Shown: positions 1 through 56,312 of the stretch, one piece after another
How the letters are laid out: each line of letters begins with the position of its first letter
Numbering within the stretch: position 1 is the stretch's first letter
NCBI GenBank assembly: GCA_021647985.1
Contig: JAKITQ010000019.1
Coordinates: 1 to 56,312 of the forward strand
Direction of reading: 5' to 3'
DNA length: 56,312 nt
Source of the DNA: Flavobacteriaceae bacterium
GTDB lineage: Bacteria; Bacteroidota; Bacteroidia; Flavobacteriales; Flavobacteriaceae
Notes under the pieces: model-generated
The model's input: the letters and a program-made list of their open reading frames with translations, nothing else
Databases searched by the model: none
What the model was told of the DNA's origin: nothing
Made by a program: the position numbers and the translations under genes

Positions 1-236
1 AAAGTCAGAACAAGGATGGATTTGAAGTGGCATACGAAGGAGCATTAAAAAACATGATGCACAAAGGAGATTTATCGGCTAAAGCAGACTTGGCTGAATT
101 TGATGACACTGAACATTTATATGGTTTGGGAGCTTTGGAAAACTTAAAAGGGGAAATTTTGATTATGGATGGTGAAGCCTTTATTTCAACTGTTGAAAAT
201 GGTAAACTTAAAATCAATAAATCATTTGATTATTAA
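1..236 (+). pseudogene. acetolactate decarboxylase-like protein, 3'-truncated (5' end outside window)
   Basis: The reading frame is open from base 3 to the TAA at 234-236 and gives 77 residues, with motifs such as GALKNMMHKGD, HLYGLGALENLKGEI and MDGEAF. From memory these match the N-terminal part of the Bacteroidota alpha-acetolactate decarboxylase-like family, which normally has well over 200 residues and carries its metal-binding histidines further downstream. Here the frame stops just after KINKSFDY, so the metal-binding C-terminal half is missing. The stop overlaps the stop of the convergent, also truncated, capE-type gene. I infer that a rearrangement joined two broken genes. The protein is probably inactive. 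The upstream part lies outside the window. Confidence 0.65.
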
Positions 237-982
237 GCATCCCTTTTTGTATATAATTCAATTAATGCTTTCGCTAAATCCTCAATAGTAGAAGCAGGTG
301 ATTTTTGAACAAAAATATCTCCCTGTTTCCCATTCTGTAAAGCAAACAATACTAAATCTACCGCATCATTCATGGTCATCATAAAACGAGTCATTTTCGG
401 ATTAGTAATTGTTATTGGTTTTCCGGTTTTAATTTGCTCAATAAACAAAGGAATTACAGAACCTCTTGAAGCCATAACATTTCCATAACGCGTTCCACAT
501 AAAATGGTATCTTTATTAGTTAAATTATGTGAGTGAGAAACCATAACTTTTTCCATTACTGCTTTTGTTAACCCCATGGCATTTACTGGATAAACTGCTT
601 TATCAGTACTTAGGCAGATTACTTTTTTTACCTTGTGTTGGATTGCTGCTTCCAGTACATTTTCTGTTCCTAAACTATTAGTTTTAACAGCTTCCAACGG
701 AAAAAATTCACAAGAAGGAACTTGTTTCAGAGCAGCGGCATGAAAAACATAATCTACACCGGTCATTACATTTAAAACACTGCTTTTATCACGTACGTTA
801 CCAATATAAAATTTCACTTTTAAATTATTTACTTGCTTACGAAGATCATCTTGTTTTTTTTCATCTCGTGAAAATATTCGAATCTCTTTTAAATTAGAAT
901 CTAGAAAACTTTTTAATACCGCATTTCCAAAAGACCCCGTACCACCAGTAATCATTAGAACTTTATTATCAAACATAAACAC
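233..982 (-). pseudogene. CapE/WbjB-type UDP-GlcNAc 4,6-dehydratase/5-epimerase, C-terminally truncated
   Basis: The 249-residue product has the Rossmann motif GGTGSFG near residue 13, the stretch SRDEKKQDD, the phrase HAAALKQVPSCEF, a YPVNAMGLTKA segment and the GTRYGNVMASRGS block. These are typical of extended SDR enzymes that start UDP-FucNAc/QuiNAc-type sugar synthesis for surface polysaccharide. Family members are about 340 residues long. This one ends after ELYTKRDA, before the C-terminal block that usually carries RHGEKLYE. About 95 residues are therefore missing, and the stop lies in the 4-base overlap with the truncated gene on the other strand. The start could be Met1 or Met3. It sits 18 bp downstream of the rmlD-like gene on the same strand, so the pair is a remnant of a polysaccharide cluster. 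Confidence 0.8.
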
Positions 983-1000
983 TTCTTTAAAATTTTATTA

Positions 1001-1822
1001 TTACTTTAAATTAAACTGAAACATATCATTAATTAAAACATCCCAGCTTTTAGGTTTAAACCCTGTTTGCTCTCTGAATTTTGATGAGTCTAAGGAGCGA
1101 TTAATTTTAATATTAGGATCACTTATAATATTTATTTTTTTATCATAACTTTTTGCAATTAAGGACAATAATGAAAATTTATCAATAGGATCCGATGATA
1201 CGTGATAAAGACCATATAAATCGGATCTTGGAATAACATAATCACGAATCACATTCGCTAACTCAACGGTGGGCATTCCTGAAAATATCGCTTCAGAGTA
1301 ACCTCGAACCTCAACCTCCTGACTCAAAAACCAGTCAACTAATGAGGCGTTAGATTTTAATTCGTGACCTATAATAGAGGTTCTCAATGTAATACAGTGC
1401 TGCATATTGTGTAACTCACCAATATACTTTGACTTACCGTATAAATCATGAGCATCCGAAGGATCCTCTTCAACATAAAACCCTTTATCCCCTGAAAAAA
1501 CACAATCAGTACTGATATGAATCAACCTAGAATTAATCAACTCGCATAGTTTAGCCAAGCGGTGTGAAAACATTGCATTAATGGGGAGAGCTACCAAAGG
1601 ATCTTTAGCACTGGGTAATTGTTTAATCAAACCAATACAATTAATTACTATTTCAGGTTTTATCCTATTTAAAACTGATACCAATTCATCCCAAGGGAGA
1701 GCTGTGTGTATTTTTCCTAAATCACTCGATAAAAAACCAGTAAAATAAATATCAAAATTATCTGATGGATTTAAAAATGAAAATTCGTGCTGAAAGTCTG
1801 AGATTCTTCGTATTTTAGACAT
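1001..1822 (-). pseudogene. RmlD-like SDR sugar-nucleotide reductase, N-terminally truncated
   Basis: The 273 residues contain VINCIGLIKQLP, HISTDCVFSG and the YGKSKYIGE catalytic Tyr/Lys segment, then LRTSIIGHE and GLYHVSSDPI. These mark an RmlD-type dTDP-4-dehydrorhamnose reductase relative such as those beside capE in UDP-sugar pathways. The first residues, MSKIRRISDFQ, correspond to a point about 25-30 residues into the usual protein. The beta1-loop-alpha GxxGxxG cofactor motif is missing. Reading upstream in frame, 20 codons lead to a TAG and do not restore the motif. The loss lies just before a terminator-like hairpin (1835-1876). I infer a second breakpoint of the same rearrangement that truncated the neighbouring capE gene. 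An alternative is a divergent protein with an unusual N-terminus. Confidence 0.7.
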
Positions 1823-1834
1823 ACTTGATAAATT

Positions 1835-1876
1835 AAAACCCCGATTTTTGAGTGTATAGCTCCTGTTCGGGGTTTT
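1835..1876. terminator. inverted repeat, terminator-like hairpin
   Basis: AAAACCCCGA at 1835-1844 pairs with TCGGGGTTTT at 1867-1876, a perfect 10-bp stem with a 22-base loop. It lies directly upstream of the truncated rmlD-like gene and about 85 bp from the stop of the MBL gene, both on the minus strand. It probably terminates the MBL transcript, or is a leftover terminator brought in by the rearrangement. Confidence 0.45.
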
Positions 1877-1959
1877 GTTCTATCTAATATACAACTTATT
1901 TAGCTGATATACAAATGTTTATGTAGTTGTGAAAGTGCCTACTCAAAACTCAAAACTCA

Positions 1960-2724
1960 TCATTCATATTCAGGGTACCAATTTCTCAATCTAACGTCAA
2001 TACTAGAATTTTTATTATTTACTAATTTTTTAAAAGATTCTGTATCACTCATTTCTGGTTTACCTCTGTAGTGATAAGGATAAACTATTTTAGGTTGAAA
2101 TTGTAGTACAGCACTGGCAGCTTGGTGTGTATCCATGGTATAAGGCAAGTTCATACAAACAAATGCAACATCTATTCGTTCTAATTTTCTCATTTCAGGA
2201 ATATCTTCGGTATCACCGGAAATATAAATCCTTTTACCTCCCATTTCTAAAAGATATCCATTCCCTCTTCCTTTGGTATGTTTGGCATCTGGAGATATAG
2301 GTAAATTATACATTGGGATGGCTTTGAATAAAATTCCCATACGTCTAATGCTTTCATTATTATTTAGTACAATAAGATCTTGTTTAAACTTAGCCGGTAA
2401 TTTATCTGCAACAGCTTGCGGAGCAACAATTTTTGTATTGTTTAATTGTAGTTCATTTAAAGTTTTTTCATTTAAATGATCACCATGAATATCTGTAATA
2501 AAAATTATATCAGGCTTTGCAATTCCTGCAAATGCAGCAGCTCCACCATAAGGGTCTATATAAATCGTTTTATTATTCCATTGAAAAACTATGGTTCCAT
2601 GTAATATTGGTTGAATTATTAAATCACCTTTATCCGTTTTAATTATGTCAGATGGTGGTCTTTGTGCAATACAAAAAGTAGAAACAAAAAGGAATAAAAA
2701 TAGAATAGCGATTTTGAAAGTCAT
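1960..2724 (-). CDS. secreted MBL-fold (metallo-beta-lactamase-like) hydrolase
   Basis: This 254-residue protein starts with a clear signal peptide (hydrophobic ILFLFLFVSTFCIA, cleavage near residue 20), so it probably acts in the periplasm. The fold signature is FITDIHGDHLN near residue 77. It matches the HxHxDH metal motif except that the first position is Asp, a variant I recall in UlaG/YtnP-like MBL proteins. It is followed by ISGDTEDIPEM (GDT motif) and a late YPYHYRGKPEM His. The substrate cannot be named. The gene stands alone: the truncated rmlD-like gene lies downstream and ric upstream, separated by a terminator. Confidence 0.8.
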   Translation of the reverse strand: MTFKIAILFLFLFVSTFCIAQRPPSDIIKTDKGDLIIQPILHGTIVFQWNNKTIYIDPYGGAAAFAGIAKPDIIFITDIHGDHLNEKTLNELQLNNTKIVAPQAVADKLPAKFKQDLIVLNNNESIRRMGILFKAIPMYNLPISPDAKHTKGRGNGYLLEMGGKRIYISGDTEDIPEMRKLERIDVAFVCMNLPYTMDTHQAASAVLQFQPKIVYPYHYRGKPEMSDTESFKKLVNNKNSSIDVRLRNWYPEYE

Positions 2725-2769
2725 TTTTTTTAGTTTAAAATTAGAATAAAGATACTAATAAATGCTTTT

Positions 2770-2814
2770 TAAAAAAAAATTGGCAATCAAGTTAAAGTTA
2801 ACCTGATTGCCAAT
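2770..2814 (-). terminator. rho-independent terminator of ric
   Basis: On the minus strand ATTGGCAATCA(G)GTTAA pairs with the matching downstream arm (2779-2814) and is followed by a run of nine T. It lies 22 bp beyond the ric stop codon. Confidence 0.75.
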
Positions 2815-2836
2815 AAAATATTCCCCTCAAAATATT

Positions 2837-3547
2837 TTATTTTTTTAAATCATTTTCAAGTTGACGAACTTTAGGAAATAAAATATTATTTTCTAAATGA
2901 ATATGTTGAAAAAGATCATTGGTAAATTCTTCTAATTTATGATAGAGTGCCTTATAGGTATTACACGCGTGATCTGGTGTAGTAAAATTATTGCTTAATT
3001 CTTGTATTTTCTTAATGATATCACCGGCATTATCATGTTCGTGCTCCATCATTTTTACTGGGTTGTCAATACTGCCAAAGTGAAAATTATTTTGCTTGTT
3101 TTTTAACATCTCTTTGATTGCAGGAAATAGAACATTTTCTTCTTTCTGCATATGTGCTAAAAGCTCATTACCAAGGTTTTCAAATAAATTGGAAATTTCA
3201 ATGTTTTCAGGGTTGTGTTCTCCGTGAACCGTTGCCACCTTTTGAGCAAACTCATTAATTATTGATATATTTTCATTTACAAATGTATGGTGCACATTAA
3301 CAATATAATCAATTAAGAAATCCAATTTCCAATCTTTAAAATTTAAATTAGGATTGGCATTGCTAAAAGTTAAATTCTCTAAATCATTGATTACATCCTC
3401 AACATTAATGTCACTATTTTCACATGCTTTGGCAATTGTTTTTCCACCACCACAACAAAAATCTAGTTGGTATTTTTTAAATACAGATGCTGCACTAATA
3501 TCGTTACTAACTATTTCGGCTATTGTTTTATTTTCTAAATTATTCAT
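2837..3547 (-). CDS. ric: iron-sulfur cluster repair di-iron protein (RIC/ScdA/YtfE family)
   Basis: The 236-residue product has the N-terminal ScdA_N domain with the paired cysteines of LDFCCGGGKT (about residue 30). A hemerythrin-like four-helix bundle follows, with di-iron ligand candidates HHTF (about 85), HGEH, HMQKEENVLFP (about 134), MEHEHDNAG (about 165) and HIHLENNILFP (about 220). Family members repair Fe-S clusters damaged by nitric oxide or oxidants in the cytoplasm. Length and motif order match a complete protein. It is monocistronic and ends at a strong terminator. No NO-responsive operator was recognised upstream. Confidence 0.92.
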   Translation of the reverse strand: MNNLENKTIAEIVSNDISAASVFKKYQLDFCCGGGKTIAKACENSDINVEDVINDLENLTFSNANPNLNFKDWKLDFLIDYIVNVHHTFVNENISIINEFAQKVATVHGEHNPENIEISNLFENLGNELLAHMQKEENVLFPAIKEMLKNKQNNFHFGSIDNPVKMMEHEHDNAGDIIKKIQELSNNFTTPDHACNTYKALYHKLEEFTNDLFQHIHLENNILFPKVRQLENDLKK

Positions 3548-3637
3548 GATATGTAATTTTATACAAATATAATCAATTAAAAGATAAAATAGTCTTTTAA
3601 TTAATATTTAACAAAAAATTAATTGTTAAGTTTTATC

Positions 3638-3745
3638 CGTGAGACTCTAAAAAAATAATTTTAATTTTTTAGTTAGTCGAACTATTCTCGCTGCCCGTGC
3701 TGAACTTGTTTCAGCATCTAGCGGGACCTTGGTTAATCTGTCTGC
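3638..3745. repeat. 108-bp dispersed intergenic repeat, copy A
   Basis: This stretch matches 11383-11490 in the same orientation and at the same length, with roughly ten differences. Each copy has an AT-rich hairpin (CTAAAAAA... with ...TTTTTTAG) and then the GC-richer hairpin TGCTGAACTTGTTTCAGCA (stem TGCTGAA/TTCAGCA). Copy A lies between ric and a minus-strand hypothetical gene. It is non-coding although a spurious reading frame crosses it. A further stretch (about 3760-3825) has a loose ACCTAGA/TCTAGGT inverted repeat around GACCC-TTG-GGGTC. Confidence 0.8.
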
Positions 3746-3902
3746 TGGTAGTCTGATACCTAGACCCTTGGGTCGATTCCTATTAGTGATTCTAGGTCTT
3801 GTATTAGGGTTTAACTTTTTATTCTTAAAACCTATCTGTCTTATTGCTGTTTTCAGATAAGAAGAAATTGTTTTGCTACTATATTGAGTGCAACAATTCG
3901 TA

Positions 3903-4424
3903 CTAGAAAAGTTTTCTAATTTCACTTTTAAGTAAAGAAAGCGCCAATTGGGTAGGATTTTCATTATCCATACTGCTTTGAATGATATTTTCTCTTAATT
4001 GTTCTGCATTTTCAACTAGTGTATTAGCAGCAGAGGTTCTAATATTTTGAATTAGAGCATTTTTTGCAGTGACAATGGCATTCCACCCTGAATCTGTAAT
4101 ATAGATTTGTTGTGCTAAATTGTGTTCAAACTCTTGCTCTATACTTTGAATCAATTTATTGTGGTAATTTATTGCGTTAGTACCTGTTGGTTTAACTCTA
4201 ACCAATAATTTTGATGGGCTAATTCGTTCTAAAAATAAAGTTAACCTTTCATAGGCTTGAAGTCGGATAGGCAAAGTTAAATTTTGTTTCTTTTTAAGCA
4301 AAATTAAATTTCTTCTTTTATCTTCATTAGCGATATGATATTTAAAAAAGTATAGAGCTACTATACCAGTTATTATTGCCGGTAAAGTATAGCTTAAAAG
4401 TTCAATCCATTTATTGGTTTCCAT
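3903..4424 (-). CDS. conserved hypothetical membrane-anchored protein
   Basis: The 173 residues begin with one predicted membrane helix (about residues 10-28, LLSYTLPAIITGIVALYFF). A basic juxtamembrane stretch follows, then a soluble, helix-rich region with LPIRLQAYERLTLFLERISP and ITDSGWNAIVTAKNALI. I recognise it only as a conserved Bacteroidota family of unknown function (possibly DUF7935). Coding potential is supported by the uninterrupted frame, the sensible topology and the monocistronic position. The start METNKWIELL precedes the helix directly. The topology suggests an inner-membrane anchor with a cytoplasmic domain. Confidence 0.75.
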   Translation of the reverse strand: METNKWIELLSYTLPAIITGIVALYFFKYHIANEDKRRNLILLKKKQNLTLPIRLQAYERLTLFLERISPSKLLVRVKPTGTNAINYHNKLIQSIEQEFEHNLAQQIYITDSGWNAIVTAKNALIQNIRTSAANTLVENAEQLRENIIQSSMDNENPTQLALSLLKSEIRKLF

Positions 4425-4720
4425 AAGTAATTGTGTAATTAAATTATATCAAAAATAATGGATGTTTTTAAATTAACAATATTTTTTTTATAAAAGTGAT
4501 AATTATCATAATAATCGCAATAAGTAAACAGTATTTTTATGTATAATTAACAGGTTAGTAATTCATTTAAGAATTTCTAAATATTATAGCTCTTTGGCGT
4601 AGTTTATCTTTATTTTAAATCACGAATTAAAATCAATTCACATCGAAATTAAATTAAACAAAAATGGTATTTAAATGAAATTCATGATTTAAATTTCAAA
4701 CTACAAGTTAAATATAGTAT

Positions 4721-4751
4721 TTGTAGTAAAGAAAGTTATTCATTATGTTTG
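4721..4751 (+). promoter_or_regulatory. Bacteroidota-type promoter of the FadL-OmpA gene
   Basis: A TTG at 4721-4723 is followed after 20 bases by TATGTTTG at 4744-4751, matching the TTG-N(about 19)-TAnnTTTG pattern of the primary Bacteroidota sigma factor. Transcription would start near 4757, leaving a short leader before the ATG at 4783. Confidence 0.5.
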
Positions 4752-4782
4752 AGAAATAATACTCACCAAAAAATTAATTATT

Positions 4783-6825
4783 ATGGTTAACAAATTTTTG
4801 AAATTAGTATTTTTATTGATTACTACCGTTGCTTTCTCTCAAGTGGGACATTTAATGCAAGGAGTAGGAGCGGTAAACATGTCAATGGGTGGTGCGGCAA
4901 CAGCACAACCTTTAGACATTAGCGGTGCAATGCAATGGAACCCAGCATCACTTTCTGTATTTAGTGGTCCTAAATTGAAATTTGATTTGGGTATGTTTAA
5001 GGGAACACCAACCTTGTATTCAACAGTTCCAACTCCAAATGGGCCATTTAGTGGAGAAACAGAATCTGAATTAGGTTATCAGCCTATGCCTGCTTTGGCT
5101 TTTGCTTGGGGAAAAGAAGACAGTAAGCACACCTTTGGTATTTCAGCTTTTGGTGTTAGTGGATTTGGAGTTGATTTTCCAGAAAGTAATACAAATCCAA
5201 TTAATTTCCCACAAAATATGGGTGGCTTTGGTAACCTTAAATCGGCGTATATGCTATTACAAATAGGCTTTACTTGGGCTTATGAAGTTTCAGATAAATT
5301 TTCTATTGGTTTTCAACCGGTATTTAACTACGAATCTCTAGAATTATCACCTAATCCACTAGCGAGTCCAACAGCAACAGGTTATCCTACTAATGAATCT
5401 GCCACGGCACTAGGTTTTGGAGGCCAAGTAGGTTTGTTTTATGATTCTCAAAATGGATTTAAAATGGGTGCTTCTTATAAAACTCCTCAAAAATTCTCGG
5501 AAATGGATTTTGGAAATGGTACGAAATTTCAAATGGATTATCCTGCAATTTATTCCGTTGGTTTAGGTTACTCAAAAGGGATTATTGACTTTGCATTGGA
5601 TTATCGCTATGTTGATTATGAAAGTACAGAGGGATTTGAAAAAACTGGATGGACACAAACGGCATCCATTAGAGGATTTGGATGGCAAAGTATGTCTGTT
5701 GTCTCAACAGGTTTGCAATTAAAAGCAATTAATAAGTTACCATTGCGCTTTGGGTATACTTATAGTACAAACCCAATTCAAGATGAATTAACTTTCTTTT
5801 CAACACCTGCCACTGCAATTATAGCACATGCTTTTCAATTCGGATTTAGTTATGAGTTTAGTGATGCTTTTGTTTTTGATGCGGTTTATCATTATGGTAT
5901 AAGTGATGGTAAAACTTCAGGAGAATTATTTAATCCGCTACTTATTTCTACTAATAACCCTTTAGGTAAAATTCCTGGAAGTGAAGTTGCATATGATATG
6001 AATACACAATTGTTTATGATTGGCCTTCAATTTAAATTAGGAGGAAAAGATACAGATGGTGATGGTGTAAAAGACAAAGAAGATGCCTGCCCAGAAATTG
6101 CTGGTTTACCAGAATTTAATGGTTGCCCAGATAGCGATGGTGATGGTATTGAAGATGCTAAAGATGCTTGTCCGGATGAAGCTGGATTGGCTGCGTTAAA
6201 TGGATGCCCAGATAGTGACGGTGACGGCTTTGCTGACAAAGAAGACCTTTGTCCGAATATTGCTGGTTTAGAACAGTTTAATGGTTGTCCGGATAGTGAT
6301 GGTGATGGTGTGATGGACAGTAAAGATGACTGCCCAAATGAAGCTGGTTTAATTGAAAACAAAGGTTGTCCTTTAGCGGATTCAGATGGAGATGGTGTTG
6401 CAGATAAACATGATAATTGTCCTAATATTGCTGGGTCAGCTGAAAATTATGGATGTCTGGTAATACCTGAAGAAGTGATTCAAAAAGTAAAAGAATTGGC
6501 AAGAGCGATATATTTCAAAACAGGTAAAGATGCTTTTACTAATGAAACAGAAATTCGATTAGAAAAAATAAGTAAAATTTTAGCGAATTTCACCAATTCT
6601 AAAGTTAGAGTTGAAGGACATACAGATAGTACAGGTAGTGATAAGGTCAACACCAAATTATCTCAGTCTCGAGCTGATGCAGTTAGAAAATACTTTATTG
6701 ATAATGGTTTTCCTGAGGAGAACATGAGAGCAATAGGCTATGGTTCTTTAAATCCAATTGGTGATAATAAAACCAGTAAAGGAAGACAAGCCAATAGACG
6801 TGTTGAAATTGTTAAAGATGAATAA
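4783..6825 (+). CDS. outer-membrane FadL/OmpP1-like barrel fused to TSP3 repeats and an OmpA domain
   Basis: The 680 residues divide into three parts. A signal peptide (about 1-19) and a FadL/OmpP1-type beta-barrel occupy about 20-425 ([43 protein letters not shown]-like strands). Five thrombospondin type-3 calcium repeats of the form DSDGDGxxDxxDxCP...GCP follow at about 426-560. A C-terminal OmpA/MotB peptidoglycan-binding domain (about 570-680) shows [25 protein letters not shown] and NRRVEI. FadL proteins pass hydrophobic molecules through the outer membrane, and OmpA domains tether to peptidoglycan. The fusion would anchor the pore to the cell wall through a stiff calcium-binding linker. 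It is monocistronic with its own promoter and terminator. The substrate is unknown. Confidence 0.9.
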
Positions 6826-6846
6826 TAGCATATTGAAGTAATATAT

Positions 6847-6879
6847 AAACCACCTTAATTTTTAGGGTGGTTTTTTTTT
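6847..6879 (+). terminator. rho-independent terminator
   Basis: AACCACC at 6848-6854 pairs with GGTGGTT at 6866-6872, extended by T-G and T-A pairs, and ends in nine T. It lies just after the FadL-OmpA stop. Confidence 0.85.
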
Positions 6880-6993
6880 GGCATTGAAAAAGCTTGGATA
6901 AAGAGTATTTTCTATACATTATTAATAAAATGTCAATAACTTTTATTGCTCGATACTATTAACCATTGTATTTTTGAAGAATAAAAAGGAATT

Positions 6994-9327
6994 GTGAATA
7001 AATATATTGAAGAATTAAACGAGGCTCAAAAATTAGCGGTTCTGCAAAAAGAAGGACCAATGATTATCATTGCTGGTGCCGGATCGGGTAAAACAAGAGT
7101 TTTAACTTATCGGATAGCACATTTAATGCAAAGTGGCATCGATCCTTTTAATATATTATCTCTTACTTTTACGAATAAGGCTGCTAGAGAAATGAAAAGC
7201 CGAATTTCAAATGTAGTAGGGCAGAGCGAGTCAAAAAATTTATGGATGGGAACATTTCACAGTGTTTTTGCGCGAATTCTTCGTAGTGAAAGTGAAAAAT
7301 TAGGTTTTCCATCAAACTTCACAATTTATGATACACAAGATTCGGTTCGATTAATTTCTACAATTATCAAAGAATTTAATCTTGAAAGAGAAAAGTATAA
7401 GCCCAAACAAGTGTTGGGTAGAATCTCACAATTTAAAAATAGTTTAATTACGGTTAGAGCTTATTTTCAAAATCCGGAATTGTTAGAATCTGATAAAATG
7501 ACAGGTAGGCCAAAAATAGGTTCAATTTATAAAGAATATGTTGACCGTTGTTTTAAAGCTGGAGCAATGGATTTTGATGATTTACTGTTAAGAACCAATG
7601 AATTACTTACTCGTTTCCCGGAAGTATTGGCAAAATACCAAGATAGATTTCGTTATATTTTGGTTGATGAGTATCAAGATACAAATCACTCGCAATATTT
7701 AATTGTAAGAGCCCTAGCCGATAGATATCAAAATATTTGCGTTGTTGGTGACGACAGCCAAAGTATTTATGCATTTCGTGGTGCGAATATTCAAAATATA
7801 TTGAATTTTCAAAAAGATTATGACAATGTGAAAATGTTTAAACTAGAACAGAATTACCGTTCTTCAAAGAACATTGTAGAAGCAGCCAATAGTGTTATTG
7901 ATAAAAACAAAACCAAACTGGATAAGGAAATTTGGACTTCCAATGAAGAGGGAGGTATGGTAAAAGTGATGCGTACGGTTTCGGAGGGTGATGAAGGTAG
8001 GTTTGTTGCAAACTCCATTTTTGAGCATAAAATGCAAAACCAAATGGCCAATGAAGATTTTACTGTTTTGTACAGAACAAACTCACAATCAAGAGCCATA
8101 GAAGATTCACTTCGTAAAAAAGGAATAGATTATAGAATTTATGGAGGTTTATCTTTTTATCAAAGAAAAGAAATTAAAGATATTTTAGGTTATTTGAGAT
8201 TATTGATAAATTCAAAAGATGAAGAGGCTTTAAAACGAGTTATTAATTATCCCGCAAGGGGAATTGGTCAAACAACGATTGACAGGTTGGCTTTAGCGGC
8301 AAAGGAATATAATAAAACAATATTTGAAATTTTATTGAATATCAATCATATTGACATTAAGATCAATACTGGTACCAAAAGGAAATTGGAAGAATTTGTA
8401 AATATGATACGGGTTTTTCAAATAGAATCGCAAAGTAAAAACGCCTTTGAAGTTGTAGAAATTGTTGTAAAACAGACTCGATTAATAAAAGATATAGAAA
8501 GCGATGGAACTCCAGAGGCAATTAGTAGGGTGGAGAATGTGCAAGAATTATTGAACGGAATTAAAGATTTTATAGAGGTACAAAATCAAAAGGGAGAAGA
8601 TGCTTCTTTAGCCTTTTTTTTAGAAGATGTAGCTCTGGCAACTGATTTTGATAATGAAAAAAATGATAAACCAAGTGTTTCGTTAATGACGATTCACATG
8701 GCAAAAGGTTTGGAGTTTCCTTATGTGTATATTGTTGGATTGGAAGAAAATTTATTTCCATCGGCAATGAGTATGAACACAAGAAGTGAAATTGAAGAAG
8801 AAAGACGATTGTTTTATGTGGCATTAACCAGAGCCGAAAAGCAGGTATATTTATCCTATGCACATTCACGTTATCGCTGGGGAAAACTAATTGATTGTGA
8901 GCCAAGTAGGTTTTTAGAAGAAATAGATGAAAAATATTTAGAGTATTTAAACCCCATGCAATCTAGTTTTATAAGCAATAAGTTTATTGATAAAGATATT
9001 TTTGGTGATACTCCGCCAAATACGATAAGGTTTAAAAAACCTGTTGAGAGAAAAACGGTAAAAAAAATAAAACTGCCCATACAGAAAACTACTAAAATTG
9101 TACCACCAAAACATTTGAAAAAAGTTAGTGCCGTACAAGCGGTTAACTCCAATTTATTTGATAATAATTTAGTCGCTGGAAATGTGGTTGTACATGCAAA
9201 ATTTGGTAAAGGTATTGTACAGCAAATTGAAGGCAAAGGAAAGGATAAAAAAGCCGAAATTAAATTTGAATCTGGAAGCTGTAAAAAATTATTATTACAA
9301 TTTGCCAAATTAAAGATAATAGGTTAA
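6994..9327 (+). CDS. uvrD: UvrD/PcrA-family superfamily 1A DNA helicase
   Basis: The 777-residue protein carries all the SF1A motifs: Q motif LNEAQKLAV, Walker A AGAGSGKTRVL (about residue 28), LTFTNKAAREMK, Walker B ILVDEYQDTN (about 222), GDDSQSIYAFRGA, QNYRSS, MTIHMAKGLEFPYVYIVGLEE (about 565) and VALTRAEKQVYLSYA. It unwinds duplex DNA 3' to 5' in excision and mismatch repair and displaces RecA or stalled polymerase. The C-terminal tail (about 745-777) has VVHAKFGKGIVQQIEGKG, the PcrA-type Tudor-like domain that contacts RNA polymerase. The start is a GTG, chosen because it directly precedes the conserved N-terminus. It lies before the DUF4290 gene, which has its own promoter. Confidence 0.93.
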   Translation: MNKYIEELNEAQKLAVLQKEGPMIIIAGAGSGKTRVLTYRIAHLMQSGIDPFNILSLTFTNKAAREMKSRISNVVGQSESKNLWMGTFHSVFARILRSESEKLGFPSNFTIYDTQDSVRLISTIIKEFNLEREKYKPKQVLGRISQFKNSLITVRAYFQNPELLESDKMTGRPKIGSIYKEYVDRCFKAGAMDFDDLLLRTNELLTRFPEVLAKYQDRFRYILVDEYQDTNHSQYLIVRALADRYQNICVVGDDSQSIYAFRGANIQNILNFQKDYDNVKMFKLEQNYRSSKNIVEAANSVIDKNKTKLDKEIWTSNEEGGMVKVMRTVSEGDEGRFVANSIFEHKMQNQMANEDFTVLYRTNSQSRAIEDSLRKKGIDYRIYGGLSFYQRKEIKDILGYLRLLINSKDEEALKRVINYPARGIGQTTIDRLALAAKEYNKTIFEILLNINHIDIKINTGTKRKLEEFVNMIRVFQIESQSKNAFEVVEIVVKQTRLIKDIESDGTPEAISRVENVQELLNGIKDFIEVQNQKGEDASLAFFLEDVALATDFDNEKNDKPSVSLMTIHMAKGLEFPYVYIVGLEENLFPSAMSMNTRSEIEEERRLFYVALTRAEKQVYLSYAHSRYRWGKLIDCEPSRFLEEIDEKYLEYLNPMQSSFISNKFIDKDIFGDTPPNTIRFKKPVERKTVKKIKLPIQKTTKIVPPKHLKKVSAVQAVNSNLFDNNLVAGNVVVHAKFGKGIVQQIEGKGKDKKAEIKFESGSCKKLLLQFAKLKIIG

Positions 9328-9334
9328 AAGTTTA

Positions 9335-9363
9335 TTGTAGAACCTAAAATAATTGTTACTTTG
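9335..9363 (+). promoter_or_regulatory. promoter of the DUF4290-murA operon
   Basis: TTG at 9335-9337 and TTACTTTG at 9356-9363 are 18 bases apart. This is close to the TTG/TAnnTTTG promoter pattern, with one mismatch in the -7 box. The next start codon is at 9414. Confidence 0.45.
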
Positions 9364-9413
9364 CAGAAAGTAGAATATATCAAATTATTAATTGATTTTA
9401 AAGAAAAGTGTAG

Positions 9414-10040
9414 ATGGATTTAGAATATAATTCTGAAAGAGAACATTTAATTATCCCAGAATATGGCAGGCATATTCAAAAATTAGTAAATCATTGTATT
9501 GCAATTGAAGACGATGCGGAAAGAAATAAAATGGCAAATGCTATTGTAAAAGTAATGGGTAATTTACAACCACACTTACGTGATGTACCCGACTTTCAAC
9601 ATAAACTTTGGGATCAATTATTTATCATGTCTGATTATAAATTAAATGTAGAATCTCCTTATCCAATTTTAGAAAAGGAAGTTTTACAGGCCAAGCCACC
9701 AGCTTTGGCCTACCCAAAATCAGCATCTAGATACAGGTTTTATGGAAATAATATTCAAATAATGATTGATACTGCCTTGACTTGGGAAGAAGGTGAAATG
9801 AAAGATGCTTTGGTTTATACCATAGCCAATCATATGAAAAAATGTTATTTAAACTGGAACAAAGATACCGTTGATGATGCTGTGATTATGAAGCATTTAA
9901 ATGACCTATCTGATGGTAAACTCGCTTTAAAAGATGATGATGTACTATCTGATTCTAAAAATTTATTGAGAAAAAAACCGACTAAAAATTATCAGAAACC
10001 TTCGCAAAAGCAAGGTAAAAAGACTTTCAAAAAAAGATAA
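9414..10040 (+). CDS. DUF4290 domain-containing protein
   Basis: The 208 residues open with MDLEYNSEREHLIIPEYGRHIQKLV, typical of DUF4290, a Bacteroidota family of unknown function. Helix-rich blocks such as NLQPHLRDVPDFQHKLWDQL and YANHMKKCYLNWNKD-like segments fill residues 1-175. The tail is strongly basic and low in complexity (KKPTKNYQKPSQKQGKKTFKKR), so nucleic-acid or ribosome contact is possible, but that is inference. It lies 18 bp upstream of murA on the same strand, and this pairing suggests co-transcription. No catalytic motif is visible. Confidence 0.88.
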   Translation: MDLEYNSEREHLIIPEYGRHIQKLVNHCIAIEDDAERNKMANAIVKVMGNLQPHLRDVPDFQHKLWDQLFIMSDYKLNVESPYPILEKEVLQAKPPALAYPKSASRYRFYGNNIQIMIDTALTWEEGEMKDALVYTIANHMKKCYLNWNKDTVDDAVIMKHLNDLSDGKLALKDDDVLSDSKNLLRKKPTKNYQKPSQKQGKKTFKKR

Positions 10041-10058
10041 TTAAAAAATAAACTTAAA

Positions 10059-11378
10059 ATGTCAGTATTTAAAATTGAAGGAGGGCATCGTTTAAAGGGC
10101 GATATTATTCCTCAAGGAGCAAAAAATGAAGCCTTACAAGTTATTTGTGCTGTTTTGTTGACTTCGAAAAAAGTTACTATAAGTAATATACCAGACATAA
10201 GAGATGTGAATAAACTTATTTTTATACTCGGCGAATTGGGTGTAAAAATTAAAAAAATAGCTGATAATACATATACTTTTCAAGCAGATCAGATAAACCT
10301 TTCTTATTTAGAATCTTTAGCGTTTAAAAAAGATGGAAGTTCTTTGCGAGGATCTATTATGATTGTTGGACCCTTATTAACGCGTTTTGGTAAAGGTTAT
10401 ATTCCGAGACCTGGAGGGGATAAAATTGGTAGACGAAGATTAGATACACATTTTGAAGGCTTTATTAATTTAGGTGCAAAATTTAGATATAATAAAGAAG
10501 AATATTTTTATGGTGTTGAGGCCAAAGATGGGCTAACAGGTTGTTTTATGTTACTCGATGAAGCTTCAGTAACTGGTACGGCTAATATTTTAATGGCAGC
10601 AGTTTTAGCCAAAGGGCAAACAACAATATATAATGCGGCTTGTGAACCATATATTCAGCAATTATCAAAAATGTTGGTAAAAATGGGAGCGAAAATTCAA
10701 GGAATAGGTTCCAATAGATTAATTATAGATGGAGTTACTGAGTTAAATGGATGTGAACATAAGGTCTTACCTGATATGATAGAAATTGGTAGTTGGATTG
10801 GTATGGCCATGATGACACAATCAGAACTCACAATAAAAAATGTATCGTGGGATAACTTAGGTCAGATACCCAATGTATTTAGAAAATTAGGTATTAAATT
10901 GGAGAAAAGAGGTGATGATATTTATATCCCTTCTCAAGAAACTTATGAAATTCAAGGCTATTTGGATGATTCTATTTTAACAGTCTCTGATGCCCCTTGG
11001 CCAGGATTTACCCCCGATTTATTGAGCATAGTTTTGGTTTGCGCCACACAAGCAGATGGTAGTGTTTTAATCCATCAAAAAATGTTTGAAAGCCGCCTAT
11101 TTTTTGTGGATAAGTTAATCGATATGGGAGCAAAAGTTATATTGTGTGACCCACATAGAGCAACTGTTATTGGTTTGAATCACGAATCAAGTTTACGGGC
11201 AACCACGATGAGTTCACCAGATATTAGAGCAGGTATTTCTTTATTGATAGCTGCGCTTTCGGCAAGGGGTACAAGTACCATTCACAATATTGATCAAATT
11301 GATAGAGGTTATGAGCGTATAGATGAGCGCTTAAGATCTATCGGAGCCAAAATTGAAAGAATAGAAGATACATTTTAA
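10059..11378 (+). CDS. murA: UDP-N-acetylglucosamine 1-carboxyvinyltransferase MurA (Asp in place of catalytic Cys)
   Basis: MurA adds enolpyruvate from PEP to UDP-GlcNAc, the first committed step of peptidoglycan synthesis in the cytoplasm. The 439-residue product has the N-terminal GAKNEALQVICA block (Lys22/Asn23 equivalents), GPLLTRFGKGYIPRPGGDKIG, DEASVTGTANILMAA and the C-terminal PWPGFTPDL loop and SPDIRAGISLLIAAL block. In E. coli the loop reads PGGCTIG with Cys115. Here the same place is PGGDKIG, with Asp at residue 121. The Cys-to-Asp form is known in other bacteria to remain active and to resist alkylation by fosfomycin. The length is normal. The dispersed repeat at 11383 follows directly and may end the transcript. 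Confidence 0.96.
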   Translation: MSVFKIEGGHRLKGDIIPQGAKNEALQVICAVLLTSKKVTISNIPDIRDVNKLIFILGELGVKIKKIADNTYTFQADQINLSYLESLAFKKDGSSLRGSIMIVGPLLTRFGKGYIPRPGGDKIGRRRLDTHFEGFINLGAKFRYNKEEYFYGVEAKDGLTGCFMLLDEASVTGTANILMAAVLAKGQTTIYNAACEPYIQQLSKMLVKMGAKIQGIGSNRLIIDGVTELNGCEHKVLPDMIEIGSWIGMAMMTQSELTIKNVSWDNLGQIPNVFRKLGIKLEKRGDDIYIPSQETYEIQGYLDDSILTVSDAPWPGFTPDLLSIVLVCATQADGSVLIHQKMFESRLFFVDKLIDMGAKVILCDPHRATVIGLNHESSLRATTMSSPDIRAGISLLIAALSARGTSTIHNIDQIDRGYERIDERLRSIGAKIERIEDTF

Positions 11379-11382
11379 TCTT

Positions 11383-11490
11383 CGTGAGACTCTAAAAAAT
11401 TAATTTCAATTTTTTAGTTAGTCGAACTAATCCCGCTGCCCGTGCTGAACTTGTTTCAGCATCTAGTGAGATCTTGGTTAACCTGTCTGC
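11383..11490. repeat. 108-bp dispersed intergenic repeat, copy B
   Basis: This copy has the same length and orientation as 3638-3745. It begins 5 bp after the murA stop. Its first hairpin (CTAAAAAATT with AATTTTTTAG) could serve as the murA terminator, and its second hairpin contains TGCTGAACTTGTTTCAGCA. The rest of the 11379-11648 gap is the grpE upstream region, with a possible promoter: TTGACA near 11580 and TAATTTG near 11607. Confidence 0.8.
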
Positions 11491-11648
11491 CAGCGAGGTA
11501 GGTTCAACATTCGTAATTCATAATTGCACAAAGTGTTGCATTATCAAACCCAATTTAATTTAACAAAAACATTGTGACAATTTGACACAAATATACACTT
11601 GGCAAGTAATTTGCTTGATGAGGTGTATTAGATAAAATATGATTTATA

Positions 11649-12212
11649 ATGAATAGTAAAGAAAATATAAATAAAGAGATAGATAAAGATTTTCAAGATA
11701 AAGAAAATCAAAATGAGACTATTGAGAATCAAGAGGAAACTGTAGAAGAGGAAGTCATTGAAAGTGAGACTGATAAATTGCAGGGAGAAATAGATAAAGA
11801 AAAGAATAATTTTTTGCGCTTGTTTGCAGAATTTGAAAATTATAAAAAAAGAACTTCAAAAGAACGCATTGAACTTTTTAGTACAGCCAATAAAGAATTG
11901 ATGACAGTAATGTTACCAATTTTAGATGATTTTGAACGAGGATTGAGTGAAGTTGAGAAATCTTCTGATAAGGCACTTATAAAAGGAATGCAGTTAATTT
12001 ATAATAAATTTAAAAATTCTTTAAATCAAAAAGGATTGAAAGAACTAGAAGTTAAACAAGGAGATGTTTTTGATGCTGAAATTCATGAAGCCATTACGCA
12101 AATACCTGCACCTTCAAAAAAATTAAAAGGCAAAATTATCGATGTTATTGAAAAAGGATATAAACTAGGTGAAACAATTATTCGTTTCCCAAAAGTAGTA
12201 TTAGGTAATTAA
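11649..12212 (+). CDS. grpE: nucleotide exchange factor GrpE
   Basis: The 187 residues comprise an acidic, low-complexity N-terminus (about 1-40), a long coiled coil (about 40-95, LQGEIDKEKNNFLRLFAEFENYKKRT) and the beta-domain with MLPILDDFERGL, GMQLIYNKFKNSL and the family signature (HEAITQIPAPSKKLKGKIIDVIEKGYKLG). GrpE releases ADP from DnaK. It lies 11 bp before dnaJ on the same strand, the usual co-chaperone pair. dnaK is not in this window. Confidence 0.95.
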   Translation: MNSKENINKEIDKDFQDKENQNETIENQEETVEEEVIESETDKLQGEIDKEKNNFLRLFAEFENYKKRTSKERIELFSTANKELMTVMLPILDDFERGLSEVEKSSDKALIKGMQLIYNKFKNSLNQKGLKELEVKQGDVFDAEIHEAITQIPAPSKKLKGKIIDVIEKGYKLGETIIRFPKVVLGN

Positions 12213-12223
12213 TATTTAAGTAA

Positions 12224-13348
12224 ATGAAGAAAGATTATTACGAAATACTTGGTGTTGGAAAAAATGCAACAAGCACAGAAATAAAGAAAGCTTATCGTAA
12301 AAAAGCGGTACAAAATCATCCGGATAAGAATCCAGGAGACAAAGCGGCAGAAGATCGTTTTAAAGAAGCGGCTGAAGCTTATGAAATATTGAGCAATACT
12401 GACAAAAAAGCACGTTATGACCAGTATGGTCATGCAGCTTTTGAGAATGGTGGTGCAGGAGGTGCTGGTGGATTTAGTGGTATGAATATGGATGATATCT
12501 TTAGTCAATTTGGCGATGTTTTTGGTGGTCATTTTGGTGGTGGAGGTTTTTCTGGTTTTGGTGGAGGTTCTCAACAAGCCAGAGTAAAAGGAAGTAATCT
12601 TCGTATCAGGGTAAAATTAGAATTGAAAGATATTTTAAATGGTGTTGTAAAAAAAGTTAAGGTCAAACGATTGGTAAAAGCTGAAGGTGTAACCTATAAA
12701 ACCTGTGGTACTTGTAATGGACAAGGAAGTGTTACGCGAATTAGCAATACTATTTTAGGAAGAATGCAAACGGCTGCAACTTGCCCAACTTGTAAAGGGG
12801 CTGGTAAATCTGTTGATAACAGGCCAAAAGGATCTGATACTAACGGAATGGTTCAAAAAGAAGAAACCGTTGAAATTGAAATTCCGCCTGGAGTAACCGA
12901 TGGTGTGCAATTAAAGGTTTCAGGAAAAGGAAATGAAGCACCTGGAAATGGAATTCCAGGAGATATACATGTTGTTATTCAGGAAATCCCACATGAAGAG
13001 TTAAAAAGAGAAGGAAATAATTTACATTATGATATGTATATTAGTTTCCCTGAAGCTGCTTTGGGCACCAATAAAAATATTGATACCTTAACTGGCAAGG
13101 TTAGAATTAAAATTGAAGAAGGTACACAATCTGGTAAAATACTACGCTTGCGCGGAAAAGGATTAGAAAGCTTGGAGCGCTATGGTAAAGGTGATATACT
13201 AGTGCATATTAATGTTTGGACTCCTAAAAAATTATCCAAAGAACAAAAAGAATTTTTTCAAAAATCAATAGATGATGATAACTTTAAACCAAAACCATCT
13301 AATTCTGAAAAGTCATTTTTTGAAAAAGTCAAAGACATGTTTTCGTAA
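12224..13348 (+). CDS. dnaJ: chaperone DnaJ (Hsp40), zinc domain with two CxxCxGxG motifs
   Basis: The 374 residues start with a J domain (1-68) with the HPD tripeptide in [10 protein letters not shown] Gly/Phe-rich linker follows (about 75-120). The zinc region (about 158-195) holds CGTCNGQG and CPTCKGAG only. Two substrate-binding beta-domains follow, with [22 protein letters not shown] and [21 protein letters not shown]. Classical E. coli DnaJ has four CxxCxGxG motifs forming two zinc sites. Here there is room for one four-cysteine site, which I recall as a shorter version in this phylum. It stimulates DnaK ATPase and delivers clients. It is co-transcribed with grpE. Confidence 0.95.
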
Positions 13349-13427
13349 CAAGACAAGTATCAATTTGTTATAAAACTATTTCTTGCATTTTATAACGTAA
13401 AATAGATTTATTTTTAATATATTTGTT

Positions 13428-13503
13428 TTACTGAATTGTTAAAATTCAGTAACTTTTTCTTTTTCATAGCAATTTTCCCACTCTTTATAGAGTGGGTTTT
13501 TTT
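13428..13503 (+). ncRNA. candidate small RNA, unit 1 of a tandem pair
   Basis: A TAnnTTTG-type box (TATATTTG, 13418-13425) is followed by hairpin TTACTGAATT/AATTCAGTAA (13428-13437 with 13443-13452). Next comes a 25-nt segment (13458-13482, TCTTTTTCATAGC then AATTTTCCCACT) and terminator hairpin CCCACTC-TTTATA-GAGTGGG (13477-13496) with a T run. The same architecture and the identical 25-nt segment recur in unit 2. No open reading frame is present. It may simply be a terminator region after dnaJ, but conservation of the linker argues for an RNA with a function. It may belong to a known flavobacterial RNA motif such as Flavo-1, which I cannot check. Confidence 0.5.
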
Positions 13504-13570
13504 ATGAATAATTGATAAAAAAATATTAATAAATGAGGTTTTTTGTTAAAAAAATTTGTATTTTTACAGC

Positions 13571-13652
13571 CTTATTTATATTACTATTTTATAGTAATAT
13601 TCTTTTTCATAGCAATTTTCCCACTTTTGTTTTCAAGAGTGGGATTTTTTTT
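13571..13652 (+). ncRNA. candidate small RNA, unit 2 of a tandem pair
   Basis: Hairpin ATATTACTAT/ATAGTAATAT (13578-13587 with 13591-13600) is followed by the same 25-nt segment as unit 1 (13601-13625). The terminator stem is CCCACTTTTG-TTTT-CAAGAGTGGG, ten pairs with one G-U, followed by nine T. A possible -7 box, TATTTTTA, lies at 13559-13566. Both hairpins differ in sequence from those of unit 1 but keep their position and the 10-bp length of the first stem. That pattern is expected of a duplicated structured RNA rather than of a recent copy. Promoter support is weaker than for unit 1. Confidence 0.5.
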
Positions 13653-13668
13653 TCAACAATTTAAGCCT

Positions 13669-13676
13669 TAAATTTG
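13669..13676 (+). promoter_or_regulatory. -7 element of rnpB
   Basis: TAAATTTG matches TAnnTTTG exactly and ends 5 bases before the first base of the P1 helix of RNase P RNA, so it places the start near 13681. No convincing -33 TTG was seen. Confidence 0.5.
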
Positions 13677-13680
13677 CGGT

Positions 13681-14056
13681 AAAGTAAGTCATCTTATCGC
13701 TTTGTTCTGAACTTGTTTCAGAACCCTTATATTAATTTATAGAGGTGTTGAATCAAGTTCAACATAAAGAGGAAAGTCCGGACACCACAGAGTAGCATAG
13801 CGGATAACATCCGTCATCACGTCTTAGGCATGATAGGACAAGTGCAACAGAAAGCAAGTACAGTTAGGCTGTAGTGAAACCAGGTAAACTCTATGCGGTG
13901 CAATGCTATGTATATTGAAGTCCCTTATGGGTAAGAACTACTCGTTCAATTTCAAGGGGTAAGCAGCTAAAATTATAAAGTAATTTATAATGTAGATAAA
14001 TGATAAGAATCCGTCGGTTGACGGATAACAGAATCCGGCTTATTGGCTTACTTTTC
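13681..14056 (+). ncRNA. rnpB: RNase P RNA, bacterial class A
   Basis: The universally conserved 5' core GAGGAAAGTCCGGACACCAC lies at 13769-13788. Its P4 partner near the 3' end is ACAGAATCCGGCTTAT, 14029-14044. The ends pair as helix P1: AAAGTAAGTC at the start with GGCTTACTTT at 14045-14054. This ribozyme cleaves the 5' leader from precursor tRNA. The length of about 375 nt fits class A. The region between P1 and the core contains the hairpin GTTCTGAACTTGTTTCAGAAC (13704-13724, one base over a 20-base core), whose 15-base centre matches the dispersed repeat in this window. A U-rich run after 14051 may end transcription. Confidence 0.93.
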
Positions 14057-14243
14057 TTTTTATTAAATTCGTAAAATCTACCCTATTTTTTTACAATATT
14101 TTATGAATTAAATAAATAAAAACATTTTAATTTTTAAGTGCTGAATAATAGGCTATAAATATTGAATATATTATAAAATAATGTATTTATTTTGTAAATT
14201 TGAAGATTAAAAATAATAACTCACTCAATAAAATAAATAGGAT

Positions 14244-16505
14244 ATGGCATTTGATCTTGATATGATTAAAAAGGTTTACTCTCGAATGGTAGACCGAGTT
14301 GATACAGCAAGAGATATTGTAGGTAAACCTCTTACATTAGCTGAAAAAATATTATACAATCACCTTTGGGACGGAAAAGCAACCCAAACATTTAAAAGAG
14401 GTGTTGATTATGTAGATTTTGCACCAGACAGAATTGCTTGTCAAGATGCAACAGCCCAAATGGCATTGCTACAATTTATGCAAGCTGGTAAGAAAAAAGT
14501 TGCTGTACCTACAACTGTTCATTGTGATCATTTAATTCAAGCGAAAATTGGAGCTGATAAAGATTTACAAGAAGCAAATAATTCAAGTAGTGAAGTTTTT
14601 AACTTTTTAGCATCAGTCTCAAATAAGTATGGTATTGGGTTCTGGAAACCAGGCGCAGGTATAATTCACCAAGTAGTTTTAGAAAATTATGCTTTTCCTG
14701 GTGGAATGATGATAGGTACAGACTCGCATACTGTTAATGCAGGTGGGTTAGGAATGATTGCCATTGGAGTAGGAGGAGCCGACGCGGTTGATGTTATGGC
14801 CGATATGCCCTGGGAATTGAAATTCCCGAAATTAATTGGTGTGAAACTAACTGGTAAGTTAAGTGGTTGGACTTCGGCAAAAGATGTGATTTTAAATGTT
14901 GCTGGTATTTTAACTGTAAAAGGCGGTACAGGGGCTATTGTTGAATATTTTGGAGAAGGAGCAAAGGCATTATCGGCAACAGGTAAAGGAACCATTTGTA
15001 ATATGGGAGCTGAAATTGGTGCAACAACATCAACTTTTGGTTATGACGATTCAATTGAACGTTATTTACGAGCTACAGGTAGAGAAGAGATTGCTGATGA
15101 AGCCAATAAAATAGCACCTTATTTAACAGGTGATGACGAAGTTTATACCAACCCTGAACAATACTTTGATCAAGTAATTGAAATTAATTTAGACGAATTA
15201 AAGCCTCATATAAATGGTCCGTTTACACCAGATTTAGCAACCCCAGTAGGTGAAATAAATGCCAAAGCTGTAAAAAATGATTGGCCTTTAGAAGTAGAAT
15301 GGGGTTTAATAGGTTCATGTACAAATTCTTCCTATGAAGATTTATCTAGAGCCGCATCTATAGCCAAACAAGCGGTAGATAATAATATAATAGCTAAGGC
15401 AGAATTTGGAATTAATCCAGGTTCAGAACAAGTAAGATATACTGCCGAACGTGATGGTTTATTAGAAATTTTTGAAAATTTAAATGCAAAAATATTCACC
15501 AATGCCTGCGGACCTTGCATAGGCCAATGGGCAAGAGCAGGTGCAGAAAAACAAAAGAAGAATACAATAATACATTCTTTTAATCGTAATTTCTCAAAAA
15601 GGGCAGACGGAAACCCAAACACACATGCATTTGTAGCTTCTCCTTCAATAGTTGCTGCTGTTGCAATTTCTGGAAGGTTAGATTTTAACCCCTTAACAGA
15701 TACTTTGAAAAACAAAACTGGTGAAGATATTATGTTTACTGAACCAACAGGTTTTGAATTACCACCAAAAGGATTTGATGTTGAAGACCCAGGTTTTGTA
15801 GCACCTGTAAAAGATGGTTCGGGTATTGAAATAAAAGTTGCGGAAGATTCAAAGAGATTGGAATTATTAATTCCTTTTAAGCCAATTGGAGATACACTTA
15901 ATGGAGTAAAATTATTGATCAAAGCTTTCGGTAAATGTACTACAGATCATATTTCTATGGCTGGACCTTGGTTGCGTTATAGAGGTCATTTAGATAATAT
16001 TTCAAACAATATGTTAATTGGTGCAGTTAATGCATTTAATAAAGAAACTAATTCTGTAAAAAATCAATTAACCGGAGAATACGGGCCAGTACCTGATACA
16101 GCTAGAGCTTATAAAAAAGCAGGTATTTTTTCTTTAGTTGTTGGTGATCATAATTATGGTGAAGGTTCATCTCGTGAACATGCTGCCATGGAACCTCGTC
16201 ATTTAGGAGTTGCCGCTGTAATTGTTAAATCATTTGCTAGAATACATGAAACAAACTTAAAAAAACAAGGCATGTTAGGTTTAACCTTTGCAAATGAAAA
16301 TGATTATGATTTAATTCAAGAAAATGACATATTTAACTTTGTTGATTTGAATGCATTTACTCCTCACAAACAATTAACTTTAGAAATTGTTCACGCCAGT
16401 GGAGAAAAAGATACCATTATGTTGAATCATACTTATAATACGAATCAAATTGAATGGTATAAAAAAGGTAGTGCTTTAAATTTAATTAAAAAGCAAAACA
16501 AATAA
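14244..16505 (+). CDS. acn: aconitate hydratase
   Basis: The 753-residue product converts citrate to isocitrate in the TCA cycle. It has the aconitase signature [24 protein letters not shown] (about residue 155), cluster cysteines in [11 protein letters not shown] (about 358) and [10 protein letters not shown] (about 421), and the C-terminal swivel domain with [22 protein letters not shown]. Its length and [17 protein letters not shown]-type segments resemble the mitochondrial-type aconitase rather than AcnB. A possible -7 box, TAAATTTG, lies at 14195-14202. The gene is monocistronic and closed by a strong terminator. In this family the apo-form may bind RNA, but nothing here shows that. Confidence 0.95.
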
Positions 16506-16530
16506 AATAAGGATTGTACAGATTCATTGT

Positions 16531-16561
16531 AAAAAACTCTCCATAGCTGGAGAGTTTTTTT
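16531..16561 (+). terminator. rho-independent terminator of aconitase
   Basis: AAAAAACTCTCC-ATAGCT-GGAGAGTTTTTTT forms a 12-bp stem and starts 26 bases after the acn stop. Confidence 0.9.
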
Positions 16562-16708
16562 ATCTTTACTTTTTTAGATAGCATAAATAATATGAAAAAA
16601 ATTTGGTTTTTAGAAGAGGTTAATTTGTTCAAAATTCTTTGCCCGCATTATTATGCCGACTATAAGAAAACACATGAATTTGAAGTTTATCCCAAAAAAG
16701 AATTTATT

Positions 16709-16951
16709 GGTCTCAAAAATAGTTAAAACTATGCACTTTAGTGCATCTCGCTTTAGCTTCTAAAAATTTTTATCTTTGTGAGTATGTTAGACCAAAGAAC
16801 AAATGGGTATACAGTATCAAGGTTAACGATTATTTAGAACATCATAGAAAGTCAACAAACGATAACGACAATTTTAACATTGAGTGATTACATACAGCTG
16901 ACTTTAGTCAGATTTAAAAACCTATGGACTTTAAGTCCATAGTGGTTTAGT
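16709..16951 (+). mobile_element. 243-bp internally deleted IS200/IS605-type element
   Basis: The insert lies exactly between codons 39 and 40 of the Crp/Fnr gene and has no target duplication, as expected for IS200/IS605 peel-and-paste transposition. Sub-terminal hairpins are present at the left (ATGCACTTTAGTGCAT, 16731-16746) and right (CTATGGACTT-T-AAGTCCATAG, 16922-16942). A third is CTGACTTTAGTCAG at 16898-16911. Inside are only the first and last pieces of a TnpA gene. It could still move if a full-length TnpA recognises the ends. The exact ends could shift by a base or so. Confidence 0.82.
16784..16887 (+). pseudogene. IS200/IS605 TnpA (Y1 transposase) remnant
   Basis: MLDQRTNGYTVSRLT at the start (ATG 16784) and, in a shifted frame, VNDYLEHHRKSTNDNDNFNIE followed by TGA match, from memory, the N- and C-terminal ends of flavobacterial IS200-type Y1 transposases. 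About 100 central residues with the HUH motif are absent. A TATCTTTG box lies just before the ATG. Confidence 0.72.
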
Positions 16952-17497
16952 TATTTTACCGAAGATTCTTCCACGAAAGTATATTTAATTGATAAGGGAA
17001 AAGTAAAAATAGGATATTATAATGAAAATGGAGATGAGATAATTAAAGCCATATTATCAAGAGGAGAAATATTTGGAGAAAAATCAATATTGGGCCAAAT
17101 AAAACATAATGATTTTGCACAATCTCTTACCAAAGACACTTCCATTTGCTCCATGTCTGTTGACGAGTTACAGAGTTTAATGTTAGAAAACAGAAGGCTT
17201 AGCTTAAAAATATATAAATTTATTGGTATTAGGTTAAGACGCCTGGAGAGGCGTTTAGAGCTATTACTTTTTAAAGACTCTAGAACAAGATTGATAGAAT
17301 ACTTGGTGGAGTTAGAAAAAGAATACGGTCAAGTATTGGCAAATGGAGATACTTTGATCAAACATCCATATACGCAAAAAGATATCGCTTCTTTAATAGG
17401 AATTTCACGTCCCTCATTAAATATTCTTATGAATAATTTGAAAGAAGAAAATTATTTAGATTTTAATAGGAAAGAAATTATTTTAAAAAAATGAGTT

Positions 17498-17517
17498 TAT
17501 GTTAGCTAGCTAACATA
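17498..17517. promoter_or_regulatory. perfect 20-bp palindrome, probable Crp/Fnr-type operator
   Basis: TATGTTAGCTAGCTAACATA reads the same on both strands. Its TGTTA-N6-TAACA spacing equals that of Crp-family sites (TGTGA-N6-TCACA). It begins 3 bp after the regulator stop and about 50 bp before the lipoprotein gene. It lies some 30 bp before a TATATTTA box near 17531, about where a class II activator would sit. It could instead be part of a weak terminator, but no T run follows. Confidence 0.5.
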
Positions 17518-17566
17518 ATAAAAGCACCTTTTATATTTAATATTGTCATATAATTTAAAAATTAAT

Positions 17567-18424
17567 ATGATGAAAAAACAATTCTTAATTTTACTTATTG
17601 CAATGTCAACTATTTTTGCTTCATGTAATGATGATGACTCACCACCTGTTATAGAAACAGGAGAATTAACATTAAATTTATCAGGGTTAGAAGCCTTAGG
17701 AAGTGATTTTGTTTACGAAGGGTGGCTGATTGTAGGCGGAAATCCAGTAAGTACAGGTGTTTTTACAAGCGTAACTTTTCCTCAGTCTTTCACTGTTGAT
17801 CTTACGAATTTAGAAACGGCAACAACATTTGTTCTTTCTATTGAGCCTTTAGTTGACCCAGATCCTGGGCCAGCAGCAACAAAAATTTTAGTAGGAGATT
17901 TTTCAGGAAATTCTGCTAGTGTTACAACAGCTGTTATAGGAGATTATACAAGTGCGTATGGAAAATATATCTTAGCAACCCCTAGTGATGGAACAATGAA
18001 TAACGAAAACAGTGGTGTTTGGTTCTTAGGAAACCTTCCTCCAGCGGCAGGTTTATCTTTACCTACATTACCTGAAGGGTGGATTTATGAAGGATGGGCT
18101 GTAATTGATGGAATGCCAGTAACAACAGGAACTTTTTCAGCAGTTGATATGCCTGATTCATTTAACGATTTTAGCGGAATGGGTGACGTACCACCTTATC
18201 CAGGAGAGGACTTTTTAGTAAACGCTCCTTCAGGGTTGACTTTTCCTGTAGATTTATCAGGAATGTTAAATGTTATTTCAATTGAGCCAGTGCCAGATGA
18301 TAGTCCAGCTCCGTTCTCTTTGAAGCCATTGATTGGACATATTCCAAATGATGCAGAAGATCATGTAGTATATGATATGCTTTTGCATTTAGAAAATTTA
18401 GCAACAGGTACAGTAACACGTTAG
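17567..18424 (+). CDS. surface lipoprotein with two anti-sigma-like (RskA C-terminal-type) repeats
   Basis: The start is ATG 17567 (or the adjacent ATG 17570), because it directly precedes the signal sequence MKKQFLILLIAMSTIFASC. The lipobox ends in Cys and is followed by NDDDS, an acidic stretch of the type that directs Bacteroidota lipoproteins to the cell surface. The mature protein repeats one unit twice: FVYEGWLIVGGNPVSTGVFTSV and IYEGWAVIDGMPVTTGTFSAV-like segments, each followed by a ...SIEP... strand. Such repeats are commonly annotated as an anti-sigma-factor domain, but there is no transmembrane helix and no sigma-binding domain here, so that name is doubtful. Function is unknown. 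It lies directly downstream of the broken regulator. Confidence 0.85.
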   Translation: MMKKQFLILLIAMSTIFASCNDDDSPPVIETGELTLNLSGLEALGSDFVYEGWLIVGGNPVSTGVFTSVTFPQSFTVDLTNLETATTFVLSIEPLVDPDPGPAATKILVGDFSGNSASVTTAVIGDYTSAYGKYILATPSDGTMNNENSGVWFLGNLPPAAGLSLPTLPEGWIYEGWAVIDGMPVTTGTFSAVDMPDSFNDFSGMGDVPPYPGEDFLVNAPSGLTFPVDLSGMLNVISIEPVPDDSPAPFSLKPLIGHIPNDAEDHVVYDMLLHLENLATGTVTR

Positions 18425-18448
18425 ATTATAACATTTTTAGTATAAAGA

Positions 18449-18684
18449 AAGCGTTAATTAAGGACACCTCTATTAACTCATTTCTTTTAAAAAACAAAAA
18501 TAAATTACGAGCATATTGTTTCTTATCTTTGTTCCTATATGGTTTTTAGAGCTCCCCTTATACTTCACAAAATTTACTTGCATTATCTAGATAGTGCTTT
18601 AAAAATTTTGAATCGTCTAAGGAAAGCTCTAAAAATTTTAATGCTAAGGAGTTAATAGAGGTGCCCTTAAGTTAATTAACGCTT
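18449..18684. repeat. inverted-repeat (MITE-like) element
   Basis: GGACACCTCTATTAACTC at 18462-18479 faces GAGTTAATAGAGGTGCCC at 18649-18666, a near-perfect 18-bp terminal inverted repeat enclosing a 205-bp unit. Outside it lie TTAA on both sides and a further inverted pair, AAGCGTTAATTAA (18449-18461) and TTAATTAACGCTT (18672-18684). Inside, TTTTTAGAGCT (18543-18553) faces AGCTCTAAAAA (18625-18635). No reading frame is present. It fills the gap between the lipoprotein gene and the YHS operon. A TATCTTTA box close to 18696 probably serves the operon. Confidence 0.65.
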
Positions 18685-18730
18685 TTATTTTATTTCGTAT
18701 CTTTATTATCTACCAATTAAAATTATAAAA

Positions 18731-19192
18731 ATGAATAAATTAATTTTTAGTATCCTAGTACTTGTATCATTTGATTCTTATGCTCAAAAAGCTAATGTAT
18801 CTATAGAACATTTAAATTTAAACAAGAAAGATGTTGCGGTAAATGGTTATGACCCCGTTAGTTATTTTGATAAACAACCTCTAAAAGGGAAATCATCTAT
18901 TAATTTTAAGTTGGATGATGTAATATATTATTTTGAAAATGAGATAAATAAAAATAAATTTATGAAGTCATCAGATAAATTTGTACCACAATTTGGAGGT
19001 TGGTGTGCATATGCGATGAGTATGAGGGGTGAAAAGATGGAGGTTGATCCAAAAACTTATAAAATTACCAATGGCAAACTGTATCTTTTTTACGATAGCT
19101 TTTTTTCAAGTGTAATAGATGACTGGATTGATGATGAACTGGTTTTAATTGATAAAGGGAACCAGAACTGGAACAATATTATCAAGGATTAA
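18731..19192 (+). CDS. secreted YHS domain-containing protein
   Basis: The 153-residue protein has a signal peptide (MNKLIFSILVLVSFDSYAQ) and a YHS-type domain with VAVNGYDPVSYFDKQPLKG (about 37-55), FENEINKNKFMKSSDKFVPQFGGWCAYAMSMRGEKMEVDPKTY (about 77-120) and a late W/Y-rich stretch. YHS domains are small metal-binding-like folds found beside copper or redox proteins. Their exact role is mostly unknown. It is the first gene of a tight trio with DoxX (6 bp) and TlpA-like (27 bp), which suggests extracytoplasmic redox or metal homeostasis. Confidence 0.85.
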   Translation: MNKLIFSILVLVSFDSYAQKANVSIEHLNLNKKDVAVNGYDPVSYFDKQPLKGKSSINFKLDDVIYYFENEINKNKFMKSSDKFVPQFGGWCAYAMSMRGEKMEVDPKTYKITNGKLYLFYDSFFSSVIDDWIDDELVLIDKGNQNWNNIIKD

Positions 19193-19198
19193 AATAGA

Positions 19199-19585
19199 AT
19201 GAAATATTATGCTGAAAGAATTTGTTCACTAATTGCAGCAATGTTATTGATACAAACATTGTATTATAAATTTATGGCTGCTCCAGAAAGTGTATATATT
19301 TTTTCAACACTTAGAATCGAGCCTTTTGGCAGAATTGGAATTGGTTTATTAGAATTAATTGCTACATGGCTATTATTATTTCGAAAAACTTCATTGGTTG
19401 GTGCTGTTTTCGGACTCGGAATAATTATTGGTGCAATATTCGCTCATATTTTTATACTGGGTATTGAAGTCCAAAATGATGGTGGTAAATTATTTGGTAT
19501 GGCCATAGTAATTCTTGTATTGTGTAGTACAGTTGTTATTCTTCAAAAAGAAAAATTAATTTTATTTATAAGAAACTTGAAATGA
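19199..19585 (+). CDS. DoxX-like family inner-membrane protein
   Basis: The 128 residues form four hydrophobic segments (about 10-25, 47-63, 70-92 and 98-118). They carry LIQTLYYKFMAAPESVYIFSTL and GIGLLELIATWLLLF, typical of DoxX/MauE-like small membrane proteins that often pair with thioredoxin-like or YHS partners. It starts 6 bp after the YHS gene and precedes a TlpA-like gene, so it probably participates in the same electron-transfer or redox module. No cofactor-binding residue can be assigned. Confidence 0.82.
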   Translation: MKYYAERICSLIAAMLLIQTLYYKFMAAPESVYIFSTLRIEPFGRIGIGLLELIATWLLLFRKTSLVGAVFGLGIIIGAIFAHIFILGIEVQNDGGKLFGMAIVILVLCSTVVILQKEKLILFIRNLK

Positions 19586-19612
19586 TTATTTTTGAGCATT
19601 AAATTCTAATAA

Positions 19613-20185
19613 ATGAAATTCATTAAAAAAAACCTATCCAATATACTTTTTATTGTTTTTATTATCTTTTTATTTACACCCTATGGTTTGCCATTAAGGG
19701 CAACATTCATTAAAGGTGTTTCTTTTGTTACTACCAGAGTTTTTAGTTTGAAAATTGATAAAAACGACAGGGTGAAAATAAATAATACGCACTGGAAATT
19801 GGTAGATTTGAATGGAAATAGTATAAATTTTCAAGATTTTGAAAAGCAAGTTATCATTGTGAATTATTGGGCAACATGGTGTCCGCCTTGTGTCGCCGAA
19901 ATGCCAAGTTTTCAAAATTTATATAATGATTATAAAGATGAGGTGGTGTTTATATTTCTCGCCAATGATGAAAAGGCAAGAGTAGAAAAATTTATTAAAA
20001 AAAATAGTTATACTATTCCTATTTATTTTCAAATTACTCAAGGACCTCAAGAAATGCAATCAAATTCTCTACCAACAACTTATATAATAAATAAAGAAGG
20101 AGAAATAGTAGTGAATAAAACTGGTGCTGTAGATTGGAATAGTGGTAAAGTAAGAGATTTATTAGATGATTTGATACAAGAATAA
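19613..20185 (+). CDS. membrane-anchored TlpA-like thioredoxin
   Basis: The 190-residue protein has an N-terminal anchor (about 9-28, ILFIVFIIFLFTPYGL). Its thioredoxin fold carries the active site WATWCPPCVAEMP (Cys90 and Cys93) and the cis-proline segment SLPTTYIINKEG (about 145). Such proteins act as disulfide reductases in the periplasm, for example in cytochrome c maturation or repair of cysteines. It is the last gene of the YHS-DoxX-TlpA unit. It converges with the sulfatase gene, leaving 9 bp between stops. Confidence 0.9.
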   Translation: MKFIKKNLSNILFIVFIIFLFTPYGLPLRATFIKGVSFVTTRVFSLKIDKNDRVKINNTHWKLVDLNGNSINFQDFEKQVIIVNYWATWCPPCVAEMPSFQNLYNDYKDEVVFIFLANDEKARVEKFIKKNSYTIPIYFQITQGPQEMQSNSLPTTYIINKEGEIVVNKTGAVDWNSGKVRDLLDDLIQE

Positions 20186-20194
20186 TATTTTTGT

Positions 20195-21625
20195 TTAATA
20201 AGAAATCCCTAAATCATTTTTTCTAATTTCTAATAATTTATTCTTTAACTTTTCTTGAAACATAGACACAACTGAGGCATATTCTAATTTATGTGCTAAA
20301 TTGTGAAATTGCTTTGGGTCTTTTTGCATATCGTATAGCTCCATACCAGATTGTGCATCTTCATCGTATTGTATAAATGCCCATCGATCAGATCTTAAAA
20401 GAAATGATTTTCCACCTTGACTTACCGAAAAAGCCATTTCTCTTACTTTATGATTTGGGTCATCTAATGTTTTATTTATATTTTCACCTTGTAAGTCTCC
20501 TGATGTCTTTAAACCAGCCAATGCAGAAATGGTTGGGTAAAGATCGAGTAATTCAACAAATGAGTTACAAACTGCCGGCTTTTTACCAGGCACTTTAATT
20601 ATTAATGGCACCCTAACCGACTCTTCATGTAAACTTACTTTCATCCAAAAACTATGTTCCCCTAAATGAAACCCATGGTCGGATGTAAAAATAACTATCG
20701 TATTGTCTTCTAATCCTTCTTGTTTCAGGCTGTTTAATACTTTGCCAACTTGTTTATCCATATAGGCAACGGACGCATAATATGCTGCGATCGCTTTCTT
20801 CTCTTGTTCTAAAGACATTTGAGCGTTTATACTTGTAACATAGTTAATTCCCCTTTTGGGGATGTCATTCCAGTCATTCTCTATAATTTCAGGCATCATT
20901 ACTTTATTAAATGGATAGGGCTCAAAATATTTTTTTGGAGCAACAAATGGTACATGAGGTCTTACAAACCCTACAGCCAAAAAGAAGGGCTCATTTTTAT
21001 GTTTTTTAATAAGTTCAATAGCTTTTTGAGCAGTTTTACCATCGGAATGTACCAGGTCATCTCCTTCAGCTTTTACAATAGTCATTACATTACCACCTTT
21101 TCTTTTTATAGTTCCTTGAGGGTTTCCTTGTACCAATTCAGCTTCGCCAATTGCTTGCCATTCTGGTCCCTGGCTGTTATAACGTTCTGTCCAAGACGCT
21201 TCATCATCTGCTCCATTTGAACCGGTTTCAATATCGATGGGAACACCCATATGAAAAATTTTGCTTACTCGTGCCGTGTAATAACCATTGTCTTTAAATA
21301 ATTGAGACCAAGTTTTTCTATTTGATCCAATATTTTCTCTACCACTTACATAACCAAAGGTTGTTGTAGCATTGGGGTAATAACCAGACATAAAGGACGC
21401 TCTCGAAGGGCCGCAAACGGGGTATTGTGTATATGCCTTAGTATACCTAACACCTTCGTTAGCCAATTTATCAATATTAGGAGTATTACTCGCCTTATTT
21501 TCATAGGCAGAGACCGCTGTAGCAGTTAGATCATCTGCAATGATAAATAGAATATTTGGTTTTTTCTTTTGTGAAAAAACAATAGTTGTAGAAAGAAGAA
21601 TAACATTGATTAGAAAATATTTCAT
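20195..21625 (-). CDS. secreted sulfatase, iduronate-2-sulfatase-like
   Basis: The 476-residue enzyme has a signal peptide (about 1-19) and the sulfatase signature. Metal-ligand Asp pairs are in ILFIIADDLT. The formylglycine site is CGPSR with Cys71, the substrate of an anSME-type maturase. Further motifs are FFLAVGFVRPHVPFVAPKKYF and FTSDHGFHLGEHSFWMK (second metal site). The HVPF and LGEH pattern resembles the iduronate-2-sulfatase subgroup (SulfAtlas S1_7, from memory). It would remove sulfate from algal or animal polysaccharide outside the cytoplasm. A C-terminal fragment of a second sulfatase lies directly upstream on the same strand, so this was probably once a tandem pair. Confidence 0.92.
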   Translation of the reverse strand: MKYFLINVILLSTTIVFSQKKKPNILFIIADDLTATAVSAYENKASNTPNIDKLANEGVRYTKAYTQYPVCGPSRASFMSGYYPNATTTFGYVSGRENIGSNRKTWSQLFKDNGYYTARVSKIFHMGVPIDIETGSNGADDEASWTERYNSQGPEWQAIGEAELVQGNPQGTIKRKGGNVMTIVKAEGDDLVHSDGKTAQKAIELIKKHKNEPFFLAVGFVRPHVPFVAPKKYFEPYPFNKVMMPEIIENDWNDIPKRGINYVTSINAQMSLEQEKKAIAAYYASVAYMDKQVGKVLNSLKQEGLEDNTIVIFTSDHGFHLGEHSFWMKVSLHEESVRVPLIIKVPGKKPAVCNSFVELLDLYPTISALAGLKTSGDLQGENINKTLDDPNHKVREMAFSVSQGGKSFLLRSDRWAFIQYDEDAQSGMELYDMQKDPKQFHNLAHKLEYASVVSMFQEKLKNKLLEIRKNDLGISY

Positions 21626-21655
21626 AAAAATGATTTTATTGTTGCATGTTTTTAG

Positions 21656-21866
21656 TTTTCAGAAATCTATTTAAATTTTTCTGATTTAAGGTATTACTAT
21701 CACCATGTTTTAGCCTTAATTCAGTTAAATTTTCATGCATATTGTCTTATATATTTTTGTGCTTAGCTTGATCGTAAATATTGTTCAATTCCGATGGATC
21801 TTTTTCCAAATCAAGCTCTTGTAAAATGATGCTAATTTGTTCCGGTTTGAATCTTTTATGTTTCAT
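21656..21866 (-). pseudogene. IS3-type transposase start joined to the 3' end of a lost sulfatase gene
   Basis: From ATG 21866 the frame reads MKHKRFKPEQISIILQ, resembling the N-terminus of an IS3-family OrfA. It then continues without a frame change into ELDLEKDPSELNNIYDQAKHKNI, which looks like the C-terminal end of a sulfatase. After an in-frame TAA it goes on as DNMHENLTELRLKHGDSN to a final stop at 21656. The join is near 21820. I infer that an IS inserted in a sulfatase gene and a deletion removed most of both. The stretch 21867-22040 shows no gene; its first part may be the remaining IS end. Confidence 0.6.
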
Positions 21867-22047
21867 AATTACAGTCTAAAGTTAACTTTTTTTGACTACT
21901 TCTAAACTGTATTATTTTTGGGGATATTACACTGGTTTAATACCTTTTATTTTATTCTTAACACTTGCTAAATTATTTAATCTTTTTCTTTAAAATTAAT
22001 TGTGCATAGGTTTACAAATAAAAATCACAGTAAACGTAGATTATTTA

Positions 22048-22187
22048 GGCTCTAGTTTAATTTAGCGTTGATATTTGTAAACAAAGTCGATTGTTCTGTT
22101 TTATTGGATGTAATTTTTAACATCGAGTAACCCCGAAGCCTTTAAAATTAGGTAATGCGAATGTAATAGCTATTTTAAACTAGAACC
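22048..22187. mobile_element. 140-bp MITE, copy 1
   Basis: Terminal repeats GGCTCTAGTTTAA (left) and TTAAACTAGAACC (right, one base altered) bound 140 bp. The flanks are the direct repeat ATTATTTA (22040-22047 and 22188-22195), an 8-bp target duplication. It differs from the copy at 45225 at one base. It carries no reading frame of note. The mover is probably an IS1595-like transposase, judging only from the 8-bp duplication and the GG ends. Confidence 0.9.
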
Positions 22188-22257
22188 ATTATTTACTGTG
22201 ATCTTAAGTACTAATTCAAATAATAATACAGTTATTGTATTAAGACAGTCGAAAATA

Positions 22258-22599
22258 TTAATATTTTCTAACCATTCTTAATGGCAATAAAAATATTTCA
22301 CCTACTCTAGTTGGGGTATAAGATATTTTTTTATAATTGAGTTTGTTTTTTAGATAAGGCTCAGCTTTTTCGTTAGGAGAAGTTACTGATAATACTATAA
22401 TTTCTCGATTAGAATTAATCGTAAACAAAACTTCAGCAGTACATTCATTCTTGTCATATTCGTACGGACAGTTAGGTCCAATAATATTAACAATATCTGC
22501 TCTTAATTTATCCGTTGGTTTAATGGGATTAAAAACAGCGGCTGATGCACTAAAAACAAAAAGGGTAAAAACAACAAATAATAATTTTAAATTTTTCAT
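22258..22599 (-). CDS. small secreted protein of unknown function
   Basis: The 113-residue product has a clear signal peptide (MKNLKLLFVVFTLFVFSASA). Its mature domain of about 90 residues has KPTDKLRADIVNIIG, a pair of cysteines in NCPYEYDKNECTAEV and ITVLSV/LNYKKI strands. The pattern AEVLFTINSNREIIVLSV resembles small secreted Bacteroidota proteins with a TonB-C-like or beta-rich fold. I cannot name a family. It stands alone between a MITE and the aminotransferase gene. Confidence 0.75.
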   Translation of the reverse strand: MKNLKLLFVVFTLFVFSASAAVFNPIKPTDKLRADIVNIIGPNCPYEYDKNECTAEVLFTINSNREIIVLSVTSPNEKAEPYLKNKLNYKKISYTPTRVGEIFLLPLRMVRKY

Positions 22600-22736
22600 A
22601 ATATATAATTTAGATTAGACATTTGCTTAACAGACGCTAGTAAAGAAACTATTGTTACATAAAATGCATGAAAATCAAATAAATTATGAATTAATTAACT
22701 AAATCATATCTAATTATTGTTTTTGTTAAGATATTA

Positions 22737-23918
22737 TTAACAATTATTTTGATTTAAGATATTTAGGATAATAGAACATCCTTCTTTTATTTCTTGATCT
22801 GAGATAGTTAATGGAGGCGTAATTCTAATTGCATTTGGTTCAAAAAGCAGCCAAAATAATAATAAGCCTTTTTTTATTGCAGTTAAAATAATGTGATTTA
22901 CCGTTGCACTATCCTTAAAAATAAGAGCCAACATCAATCCTCTTCCTCTAATTTCAATAATAGAAGGATGTACTAATAATTTTCTAATTAATTTTTCTTT
23001 TACTAAAACATCTTTAATCAAGCTAGATTTAAAAAGTTCTTGAAGTGTGGCTACTGCAGAGGCTGCTATTACAGGGTGTCCACCAAATGTAGTTATATGT
23101 CCAAGTTTTGGATTTTGTTTTAAGTAGGCCATATTTTCATAAGAGGATATAAAAGCTCCGATAGGCATACCACCTCCTAAGCCTTTTCCAGAAACAATTA
23201 TATCAGGAATTACCTGGTAGTTTTCAAAGCCAAAAAATGTTCCTGTTCTGCCAATACCAGTTTGAATTTCGTCTAAAATAAGCATAGCACCAACTTTATT
23301 ACATCTTTGTTGAACCATTGCTAAATAATCGTTTATTGGTTCTATAAAACCTGCGCCACCTTGAATTGTTTCTAAAATTACCGCCGCAGTATTTTTACTT
23401 ATTTTATTTAAATCTTTAAGATTGTTGAAAGTGATAAATTTTGTTCCTGGTATCAAAGGTCTAAATGCACTGTTTTGTTGTTCTAATCCACATACACTCA
23501 TGGCTCCCATTGTGTTGCCGTGATAAGAGTTTTTTGCAGCAATAATTTCGTACCTTCCTGTTACTCTTTTGGCAAGTTTTAATGCACCCTCGATAGCCTC
23601 TGTTCCTGAATTTGTTAAATAAACAGAATTTAGATTTTTTGGTAAATGATTGGATAATAATTTGGATAATTCTACTTGAGGTTTTTGAATAAATTCACCA
23701 TAAACCATTACATGTAAATAAGTGTCAACCTGTTTTTTTATAGCGCCTACTATTTTTGGATGATTGTGACCCAGTGTATTTGCTGATACACCCGCAATAA
23801 AATCTAAATATTTTTTATTATGAATATCATAAATATAACAGCCAGAAGCTTTTTTAATTTCTATAGCCAGTGGATTTGGTGAAGTTTGTGCTTGATATTT
23901 AAAGAAATCACTTTTCAT
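22737..23918 (-). CDS. class III PLP aminotransferase (acetylornithine/ornithine aminotransferase-like)
   Basis: The 393-residue protein has the class III layout: DIHNKKYLDFIAGVSANTLGHNHP (about 30-53), TNSGTEAIEGALKLAKR (about 103-120), LILDEIQTGIGRTGTFFGFE (about 212-231), SGKGLGGGMPIG with the PLP lysine (about 250) and TFGGHPVIAASA. It transfers an amino group to 2-oxoglutarate or pyruvate, and the donor cannot be fixed by sequence. Genome position with OstA, 25 bp downstream of that gene, looks conserved in flavobacteria. No arginine-pathway genes are nearby. Confidence 0.88.
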   Translation of the reverse strand: MKSDFFKYQAQTSPNPLAIEIKKASGCYIYDIHNKKYLDFIAGVSANTLGHNHPKIVGAIKKQVDTYLHVMVYGEFIQKPQVELSKLLSNHLPKNLNSVYLTNSGTEAIEGALKLAKRVTGRYEIIAAKNSYHGNTMGAMSVCGLEQQNSAFRPLIPGTKFITFNNLKDLNKISKNTAAVILETIQGGAGFIEPINDYLAMVQQRCNKVGAMLILDEIQTGIGRTGTFFGFENYQVIPDIIVSGKGLGGGMPIGAFISSYENMAYLKQNPKLGHITTFGGHPVIAASAVATLQELFKSSLIKDVLVKEKLIRKLLVHPSIIEIRGRGLMLALIFKDSATVNHIILTAIKKGLLLFWLLFEPNAIRITPPLTISDQEIKEGCSIILNILNQNNC

Positions 23919-23943
23919 GATTTTAGTTTAATAAAAATAGGTA

Positions 23944-25485
23944 TTATTGATTAGTTTCTTCGTTCATTACAAAAATATCATCTTTGGTTAATGGTCTCTC
24001 ATCTTCTCGCCATAAAAAACCTCTTAGTTTTCTAACATTTTCTGGTAAATTGGAGGGGGGAAACGTTTCTCCTTCGGGTTGTGTAATAAATTTAGCATTT
24101 TCTATACCACCGTCTTTTAAAATAAACTCAATAGAACTACAAGTAGTTTTATTTATTCCGATAAGATCTTTGGTGTCATTTCTAACGAATTGGATAACTT
24201 CAGCATTTCCAATAATGCTTACAAAATGCAAATCATTATCTTTAAATTTACCATATAAATTTCTTCCTTTGATTTGATTAAAGCCAACAGAGTCTTTGCT
24301 AATGACAAAAGCATTGCTTCGTACCTTTAAGCTGTCAAGTTTTTCAGTTTTAGGATTATTTAATAATTGTATTGTATCTCCGGTAATTTGACTGTCATTT
24401 GACCATAACACGGGGTTCTTAAACATTTGTGTTAAGCCTGAAGCTTGGTTGGTGTGGAGTGAATCACATTTACCACTCATATCACTTTTAAAAAATTTGA
24501 CATGATGGTATGCTCTTATGATTCGCTTTTCTGGTTTTCCAGTTACCAATAAAGTATCTCCGTGAATAAATAATGAATCCGTATTAGTATTGGTTATGGC
24601 AACCGCTTTATTAATAACAAAGGCCGAATCTAATTTTTCAAAATACTCCGCATAATTGCCTTTTAATATACTGTTATTTAGTGTGTCAATAATTTGTATG
24701 TTATTTGTAGCTGAAGCAAAACCTATATTTCTATCATAATATAAACTGTCTGCTTTGATCTCGCGATCATTATATTCAATACGAGCATTTTTAGTAAAAT
24801 AGGACTTGTTTAGTTTGGTGTCGTAAAAACCTCTTTCACTATAAATTAAATTGTCATTACTTATTATTGTTGAGGCTCCATATAAAAATGCTTGACCACT
24901 ATTGGTGTAATAATCTAAATGATTAGAATTTAAAATATAATCTGGGTTTGTAATTACCACATCAGAAATGGCTTGAAATTTATTGTTAGTTAAATAATAA
25001 TTACCTGTGTTACTTGTTAATATATTAGTGCTGTCTTTAATGGTTGCAAAATACTTATAAAAAAGAAACTGCCTTGTTCTGTCAAATTCTAAGGTGTCAG
25101 TTCTTAGTGTCATTTGGGGGTCTTTAATTACAACATTACCCCATGATAAAGCTTTTTTTGTATTGCCATTATATTCAGTATATCTACTTGTTTGTATAAT
25201 GGTATCGCCTTGGTTTAATATTACATCTCCATAAGCTTTAATAAAGTTATTGTTTTTATAGTGAATAGCCTTTTTACATTCCAGTATAATACCTTCGTGT
25301 TTGATTTTCACATTACCTAACAATATGGTAGCTCCCGGTAGCCTTTCTTCATCAATAGTTGAATTATCGGCATGTACAATAGTTATTTTTTTACCTTGTG
25401 CATAACAAAATGTGGTAAATAAAAGTATAGAAATTAGAAAGAGGCCTGTTTTCAATCCATTGTATTTTGAGTCAAATTTACGCAA
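23944..25485 (-). CDS. OstA-like (LptA/LptD-type) periplasmic protein
   Basis: The 513 residues comprise a signal peptide (cleavage near residue 29) and repeated OstA/LptA beta-jellyroll units. These have GATILLGNVKIKHEGIILECKKAIHYKNN, AYGDVILNQGDTI and LRTDTLEFDRTRQ-type strands in which short tracts alternate polar and hydrophobic residues. This organisation is that of LptA/LptD N-terminal domains, which carry lipopolysaccharide across the periplasm. It lacks the LptD outer-membrane barrel. It lies downstream of purA, separated by a strong terminator hairpin, and 25 bp before the aminotransferase gene. Confidence 0.85.
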   Translation of the reverse strand: MRKFDSKYNGLKTGLFLISILLFTTFCYAQGKKITIVHADNSTIDEERLPGATILLGNVKIKHEGIILECKKAIHYKNNNFIKAYGDVILNQGDTIIQTSRYTEYNGNTKKALSWGNVVIKDPQMTLRTDTLEFDRTRQFLFYKYFATIKDSTNILTSNTGNYYLTNNKFQAISDVVITNPDYILNSNHLDYYTNSGQAFLYGASTIISNDNLIYSERGFYDTKLNKSYFTKNARIEYNDREIKADSLYYDRNIGFASATNNIQIIDTLNNSILKGNYAEYFEKLDSAFVINKAVAITNTNTDSLFIHGDTLLVTGKPEKRIIRAYHHVKFFKSDMSGKCDSLHTNQASGLTQMFKNPVLWSNDSQITGDTIQLLNNPKTEKLDSLKVRSNAFVISKDSVGFNQIKGRNLYGKFKDNDLHFVSIIGNAEVIQFVRNDTKDLIGINKTTCSSIEFILKDGGIENAKFITQPEGETFPPSNLPENVRKLRGFLWREDERPLTKDDIFVMNEETNQ

Positions 25486-25500
25486 TTATATGGGATATGG

Positions 25501-25537
25501 AAAAAGCTGTTTATCGTAAATTATAAACAGCTTTTTT
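25501..25537 (-). terminator. terminator between purA and the OstA-like gene
   Basis: AAAAAGCTGTTTAT pairs with ATAAACAGCTTTTT over 14 bp with a 9-base loop. T runs are present on both strands. It follows the purA stop by 18 bp in the minus direction. Confidence 0.8.
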
Positions 25538-25554
25538 ATGTGACTAATATTTAA

Positions 25555-26823
25555 TTACTTTGTAATCGTTTGTTTTCTATCGGGTCCAACAGAAACAATA
25601 GTAACTGGTATGCCAACAAACTTTTCAATGTAAGCAATATAATTATTTAAATTTTCTGGTAATTCATCGATTTTTGTCATACCTGTTAAATCTTCTTTCC
25701 AGCCTTTAATCTCTGTATAATTTACAGACACATTTTTTTCTTCAATATTATAGGGTAAATAATCAATTACCTTACCTTTATAATTATAAGTTGTACACAC
25801 TTTTAAAGTGTCGAAACCTGAGAGCACATCTCCTTTCATCATCATTAATTGCGTAACTCCATTTATTTGAACGGCATATTTTAATGCGATAAGATCTAAC
25901 CACCCACATCTACGTGGTCTTCCTGTGGTGGCTCCAAACTCATTACCTACTTTGGCCATTTTTGCCCCGTCTTCATCAAAAAGTTCGGTAGGAAAAGGAC
26001 CCGAACCAACTCTAGTTGTGTATGCTTTGAAAATTCCGTAAACCTCTCCAATTTTATTCGGTGCAACACCCAAACCAGTACAAGCTCCTGCTGCTGTAGT
26101 ATTTGATGAGGTCACAAAAGGGTATGTGCCAAAATCAATATCTAGTAAAGATCCTTGGGCTCCCTCAGCCAAAATAGTTTTTCCATTGCTTATAGCTTGA
26201 TTAAGATATTCTTCACTGTCAATAAAAGTAAGATTTTTTAAAACTTTTACCGCTTCGAAAAACTCATTTTCTAATTCTTTAAGATCAAACTCAATATCCA
26301 CATCATAAAAATCAATCATTTTTAAATGTTTTTGGGCTAGACTATTATATTTTTCTTTCCAATTATCTAGTTCAAAATCACCAATTCTAAATCCGTTTCT
26401 TCCAGTTTTATCCATATAAGTTGGACCAATTCCTTTTAAAGTAGATCCAATTTTAGCCTTACCTTTCATAGATTCTGAAGCAGCATCTAATATTCGGTGT
26501 GTAGGTAAAATGACATGAGCTTTACGCGATATTAAGAGCTTTGTTTTAAAATCAAGATTATATTTTGCTAAATTATCCAATTCTTTTTTAAAAATAACTG
26601 GATCAATTACAACGCCATTACCAACAATATTGATGGCGGTTTTATGAAAAATTCCTGAAGGGATCGTATGTAAAACATGTTTATTACCGTCAAAAATTAA
26701 AGTATGTCCTGCATTTGGCCCTCCTTGAAAACGGGCTATTATATCGTAGTTGGTAGTTAAGACATCTACAATTTTGCCTTTACCTTCATCACCCCATTGT
26801 AATCCTAATAGTAAATCAATCAT
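25555..26823 (-). CDS. purA: adenylosuccinate synthase PurA
   Basis: PurA joins IMP and aspartate with GTP to make adenylosuccinate, the first step from IMP to AMP. The 422-residue product has the N-terminal GLQWGDEGKGKIVD, the NAGHT motif in GGPNAGHTLIFDG, the signature IGSTLKGIGPTYMDKTGR, and the C-terminal GATTGRPRRCGWLDL and VSVGPDRKQTI blocks. Length is normal. It is 17 bp downstream of the Fur-type gene and probably co-transcribed with it. Confidence 0.96.
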   Translation of the reverse strand: MIDLLLGLQWGDEGKGKIVDVLTTNYDIIARFQGGPNAGHTLIFDGNKHVLHTIPSGIFHKTAINIVGNGVVIDPVIFKKELDNLAKYNLDFKTKLLISRKAHVILPTHRILDAASESMKGKAKIGSTLKGIGPTYMDKTGRNGFRIGDFELDNWKEKYNSLAQKHLKMIDFYDVDIEFDLKELENEFFEAVKVLKNLTFIDSEEYLNQAISNGKTILAEGAQGSLLDIDFGTYPFVTSSNTTAAGACTGLGVAPNKIGEVYGIFKAYTTRVGSGPFPTELFDEDGAKMAKVGNEFGATTGRPRRCGWLDLIALKYAVQINGVTQLMMMKGDVLSGFDTLKVCTTYNYKGKVIDYLPYNIEEKNVSVNYTEIKGWKEDLTGMTKIDELPENLNNYIAYIEKFVGIPVTIVSVGPDRKQTITK

Positions 26824-26840
26824 TTATAAAATATTATAGT

Positions 26841-27287
26841 TTATTTAGATTTTTTATTTTTTTGCCCATAAAAATATAAGGAATGGCTTTCAATTTTTAA
26901 ATCAAAAACTTCTTCAATAGATTTTTTAATATTTTGAATTCTCGGGTCACAAAATTCTATTACTTCCCCAGTATCCGTTATAATTATATGGTCGTGTTGT
27001 TTGTTGAAAAAAGATTTTTCATAATGTGCTTGATTTTGTCCAAACTGATGACGCCTAACCAAACCACATTCTAAAAGTAGCTCAATTGTATTATAAAGTG
27101 TTGCCCGACTCACTCTATAATTTTTATTTTTCATTTCTATATAAAGTGTTTCAATATCAAAGTGTTCATCATTGTCATAAATTTCTTGAAGAATGGCATA
27201 GCGTTCGGGAGTTTTTCTATGATTGTTGTCTTCTAAAAACTTAGTAAAGAAGTCTTTAACTATATTTTGATTTTTATTTGTTGACAT
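26841..27287 (-). CDS. Fur-family transcriptional regulator
   Basis: The 148-residue protein has the Fur winged-helix part ([36 protein letters not shown], about 20-76) and a dimerisation part with [25 protein letters not shown] and SHSLYFYGQ. The position of the first structural CxxC reads ITDTGE, so that zinc pair is lost, as I recall for this flavobacterial subgroup. Histidine ligands of the regulatory site (HDH) remain. The metal or peroxide it senses cannot be assigned. It is located between rel and purA, 83 bp from rel. Confidence 0.9.
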
Positions 27288-27370
27288 TTATACTAAATAA
27301 AAAATTAAGAAACAAAGTTACTGTTTATCCAAATAATAAAAAGATTTATTTTGAAAAAAATATAAAAGAT

Positions 27371-29587
27371 TTATGCATTTTCACGTTCCACTTTTTCAAT
27401 ACCATCAATCTTTTTAATTTGTTGAATTAAATTATTCAATTGTTTGTTGTTTTTAATGTGAACCGTAATTTTTCCTTGAAAAAACCCTTCATCTCCAGAT
27501 ATATTTATGTTGGTAATATTTACGTTCAAATTGTTTGATATTACTTTTGTCACATCGTTTACCAGTCCAAGGTTATCGATACCTGTTATATGTAGTGAAG
27601 CTTTATACCCTTGTTGTGTAGAATCAATCCATTTTGCACTGATTACACGATATGCATATTGAGATTGCATACTTAATGCATTAGGGCAATTGTGTTTGTG
27701 TACTTTAATAGCTTCTTTAATTGTAATAAATCCAAAAACCTGATCTCCCGGAATAGGTTTGCAACATTTAGCAATGGAATACAATAGTTTCTCATCATTT
27801 TTGCCAAAAACCAACATATCATAATTGCTGTTAACTTCTTCATTTATAGTATTTTCAGTAATGGCGGTTGCGCGATTCATTTTTGTTTTAATAAAATGCA
27901 TAATAGCATTTGATCGCTGATTTACATATTTTTTTAATTGTTGGTTTTCTATGGAACCATTTCCAATTCTGTAAAAAAGATCAAAACTCGTTTTTAAACC
28001 GAAAAAATTAACCATTTGATTGATGGTTTTTTCATTCAATTTAACTTTTAAATGTCGTAATTTTCTCGATAAAACTTCTTTACCTTCCTTGGCAATTAAT
28101 TTTTCTTCTTCTTTTAAGGTGTTTTTTATTTTTGATTTTGCTCTGGCGGTTTTTACAATATCCAACCAGGCCAATTTCGGTTTTTGATTTTTTGAAGTTA
28201 TAATTTCTACTTGATCACCACTTTTTAGCACTCTGCTCAATTGTACAAGTTTACCATTAACCTTGGCGGCTCTACAATGCGTACCAACTTCCGTATGAAT
28301 TACAAAAGCAAAATCAATAGCCGTGGCACCTTTAGGTAAAGATTTGATATCACCATTTGGCGTAAAAATATATATTTCTTTTGCGTAGAGATTTAATTTA
28401 AATTGTTCTACAAAATCCACAGCATTAACATCTTGATTTTCAAGAGATTCTCTTAATTTATTGATCCACACTTCAAGTCCACTTTCTTTTTGAGCACCAT
28501 GTTTGTATTTAAAATGAGCAGCATATCCTTTTTCAGCAATCTCATCCATTCTGCTAGATCGAATTTGTACCTCAACCCATTTGCCTTTTGGCCCCATAAC
28601 TGTAATGTGAAGCGATTCATAACCAGTAGATTTAGGTTGGGTAATCCAATCTCTTAACCGTTTTGGATTCGGGTTAAAATGATCGGTTACTATAGAATAA
28701 ATTTTCCAAGCATCGAATTTTTCATCCTTTAATTTGGAATCGTAAATAATTCGAATAGCAAATTTATCGTAAACTTCTTCATAAGAAACGCCTTGATTAT
28801 GCATTTTTTTTCTAATCGAATAGATAGATTTTGTTCGACCTTTTATTACATAGTTAAATCCTTCTTTGTCTAAAGAAGCCTTGATGGTACTTGTAAAGCT
28901 TTCTATATATTTTATTTGGTCTTCTTTGCTATCTGTAATTTTATTTAAAATATCATTATAGACCTCGGGCTCTGTATATTTTAACCCCAAGTCTTCCAGC
29001 TCTGTTTTGATGTTGTATAAGCCTAAACGATGCGCTAAAGGCGCGTAAATATAAAGAGTTTCTGATGCTATTTTAACCTGCTTGCCAGGGAGCATAGACC
29101 CAAGTGTTTGCATGTTGTGGAATCTGTCAGCTATTTTAATTAAAATAACTCTTACATCATCGTTAAGGGTAAGTAGCATTTTTCTATAATTCTCTGCTTG
29201 AATTGAGATGTCCTGGTCACTTTGAATACGAGAAATTTTAGTTAACCCATTCACAATTTTTGTAATGGTTTCGCCAAAAATTTGTTCTAAATCACCAAAA
29301 GTGTAATCCGTATCTTCTACTACATCATGCAAAAGCGCTGCCGAAATAGAATTAGCATCAAGTCCAATTTCATTGGCAACAATTTTAGCTACAGCGATTG
29401 GGTGGTAAATATAGGGTTCGCCTGTTTTTCTTCGTTGATCTTTATGTGCCTCAGCAGATAGATCAAAAGCTTTTCTTATCAAAATTTTATCTTCTTTGGA
29501 TAAAGTTTGATAAGTATTTTTCAACATATCCTTATAGCGTTTTGCTATCTCTTTTTTTTCTTCTTCTAAAGTTGCGGTATATGCCAT
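27371..29587 (-). CDS. rel: bifunctional (p)ppGpp synthetase/hydrolase Rel/SpoT
   Basis: The 738-residue protein has, in order, an HD hydrolase domain (HPIAVAKIV and LLHDVVEDTDYTFGDLE, about 60-100; RFHNMQTLG), a synthetase domain (about 230-350, with RIIYDSK, STGYESLHITV and VEVQIRSSRMDEIAEKGYAAHFKYK) and a TGS domain (YIFTPNGDIKSLPKGATAIDFAFVIHTEVGTHC, about 405-440). A helical/zinc-finger-like region (KCCKPIPGDQVFG) and a C-terminal ACT domain follow. The intact HD motif argues for a bifunctional enzyme governing the stringent response. Confidence 0.95.
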   Translation of the reverse strand: MAYTATLEEEKKEIAKRYKDMLKNTYQTLSKEDKILIRKAFDLSAEAHKDQRRKTGEPYIYHPIAVAKIVANEIGLDANSISAALLHDVVEDTDYTFGDLEQIFGETITKIVNGLTKISRIQSDQDISIQAENYRKMLLTLNDDVRVILIKIADRFHNMQTLGSMLPGKQVKIASETLYIYAPLAHRLGLYNIKTELEDLGLKYTEPEVYNDILNKITDSKEDQIKYIESFTSTIKASLDKEGFNYVIKGRTKSIYSIRKKMHNQGVSYEEVYDKFAIRIIYDSKLKDEKFDAWKIYSIVTDHFNPNPKRLRDWITQPKSTGYESLHITVMGPKGKWVEVQIRSSRMDEIAEKGYAAHFKYKHGAQKESGLEVWINKLRESLENQDVNAVDFVEQFKLNLYAKEIYIFTPNGDIKSLPKGATAIDFAFVIHTEVGTHCRAAKVNGKLVQLSRVLKSGDQVEIITSKNQKPKLAWLDIVKTARAKSKIKNTLKEEEKLIAKEGKEVLSRKLRHLKVKLNEKTINQMVNFFGLKTSFDLFYRIGNGSIENQQLKKYVNQRSNAIMHFIKTKMNRATAITENTINEEVNSNYDMLVFGKNDEKLLYSIAKCCKPIPGDQVFGFITIKEAIKVHKHNCPNALSMQSQYAYRVISAKWIDSTQQGYKASLHITGIDNLGLVNDVTKVISNNLNVNITNINISGDEGFFQGKITVHIKNNKQLNNLIQQIKKIDGIEKVERENA

Positions 29588-29644
29588 TGTTAAAAATAAT
29601 ATAAAGGAAATTAAATAACAAGATATTTTTTGGTTAATATGATT

Positions 29645-30883
29645 TTATTCCTGTTTTTTTAAATTGATTACTCTTTGCAATAAGGTTGGGTGCGAGTAAT
29701 GTACAAAAACATTGGCTTTATGAGGTGTTAAATTACTTAAACTGTTTTTCGATAATTTTTTAAGAGATGAGATTAAAGCGTTTTTATCAAAATTTTCTTT
29801 GGCATAATCATCTGCTTGATATTCAAATTTACGTGATAAAAAGTTCATTAAAATACCTGTAAATTCTGATATGGGGCTATATAAAATACCAAACGCAATC
29901 AAACCAATATGGAAACTTGGTATTGCAACTGATAATGCTTCAGATAGCAGTGAGTTATTAATGAAAAGGGATAAAATATACAATGTAAAACCGGTTAAAA
30001 GTAGGGATAAAATCATATTGACAAATACATGTTTTTTTTGATAATGACCAACCTCATGTGCTAATACGGCAACGATCTCGTCTGTTTCTAGATCATTAAT
30101 CAAGGTGTCATATAATACAATTCGTTTTTTGGAGCCAAATCCTGAAAAATAGGCATTTGCCTTTGTAGACCTTTTCGAACCATCAATAACAAAAATATTA
30201 TCTAAGGTAAAACCAACTTTTTCAGCAAATTTCTCAATTGCAAATTTTAAATCACCTTCTTCTAAAGGAGTTTGCTTGTTAAAAAGAGGAACAATCAACG
30301 AAGAGTAGAACAGGGTCATAAAAATAGTGAAAAGGCCAATAAAGACCCAAGTGTAAATCCAAAAGCTATCACCTGTTTTTTGAAAGAACCATACAATTAA
30401 AGCTAAAATACCACCTCCTATTAAGATACTTAATAGCCAACCTTTTAATTTGTCAATAAAAAATAACCTCTTGGTGCTTTTGTTAAAACCATATTTTTCT
30501 TCAATAACAAAGTTTTGGTAAAAAGCAAAGGGTGTAGTAATGATATCACTAGCTAGCATGATAATTCCAAAGAAAATTAAAGTAATAATAATTTCATTAT
30601 CGCTTTTACTCCTAGCAATTTGATCAATCCATGCAAATCCTTTAAAAATAAAAAAAGAAAGCGTTAATATTAGTGTAAATGTACTGGTTACTAATGAAAA
30701 TTGATAATTTTCTTTTTTATACGCTTGCGATTTAATGTATTCTTCTTTGTTATAAACATCGTGTAGCTCTATTGGAACTTTATCTTCAAAATGTTTTGCG
30801 TTTAAATAATCAATAATTTTATCGATGACAAAATCAATAACTATAATGGCAATGATGATATAAAATAGTGTATTTGGATTCAT
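29645..30883 (-). CDS. M48 family membrane zinc metalloprotease (Ste24/CAAX prenyl protease-like)
   Basis: The 412-residue protein has several membrane segments (about 4-20, 62-85, 99-120, 150-168, 176-195, 290-310 and 322-345). The zinc motif HEVGH lies in IVAVLAHEVGHYQKKH (about 280), and the third ligand Glu is in SRKFEYQADDYA (about 355). GSKRSTKANAYFSGFG is a family signature before the motif. It is a protease embedded in the inner membrane that may handle misfolded membrane proteins. Its start overlaps the stop of the NlpC/P60 gene by 4 bp, so translation is likely coupled. Confidence 0.92.
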   Translation of the reverse strand: MNPNTLFYIIIAIIVIDFVIDKIIDYLNAKHFEDKVPIELHDVYNKEEYIKSQAYKKENYQFSLVTSTFTLILTLSFFIFKGFAWIDQIARSKSDNEIIITLIFFGIIMLASDIITTPFAFYQNFVIEEKYGFNKSTKRLFFIDKLKGWLLSILIGGGILALIVWFFQKTGDSFWIYTWVFIGLFTIFMTLFYSSLIVPLFNKQTPLEEGDLKFAIEKFAEKVGFTLDNIFVIDGSKRSTKANAYFSGFGSKKRIVLYDTLINDLETDEIVAVLAHEVGHYQKKHVFVNMILSLLLTGFTLYILSLFINNSLLSEALSVAIPSFHIGLIAFGILYSPISEFTGILMNFLSRKFEYQADDYAKENFDKNALISSLKKLSKNSLSNLTPHKANVFVHYSHPTLLQRVINLKKQE

Positions 30884-31341
30884 TTTTTTATATTTAATAT
30901 TCTTTTTGCATGCTTGTATTTTTTATTCCAATATGGGTTGTCCATTTTAGATTTAATAACACCTTTTGATGTTGAGCTGTGTATAAATGTATCATCACCA
31001 ATAAAGATACCAACATGATTGTATTTTCTAGATGGACGAAAAAATACCAAATCGCCAGGTTTTAATTTTTTATTGGATACCTTTTGACCAACCTTAGCCA
31101 TGGCCTCTGTGGTTCTTGGTAATTGCACGTCAAATGCGTTATGATACACTTTTTGTGTAAATCCCGAACAATCAAAACCTCTTTTACCTGTACCTCCGTA
31201 TTTGTATTTTACACCCTTGTATAATTGGTATTGCAATTCTAACTTATGTTGGGTAGTAACGTAGTTTGCAGTTTTTTTTGATGCATTACAACTTGTAAAT
31301 AAGAGGGTAGATACCAATAAAAATAACCAAAATTTATACAT
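30880..31341 (-). CDS. NlpC/P60 (C40) peptidase lipoprotein
   Basis: The 153-residue product is a lipoprotein (signal peptide with LLFTSC, lipobox Cys18) with an NlpC/P60 domain. The catalytic Cys58 is in GKRGFDCSGFTQKVY, the His in YNHVGIFIGDDTFIH, and the third His in FIHSST. Such enzymes cleave peptide stems in peptidoglycan (D-Glu to diamino acid). It forms a tight operon: TrmH-like gene, 3 bp gap, this gene, 4-bp overlap, then M48 protease. Confidence 0.92.
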   Translation of the reverse strand: MYKFWLFLLVSTLLFTSCNASKKTANYVTTQHKLELQYQLYKGVKYKYGGTGKRGFDCSGFTQKVYHNAFDVQLPRTTEAMAKVGQKVSNKKLKPGDLVFFRPSRKYNHVGIFIGDDTFIHSSTSKGVIKSKMDNPYWNKKYKHAKRILNIKK

Positions 31342-31344
31342 AGA

Positions 31345-32151
31345 TCAATTGTAATTTCTCTGTCTTTTTGCTTCAAAAATAATGATTGCTGCTGAAACAG
31401 AAACATTTAATGAATCAATTTCTCCTTGCATCGGTATAATAATATTTTTAGACGCATTTTTTAACCATGTGTCACTTAAACCAGTTGCTTCAGTACCAAC
31501 TACAATAGCACTCGAATTTTTATAATTTATAGCAGTATAAATTTCACTTTCATTACTTAAAGCAGCTGCATAAATTTCAATATTATTTTTATGCAAAAAA
31601 GCTATAATTTCTTCGGTAGTTCCTGTTGCAATTTGCTTGGTAAATACACAACCTACACTTGAGCGAATTATATTCGGATTGAACAGATCAGTTTTTGCAT
31701 TTGCAATAATTACAGCATCTAAATTTGCGGCATCAGCAGTTCTGAGTAATGCACCTAGATTTCCAGGTTTTTCAGGTGCTTCAGCAATCAAAATTAATGG
31801 ATTATTTTTGAGTTTTAAGTCATTTAAACCCAGTTCTTTAAATATAGTTATAGCAATAATTCCTTCCGTTGTTTTTCTGTGGGCTATTTTTTGGTACACA
31901 TTTAAGGAAACTTCTAAGATTTCAATATTTTGTTTGGATGTTTCTATCAAAAAATCAACTTTATTTTTCGATATTATTTCCTCACAAAATAATATCGATT
32001 TAAGTTGAAAACCTCCTTTTAATGCCAAATTAATTTCTCGGTATCCTTCAATAATAAATAGCTCTTTTTTTTTTCGAACTCTAGATTTTTCTTGTAGTTG
32101 AATTATTTCCTTGATCAAAGGATTTTGCGTACTTGTAATTTGTTTATGCAA
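31345..32151 (-). CDS. SPOUT (TrmH/SpoU family) RNA 2'-O-methyltransferase
   Basis: The 268-residue protein has an N-terminal RNA-binding substrate domain (about 1-100, KITSTQNPLIKEIIQLQ-like opening and FIIEGYREI) and the SPOUT trefoil knot motifs: NPGNLGALLRTADAANLDAVI (motif 1), VVGTEATGLSDTW (motif 2) and IPMQGEIDSLNVSVSAAI (motif 3). It methylates a ribose in tRNA or rRNA using SAM. The target cannot be fixed. It is the first gene of the operon with NlpC/P60 and M48 genes. Confidence 0.92.
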   Translation of the reverse strand: MHKQITSTQNPLIKEIIQLQEKSRVRKKKELFIIEGYREINLALKGGFQLKSILFCEEIISKNKVDFLIETSKQNIEILEVSLNVYQKIAHRKTTEGIIAITIFKELGLNDLKLKNNPLILIAEAPEKPGNLGALLRTADAANLDAVIIANAKTDLFNPNIIRSSVGCVFTKQIATGTTEEIIAFLHKNNIEIYAAALSNESEIYTAINYKNSSAIVVGTEATGLSDTWLKNASKNIIIPMQGEIDSLNVSVSAAIIIFEAKRQRNYN

Positions 32152-32218
32152 ATCGTAATATTTTTGTAAAAATAAGCAATATTAAGCGAATCAAATCCGT
32201 AAAGGAATACCTTTTAAA

Positions 32219-32505
32219 ACCTTAAATCCGCAAGTGTATTTCTACTACAAAGCCAAACTGCACGCCATTGTTGAGAACTAAACAAAGTGAAATCACGAAT
32301 ACCTATAAAATAATAAATAGGCAAATGAGTAATGCTCGCTTTTCGATACTCAACATAATAAAACTATGTTAGCGTGTCTCAAAGTTGCGCTACACCAACA
32401 CTAGCATACATTTTTACTTTTACAAACGTCTTTAATATTTTTTTTAAAAGAGGTGTTTGTGATGTGCTATGCAATTCGCTACGAAAACACTTTCGGATTT
32501 AAGGT
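32219..32505. repeat. 287-bp inverted-repeat element, non-coding
   Basis: ACCTTAAATCCGCAAGTGT at 32219-32237 faces ACACTTTCGGATTTAAGGT at 32487-32505, a 19-bp terminal inverted repeat with one mismatch. Inside lies a second loose palindrome, TATGTTAGCGTG with CACTAGCATA (near 32363-32407), and CAAACGTCTTT against AAAGAGGTGTTTG. No coding frame is seen. It probably fell between genes as a fossil mobile or palindromic element. It fills most of the 32152-32617 gap. Confidence 0.6.
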
Positions 32506-32510
32506 AAAAT

Positions 32511-32557
32511 AAAAAAACCTACAAGTTTACCTGTTGTTAAGTAATTTTGTAGGTTTT
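32511..32557 (-). terminator. terminator of the amidohydrolase operon
   Basis: On the minus strand AAACCTACAA pairs with TTGTAGGTTT (32515-32524 with 32547-32556), and a T run follows. It lies about 60 bp beyond the stop of the gene at 32618. Confidence 0.7.
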
Positions 32558-32617
32558 CTTAAAGTAAATTTTATCCTGTGATAAACAGGTCAGTATCATT
32601 CTTATCTGGTTAATATG

Positions 32618-33919
32618 TTAATTTTGGCTCGAATATTTATTCATATATTTTTTCCAAAGTTTTGTTTGATGTGTTTCCAAACTTATATCGCGTCCGTCAA
32701 TAAAAGCTTTGCTGATATTGTTGGTTCTCATATCTAAAGCATTTCCTTCACTTATAAATAAGGTAGCACTTTTACCAACTTCAAGAGAGCCATATTGCTT
32801 ATCTATACCCAATATTTTTGCTGTGTTTAAGGTGATTAGTTGTAATGCTTTTTCTAAACCTAATCCATTTGCAGCAACGGTGCCCGCATAAAAAGGTAGA
32901 TTGCGACTATTCATTCTTTCCATGTCACCTTGATTTTGCAAAGCGACTAATACACCTTGGTTAACAAGAATTGACGCAGTTTTAAAAGGTAAATCATAAT
33001 CATCATCTTCACTTTGTGGTAATTCATGAACCCTGTTCAATAACACAGAAACGTGGTTTGTTTTTAATAAGTTAGCAACTTTATAGGCTTCTCTTCCGCT
33101 AACCAATACAACATTTTTGATGCCTAGTTTTTTGGTCAATTCAATAGCATCAATTATTTCTTTCTCTTTGTTTGCATGAATATATAATTTTTGATTGCCA
33201 TCAAAAATTCCTTTTGTCGCATTAAAAGGGATGTTTTTCTCTTTACTTTTTGATAAAGAATACGTTTTGGCCTGTAATAAATAGGTCTCTATTTCAGCAA
33301 TTTGTTTATCGTAATCTTTGTTAGGATCTGAAATAATTTGGTTTCCAAAACCGCGATATTTGGTTTTAAAGTTATTGGGCCAGTTTAAATGAATACCATC
33401 ATCAATTTTTACAGTTGCATCTTCCCAGTTCCAAGCATCTAATTGAACTATAGATGATGTACCCGAAATAATGCCACCTCTGGGCGTAATTTGAGCCAAT
33501 AGAACACCATTGGGCCTTACACTCTCCGTAACTTTTGATTCAGCATTATAAGCAATAATACTTCTTACATGTGGTAAAAATTTTCCTGTTTCATCAAAAT
33601 CACGAGTAGCTTTTACAGCATCAATTTCACCTAGACCTAAGGTAGCATTAGGAATGATAAACCCTGGATAAACATGTTTATTTTTGGCATCAATAATTTC
33701 GCCTTGGGCATTGGTATTATTCGCCTTATCGATATGCGTAATAGTACCATTTTTAAAAATAATAATTGCATTTTCAATAACTTCACCATTGCCAATATGT
33801 GCTGTAGCACCAACGATGCTGATCGTTTCGCTTTGTTTTGCAGCTGGAGTTTGTTGTGCATAATTATTTCCTATTAAAAATAATAGCACTATAGATAATA
33901 TAGTTTTTATTTTATTCAT
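32618..33919 (-). CDS. secreted amidohydrolase-family protein
   Basis: The start is taken as ATG 33919, because MNKIKTILSIVLLFLIGNNYAQ is a signal peptide; an upstream in-frame extension would put 28 polar residues in front of it. The 433-residue product has the amidohydrolase start (IVGATAHIGNGEVIENAIIIFKNGTITHID, KHVYPGFIIPNATLGLGEID) and the end (ALQLITLNTAKILGIDKQYGSLEVGKSATLFIS). The HxH metal pair after PGFI reads PNATLG, so metal ligands are missing at that place. It might bind without a classic binuclear site or be non-catalytic. It lies 10 bp downstream of the large amidohydrolase gene, with which it is co-transcribed. Confidence 0.85.
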   Translation of the reverse strand: MNKIKTILSIVLLFLIGNNYAQQTPAAKQSETISIVGATAHIGNGEVIENAIIIFKNGTITHIDKANNTNAQGEIIDAKNKHVYPGFIIPNATLGLGEIDAVKATRDFDETGKFLPHVRSIIAYNAESKVTESVRPNGVLLAQITPRGGIISGTSSIVQLDAWNWEDATVKIDDGIHLNWPNNFKTKYRGFGNQIISDPNKDYDKQIAEIETYLLQAKTYSLSKSKEKNIPFNATKGIFDGNQKLYIHANKEKEIIDAIELTKKLGIKNVVLVSGREAYKVANLLKTNHVSVLLNRVHELPQSEDDDYDLPFKTASILVNQGVLVALQNQGDMERMNSRNLPFYAGTVAANGLGLEKALQLITLNTAKILGIDKQYGSLEVGKSATLFISEGNALDMRTNNISKAFIDGRDISLETHQTKLWKKYMNKYSSQN

Positions 33920-33929
33920 TTTAGTATTT

Positions 33930-36890
33930 TTAAAATTCAACGGTATCGCAATGATTAAGTCTGGTTTCTTTTTTTCTAGGAGATTGGGTTGATTTACCTG
34001 CACTCTTTTCTTTAAGCATCAAATTGGTCAATTTATTTCTTTCGATTTTTATCGCTTTACGAATTTGTAAATCCCTTTCCATATCGAAATATACTATTCC
34101 TTCAATAATAGTTTTTTCTGCCTTAGCATTAATAGATAAAGGGTTGTCTGACCATAAAACTATATCTGCATCCTTGCCTACTTTTATACTACCTACTTTA
34201 TTGTCAATATGCAATAATTTTGCAGGGTTTAAGGTTACAAATTTCCATGCTTCCTCTTCACTAACACCACCATATTTAACTGATTTTGCAGCCTCTTGGT
34301 TTAATCTTCTACTCATCTCGGCGTTATCCGAATTTATTGCAGTGACCACTCCCTGACTATGCATAATTGCCGCATTATATGGTATGGCATCATTAACTTC
34401 GTATTTATAAGCCCACCAATCACTAAAAGTGGAACCGCCAACACCATGTGCTTTCATTTTGTCTGCAACTTTATAACCTTCTAAAATATGAGTAAAAGTA
34501 TTGATATTGAAATTGAATTTTTCGGCTACTTTCATTAACATATTGATTTCGCTTTGTACATAAGAATGACATGAAATAAACGTTTCTTTATTAAGTATTT
34601 CACTAATAACATCCATTTCTATATCTTTTCTATAAGCTTTTCCGCTTTTTTTGATGGCATCGTATTCTTTAGCTCTTTGAAAATAATCTGTATACACTTG
34701 TTCAACACCCATTCTTGATTGTGGAAATCTATTAGTTCCGAATGGATATCGAGATTGTTTTACATTTTCACCCAAAGCAAATTTTATAAATTTAGGAGCA
34801 TTTTTATCGATCATATTCTCTGGGGTTTCACCCCATTTTAATTTTATAATTGCCGACCGTCCACCAATAGGATTTGCCGAGCCATGTAAAATTTGAGATT
34901 CTGTTACTCCACCTGCTAAATCTCTGTAAATATTTACATCCTCAAAATTTATTACGTCTTCCATACTAACTTCTGCCGTCGAATTTTGACCGGCTTCATT
35001 GGTTGAAATAGATGCAATATGTGAATGTTCATCAATAATACCCGAAGTTAAATGTTTGCCAGTACCATCAATAACCTTTGCTTTACCAGCCTTGAGGCCA
35101 TTGCTAATTTTGGCAATCTTTCCATCTTTAATTAATACATCGGTATTTTTTAAGATACCCTCTTCTTCATTAGTCCAAACAGTAATATTTTTAAATAGAA
35201 GATCTTCTTGTACGGGTTTTTCAGTAAATCCATAAGCGATATTAGGGAATGTTACAGGTACTAGATAAGGAAGTGATTTACTTTTTTCTTTGTCTTTCTT
35301 TTTATCTTTGTCATCCGATAATTTAGAAGCAGTCCATGTGGTTTCATTTCCATTTACTAAAGTAGCCTTCCCAGCAATATTATTTTGCTTATTTAATTTT
35401 CCAACCAAACGGATAAACTCACTTTTATCTTTATTAGGTTGTAAATAGATATTGACCCAATTGTTTTTATAAGTAAATTTACTAGTTACCTTTAAAGTAT
35501 CTTGTTTGATGCTAACTTTTGGTTTACCAACTGTACCTGTAATTTTTACTTTATATTTTTGATTGGCAATATTTAAGGTGTAATTACCTCTAATATCTTT
35601 GGCGTCGATATTATTTATGATATACTTATTTCCTTGTACCCAATTTTCATAAAGGATGGTTTTTTTTTCAAAAATATCTCCTGAAGTTATTAAAAAATTG
35701 GCATAAGCTCCATTTTTTAAAGATCCAATACTGTTACTTTTATTTAAAATTTTGGCAGGAATAGTAGTAAGAGAAGCCAAGGCTGTTTCTTTAGATAAAC
35801 CATATGTAATAGCCTTTAACACCTTGCTTTTAAAATCTTTAACAGATTTTAGTTTGTGTGTTGTCAAAGCAAAACTAATACCATTGTTTTGAAGTGCGCT
35901 AGGGTTAGAGGGAGCCTGATTCCAGTCGCGCATATCACTCAAGGTTATATATTGTGCGTAATAAGGATTTTCTACATCAAATGCCTTTGGAAAATTTATT
36001 GGAAGTATATAAGTTGCATTTGATCTTTTAATTTGGTCAATCAATTCATATTCATCTCCTCCTCCAAGAATGGTATAATTTATTCCGAAATTATCTCCAA
36101 TACCATCTGCTCTAAGTGCATTGCCTTTATTTCCAGCATCAAATATTTGTACAAGAGTCTTATTTTTTATCAAGGCCTCTAAAGACAGGTCTTTTGTTTT
36201 AGAGTTTCCTTTTGCATACCAATCCGCATCGTAATACATCTGACGTAAAAGTGCCATACTTCCCATTAATGAAGTTGGATATACTTGTTTTAAAATCTTA
36301 CTTCTTTGGAAAGATAAATATTGAGCAGATCGGTCAGATAAAATTCTTACTCCATTGTCACTATCCGAATTAAGCGCTACTAAAACACCTGATCCTCTAA
36401 CAATACCATCCTGATTGTGTGTATTTACAACACCAAAACCAGCATCTATTAATTCCTTAGCTTTATTATTGTTGTACTTAAACTTGTTAAGTGCGTCGAC
36501 CTCTGGCATAATATGCTCATTCCAATAATAGCCTTTTCTCTTACTATCGTATTGTGGACTTTGAAAACTTCTGGAACCTGATTTTGGTACCTCTATCCCA
36601 AAATTGGAATAAACATCTATAAAAGAAGGGTAAATCGTTTTTCCTTTGAGGTCAATAATTAAAGAATTTTTAGGTATCGATATTTTGTTACCTGTACCTA
36701 TTACTTTACCATTTTGAATTAATAAAGTGCCACCTCTAATGATTTGGGTTGGTGAAACATATATTTTTGCATTGGTAAAAGCGGTGTAATTTGAATTGGT
36801 TGTTTTAACACCATCATTTTTTGGAAAATATTCTTGAGCGGAAAACACCATAGTTTGTAGCAGCAAGAATAGCGTAATTATTTTTTTCAT
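33930..36890 (-). CDS. large secreted tandem amidohydrolase protein
   Basis: The 986-residue protein has a signal peptide (about 1-18) and two amidohydrolase modules. The first (about 35-450) shows FTNAKIYVSP, GKTIYPSFIDVYSNFGIEVP and ALASLTTIPAKILN, but SNFG replaces the metal HxH. A beta-rich linker (about 455-590, with a KDKKKDKEKSKS stretch) follows. The second (about 595-950) has TSGIIDEHSHIA (metal HSH near residue 635), ESQILHGSAN, INTFTHILEGYK, TAINSDNAEMSRRLN and VTLNPAKLLHIDNKVGSIKVGKDAD. The second module looks catalytic, while the first looks degenerate. The substrate, probably a cyclic amide or peptide, is unknown. It pairs with the downstream amidohydrolase gene. Confidence 0.88.
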   Translation of the reverse strand: MKKIITLFLLLQTMVFSAQEYFPKNDGVKTTNSNYTAFTNAKIYVSPTQIIRGGTLLIQNGKVIGTGNKISIPKNSLIIDLKGKTIYPSFIDVYSNFGIEVPKSGSRSFQSPQYDSKRKGYYWNEHIMPEVDALNKFKYNNNKAKELIDAGFGVVNTHNQDGIVRGSGVLVALNSDSDNGVRILSDRSAQYLSFQRSKILKQVYPTSLMGSMALLRQMYYDADWYAKGNSKTKDLSLEALIKNKTLVQIFDAGNKGNALRADGIGDNFGINYTILGGGDEYELIDQIKRSNATYILPINFPKAFDVENPYYAQYITLSDMRDWNQAPSNPSALQNNGISFALTTHKLKSVKDFKSKVLKAITYGLSKETALASLTTIPAKILNKSNSIGSLKNGAYANFLITSGDIFEKKTILYENWVQGNKYIINNIDAKDIRGNYTLNIANQKYKVKITGTVGKPKVSIKQDTLKVTSKFTYKNNWVNIYLQPNKDKSEFIRLVGKLNKQNNIAGKATLVNGNETTWTASKLSDDKDKKKDKEKSKSLPYLVPVTFPNIAYGFTEKPVQEDLLFKNITVWTNEEEGILKNTDVLIKDGKIAKISNGLKAGKAKVIDGTGKHLTSGIIDEHSHIASISTNEAGQNSTAEVSMEDVINFEDVNIYRDLAGGVTESQILHGSANPIGGRSAIIKLKWGETPENMIDKNAPKFIKFALGENVKQSRYPFGTNRFPQSRMGVEQVYTDYFQRAKEYDAIKKSGKAYRKDIEMDVISEILNKETFISCHSYVQSEINMLMKVAEKFNFNINTFTHILEGYKVADKMKAHGVGGSTFSDWWAYKYEVNDAIPYNAAIMHSQGVVTAINSDNAEMSRRLNQEAAKSVKYGGVSEEEAWKFVTLNPAKLLHIDNKVGSIKVGKDADIVLWSDNPLSINAKAEKTIIEGIVYFDMERDLQIRKAIKIERNKLTNLMLKEKSAGKSTQSPRKKETRLNHCDTVEF

Positions 36891-36928
36891 TTATTTTCAT
36901 TTAAAAAAGAGTTCAAATGTATTAAAAT

Positions 36929-37999
36929 TTACTGTAATTGATATTTATTCTGATAAGCAATTAGCAGATCTACCATTCTATTGTAACTTTCTAAGCCATC
37001 TTTTTGTTGGTTTACTTTTAAATAATTACTGTAAAAAAATTTAAATATTGGTTCACTTAGATTTTCATATTTTTTCCAAAAATCATTTAACTCTTTAAAA
37101 TTAAGAATAATACCGTTTGGTAATTTGTCAATATATTGCAAGTAAAGGTCTTGGTCATAGCGATATATGTCCGATAAAGCATATCGCAATGCAGATAGAT
37201 TGGCGGAGTATTGAAAATACTTGTCTTCATGAAAATCGGCTGCCAAATACCCTATAAAATTAGCTTCGCTTTCCGATGCAATTCCCAATTGATGAGCAAC
37301 CTCATGAGAACAAGTCATAGGTAATGAGGTTTTCGGAATTAAATAATCTACTTGAGCCTCTCCCGTAAGGGGATTAAAATAACCAGCAAACCCCATGTAT
37401 GTTAAAGGTAAACTAAAAAGTGACTTTTTTAATGAAGTAGGCTGGTACTCAAATTGAGGCCATACTTTACTTAGATTGCTATAACCAATTGCGGTTAGTT
37501 CAATAATTTTATTTTTAGAATAAGGTACAACCACTGGCAATGTATCATTGGCAGTTATTTCCAATTGAATTTTGGCCGTTTTATCGATTAAGAAGTTTGT
37601 AAGTTCTTTTAATTTTTCTATATCAAACTTTTCTTCTTCTAATAATAAGGTGTCGTTCAATGGTACTCTTGAGTAATTCAATCCCCAAAAAAAATAAAAG
37701 AAAAAGTAAAAAATAGAAAGGCCCGCAAGAAAATTTATAATTCTTTGCTTTTTGTTTTGGTGCAGAAATAATTTATATATAAAACGTGTCACCAAAATAA
37801 TTAACACTGCATAAATAATATCACCGACAGAAAAAGGTACCCAACCAAAAATAATTCTTATAAAAGAGCTGATATATTTGTAAATTCCATTACTGTAATT
37901 GGTTTCAATAAATTTTGGGTAGTAAGAAAGAAGGCTAACCAAACCTATTTGTACAAAAAAAAGTAGGCTTAAAATTTTATTTCTATTTTTTTTTGACAT
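36929..37999 (-). CDS. DUF3810 domain-containing membrane protein (zinc-peptidase-like)
   Basis: The 356-residue protein has three N-terminal membrane segments (about 9-26, 55-72 and 88-106). A larger soluble domain carries TSLPMTCSHEVAHQLGIASESEANFIGYLA. HEVAH plus the downstream Glu of SEANF is a gluzincin-like zinc site, so a peptidase activity on the outer face of the inner membrane is possible. That is inference; the family is annotated only as DUF3810. It is 38 bp upstream of the large amidohydrolase gene and may share its transcript. Confidence 0.88.
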   Translation of the reverse strand: MSKKNRNKILSLLFFVQIGLVSLLSYYPKFIETNYSNGIYKYISSFIRIIFGWVPFSVGDIIYAVLIILVTRFIYKLFLHQNKKQRIINFLAGLSIFYFFFYFFWGLNYSRVPLNDTLLLEEEKFDIEKLKELTNFLIDKTAKIQLEITANDTLPVVVPYSKNKIIELTAIGYSNLSKVWPQFEYQPTSLKKSLFSLPLTYMGFAGYFNPLTGEAQVDYLIPKTSLPMTCSHEVAHQLGIASESEANFIGYLAADFHEDKYFQYSANLSALRYALSDIYRYDQDLYLQYIDKLPNGIILNFKELNDFWKKYENLSEPIFKFFYSNYLKVNQQKDGLESYNRMVDLLIAYQNKYQLQ

Positions 38000-38272
38000 T
38001 GGGTTGATTTCTTAAACAAAACAACAAATTATTAACAACAAAAACAATGCAATCTCATAATAATAAAGTTAAAGAAATATTAAATTTAATAACTTAACAA
38101 GTTACATATAATGGTCTTAAAAGATTTTACATTCCTAATGTATTGAAGTAATATCTTTTTATAGTTTTGAATATAAAGCTATAAGTAGATTGTTATTAAC
38201 AAATAAAAATTTGTTAACATTTTTTGTTAACTTTAATTGCGAAAATAAAATACTTTAGCCTTTGTAAAAAAC

Positions 38273-38280
38273 TACATTTG
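38273..38280 (+). promoter_or_regulatory. -7 element of dnaB
   Basis: TACATTTG matches TAnnTTTG and ends 4 bases before the dnaB ATG, so the transcript would be leaderless or nearly so. The upstream 38000-38272 stretch is AT-rich, has a TTAACAAAT/ATTTGTTAA hairpin near 38196 and repeated GTTAAC, and no gene. Confidence 0.35.
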
Positions 38281-38284
38281 TCAA

Positions 38285-39802
38285 ATGGATACAGCAAAAT
38301 CATTTCAACCAAAAAATAAACCTAAAGGTACAGTTATTAATCTTGAACAAGGAAAAATACCACCTCAGGCGGTTGACTTGGAAGAAGCTGTTTTGGGTGC
38401 AATGATGATTGATAAAAAAGGGGTTGATGATGTAATTGATATTATTAATGCAGAAGTTTTTTACAAACCAGCGCATCAATTTATTTACGAAGCAATTTTT
38501 ACTCTGTTTGAAAATTCAGAACCTATTGATTTGCTTACCGTTTCAAACCAATTGAGAAAAAATCAAAAATTAGATGCTGTTGGAGGTGATTTTTATTTGG
38601 TTAATTTAAGTCAGAAAGTTTCTTCTGCGGCGCATATTGAGTTCCATGCACGAATTATTTTACAAAAATATATCCAGCGTCGTTTAATTTCTATTTCAAG
38701 TGAAATTATTACCAATTCTTATGATGAAACAGTAGATGTTTTTGATTTGTTAGACAGTGCAGAAACCAAATTATTTGATATTACCCAAGGTAATCTTAAA
38801 AAAAGTTCAGAAGCTGCGCATAACTTAGTTGCTCAAGCACTTAAAAAAATTGAAGAGATTTCCAACCAAGAGGGTATGAGTGGTGTGGCTACCGGGTTTA
38901 CCAAGTTAGATCAATTAACTTCTGGCTGGCAACCTTCCGATTTGATTATTTTGGCAGCTCGTCCTGGTATGGGTAAAACTGCTTTTGTAATGTCTATGGC
39001 TAAGAATATGGCCATCGATTTTGACACACCTGTTGCTATATTCTCTCTAGAAATGTCATCGATACAATTAATTACCCGAATGATTTCAAGTCAAACAGGT
39101 ATATCATCAGAAAAGTTAAGAAAAGGTAATTTAGAAACCTATGAATGGGAAGCTTTGAATGTTAAAGTAAAAAGCTTGTCCAATGCACCTATTTTTATTG
39201 ATGATACACCATCCTTGTCGGTTTTTGATTTAAGGGCAAAGGCGAGGCGATTGGTTTCTCAACATGGTGTGAAAGTAATAGTTATTGATTATTTGCAGTT
39301 AATGACAGCCGGATCTTCTTCTAAAGGTGTAGGTAACAGAGAACAAGAAATTTCAACTATTTCAAGAAATTTAAAGGCATTGGCAAAAGAATTAAGTGTT
39401 CCTGTGGTAGCACTATCACAATTGTCACGTGCCGTTGAAACTCGTGGAGGTAGTAAACGACCACTTTTATCCGATCTACGTGAATCGGGAGCTATTGAAC
39501 AAGATGCCGATATCGTTTCTTTTATTTACCGCCCTGAATATTATGGGTTGACCGAATGGGATGATGATGAGCATTCTCCTTGTGAAGGTCAAGCCGAATT
39601 TATTGTTGCTAAACATCGTAATGGTGGTTTAGAAAATATCAAAATGAAGTTTACAGGAAGATTGGCTCTTTTTTCGGATTTAGAAGAAGGTTTTGGTACC
39701 GAGTTTCAATCGTCAATGAATCAAGACATATCTCCCGATAATTTTGGAAAGACTAATGAAGCATTTGGTAAAATGAGTGATGAAGATAACGTACCGTTCT
39801 AA
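38285..39802 (+). CDS. dnaB: replicative DNA helicase DnaB
   Basis: The 505-residue protein has the N-terminal domain (PPQAVDLEEAVLGAMMIDKKGVDDV), the linker helix and a RecA-like ATPase domain. It shows Walker A ARPGMGKTAF (about 226), Walker B VIVIDYLQLM (about 333), ALSQLSRAVETRG and SDLRESGAIEQDADIVSF. It unwinds DNA at the replication fork as a hexamer. No intein insert is present. The tail is acidic (KMSDEDNVPF). It is monocistronic. Confidence 0.96.
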   Translation: MDTAKSFQPKNKPKGTVINLEQGKIPPQAVDLEEAVLGAMMIDKKGVDDVIDIINAEVFYKPAHQFIYEAIFTLFENSEPIDLLTVSNQLRKNQKLDAVGGDFYLVNLSQKVSSAAHIEFHARIILQKYIQRRLISISSEIITNSYDETVDVFDLLDSAETKLFDITQGNLKKSSEAAHNLVAQALKKIEEISNQEGMSGVATGFTKLDQLTSGWQPSDLIILAARPGMGKTAFVMSMAKNMAIDFDTPVAIFSLEMSSIQLITRMISSQTGISSEKLRKGNLETYEWEALNVKVKSLSNAPIFIDDTPSLSVFDLRAKARRLVSQHGVKVIVIDYLQLMTAGSSSKGVGNREQEISTISRNLKALAKELSVPVVALSQLSRAVETRGGSKRPLLSDLRESGAIEQDADIVSFIYRPEYYGLTEWDDDEHSPCEGQAEFIVAKHRNGGLENIKMKFTGRLALFSDLEEGFGTEFQSSMNQDISPDNFGKTNEAFGKMSDEDNVPF

Positions 39803-39895
39803 TAAAGGTGGGTTCTGAAAATTTTGATGCGAATGAATTTTTAGAACCCACCTTAAATGAATATCTTTAGAAAATAATATGCAACTTTATTTTTC

Positions 39896-41158
39896 TTGAA
39901 AAAAAAATACATTTATTTAATATTACTGCTTTTGATTAGCCCTTGGGCTTTTGCATCTTTTTTATTAATTCCGATGGATGATACTTCACAAGAGAATCAT
40001 TTAAAAGCTTATGGGATTACTTTTTATTCTTTGCAAAAAGGACAAAAAGTTAAATGGTTACTCAATTATAGAGGAGGCTCTTTTTTATTAGAGGACACCA
40101 AAGATTTTAGAAACGAATGTACCATTAGAGGAGTTTCTTTTGAAATAATTTCTGAAACAGAAGCGGTTTATATTTTAGAAGAAATAGCCAGCCCGTCGCA
40201 AAACATGGAAGCGGTTGTTTTAGAGAAAGCCCCAAAAATTGCAGTTTATTCACCAAAAGGAAATCAACCTTGGGATGATGCTGTTACCATGGTTTTGAAA
40301 TATGCCGAAATACCTTACGATGTAATTTATGATAAAGAAGTTTTACAAGATAATTTACTTTTATATGAATGGTTGCATTTGCACCACGAAGATTTTACAG
40401 GGCAATTTGGTAAATTTTATGGCGCGTTTAGAACAGCACCTTGGTATATTGAAAATAAAATAAATACAGAGAAATTAGCAAGGAGTTTAGGCTATAAAAA
40501 AGTATCACAAGAAAAATTAGCAGTAGCTTTAAAAATTAGAGATTATGTAATTGGTGGAGGTTTTATGTTTGCCATGTGTTCTGCAACCGACAGTTTTGAT
40601 ATTGCTTTGGCAGCTGAAGGAATAGATATTGCCGAAACCATGTTCGATGGCGATCCATCAGAAAGTAATTATCAAAATAAAATAGATTATAAAAATACTT
40701 TCGCTTTCACGGATTTTATTTTGGAAAGGAATCCGGTTGTCTATGAGTTTTCAAATATTGATACCACGCGAAAAAGAAAGGTTTTAAAAGTGGAAGATTA
40801 TTTTGAACTCAAAGAATTTTCTGCCAAATGGGATATGGTGCCTTCCATGCTTTGTCAGAATCACACTTTATTGGTAAAAGGTTTTATGGGGCAAACCACT
40901 GCTTTTAATGCAAATTTTATAAAGCCAACTATTTTGGTAATGGGGCAAAATAATATAAATGGCGAAGCTCGATATATTCATGGTGTTAAAGGCAAGGGCA
41001 TGTTTACTTTTTATGGCGGGCATGACCCAGAAGATTACCAACATAGAATAGGAGACCCTAAGACCGAATTAGAATTGTACCCCAATTCACCAGGTTATCG
41101 ATTGATATTAAATAATGTTCTTTTTCCGGCGGCGAAGAAGAAGAAACAAAAAACTTAA
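39896..41158 (+). CDS. exported protein of the family annotated 'asparagine synthetase B' in flavobacteria
   Basis: The 420-residue protein starts at a TTG (an upstream ATG at 39879 hits a stop after 6 codons). It has a signal peptide, LKKKYIYLILLLLISPWAFA, with TTG read as Met. The rest contains FLLIPMDDTSQENHLKAYGITFYSL, KIAVYSPKGNQPWDDAVTMVL, FMFAMCSATDSFDIALAAEGIDI and FYGGHDPEDYQHRIGDP. From memory this matches a flavobacterial family labelled asparagine synthetase B. It has neither the Cys2 N-terminal-nucleophile glutaminase nor the SGGxDS PP-loop of AsnB, and it is exported. The label should not be taken as function. The conserved GHD and Cys-rich block hint at a hydrolase-like site only. 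Confidence 0.78.
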   Translation: MKKKYIYLILLLLISPWAFASFLLIPMDDTSQENHLKAYGITFYSLQKGQKVKWLLNYRGGSFLLEDTKDFRNECTIRGVSFEIISETEAVYILEEIASPSQNMEAVVLEKAPKIAVYSPKGNQPWDDAVTMVLKYAEIPYDVIYDKEVLQDNLLLYEWLHLHHEDFTGQFGKFYGAFRTAPWYIENKINTEKLARSLGYKKVSQEKLAVALKIRDYVIGGGFMFAMCSATDSFDIALAAEGIDIAETMFDGDPSESNYQNKIDYKNTFAFTDFILERNPVVYEFSNIDTTRKRKVLKVEDYFELKEFSAKWDMVPSMLCQNHTLLVKGFMGQTTAFNANFIKPTILVMGQNNINGEARYIHGVKGKGMFTFYGGHDPEDYQHRIGDPKTELELYPNSPGYRLILNNVLFPAAKKKKQKT

Positions 41159-41260
41159 AAAATTATAATTACCCTTAGGTGCATTAAACCAATTTACTGA
41201 ATAACTGCTGGTTGTAAAATCATTCTATAAACATCCTCAACAGATATATACTTAGATTTT

Positions 41261-44200
41261 TTACTTTTTTGCCAACCACTTTCTAGCATTTACAAAAGCC
41301 TCAATCCATGGACTTACCTCATCATTTCTACCAGCAGGATAATTTGCCCAGTTCCATTGAAAGGTAGAGCGTTCAATATGTGGCATCATTACCAAATGAC
41401 GGCCATCTGCGCTCGATATCATGGCAGTATTAAAGTCTGAGCCATTCGGATTTGCAGGATAAGCATCATAAGCGTATTTGGCTACAATATTGTATTTGTC
41501 TTCTGAGTAAGGGAAATTGAATTTACCTTCACCATGACTAATCCATACCCCTAAAGTACTGCCTGCCAATGTAGATAGCATCACAGAATTGTTTTCTTGA
41601 ATATTTACCGAAGTGAAATTACTTTCGTGTTTTTGTGAATCGTTATATAATAATTTTCCATGCACCTCATGTTCTGGGTTTATCACTTCCAGTTCCATAA
41701 ATAACTGACATCCATTACAAATACCAACCGATAAAGTATCTTCTCTATCAAAGAAATTTTTCAAGGCTTTGTTCGCTTTTTTATTGTATAAAAATGCACC
41801 AGCCCAACCTTTTGCAGAGCCTAAAACATCTGAATTTGAAAATCCGCCTACCGCACCAATAAACTGAATGTCTTCTAAATTTTCACGCCCTGAAATTAAA
41901 TCGGTCATGTGAACATCTTTAACATCAAAACCTGCCAAATACATGGCGTTTGCCATTTCACGCTCACTGTTCGATCCTTTTTCACGAATTATCGCTGCTA
42001 TCGGACGAGGTTTTGTATGGTCAATCACAGGAGATTTTCCAGTAAATTGTTTAGGAAAAATAAATTTTAAAGCTTGTGTTTTATAATTGTCAAAGCGTGT
42101 TTTTGCTAAGTTATTTGCAGTTTGTTTATCGTCAAGCAAATAGGAGGTTTTAAACCAAGTGTCTCGATATGTAGTAATATCAAAACTTAAACTAAAGTTT
42201 GTAATGTCTAATTTTTCTTCCGCAATAGCGAAACCAATATTATAGAAATCAATTTTATTTTCATTTAAAATACTTTCAAGATCTTTTGCATTTTGTGTTT
42301 GAAAAATAATGCCGCTATTTTCTGCAAACAAAATTTTTACCGCATCTTTTTCCGCAATAGCGCTCAAATCGATTTTAGCACCTAAATTATTATCAGCAAA
42401 ACACATTTCTAACAAGGTGGTGATCATACCTCCAGCCGAAATGTCGTGACCAGCCAGGATCAACCCTTTTTTGATTAATTCTTGAATGGTATTAAAAGTA
42501 TTTTTAAAATAAGCAGTATCGTTAATAGTAGGTGTTTGTGCACCAACTTTATTTCTAATTTGCGCAAAACTAGATCCGCCAAGTTTATAAGCGTCTTTTG
42601 ACAAATCAATATAGTAAATTCGGTTATTTTCTACATTTTGTAAAACTGGTTCTACCACTTTATTGATGTCAGCACATTGACCTGTCGCAGAAATAATAAC
42701 CGTTCCAGGAGATATTACCTCTTCATTAGCATATTTTTGTTTCATGGATAACGAATCTTTACCCGTTGGCACATTGATGCCTAAATCAATAGCAAATGTT
42801 GCAATTGCCTCTACTGCATTGTATAAACGAGCATCTTCACCTTCATTTTTACAGGGCCACATCCAGTTGGCTGATAATGAAACAGATTTTAAATTATCTT
42901 CTAAGGGTGCCCAAACAATATTGGTTAAAGCCTCTGCAATAGAATTTCTAGAACCTGCTTTTTCATCTATCAAAGCACTCGCTGGTGCGTGACCTATAGA
43001 AGTTGCGATACCTTTTATTCCTTTGTAATCTAAAGCCATAACACCTACATCATTCAATGGTAATTGTAGTGATCCGGTACATTGTTGTTTGGCAACTTTA
43101 CCACCTACACAACGGTCTACTTTGTTGGTTAACCAGTCTTTAGAGGCAACAGCTTCTAGTTGTAAAACCTGACTTACATAGTTGTAGATGTCTTCTTGTT
43201 TGTAGCTTACCTCTTCGTATTTTCTATTTAAAGACTTATCTTTCATGATAGTTTGAGGAGAGCTTCCAAACATATCGGCAAGATCAAAATCCATCGGACT
43301 TTTTTCTGTTTTTGCAGATTTGAAAGAGAATCTAAAATCATCCGTTACTTTACCAACTTCGTATATTGGTGCGCGTTCTCTATCGGCAATTTTATGTAAA
43401 AGATCAAGGTCTTTTGGGTGAATTACCAAGCCCATTCTCTCTTGTGATTCATTACCGATTATTTCTTTGGCAGATAAGGTTTTATCACCAACAGGTAAGG
43501 CATCTAAATTAATCTCGCCGCCGGTTTCTTCAACCAATTCCGACAAGCAATTTAAATGACCACCAGCACCATGATCGTGTATGGAAACAATTTTGTTATT
43601 ATCACTTTCTACCATGGCGCGAATGGTATTCGCAGCTCTTTTTTGCATTTCAGGATTAGAACGTTGTACAGCATTTAAAGTAATGGCTGTGTTGAATTCA
43701 CCAGTATCTGCCGAAGAAACGGCAGCACCACCCATTCCAATTCTGTAATTATCGCCACCTAAAATAACAATGGCATCGTCTTTTTTAGGTGTATCTTTTA
43801 AACTGTCTTCTTTTTTGCCATAACCAATACCTCCTGCAAGCATAATCACTTTATCAAAAGCCAATTTTCGTTGGTGCTCTTCATGTTCAAAGGTCAATAC
43901 TGATCCTGTAATTAACGGTTGCCCGAATTTATTTCCAAAGTCTGATGCGCCGTTTGAAGCTTTGATTAACAGTTCGATAGGGGATTGGTACAACCAATTT
44001 CTCTTTTGCATGTTGCCTATCTTATTATCTTCCGTTAAACGGGAATAAGGTGTCATATAAACCGCAGTACCAGCCAAAGGTAAAGATCCTTTTCCGCCTG
44101 CCAAACGATCTCGAATCTCACCACCCGAACCCGTTGCAGCGCCGTTAAAAGGCTCTACTGTAGTAGGAAAATTATGGGTTTCTGCTTTGATGGAAATAAC

Positions 44201-44917
44201 AGATTTTATATTTTTTTTTACGTAAAAATCTGGTTTGTCGGCAGATTTTGGAGCAAACTGCTCAATAACTGGTCCGTCAATAAAAGCAACATTATCTTTA
44301 TATGCCGATATGATGGTATTCGGATTTTCTTTCGAAGTTTTTCTAATCATACCAAATAGAGAATTTGGTTTTTCTTTACCATCAATAACAAATGTACCGT
44401 TAAATATTTTATGTCTACAATGTTCTGAATTTACTTGAGAGAACCCGAATATCTCAGAATCGGTTAATTTTCTATCTAATTTTTTAGCGAGGTTTTCTAA
44501 ATAATCTACCTCTTCACTGTTTAAAGCCAGACCTTCTTTTTGGTTGTATGCAGAGATGTCATCAATTTCTAATATAGCTTCTGGTTCAAGGTTTGTTTTA
44601 AAGATATTTTGATCTAAATTTTTATAAAAATTTTGAATCATCGGATCAAAATCAGGCTTGTCGGTTTCCTTTATAAGAAACTCTTCAATTCGGCTAATAC
44701 CATCGATACCCATATTTTGTGTAATCTCAACAGCATTGGTACTCCAAGGAGTGATCATTTCTTTTCGCGGGCCTACAAAACTCCCATTCATTTCAGTTTT
44801 TTGAATAAGTTTTGCATTTCCAAAAAGCCAGATAAGTTTTTCGGTAGTAGTTTCACAAATTTCCGTTTGCTTAGCAACAGCAAATATTGTTTTGTCTTTG
44901 GCGAAAAAATAGATCAT
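41261..44917 (-). CDS. purL: phosphoribosylformylglycinamidine synthase (PurL, large single-chain form)
   Basis: The 1218-residue enzyme makes FGAM from FGAR, glutamine and ATP in purine synthesis. The N-terminal part has [24 protein letters not shown] (about 155), [25 protein letters not shown] and [8 protein letters not shown]-type synthetase motifs. A second AIRS-like half follows ([29 protein letters not shown]). The C-terminal glutaminase has [13 protein letters not shown] with the nucleophile Cys (about 1067) and ISHGEGKF. This is the long fused form typical of Gram-negative bacteria. No other pur genes are adjacent, though purA lies 14 kb away. Confidence 0.96.
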   Translation of the reverse strand: [1218 protein letters not shown]

Positions 44918-45110
44918 ATTTTTAACGAATTTGATGATTTTTTTAAAGACGCAAATTTAATCAATTAACTAAGTATAATTGCTTTAATTGTTGATAAAAA
45001 TTAAAAGAAAAAAAAGGAAGTTGAGTGCTAGATTATCAAAATGTTTACTTGATTTTTTTTGAGTATTATTAAAACGAAATCAAACGGCATTGTATACCTA
45101 AACATTTATA

Positions 45111-45191
45111 CCTACAAGGTCTTGGAGACCTTGCAGGAAACATGGTTTTAGAATTTACGATTTTCCTATTTATTGGATTTCTCCTGCAAGG
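45111..45191. repeat. hairpin-forming repeat block
   Basis: CCTACAAGGTCT-TGG-AGACCTTGCAGG (45111-45137) forms a stem with one mismatch. Its right arm CCTTGCAGG can pair instead with CCTGCAAGG at 45183-45191, followed by eight T. The 44918-45551 gap also contains MITE copy 2 (45225-45364) and otherwise AT-rich sequence with no gene. Confidence 0.6.
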
Positions 45192-45224
45192 TTTTTTTTG
45201 AAAACATAATAGTTTGTTATATTA

Positions 45225-45364
45225 GGCTCTAGTTTAATTTAGCGTTGATATTTGTAAACAAAGTCGATTGTTCTGTTTTATTGGATGTAATTTTTAACAT
45301 CGAGTAACCCCGAAGCCTTTAAAATTAGGTAATGCGAATGTAATAGCTATTTTAAACTAGAGCC
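45225..45364. mobile_element. 140-bp MITE, copy 2
   Basis: It carries the same 140 bp as 22048-22187 with one change near the right end, which here is TTAAACTAGAGCC, giving perfect 13-bp terminal inverted repeats with GGCTCTAGTTTAA. It is flanked by the direct repeat TTATATTA (45217-45224 and 45365-45372), an 8-bp target duplication unlike that of copy 1, so the two inserted independently. Near identity implies recent movement. Confidence 0.92.
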
Positions 45365-45551
45365 TTATATTATTGTATGATGCTGATATAGAGTTAGTTT
45401 TAACGCAGTTCTTTGATGCGTTAACTCGTTGATATTTAATTTATAATCAACATTCATAACTCAAAATTACACAAAGTGTTGATAGTTACAATCGTCTTTT
45501 TTCTTAAAGTGTAACGGTCTTATATCTTTTGTCAGAAATTTATATAAAACT

Positions 45552-47249
45552 TTATTTCGTAGTAATTGATTCTACACCTTTCCAATCATCGTCAATTTTT
45601 TGTGTAATAAGATGCGCAGATCTATTCAACAATAATTTTGCAGTATGGTCATTTCTGTTCATTTTCACAATTTTTTGAAAGGTAACTGCTGCCATTGCAA
45701 ACTCTTTGTTAAAATACAAATCCATTCCTTCATTAAAAGTATTAAGTGTATCTAATTTATGTTTTAATAAATCTGCATTGTCGCCATTGATACATTCAAA
45801 AATCGAAATTTGTTTGTTTTTTCCTTTAACTTTTACCTTGCCTAAATATCTAAAATCAAATTCTTCGGGATTGGTTAAACTATCCTTACATTGCTTTGTA
45901 AGTAATATGGAAGCACCGAAATGTTTGGATAAACCTTCTATTCTTGAAGCCGTATTTACAGTATCAGAAATAATAGCTGCATCTAATCTTTCAATATCAC
46001 CAGTAATTCCCATGATAAGATTACCGTTTTGCATACCTATACCAATTTTAATAGGGAATCTGTTTTTGGCAATCCTTTCGTTGTTAAATTCTTTAAGTTT
46101 ATTTAACATTTCTACAGAAGCCCTTAATGCATTTTGCGACCCGTTTGGGAAAAGAGCCATAAAACCATCACCTAGATATTGCATAATAAACCCTTTGTTT
46201 TTTCTAATGATGGGTCCCATTCTTTTGTTAAAGGAATTGATAAAAAGAAAATTATCTTTGGGATTCAAATCTTCAGACAAAGTGGTAAATCCTCTGATAT
46301 CCATAAACATAACCGTTACATTTTTTTCTACAAGATCACCAAGAGCTACTTCGGTAAGTTTAGTTTTACCAAGTGATTTAATAAATTCGTTAGGAACAAA
46401 TTTTTGACTTGCTTCATGTATAATTTTGATGGCCTTTTCTCTTTCTTTTGCTTCTCGCAATCCTTTTTGATATAGGTTGGCACTTTCAATGGCCACTGCA
46501 GATTGTAAGGCTATGGTAGTAAGTAATTTTAATTCAGCAGCAGTAAATTCTTTTTCTTCACTATGACCAAGAATTACGATACCCATGGTACGGTGCTTCA
46601 CTTTTAAGGGTGCATGCATTACTGCTTTAAGATGTGATAATGCGGGATTATTATTGATTCTATCTTGAGATACTATAGAAGAAGTACCTCTTATAATTAG
46701 TTCATGGATAACCAGGTTTTGTCTGGAAATGTTATTATCTCTGTTCGGACTTTTTCCAAAAGAGGCAAGTTCTACTACTTTATTTAAATTTGAATCATAA
46801 ATTAAAAAAAGACCATGTGTAGAATCAATTATCTGTGATGCTTCCCGAAGTGCCATTTCAGCAATGGATTTTTCTTCAATTATTTCAGATATCTTTTCAC
46901 TAAAATCATAAATCATATTGATCTCACGGTAAAGCCCAAGCACTTCGTTTCCTATCTTTCTCTTATCAAGCTCTTTACTTACAAGAATCATAATATTATC
47001 TGCAAGAATTTTTCCTTTTTTGTTATTTGCGTTTAATGAACCATAAACAATTTCATTTTGTTTTAACTCAAAGCTATGTGGTAAATGATCTTTATTTCCA
47101 TAAAGTAATTTAGAGTCTATCCCGGTAATATTGATGTCTAAATCCATTTGATTAGATAAATCATCAAGAAGCAAAGCAACCTTTGGATCCTTTTTAAGGA
47201 CATTCCTAAGCGCTTTATAATAGGATTTAGTGTCATTATTACTATTCAT
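45552..47249 (-). CDS. GAF-domain class III adenylate/guanylate cyclase
   Basis: The 565-residue cytoplasmic protein has an N-terminal region of about 100 residues without recognised domain and a GAF domain (about 130-262, ...MAPLKVKHRTMGIVILGHSEE). The class III cyclase domain (about 300-480) carries metal-binding Asp in VMFMDIRGFTTLSE and in YLGDGFMALFP, plus DTVNTASRIEGLSKHFG. A C-terminal tail looks TPR-like (FNEGMDLYFNKEFAMAAVTFQKIVKMN). It would make cAMP or cGMP. The substrate-specifying residues were not resolved. It is 16 bp downstream of a response-regulator gene and transcribed with it. Confidence 0.9.
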   Translation of the reverse strand: MNSNNDTKSYYKALRNVLKKDPKVALLLDDLSNQMDLDINITGIDSKLLYGNKDHLPHSFELKQNEIVYGSLNANNKKGKILADNIMILVSKELDKRKIGNEVLGLYREINMIYDFSEKISEIIEEKSIAEMALREASQIIDSTHGLFLIYDSNLNKVVELASFGKSPNRDNNISRQNLVIHELIIRGTSSIVSQDRINNNPALSHLKAVMHAPLKVKHRTMGIVILGHSEEKEFTAAELKLLTTIALQSAVAIESANLYQKGLREAKEREKAIKIIHEASQKFVPNEFIKSLGKTKLTEVALGDLVEKNVTVMFMDIRGFTTLSEDLNPKDNFLFINSFNKRMGPIIRKNKGFIMQYLGDGFMALFPNGSQNALRASVEMLNKLKEFNNERIAKNRFPIKIGIGMQNGNLIMGITGDIERLDAAIISDTVNTASRIEGLSKHFGASILLTKQCKDSLTNPEEFDFRYLGKVKVKGKNKQISIFECINGDNADLLKHKLDTLNTFNEGMDLYFNKEFAMAAVTFQKIVKMNRNDHTAKLLLNRSAHLITQKIDDDWKGVESITTK

Positions 47250-47265
47250 AAATCAATATTAATTA

Positions 47266-47643
47266 TTATTGGTTTAATATTTCTTCTGCAATAGATAGCA
47301 TTTCATCTGGGTCAAAAGGTTTGGTCATATATCGGTCAGCACCCATATCTAATCCTTTTTGTCTATCCACTTCCTGACCCTTTGCTGTTAAGAGAATGAT
47401 ATAGACATTGTTTAAATTAAGTTCTTTCTTTACCTTTTGACACACTTCCATACCATTCATTATAGGCATCATAACGTCTAAAAAAACCAGATTGGGTTCT
47501 TCTTTTTGAATTAGTTCTAAGGCTTGTTGTCCATTCTCCGCGAAAAGCAGTTCAACCCCTTCGTCTTCCAAGTCTTCTAGAGTTTGCTCGATAAGCATGC
47601 GTATATGAGATTCGTCATCGACGATCAGTAATTTTTTATTCAT
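47266..47643 (-). CDS. stand-alone response regulator receiver (CheY-like)
   Basis: The 125 residues are a single REC domain: acidic pocket VDDES (residues 8-12), phosphoacceptor Asp in LVFLDVMMPIMNGMEV (about 56), Thr in IILLTAKG and Lys in DRYMTKPFDPDEM. It has no output domain, so it must act by protein contact, probably with the cyclase downstream or the kinase upstream. Spacing is 31 bp to the kinase gene and 16 bp to the cyclase gene, consistent with an operon. Confidence 0.93.
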   Translation of the reverse strand: MNKKLLIVDDESHIRMLIEQTLEDLEDEGVELLFAENGQQALELIQKEEPNLVFLDVMMPIMNGMEVCQKVKKELNLNNVYIILLTAKGQEVDRQKGLDMGADRYMTKPFDPDEMLSIAEEILNQ

Positions 47644-47674
47644 TTTTAAAAATTATTTAATTTTAATAGTTAGT

Positions 47675-50600
47675 TTATTCATATATAAAAAACATAACGT
47701 TTTCCATTCCTTTTTGACTTTTTAAATCTTTTATCAACTCCTGATCACCATTAACAGAATTCACCATAATTATATCGGGCATAGCTTCAGTTGCTTTTTT
47801 TACAAGGTCATTGGTATTTGATTTCATTACTTTATAACCTCGGGTATTTAATACTTCTGAAAGTGTTTTTACTGTTGAAGCATCTTCATCTACAACCAAA
47901 ACTTTTTTCTTAGAAACCCCCTGTTCTAGTAATTCTTCAACCTCATGAAGTAATTCTTCTGTATTAATTGGTTTGGTTAAATATCGATCCACTCCAATTC
48001 TAAACCCACGTTCTTTATCTTGTACAATCGATAAGATAATTATTGGTATATCCATAGTAGCAGGGTCATTTTTAAGAACAGCAGCAACGTCAAATCCATT
48101 TATTTCGGGCATCATTACGTCTAAAATAATCAATTCGGGTTTGGACATTTTTACCATATCTAAAGCAGCTTTACCATTTGCAGCTTCTTTTACCTTATAA
48201 CCAACCTCGGTTAATTCTTGACGCAATAAAGATCGAATAGGTGTATCATCATCAACTACCAATATTGTTGGCGTTGTTTTTGTTTTAGTTAATGAAGAAT
48301 GTTTGATTTGCTTCTTTAAACTTGTAAGTATTCGATCTAACTGAATAGGTGGTTGGGCACCTGTTTCTCCAACTATGGGTATGGTAAAGAAAAATGAACT
48401 TCCTATGCCTGGTTCGCTTTTCATCCAAATTATACCACCATGATGCTCAATAATTTCTCTGCAAATTGGTAGACCCAAACCAGTACCTTTTGGTTTGTCG
48501 GTTAATGTGTCTCCGGCTTGTCTAAATCGTTCGAATACTTTGTGTTTATCTTCTTCGTCTATGCCAATTCCTGTATCCTGTATTTCTACTATAATCTGAT
48601 CCTTGTCTAAAGAAGCCTCGATAACTACTTTTCCTTTATCTGTAAATTTAACCGCATTTGACAATAGATTTATTACTACCTGTATCAATTTATCTTCATC
48701 TGCGCTAATTAAAGGCAGGTTTTCTGGTATTTTTTTCTTTAAGTCAAGTCCTTTTGTTTCAAATAGTGTAGAGGTACTTGCTATGGCTCTACTTATTACA
48801 TCTTGTAAAAATGTTGGTTTTTTATGCCATTCCATTTTACCGGATTCTATTTTTGCTAGATCCAATACATCATTGATTAAAGTAGTAAGACGTTCTCCTT
48901 CCGATACCACCACATTCAGGTTTTCACTAACCTGCTTCATCGTTTTTTTAATTTTCTGATCATCGATGGTTACTGCAGGAAAAATTTTATTTTCCAATCT
49001 TTTTCTAATGATTTTTGCAAATCCTAATACCGAAGTTAAAGGGGTACGTAATTCATGACTAACTGTTGAAAGAAATGCACTTTTGGCTTCGTTTGCATCT
49101 TCTGCTTTGGCTTTGGCAACTTTTGCCTCTTCATAAAGCTCAGCATTGTGTAAGGCAACACCAACATTGATTGCGATGGTATTTAAAAGGTTTTTGTCTT
49201 CCTCGTTAAATCTACTTTCTAATTTTGTACTTTGGACACTTAAAACACCAATTATTTTATCTTCAACCGGAATGGGAACACCTAAATAAGAAACCGCACG
49301 TTTACCAGTTTGTGAGATGCCAAATTTGTCGTATTTAGCGACGATATCTTCATCTTTGTTGATTAATAAAGGTTCGCCTGTTTGAATTATTTTAGAGGTT
49401 AAACCTTCTCCAAATTTCATAGGCTCCATTTTATCACCTGCTTGATAAGGGAAATTAACAATATTATCTTCTGGATTTAATATAGCCAAATATGTAATAT
49501 CCGACTTAAACAGTTTTTTCATCTGATCACCAACAATTTTAATCAAATCATTAAGTTCTAATTTTTCTCTTAAGGCTTGGCTTACATGATTTATGGTTGC
49601 CAATTCGTTTAATCGTTGGTTTACCTCATGGGTGCGTTCTTTAACTTTTTGCTCTAATTCTTTTTGTTGGTTTAACAAAATTCTGGTACGTGTTCTTACA
49701 AATGCAAAAACAACAAACAAGAGCCCAATAAAATAAAGTAAATAAGCCCATATGGTTTTAAACCATGGTGTTTTTATAGTAAATGAAACTGCACTTTCAT
49801 CACTAATATCACCATATACATTTTTTGCCTTTACCTTAAAAGTATAATTTTTGGATGGCAAATTAATATATTCTTTACTTGCTGTTTTTACCCATTCAGA
49901 CCAGTTTTTATCAAAACCTACCAATTGCGTGCTGTACAACATATCTTTTTGGCCAATAAATAAAGGTGCCGCATAATTAATAGCAACGGTATTTTCTTTA
50001 AAAGGAATCACCAAATCTTTTGGAAACTCAATTCCACCAGCATAAATCAAAGAATCTCCGGCAATAGACATGCTTCTTATTTTTACATCAAAATTTGGGG
50101 TGCTTGGTTTTTCTAATTTACCGTCATATCGTACCACACCATCAGGGCCAGTAAACCATGCCACTTGAGAACCATCTTCCTTTGGGTCTTCAACATAAAT
50201 ATTCCAGATAATTCTATTTTTTAATTCTTTAAAGGTCTCTGTATTGATATCGTATGCACCTGATTTATTTTTTTGAGAAACAATAACACCGGTACCCGCA
50301 TTAAACCAGGTTTTACCATTTTTATCCGTTGTCGAATTTGAAGCAATTTTACCCCAATCAATAAGATGATCATAAAAAAACTTTTTAGATTCAAAACGAT
50401 TTTTTGCATTGTTGAAAGTAAAAGTTTCTTTTGTTTCTGGTGCATAAAATTGTAATTCACTATCAAATTCACCAAATCTAATAGGTGAATTTGGTAGGCC
50501 ATTTTTTTCGTCATAGGTAACGATTTCTGCTGTTGAAAGATCTAGTTTTGTTTGGTTAAAACTTGGTTTTAATAAATACACCTTTCCACTCTCTTCACCA

Positions 50601-52060
50601 GCCTCAATCCACAAATTGCCATCTTTGTTTTCAAATAGGCCGCTACGACGACTACCAGGAATAATCTTATTAATTGTTGATTCCAATTCAAAATCATCGC
50701 TTTTATTATCAAAATATAAGCTTGTAATACCCTGTTGGTGAGGGATAAACATTCTATTGCTATCTTTTTTTGATAAAAAGATAGTACCCACTCTTAAATC
50801 ATAGTTTTTACTTTGTTGTACATATTTAAAGGTTTTATCTGTAATTTCTATGATACCCATATCTCCTGTGCCTACATATAATCTATCTCTGTTAACAATA
50901 AAGTTGCCACCTTGACCAAATGTACCTTCAATAGGTAATATTTTATCGGAGCCATCTTCTAGATAAAAAACACCGTTATTTGTACTCATATACAATATGT
51001 TCTTGAATTTAAAAACTGCAAATACCACATTGGTAGGTAGTCCCATAGTGGCATCTAAAATGGTAAAGGTTGTGTTGAGGTTTGTGTTAGATATACCATT
51101 AAAAAGTACCATCCAAAGTACACCTCTAGAATCTACATAGACATAATCTACCGCACCATCTTGTAATCCATTACTGGTAGTATATTTTTGAAGTAATTTA
51201 CCTTGATGATCTACCATATATACTCCATCACTAAACGTATTGAATAAAAAATCACCATTTTTTAAAGCAGCACCTGGGAGGTATAATTTATTTTTCACAA
51301 ATTCATCGGCTTCTGTTTTAAAAGGTGTAAAAGATTTTCCGTTATATAGATAAAAGCCATCATTTCTTACTCCTAATAAAATATTTTTGTCATCGTATGG
51401 TAAAATGGTGTAAATACGTATGTCTGCAAAGCGTTCACCACCAGGTACCAACTCGAAGGTATCGTCTTTTGTTAATACACAAAGTCCACGGCCCCAAATT
51501 CTTAAATAATAGGTGCCATTTACAATTTTCCCAACATGATAGGCGTCTTTTGATTCAATCACCTTCATATTTTTTCCATCCCAAGCGTATAATTTATTTG
51601 ATGTTCTAAAGATTACTCTACCTTCAAAATAGTCTACTTCCCAGACGCTTGAAAAAATTTGATGCTCCTTTGGTAGTTTATCTATTAAAGAAACAAATTC
51701 AAATTTCCCCGTTTGGTCTGCTTTTAAATAACCTATTTCGCCTTCTCCACCTACATAGATGGTGCCATCTTTATCTTTGGTCAAACATCTGGCACTAACC
51801 TTCATAGGTATTGTATTCCAATTAACGCCATCATATTGTAAGACGCCAGCACCATTTGCAAAGTACATGATACCGTCTTTATCTTCTACAGCCCACCAAC
51901 TTACTGGGCCAGCACCATATTCTTGATAAGTATAATTATTGATAAGAGGTCGCCCTACTTGTTCCTGACCCATTAATTGAAAAATGGGTAGAATAAGAAA
52001 AAGGCAAACAAGAAAAAAAACATTTTTATTAAAAAAACGGATAGGAGGGAGATACGACAT
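47675..52060 (-). CDS. propeller-type hybrid histidine kinase with two receiver domains
   Basis: The 1461-residue protein has a signal peptide or first membrane anchor (about 12-31) and a periplasmic two-component-regulator propeller (about 40-680, repeated WxxxEDKDGIMYFANGAGVLQYD-like blades). A Y_Y_Y domain follows (about 690-770), then a membrane helix (about 775-795) and a GAF domain (about 830-970). The HisKA phosphoacceptor is in STVSHELRTPLTS (His near 1000), and the HATPase has NLLSNAVKFTDKG and DTGIGIDEEDKHKVFERF. REC1 (about 1265-1380) has LIILDVMMPEINGF. REC2 (about 1384-1461) lacks the acceptor Asp (IIMVNSVNGD). It lacks the AraC output of true HTCS regulators, so signal output must pass to the receiver and cyclase genes downstream. 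Confidence 0.92.
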   Translation of the reverse strand: MSYLPPIRFFNKNVFFLVCLFLILPIFQLMGQEQVGRPLINNYTYQEYGAGPVSWWAVEDKDGIMYFANGAGVLQYDGVNWNTIPMKVSARCLTKDKDGTIYVGGEGEIGYLKADQTGKFEFVSLIDKLPKEHQIFSSVWEVDYFEGRVIFRTSNKLYAWDGKNMKVIESKDAYHVGKIVNGTYYLRIWGRGLCVLTKDDTFELVPGGERFADIRIYTILPYDDKNILLGVRNDGFYLYNGKSFTPFKTEADEFVKNKLYLPGAALKNGDFLFNTFSDGVYMVDHQGKLLQKYTTSNGLQDGAVDYVYVDSRGVLWMVLFNGISNTNLNTTFTILDATMGLPTNVVFAVFKFKNILYMSTNNGVFYLEDGSDKILPIEGTFGQGGNFIVNRDRLYVGTGDMGIIEITDKTFKYVQQSKNYDLRVGTIFLSKKDSNRMFIPHQQGITSLYFDNKSDDFELESTINKIIPGSRRSGLFENKDGNLWIEAGEESGKVYLLKPSFNQTKLDLSTAEIVTYDEKNGLPNSPIRFGEFDSELQFYAPETKETFTFNNAKNRFESKKFFYDHLIDWGKIASNSTTDKNGKTWFNAGTGVIVSQKNKSGAYDINTETFKELKNRIIWNIYVEDPKEDGSQVAWFTGPDGVVRYDGKLEKPSTPNFDVKIRSMSIAGDSLIYAGGIEFPKDLVIPFKENTVAINYAAPLFIGQKDMLYSTQLVGFDKNWSEWVKTASKEYINLPSKNYTFKVKAKNVYGDISDESAVSFTIKTPWFKTIWAYLLYFIGLLFVVFAFVRTRTRILLNQQKELEQKVKERTHEVNQRLNELATINHVSQALREKLELNDLIKIVGDQMKKLFKSDITYLAILNPEDNIVNFPYQAGDKMEPMKFGEGLTSKIIQTGEPLLINKDEDIVAKYDKFGISQTGKRAVSYLGVPIPVEDKIIGVLSVQSTKLESRFNEEDKNLLNTIAINVGVALHNAELYEEAKVAKAKAEDANEAKSAFLSTVSHELRTPLTSVLGFAKIIRKRLENKIFPAVTIDDQKIKKTMKQVSENLNVVVSEGERLTTLINDVLDLAKIESGKMEWHKKPTFLQDVISRAIASTSTLFETKGLDLKKKIPENLPLISADEDKLIQVVINLLSNAVKFTDKGKVVIEASLDKDQIIVEIQDTGIGIDEEDKHKVFERFRQAGDTLTDKPKGTGLGLPICREIIEHHGGIIWMKSEPGIGSSFFFTIPIVGETGAQPPIQLDRILTSLKKQIKHSSLTKTKTTPTILVVDDDTPIRSLLRQELTEVGYKVKEAANGKAALDMVKMSKPELIILDVMMPEINGFDVAAVLKNDPATMDIPIIILSIVQDKERGFRIGVDRYLTKPINTEELLHEVEELLEQGVSKKKVLVVDEDASTVKTLSEVLNTRGYKVMKSNTNDLVKKATEAMPDIIMVNSVNGDQELIKDLKSQKGMENVMFFIYE

Positions 52061-52145
52061 ATTAGTTAGTAGAATTGTTTAGTAGTTAGTAAATCAAATC
52101 TTAATGCACCAATATACAATAATTATTGTTAAATGTTGATATTTA

Positions 52146-53221
52146 GGGCTAAGTTCTAAATAAGTCAGCAAATTATTATATGTTTGTTTTATGAAAACAA
52201 GTCAAGATATAAAAGTGTTATTTAATGCACTTCCAGTAGGTACTCAAAATGAGTTGCTAGTGGATTTACTTATAGAACAGGAACTCAAGGGAAAGGTTTT
52301 AGAAGAAGCGTCTCAAATTGTTGTAAAAAAGCGCAATAAAAAGCCTTGTCCTCATTGCAGTAGCGCAAAGGTTTATAGGCGTGGAAAGCAAAGAGGCATT
52401 CAGATGTATAGATGTAATGATTGTAGTAAATGGTATAGTGAAACCACAGGAACACCTTTATATGATATAAAGTTAAAATCAAAATGGCAATCTTACTTGA
52501 ATTGTATGGAACAAGGAATGCCGATAAAGAAAATAGCCGCCAAGTTAAATATTAGTATTCAGACAAGTTTTGACTGGCGACACAAGATATTGAGTTCTCT
52601 ATCACAGTTTACACCAACAGAACTTTCAGGTCAAGTAGAATGTGATGAGTTAGAGTTGGCTCTGAGTAGTAAGGGAAGTAAATCCTTAGAAAGAAAACCA
52701 AAAAAAAGAGGAACAGATTTTAAACGTAACCAAGGTAAAGATATCATTACAACGGTTCAAGTAGTAACCGCAGTACAAAGAAATGGAGAGAAATACCTTA
52801 GGGCTGTTCAAACCAAACGACTTAGCAAAAAGGATATAGAAAAAGTATTTGAAGGGAAATTGGCAGACAATACAACATTAATAACCGACAAGCATCATTC
52901 TTATAAAGCTTTTGCTAAAGACAATCCGAGTATTAAACACAAATCCTTACTGGCAAAAGATCATGTGGATGAAAAAGATAAAACAATACACTTGCAAAGT
53001 GTTAATAACACACATAAACAAGTAAGAGAATTTTTAAAACCGTTTAATGGTGTGAGTTCTAAATATTTACAAAACTATTTAAACTGGTATGCTTATATGG
53101 ATAAAATAAGGAATAGTAAAACGATGATTAAGCAATGGTTTGTTACAATGCTTCTAATTGACCAAGCATATAGCCTTTTTGAATTATTTAAACAAAATGC
53201 TGTTATAATTAGAACTTAGCT
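52146..53221 (+). mobile_element. IS1595-family insertion sequence, apparently intact
   Basis: Terminal inverted repeats are GGGCTAAGTTCTAA (52146-52159) and TTAGAACTTAGC (53209-53220). The flanks are GATATTTA (52138-52145) and TATATTTA (53221-53228), an imperfect 8-bp or perfect 7-bp (ATATTTA) target duplication; the right end may be 53220 or 53221. The one gene inside is open throughout. It lies 86 bp before the start of the hybrid kinase gene and may affect its promoter. Confidence 0.85.
52191..53219 (+). CDS. IS1595-family transposase
   Basis: The 342-residue product has an N-terminal zinc ribbon with CPHCSSAKVYRRGKQRGIQMYRCNDC (about 53-78). A helix-turn-helix-like stretch (MPIKKIAAKLNISIQTSFDWRHKIL, about 109-133) and a DDE-type core follow. 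The core has QVECDELEL (first Asp, about 149), TTLITDKHHSYKAF (second, about 228) and VNNTHKQVREFLKPFNGVSSKYLQNYLNWYAY. The order matches IS1595/ISXO2-like enzymes. The start is ATG 52191, 45 bp from the left end, and the stop is inside the right terminal repeat. No frameshift is seen. Confidence 0.93.
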   Translation: MKTSQDIKVLFNALPVGTQNELLVDLLIEQELKGKVLEEASQIVVKKRNKKPCPHCSSAKVYRRGKQRGIQMYRCNDCSKWYSETTGTPLYDIKLKSKWQSYLNCMEQGMPIKKIAAKLNISIQTSFDWRHKILSSLSQFTPTELSGQVECDELELALSSKGSKSLERKPKKRGTDFKRNQGKDIITTVQVVTAVQRNGEKYLRAVQTKRLSKKDIEKVFEGKLADNTTLITDKHHSYKAFAKDNPSIKHKSLLAKDHVDEKDKTIHLQSVNNTHKQVREFLKPFNGVSSKYLQNYLNWYAYMDKIRNSKTMIKQWFVTMLLIDQAYSLFELFKQNAVIIRT

Positions 53222-53280
53222 ATATTTATTAAAATGAATTTAATATTTGAGAAGTTAATTTAATATATTATTAATAAATA

Positions 53281-53303
53281 ACGTTTCCGTTAACGTTATC
53301 GGA
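53281..53303. promoter_or_regulatory. probable LacI-family operator upstream of its own gene
   Basis: GTTAACGTTATC (53289-53300) contains the palindrome TAACGTTA, and a partial copy, AACGTTTCC, starts at 53280. It lies about 70 bp before the regulator start and about 25 bp upstream of a TATCTTTG promoter box (53325-53332), so autoregulation is likely. Confidence 0.55.
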
Positions 53304-53324
53304 AAGCTATTAATTTAATTAAAC

Positions 53325-53332
53325 TATCTTTG
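53325..53332 (+). promoter_or_regulatory. -7 element of the lacI-type gene
   Basis: TATCTTTG fits TAnnTTTG exactly. The expected start is near 53338, about 33 bases before the TTG start codon. Confidence 0.45.
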
Positions 53333-53370
53333 ATATCTAGTTATTTTATACAAATTTAAAATCATCAAAA

Positions 53371-54408
53371 TTGAAAAAAAACGCAACGATAAAAGACATT
53401 GCTTTAAAATTGAATATCTCAATTTCTACAGTATCTAGGGCTTTAAGAAATGCATATGATATAAACCCAGAAACAAAGAAAAAAGTACTACAACTTGTCG
53501 AAGAATTAGATTATGAGCCAAACTTATTAGCCAAAAGTCTAGTACAAAAGAAAACAAAAACTATTGGTGTAATAGTACCCGAGATAGATGTGCATTTTTT
53601 CGCTTCTTGCATTAGAGGTATTTATGAAGAAGCTTATGAGAGAGGATATAAATTATTAATCGCACAATCGAATGAAGATTATGATTTAGAAGTTGAGAGT
53701 ATTCAAACAATGGTTAGTAGTAGGTTGGATGGTTTAATTGTTTCATTATCTAAAAATACAAAGAGTTTTACACATTTCGATAAAATTATTAGAAGAGAAA
53801 TTCCACTTGTTCTTTTCGATAGGGCTACAGAAAACATTGTAAGCTCTAATGTTACAGCAGATAATATTGGAGGTGCTTTTGAAGCTACAGAGCACCTCAT
53901 CAATCAAGGGTATACTAGAATTGCTCATATAGGAGGGCCTGAAAACCTTGAAATTTCTAAAAAAAGGTTCAATGGCTTTAAAAAAGCTATGAAAGCAAAT
54001 AGTATGGAAATAAATCCTGAATATGTTGTTCATTGTAATTTAAGTAAAAGCGATACAATTTTAAAAGTAAAAAAAATAATGAGTTTACCTAAGCCACCCA
54101 ATGCTATTTTTGCTGTTAATGACCTTGTTGCCAGTGAAGCTATTGATTATATAAAAGAGATTGGTTTAAATATACCTTATCATGTAGGTGTTGTTGGTTT
54201 TAATAATGCCCCATTTACCAAATTTTCACATCCTAAACTTAGTTCGGTCAACATCCCTTCCCAAGAAATGGGACGTTATGCAGCTCAAATTCTTATTAAA
54301 CAAATTGAAGATAATAATATTAGAATTATCACTGAAAAACTTAATTGTAATTTAATTATTAGAGAAAGTTCTAATAGAAAATTATATATACAGGAACATA
54401 AAATATAA
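53371..54408 (+). CDS. LacI-family transcriptional regulator
   Basis: The 345-residue protein has the LacI helix-turn-helix (TIKDIALKLNISISTVSRALRN, about 5-26), the hinge helix (YEPNLLAKSLVQKKTKTIGVIVPEI) and a periplasmic-binding-protein-like effector domain with RLDGLIVSLSK, HIGGPENLEISKKRFNGFKKAM, AIFAVNDLVASEAIDYIK and VGVVGFNNAPFTKFSHPKLSSVNIPSQEMG. The start is a TTG that gives MKKNATIKDIA directly. A matching operator-like palindrome lies upstream of this gene and of the downstream GH43 gene. It probably controls sugar use, with the ligand unknown. Confidence 0.94.
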   Translation: MKKNATIKDIALKLNISISTVSRALRNAYDINPETKKKVLQLVEELDYEPNLLAKSLVQKKTKTIGVIVPEIDVHFFASCIRGIYEEAYERGYKLLIAQSNEDYDLEVESIQTMVSSRLDGLIVSLSKNTKSFTHFDKIIRREIPLVLFDRATENIVSSNVTADNIGGAFEATEHLINQGYTRIAHIGGPENLEISKKRFNGFKKAMKANSMEINPEYVVHCNLSKSDTILKVKKIMSLPKPPNAIFAVNDLVASEAIDYIKEIGLNIPYHVGVVGFNNAPFTKFSHPKLSSVNIPSQEMGRYAAQILIKQIEDNNIRIITEKLNCNLIIRESSNRKLYIQEHKI

Positions 54409-54455
54409 AACCTTACTTCTATTATCACCTTTCATAATCTCACATTATTCTTTAT

Positions 54456-54475
54456 GGTAACGTTACCGTTACCGT
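54456..54475. promoter_or_regulatory. probable LacI-family operator upstream of the GH43 gene
   Basis: GGTAACGTTACC (54456-54467) is a perfect palindrome, followed by a half-site GTTACCG. It shares TAACGTTA with the site at 53291-53298. It lies about 115 bp before the ATG of the next gene. Confidence 0.6.
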
Positions 54476-54580
54476 TATTTTATCTCTCTTTTGATGAAAT
54501 CAATATTTTAATACATGATAGTTTCATACTTGATATAATTTTATAGCATAAATTTTTTAATTAATCAAAATTAATCTAAT

Positions 54581-56312
54581 ATGAAGTTAACAAAAACATC
54601 TACTCTGGTATTTATGTTATTATGTACTGTAGTATTTAATTTGACTGCGAAAACAACAAATAGTTCTTCGGATTCAAATAATATTATTGTACAAGATGAC
54701 GTAGAAGTCAAAGGAACTGTGAAAGATCAATATGGTAATGCTCTTCCCGGCGTAACTGTATATGTAAAAGAAAGCGGAAAAGGAGTCGTTACTGACTTTG
54801 ACGGGGATTTTAAAATAATGCTACAAAAAGGACAAACCTTAGAGTTTAGTTTTTTAAGCTATACTACTTATAGTCTTGTTTTTGAAAATCAAGAAACTAT
54901 AGAAGTTGTGCTTCAAGAGTCTACAGTAGCACTAGATGAAGTTAGTATAAATTATACAAACCCTATGTTCTTACCTAACCAAAGTAGAACAATTGGCGTT
55001 GGAGATCCATCATCCATAAGATGGATGGGGAAATATTATATGACTGTTACCCGCAATCCTGCTGATATAGGTGTAATGATGTGGGAGTCTGATAACCTTG
55101 TTGATTGGGAATATTTAGGTTCGGTTTCAAATGCTCCAGAGGTTAGGGATGCTTGGGCTCCAGAAATAATGTATTATGAAGGTGATTTTTATTTATATAC
55201 ATCTGGCCCAGATCTAAATCATAGAGCTTTAAAGTTAGAGATACCGTTTGAGCAAAAGCTATCACCGTTTGGACGATATAATGTAGTTAGCACAAACTTT
55301 GTTCCAAAAGCGAATAACGATATAGACGGAAGCCCTTTTAGAGATGATGATGGAAGTTTGTATTTTTTATTTTCATCACCAGGAGCAATAGAGTATATAG
55401 AAATGGACTCACCTTTAGATGGAAATAAACCAATTAAAAGGTTAACTGATTGTGTTGCAAATGTGATTTCAAGATGGACTGAAGGTCCAAAAGTAATAAA
55501 GAAAAACGGACTTTATTATATGACGTATTGTGGTAACAATGTGCAAAGAACAGATTATCAAGTGCATGGTGCTAGTGGAAGTAGTATTGAAACATTATCG
55601 CCAGCTGTTGTTGACAATCCTGTACTTTTACATACAGAAGGATTTTATAATGGAACGGGACACAATCATGATGTTTTAGGACCTGATTTAAAAACGTACT
55701 ATACAACATACCACGTAAAACATTATGAAGGTAATAATACCGAAACGGGTAAGCCTCTTATGAGAAGTTTGATGCTGGACAAAATAGAATTCCTACCTAA
55801 CGGAAATGTGAAGTCAGAAGTAACCTTTACAGAGCAAGAAGCACCAAAATTATCTGATTGGTCTGATGATTTTGACAGAACTTCTCTTGAAGATAAATGG
55901 ACAGCAACAGGAGATTGGACATTGTTTAACAATTTTGCAATAAATGGTATAGGAGCTGATTCTGAAATTGTTTCAACAGAAATTACAGCATCAGGAAACT
56001 ATATTGTTGAAAGCTATGTAAAAGTTAAAAGTAATGCTGTTGGAGGACTTGTTGTTGCTAACGGAGATGTGAAGGCATATTTAGATTATGACAATAAAAA
56101 TCTAATTGTAATAAATGGAGGTACTACAACAAATATTGATATGTCTCAAAGTAACTTTGATGCTTGGCACGAGATAAAAGTATCAATTAATAATGGAAAG
56201 TTAAGTGTTTGGTTTGATAATATGCGTAAATACAACGAATCTTATGCTACTGCAGCAGCATCAACTGTGGCTTATAAAGTAGAAAAGGGAGAGGTTGATT
56301 TTGCGTGGATTG
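54581..56312 (+). CDS. secreted SusC-like N-terminal module fused to GH43-type glycosidase (3' end outside window)
   Basis: From ATG 54581 the frame stays open for 577 codons to the window edge. A signal peptide (about 1-24) precedes a CarboxypepD_reg-like domain (about 41-123, VKGTVKDQYGNALPGVTVYVKESGKG, TDFDGDFKI, LEFSFLSYTTY, ending STVALDEVSI), the module at the N-terminus of SusC transporters. A GH43-type five-bladed propeller follows from YTNPMF (about 125-430). All three catalytic carboxylates are visible: Asp142 in GVGDPSSIRW, Asp249 in NDIDGSPF and Glu301 in WTEGPKVI. After that, from DWSDDFDRT (about 428), comes a concanavalin/laminin-like binding domain. The enzyme would cleave arabinose, xylose or galactose linkages outside the cytoplasm. 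It is preceded by a LacI-type operator. Confidence 0.85.
   Translation, partial: MKLTKTSTLVFMLLCTVVFNLTAKTTNSSSDSNNIIVQDDVEVKGTVKDQYGNALPGVTVYVKESGKGVVTDFDGDFKIMLQKGQTLEFSFLSYTTYSLVFENQETIEVVLQESTVALDEVSINYTNPMFLPNQSRTIGVGDPSSIRWMGKYYMTVTRNPADIGVMMWESDNLVDWEYLGSVSNAPEVRDAWAPEIMYYEGDFYLYTSGPDLNHRALKLEIPFEQKLSPFGRYNVVSTNFVPKANNDIDGSPFRDDDGSLYFLFSSPGAIEYIEMDSPLDGNKPIKRLTDCVANVISRWTEGPKVIKKNGLYYMTYCGNNVQRTDYQVHGASGSSIETLSPAVVDNPVLLHTEGFYNGTGHNHDVLGPDLKTYYTTYHVKHYEGNNTETGKPLMRSLMLDKIEFLPNGNVKSEVTFTEQEAPKLSDWSDDFDRTSLEDKWTATGDWTLFNNFAINGIGADSEIVSTEITASGNYIVESYVKVKSNAVGGLVVANGDVKAYLDYDNKNLIVINGGTTTNIDMSQSNFDAWHEIKVSINNGKLSVWFDNMRKYNESYATAAASTVAYKVEKGEVDFAWI

What the first reader, a model, noticed from the sequence alone, without database searches (positions are those of the whole stretch)
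13418..13655. Tandem small-RNA-like units with an identical 25-nt linker between dnaJ and rnpB
Two units about 143 bp apart share hairpin, 25-nt identical single-stranded segment (13458-13482 and 13601-13625) and terminator hairpin. The first hairpin changes sequence (TTACTGAATT versus ATATTACTAT) but stays 10 bp long. The terminator stem changes too but remains paired. Preserved pairing with changed sequence plus a frozen linker is the mark of a functional RNA. The linker could base-pair with target mRNAs or bind a protein. This is the best candidate for an undescribed RNA family here.
Basis: partly seen in the sequence, partly recalled or inferred. Interest (0 to 1): 0.75.

Follow-up and report, generated by a model that had tools for sequence, protein, structure and literature searches.

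The report
Conserved small RNA gene pair
Next to the dnaJ gene sit two copies of what looks like a short regulatory RNA that most relatives in a large bacterial family also carry, with one stretch of letters kept almost unchanged; it matched no family in the RNA catalogue searched here and looks like an overlooked core regulator.

Summary
Each unit (13428-13503, 13578-13653) is a promoter-led 5' hairpin, a frozen single-stranded linker (core CUUUUUCAUAGCAAUUUU) and an intrinsic terminator. No Rfam family matches. An exact linker 16-mer recurs in 19 of 21 other genomes of the genus, 17 with two or more copies; rnpB follows in 19 of 19 loci and dnaJ precedes in 17. A covariance model from 21 other sequences matches 258 of 299 genomes of the family; of 295 genomes drawn from the class only 5 match, all of that family. 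dnaJ precedes the RNA in 85 of 104 loci. Hairpin 1 covaries (5 of 6 pairs changed on both sides; 0 of 500 shuffles as high). So this is a family-wide sRNA, duplicated in this genus. The linker's reverse complement reads like a start region (UUGCU-AUG-AAAAA). It fits DUF2911 start codons in the genus (GCU before AUG in 23 of 35, background 1 of 50), but not in other genera (0 of 16), and a 23% genome sample shows no broad target excess. Expression is untested.

The parts
12224..13348 (+). dnaJ, conserved upstream neighbour of the sRNA locus
   Evidence: ORF, DnaJ family match; dnaJ upstream on the same strand in 85 of 104 relatives' loci
13418..13425 (+). -7 promoter box of unit 1, TATATTTG (Bacteroidota-type TANNTTTG, consensus recalled)
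   Evidence: at -41 from the core; TANNTTTG at -43 to -31 in 68 of 76 named-genome sites, in a control stretch in 3 of 72
13428..13452 (+). unit 1, 5' hairpin (10 bp, 5-nt loop)
   Evidence: covariation of this helix in relatives
13453..13476 (+). unit 1, single-stranded linker; family core CTTTTTCATAGCAATTTTCC at 13459-13478
   Evidence: 20 core columns invariant in 40 units collected by an exact 16-mer of the core; 18-nt core exact in 30 of 30 fetched best model hits
13477..13503 (+). unit 1, intrinsic terminator (8-bp stem, T run 13497-13503)
13559..13566 (+). -7 promoter box of unit 2, TATTTTTA (last letter off TANNTTTG)
13578..13600 (+). unit 2, 5' hairpin (10 bp, 3-nt loop)
13601..13618 (+). 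unit 2, single-stranded linker; core at 13602-13621
13619..13653 (+). unit 2, intrinsic terminator (11-bp stem, T run 13645-13653)
13681..14058 (+). rnpB (RNase P RNA class A), downstream neighbour; not part of the sRNA
   Evidence: Rfam RF00010, 178.1 bits

Best explanation
The two units are tandem paralogous genes for ~75-nt trans-acting small RNAs, members of a so far unlisted sRNA family that is a near-universal core gene of Flavobacteriaceae, usually single-copy and downstream of dnaJ. Each has its own housekeeping-type promoter and ends at an intrinsic terminator; the two hairpins protect and present a frozen linker. The most likely action is antisense pairing of the linker with translation-initiation regions: its reverse complement (AAAAUUGCU-AUG-AAAAAG) looks like the start of a Met-Lys-Lys exported-protein mRNA, so binding would block ribosome access. 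In this genus the best-supported targets are DUF2911 genes. Shown by sequence: gene anatomy, conservation, covariation, synteny, DUF2911 complementarity. Inferred: transcription, pairing in the cell, repression.
For: Anatomy. Spread: exact 16-mer in 19 of 21 other genus members, reversed-pattern control 0; model R2 in 258 of 299 family genomes, 226 of 248 good-quality ones, 207 of 236 genera; 5 of 295 class genomes match, all of the same family. The 18-nt core is exact in 30 of 30 best model hits fetched. Structure: covariation score 0.415 against 0.226 in shuffles, 0 of 500 as high; hairpin 1 has 5 of 6 pairs changed on both sides. Promoter box at -43 to -31 in 68 of 76 sites, 3 of 72 in a control stretch; hairpin z mean -4.2, terminator z mean -4.6, control -0.4. 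Synteny: dnaJ upstream in 85 of 104 loci; in the genus rnpB follows in 19 of 19 loci, dnaJ precedes in 17, the other two ending at contig ends. Targets: GCU directly before AUG in 23 of 35 DUF2911 starts of the genus, 11 of 21 in genomes whose DUF2911 sites were not read when the target was picked, 1 of 50 other ATGAA starts (Fisher 1.4e-6 for 11 of 21); mean duplex energy -14.7 against -8.1 for linkers with the upstream-pairing part shuffled, 0 of 300 as low.
Against: No expression data. Outside this genus DUF2911 starts do not fit: 0 of 16 have GCU before AUG (mean energy -8.0 against -6.3 shuffled, 1 of 200 as low). In 671 gene starts from 23% of a relative's genome (G011) strong pairing is no commoner than with part-shuffled linkers (5 at -14 kcal or below, shuffled mean 4.0, 33 of 100 as high; fully shuffled mean 2.2, 11 of 100 as high) nor clearly than inside genes (4), so there is no broad start-codon regulon. 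Exact target-like sites across the family (59 in 46 of 299 genomes, reversed control 21) and in another genus (31 in 24 of 58 genomes, control 7) fall on mixed genes without one clearly recurring family, and some are sRNA variants. The DUF2911 species are related, so the counts are not independent.
Confidence: 0.6

Rival explanations
1. It is a real sRNA family, but the frozen linker is a protein-binding site (RNA chaperone, RRM protein or a regulator that it sequesters), and the DUF2911 match is a local, secondary use.
For: The model matches in 207 of 236 genera and the 18-nt core is exact in 30 of 30 best hits, more than a few shifting mRNA targets would be expected to demand; no broad pairing signal at starts; DUF2911 pairing absent in other genera; another genus has a linker with the CAUAG motif doubled.
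Against: DUF2911 complementarity within the genus far exceeds shuffled linkers, and the linker resembles an antisense of a start codon region.
Confidence: 0.28
2. It is an sRNA family whose conserved targets are one or a few mRNAs not found here (imperfect pairing, other gene regions, or another RNA), with targets changing between genera.
For: Deep linker conservation with no clearly recurrent exact target outside the genus.
Against: No specific candidate was found; pairing with the adjacent rnpB is not better than chance (231 of 300 shuffles as low or lower).
Confidence: 0.3
3. The units are only ordinary terminators (of dnaJ and of a short spacer), repeated by duplication.
For: They lie downstream of dnaJ and each ends in a good intrinsic terminator.
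Against: Promoter box at fixed distance in 68 of 76 sites, a second covarying hairpin and a frozen linker; no dnaJ was seen upstream in 19 of 104 loci, some of which are cut short by the end of the locus.
Confidence: 0.05
4. A short peptide is encoded on the opposite strand (ATGAAAAAG...).
For: The reverse strand of the linker starts an ORF in both units.
Confidence: 0.02

Closest known systems
Yfr1 (cyanobacterial sRNA)
   Same: Near-universal short sRNA of one bacterial lineage with one fully conserved motif that pairs with translation-initiation regions, among others of envelope-protein mRNAs; different functions in distant strains (PMC6974561, passages; PMC2662882, passages).
   Different: Other phylum, different conserved motif (CCUC-containing; two flanking hairpins recalled, not from a call). 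Here the targets are only predicted and the locus follows dnaJ.
FopS / GibS sRNAs of Bacteroides
   Same: Same phylum; multicopy paralogous sRNAs with a conserved single-stranded seed before an intrinsic terminator; they pair near start codons, and FopS represses outer-membrane SusC proteins (PMC11697453, abstract and passages).
   Different: FopS is a 5' single strand plus terminator, is described as conserved within Bacteroidaceae, and according to the paper its structure was deposited in Rfam, where no family matches here. Here a 5' hairpin comes first and the gene is mostly single-copy and syntenic with dnaJ.
Rfp18 of Flavobacterium psychrophilum
   Same: sRNA of a flavobacterium, widely conserved in its genus (PMC9723704, abstract, passages and the section on small RNAs).
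   Different: It is said to pair through its third stem-loop, so it has at least three hairpins; our units have two and pair, if at all, through the linker. Its sequence was not seen; identity of our RNA with one of the other Rfp transcripts cannot be excluded.
Flavo-1 RNA (RF01705)
   Different: Not among the matches of the window or of six relatives' loci.

Membership tests
Independent intrinsic-terminated sRNA gene (general kind) | own promoter | tested here: met
   sequence box only, not activity: TATATTTG at 13418 and TATTTTTA at 13559; box in 68 of 76 relatives' sites
Independent intrinsic-terminated sRNA gene (general kind) | conserved RNA secondary structure | tested here: met
   covariation score reached by 0 of 500 shuffles on 21 chosen units
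Independent intrinsic-terminated sRNA gene (general kind) | a transcript of the expected size | not testable with these tools
   no expression data
Rfam release 15 families, including Flavo-1 | score at or above the family's gathering score | tested here: not met
   only RF00010 (rnpB) in the window; none at L131, L115, L145, L162, L105, L138
Yfr1 | conserved motif pairs with translation-initiation regions | tested here: inconclusive
   supported for DUF2911 in the genus, not for other genera or genome-wide
Yfr1 | sequence and structure homology | tested here: not met
   no Rfam match at gathering; that the library holds Yfr1 is recalled, not shown by a call
FopS | 5' single-stranded seed directly followed by terminator | tested here: not met
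   a 5' hairpin precedes the linker
Rfp18 | three or more stem-loops with the pairing site in the third | tested here: not met
   two hairpins per unit

The most novel reading that the evidence does not exclude
A lineage-wide master sRNA of Flavobacteriaceae, unlisted until now, that tunes translation of exported and cell-surface proteins by one frozen start-codon antisense linker, in organisms that lack Shine-Dalgarno sequences; its gene is tied to dnaJ, and lineages reassign its targets by changing a few bases before start codons.
Probability: 0.35. Interest if true: 0.85.

Novelty: new member of a known kind. Interest (0 to 1): 0.72.

Why it matters
Flavobacteriaceae are a major group in sea, soil and fresh water, and few of their sRNAs have been studied (the paper searches here turned up one transcriptome with an sRNA tested by deletion, PMC9723704). 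An sRNA found in 226 of 248 good genomes of the family, usually next to dnaJ and with an unchanged core of about 18 nt, would be a core regulator on the level of Yfr1 in cyanobacteria. It gives a fixed genomic address, a covariance model and a testable target, so that its function can be settled in a tractable flavobacterium.

Tried and rejected
Rfam at E up to 10 gave only weak chance-like matches, the highest-scoring one on the opposite strand at 30.3 bits against a gathering score of 72. The MAFFT alignment of 56 mixed units (A2) gave no consensus structure, and the model from it (R1) is sequence-only and was not used; a hand-chosen set of 21 units with one linker length and terminator type (A3) was used instead, with a structure that RNAalifold predicted from the same alignment, so the covariation figures are for that type and lean towards that structure. 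The first pairing count selected perfect stems and is biased; replace it. Minus-strand peptide: no common reading frame. Pairing with rnpB: not better than chance. DUF2911 in other genera (16 starts read from 20 fetched stretches): not matched. A global start-codon regulon in 671 genes: not seen. The degenerate control AABBBBBATGAAAAA was cut after about 150 rows and is not used as a test; in the rows shown TTGCT stood before ATG at 4 sites outside the sRNAs. Similarity search in plasmids: no match. Dropped rows: of 82 core sites in the 80 named loci, 5 that are not sRNA-like (L120, L125, L143, L159, L165) and one too near a locus end in each part, leaving 76; those 5 loci and L099; 8 sites and then 2 more without a stem, and 9 more before its reference list; L347 (a fragment).

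Literature: PMC9723704 abstract, passages and the section on small RNAs; PMC11697453 abstract and passages; PMC6974561, PMC2662882, PMC6847099 passages; others search listings only. The claim that the family is not described rests on Rfam and paper searches of an open-access library; supplementary tables, such as the Rfp list of F. psychrophilum, could not be read.

Full report
Observation. The identical stretch is 26 nt and is not expected by chance (0 in 100 shuffles). Each unit folds as 10-bp hairpin, open linker, terminator. Unit 1 has a TATATTTG box ending two bases before the hairpin; unit 2 has TATTTTTA. These fit the -7 element of Bacteroidota promoters (TANNTTTG; recalled).

Spread in the genus. 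An exact 16-mer of the linker (TTCATAGCAATTTTCC) was found in 25 of 149 genomes (own genome included): 19 of 21 other genomes of the genus and 5 of other genera of the family; the reversed pattern gave 0 in each. Of the 19, 17 have two or more copies; the two misses (G007, G008) are 61% and 74% complete and the two with one copy (G006, G018) 67% and 70%. Read out, the pairs of the genus lie 143-175 nt apart and have two distinct hairpin types. In 19 genus loci, own included, rnpB follows in 19 and dnaJ precedes in 17; the other two end at a contig end there; the aconitase gene that follows rnpB in the window is met in 18. The family-mates G078, G023 and G067 also have dnaJ before and rnpB after a copy.

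Spread in the family. A 20-mer with up to one mismatch matched 58 of 299 genomes of the family, reversed control 0. That the unnamed family is Flavobacteriaceae is inferred: one of its genomes (G225) has the two core positions of a named Flavobacteriaceae contig (L118). In 76 sites TANNTTTG lies -43 to -31 from the core in 68, against 3 of 72 in a control stretch; folding z-scores average -4.2 (hairpin), -4.6 (terminator), -0.4 (control).

Covariation and model. On 21 units of one type, 98.9% of cells pair (shuffled 90.5%), the covariation score is 0.415 against 0.226, 0 of 500 shuffles as high; the count of further pair types is weaker (20 against 17.7, 14 of 500 as high); sliding the partner by 1 to 3 columns drops pairing to 37-51%. 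A covariance model from these (R2) matched 258 of 299 family genomes at E 0.01 or better, 226 of 248 good-quality ones, 207 of 236 genera, in the rows shown mostly once per genome; species of the model may be among them, but they are at most 21. The 18-nt core is exact in all 30 best hits that were fetched. Of 295 genomes drawn from the class, 5 match and all belong to this family; 4 other same-family genomes in the printed list did not match, and 270 non-matching genomes were not listed. So the RNA is a family trait as far as sampled.

Place. In 104 loci (74 named-genome loci and 30 model hits) dnaJ precedes the RNA on the same strand in 85, with 64 to 273 nt between in the 40 positions printed; grpE precedes in 62; an ABC-transporter-like ATPase (named by eye) follows in 73. 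Several of the 19 without dnaJ are cut short by the end of the locus; others are extra copies elsewhere. The likely ancestral place is after dnaJ; the genus of the window has a tandem duplication there with rnpB next.

How it may act. The reverse complement of the core, AAAATTGCTATGAAAAAG, looks like a start region. Searching the genus for AATTGCTATGAAAAA (up to one mismatch) and reading some of the sites showed many starts of exported-looking proteins, repeatedly DUF2911 (PF11138), a small outer-membrane type protein (DUF6646, PF20351) and two lipoprotein-like families without a Pfam match. DUF2911 relatives were then sought: 22 of 22 genus genomes have some, 30 loci were fetched and 35 start regions could be read from 29 of them. 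23 have GCT directly before ATG; in genomes whose DUF2911 sites had not been read when the target was picked 11 of 21; among 50 other ATGAA starts, 1 (Fisher 1.4e-6 for 11 of 21). Positions -4 to -1 (TGCT) are 74-83% conserved, while -40 to -15 lie at 31-57% except one at 74%, and -14 to -9 at 51-77%. Duplex energies are lower than with any of 300 linkers whose upstream-pairing part was shuffled, also in the unread genomes alone. Translation in F. johnsoniae favours A at -3 (PMC6847099, passages), so G at -3 is not what translation alone would select.

Results against. In 20 stretches from other genera, 16 DUF2911 starts could be read and 0 have GCT before ATG. Exact target-like sites in the family number 59 in 46 of 299 genomes (reversed control 21), at least one of them an sRNA variant; of 30 loci read, 18 open a frame of 100 codons or more, on mixed genes, and two of these look like related lipoproteins. 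In another genus of the family (58 genomes) 31 sites were found (control 7); of 30 read, at least 10 are a further sRNA-like variant and the rest are mixed, with few genes met twice. In 671 gene starts of G011 there is no excess of strong pairing over part-shuffled linkers. So the start-codon mechanism is well supported for one gene family in one genus and open elsewhere; the deep linker conservation needs either a conserved partner not yet found or a protein.

Known or new. Nothing in Rfam 15 matches at gathering or comes near it, and four written forms of the core occur in no paper of the library. Paper searches found Rfp18 and 85 newly described F. psychrophilum transcripts, among which this RNA may lie unrecognised. 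By the way it may work it is closest to Yfr1 and to FopS/GibS; it belongs to neither on the tested features. It is a new member of the kind 'trans-acting sRNA', notable for its near-universal, syntenic conservation in one family.

Noticed in passing
own genome G000:C70:40256-40878 (L007 1757-2379): Four tandem repeats of about 202 nt, each with the linker letters TTCATAGCAATTTTC (then C, in one copy G), here without the 10-bp hairpin, and with a terminator-like palindrome such as CTCTTATTAAGAGTTTTTTT between copies; a fifth diverged copy follows. A second RNA class sharing the linker letters is possible. A similar element occurs in G019:C209 (L053).
   Followed up: partly
L458, L464, L470, L477 and others (another genus of the family): A variant of the sRNA whose linker holds the motif twice (TTTTCATAGTTTTTCATAGCAATTTTCCCAC in L458) before the same kind of terminator.
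   Followed up: partly
L064 (G023:C12) 1464-2052: Three near-identical units 252 nt apart with no dnaJ match in the 3-kb locus, and a CCUCC/GGAGG terminator instead of CCCAC/GUGGG; up to 7 model matches in one genome (G644).
   Followed up: no
G003:C233, G018:C6, G011:C1:446290-447383 and others: DUF2911 genes often stand in tandem pairs in this genus, and both paralogues often carry the GCU-AUG start context.
   Followed up: partly
41 of 299 family genomes without a model match (20 listed): 16 of the 20 listed are small assemblies of 2.3 Mb or less; whether they lost the RNA or carry a diverged form was not looked at.
   Followed up: no
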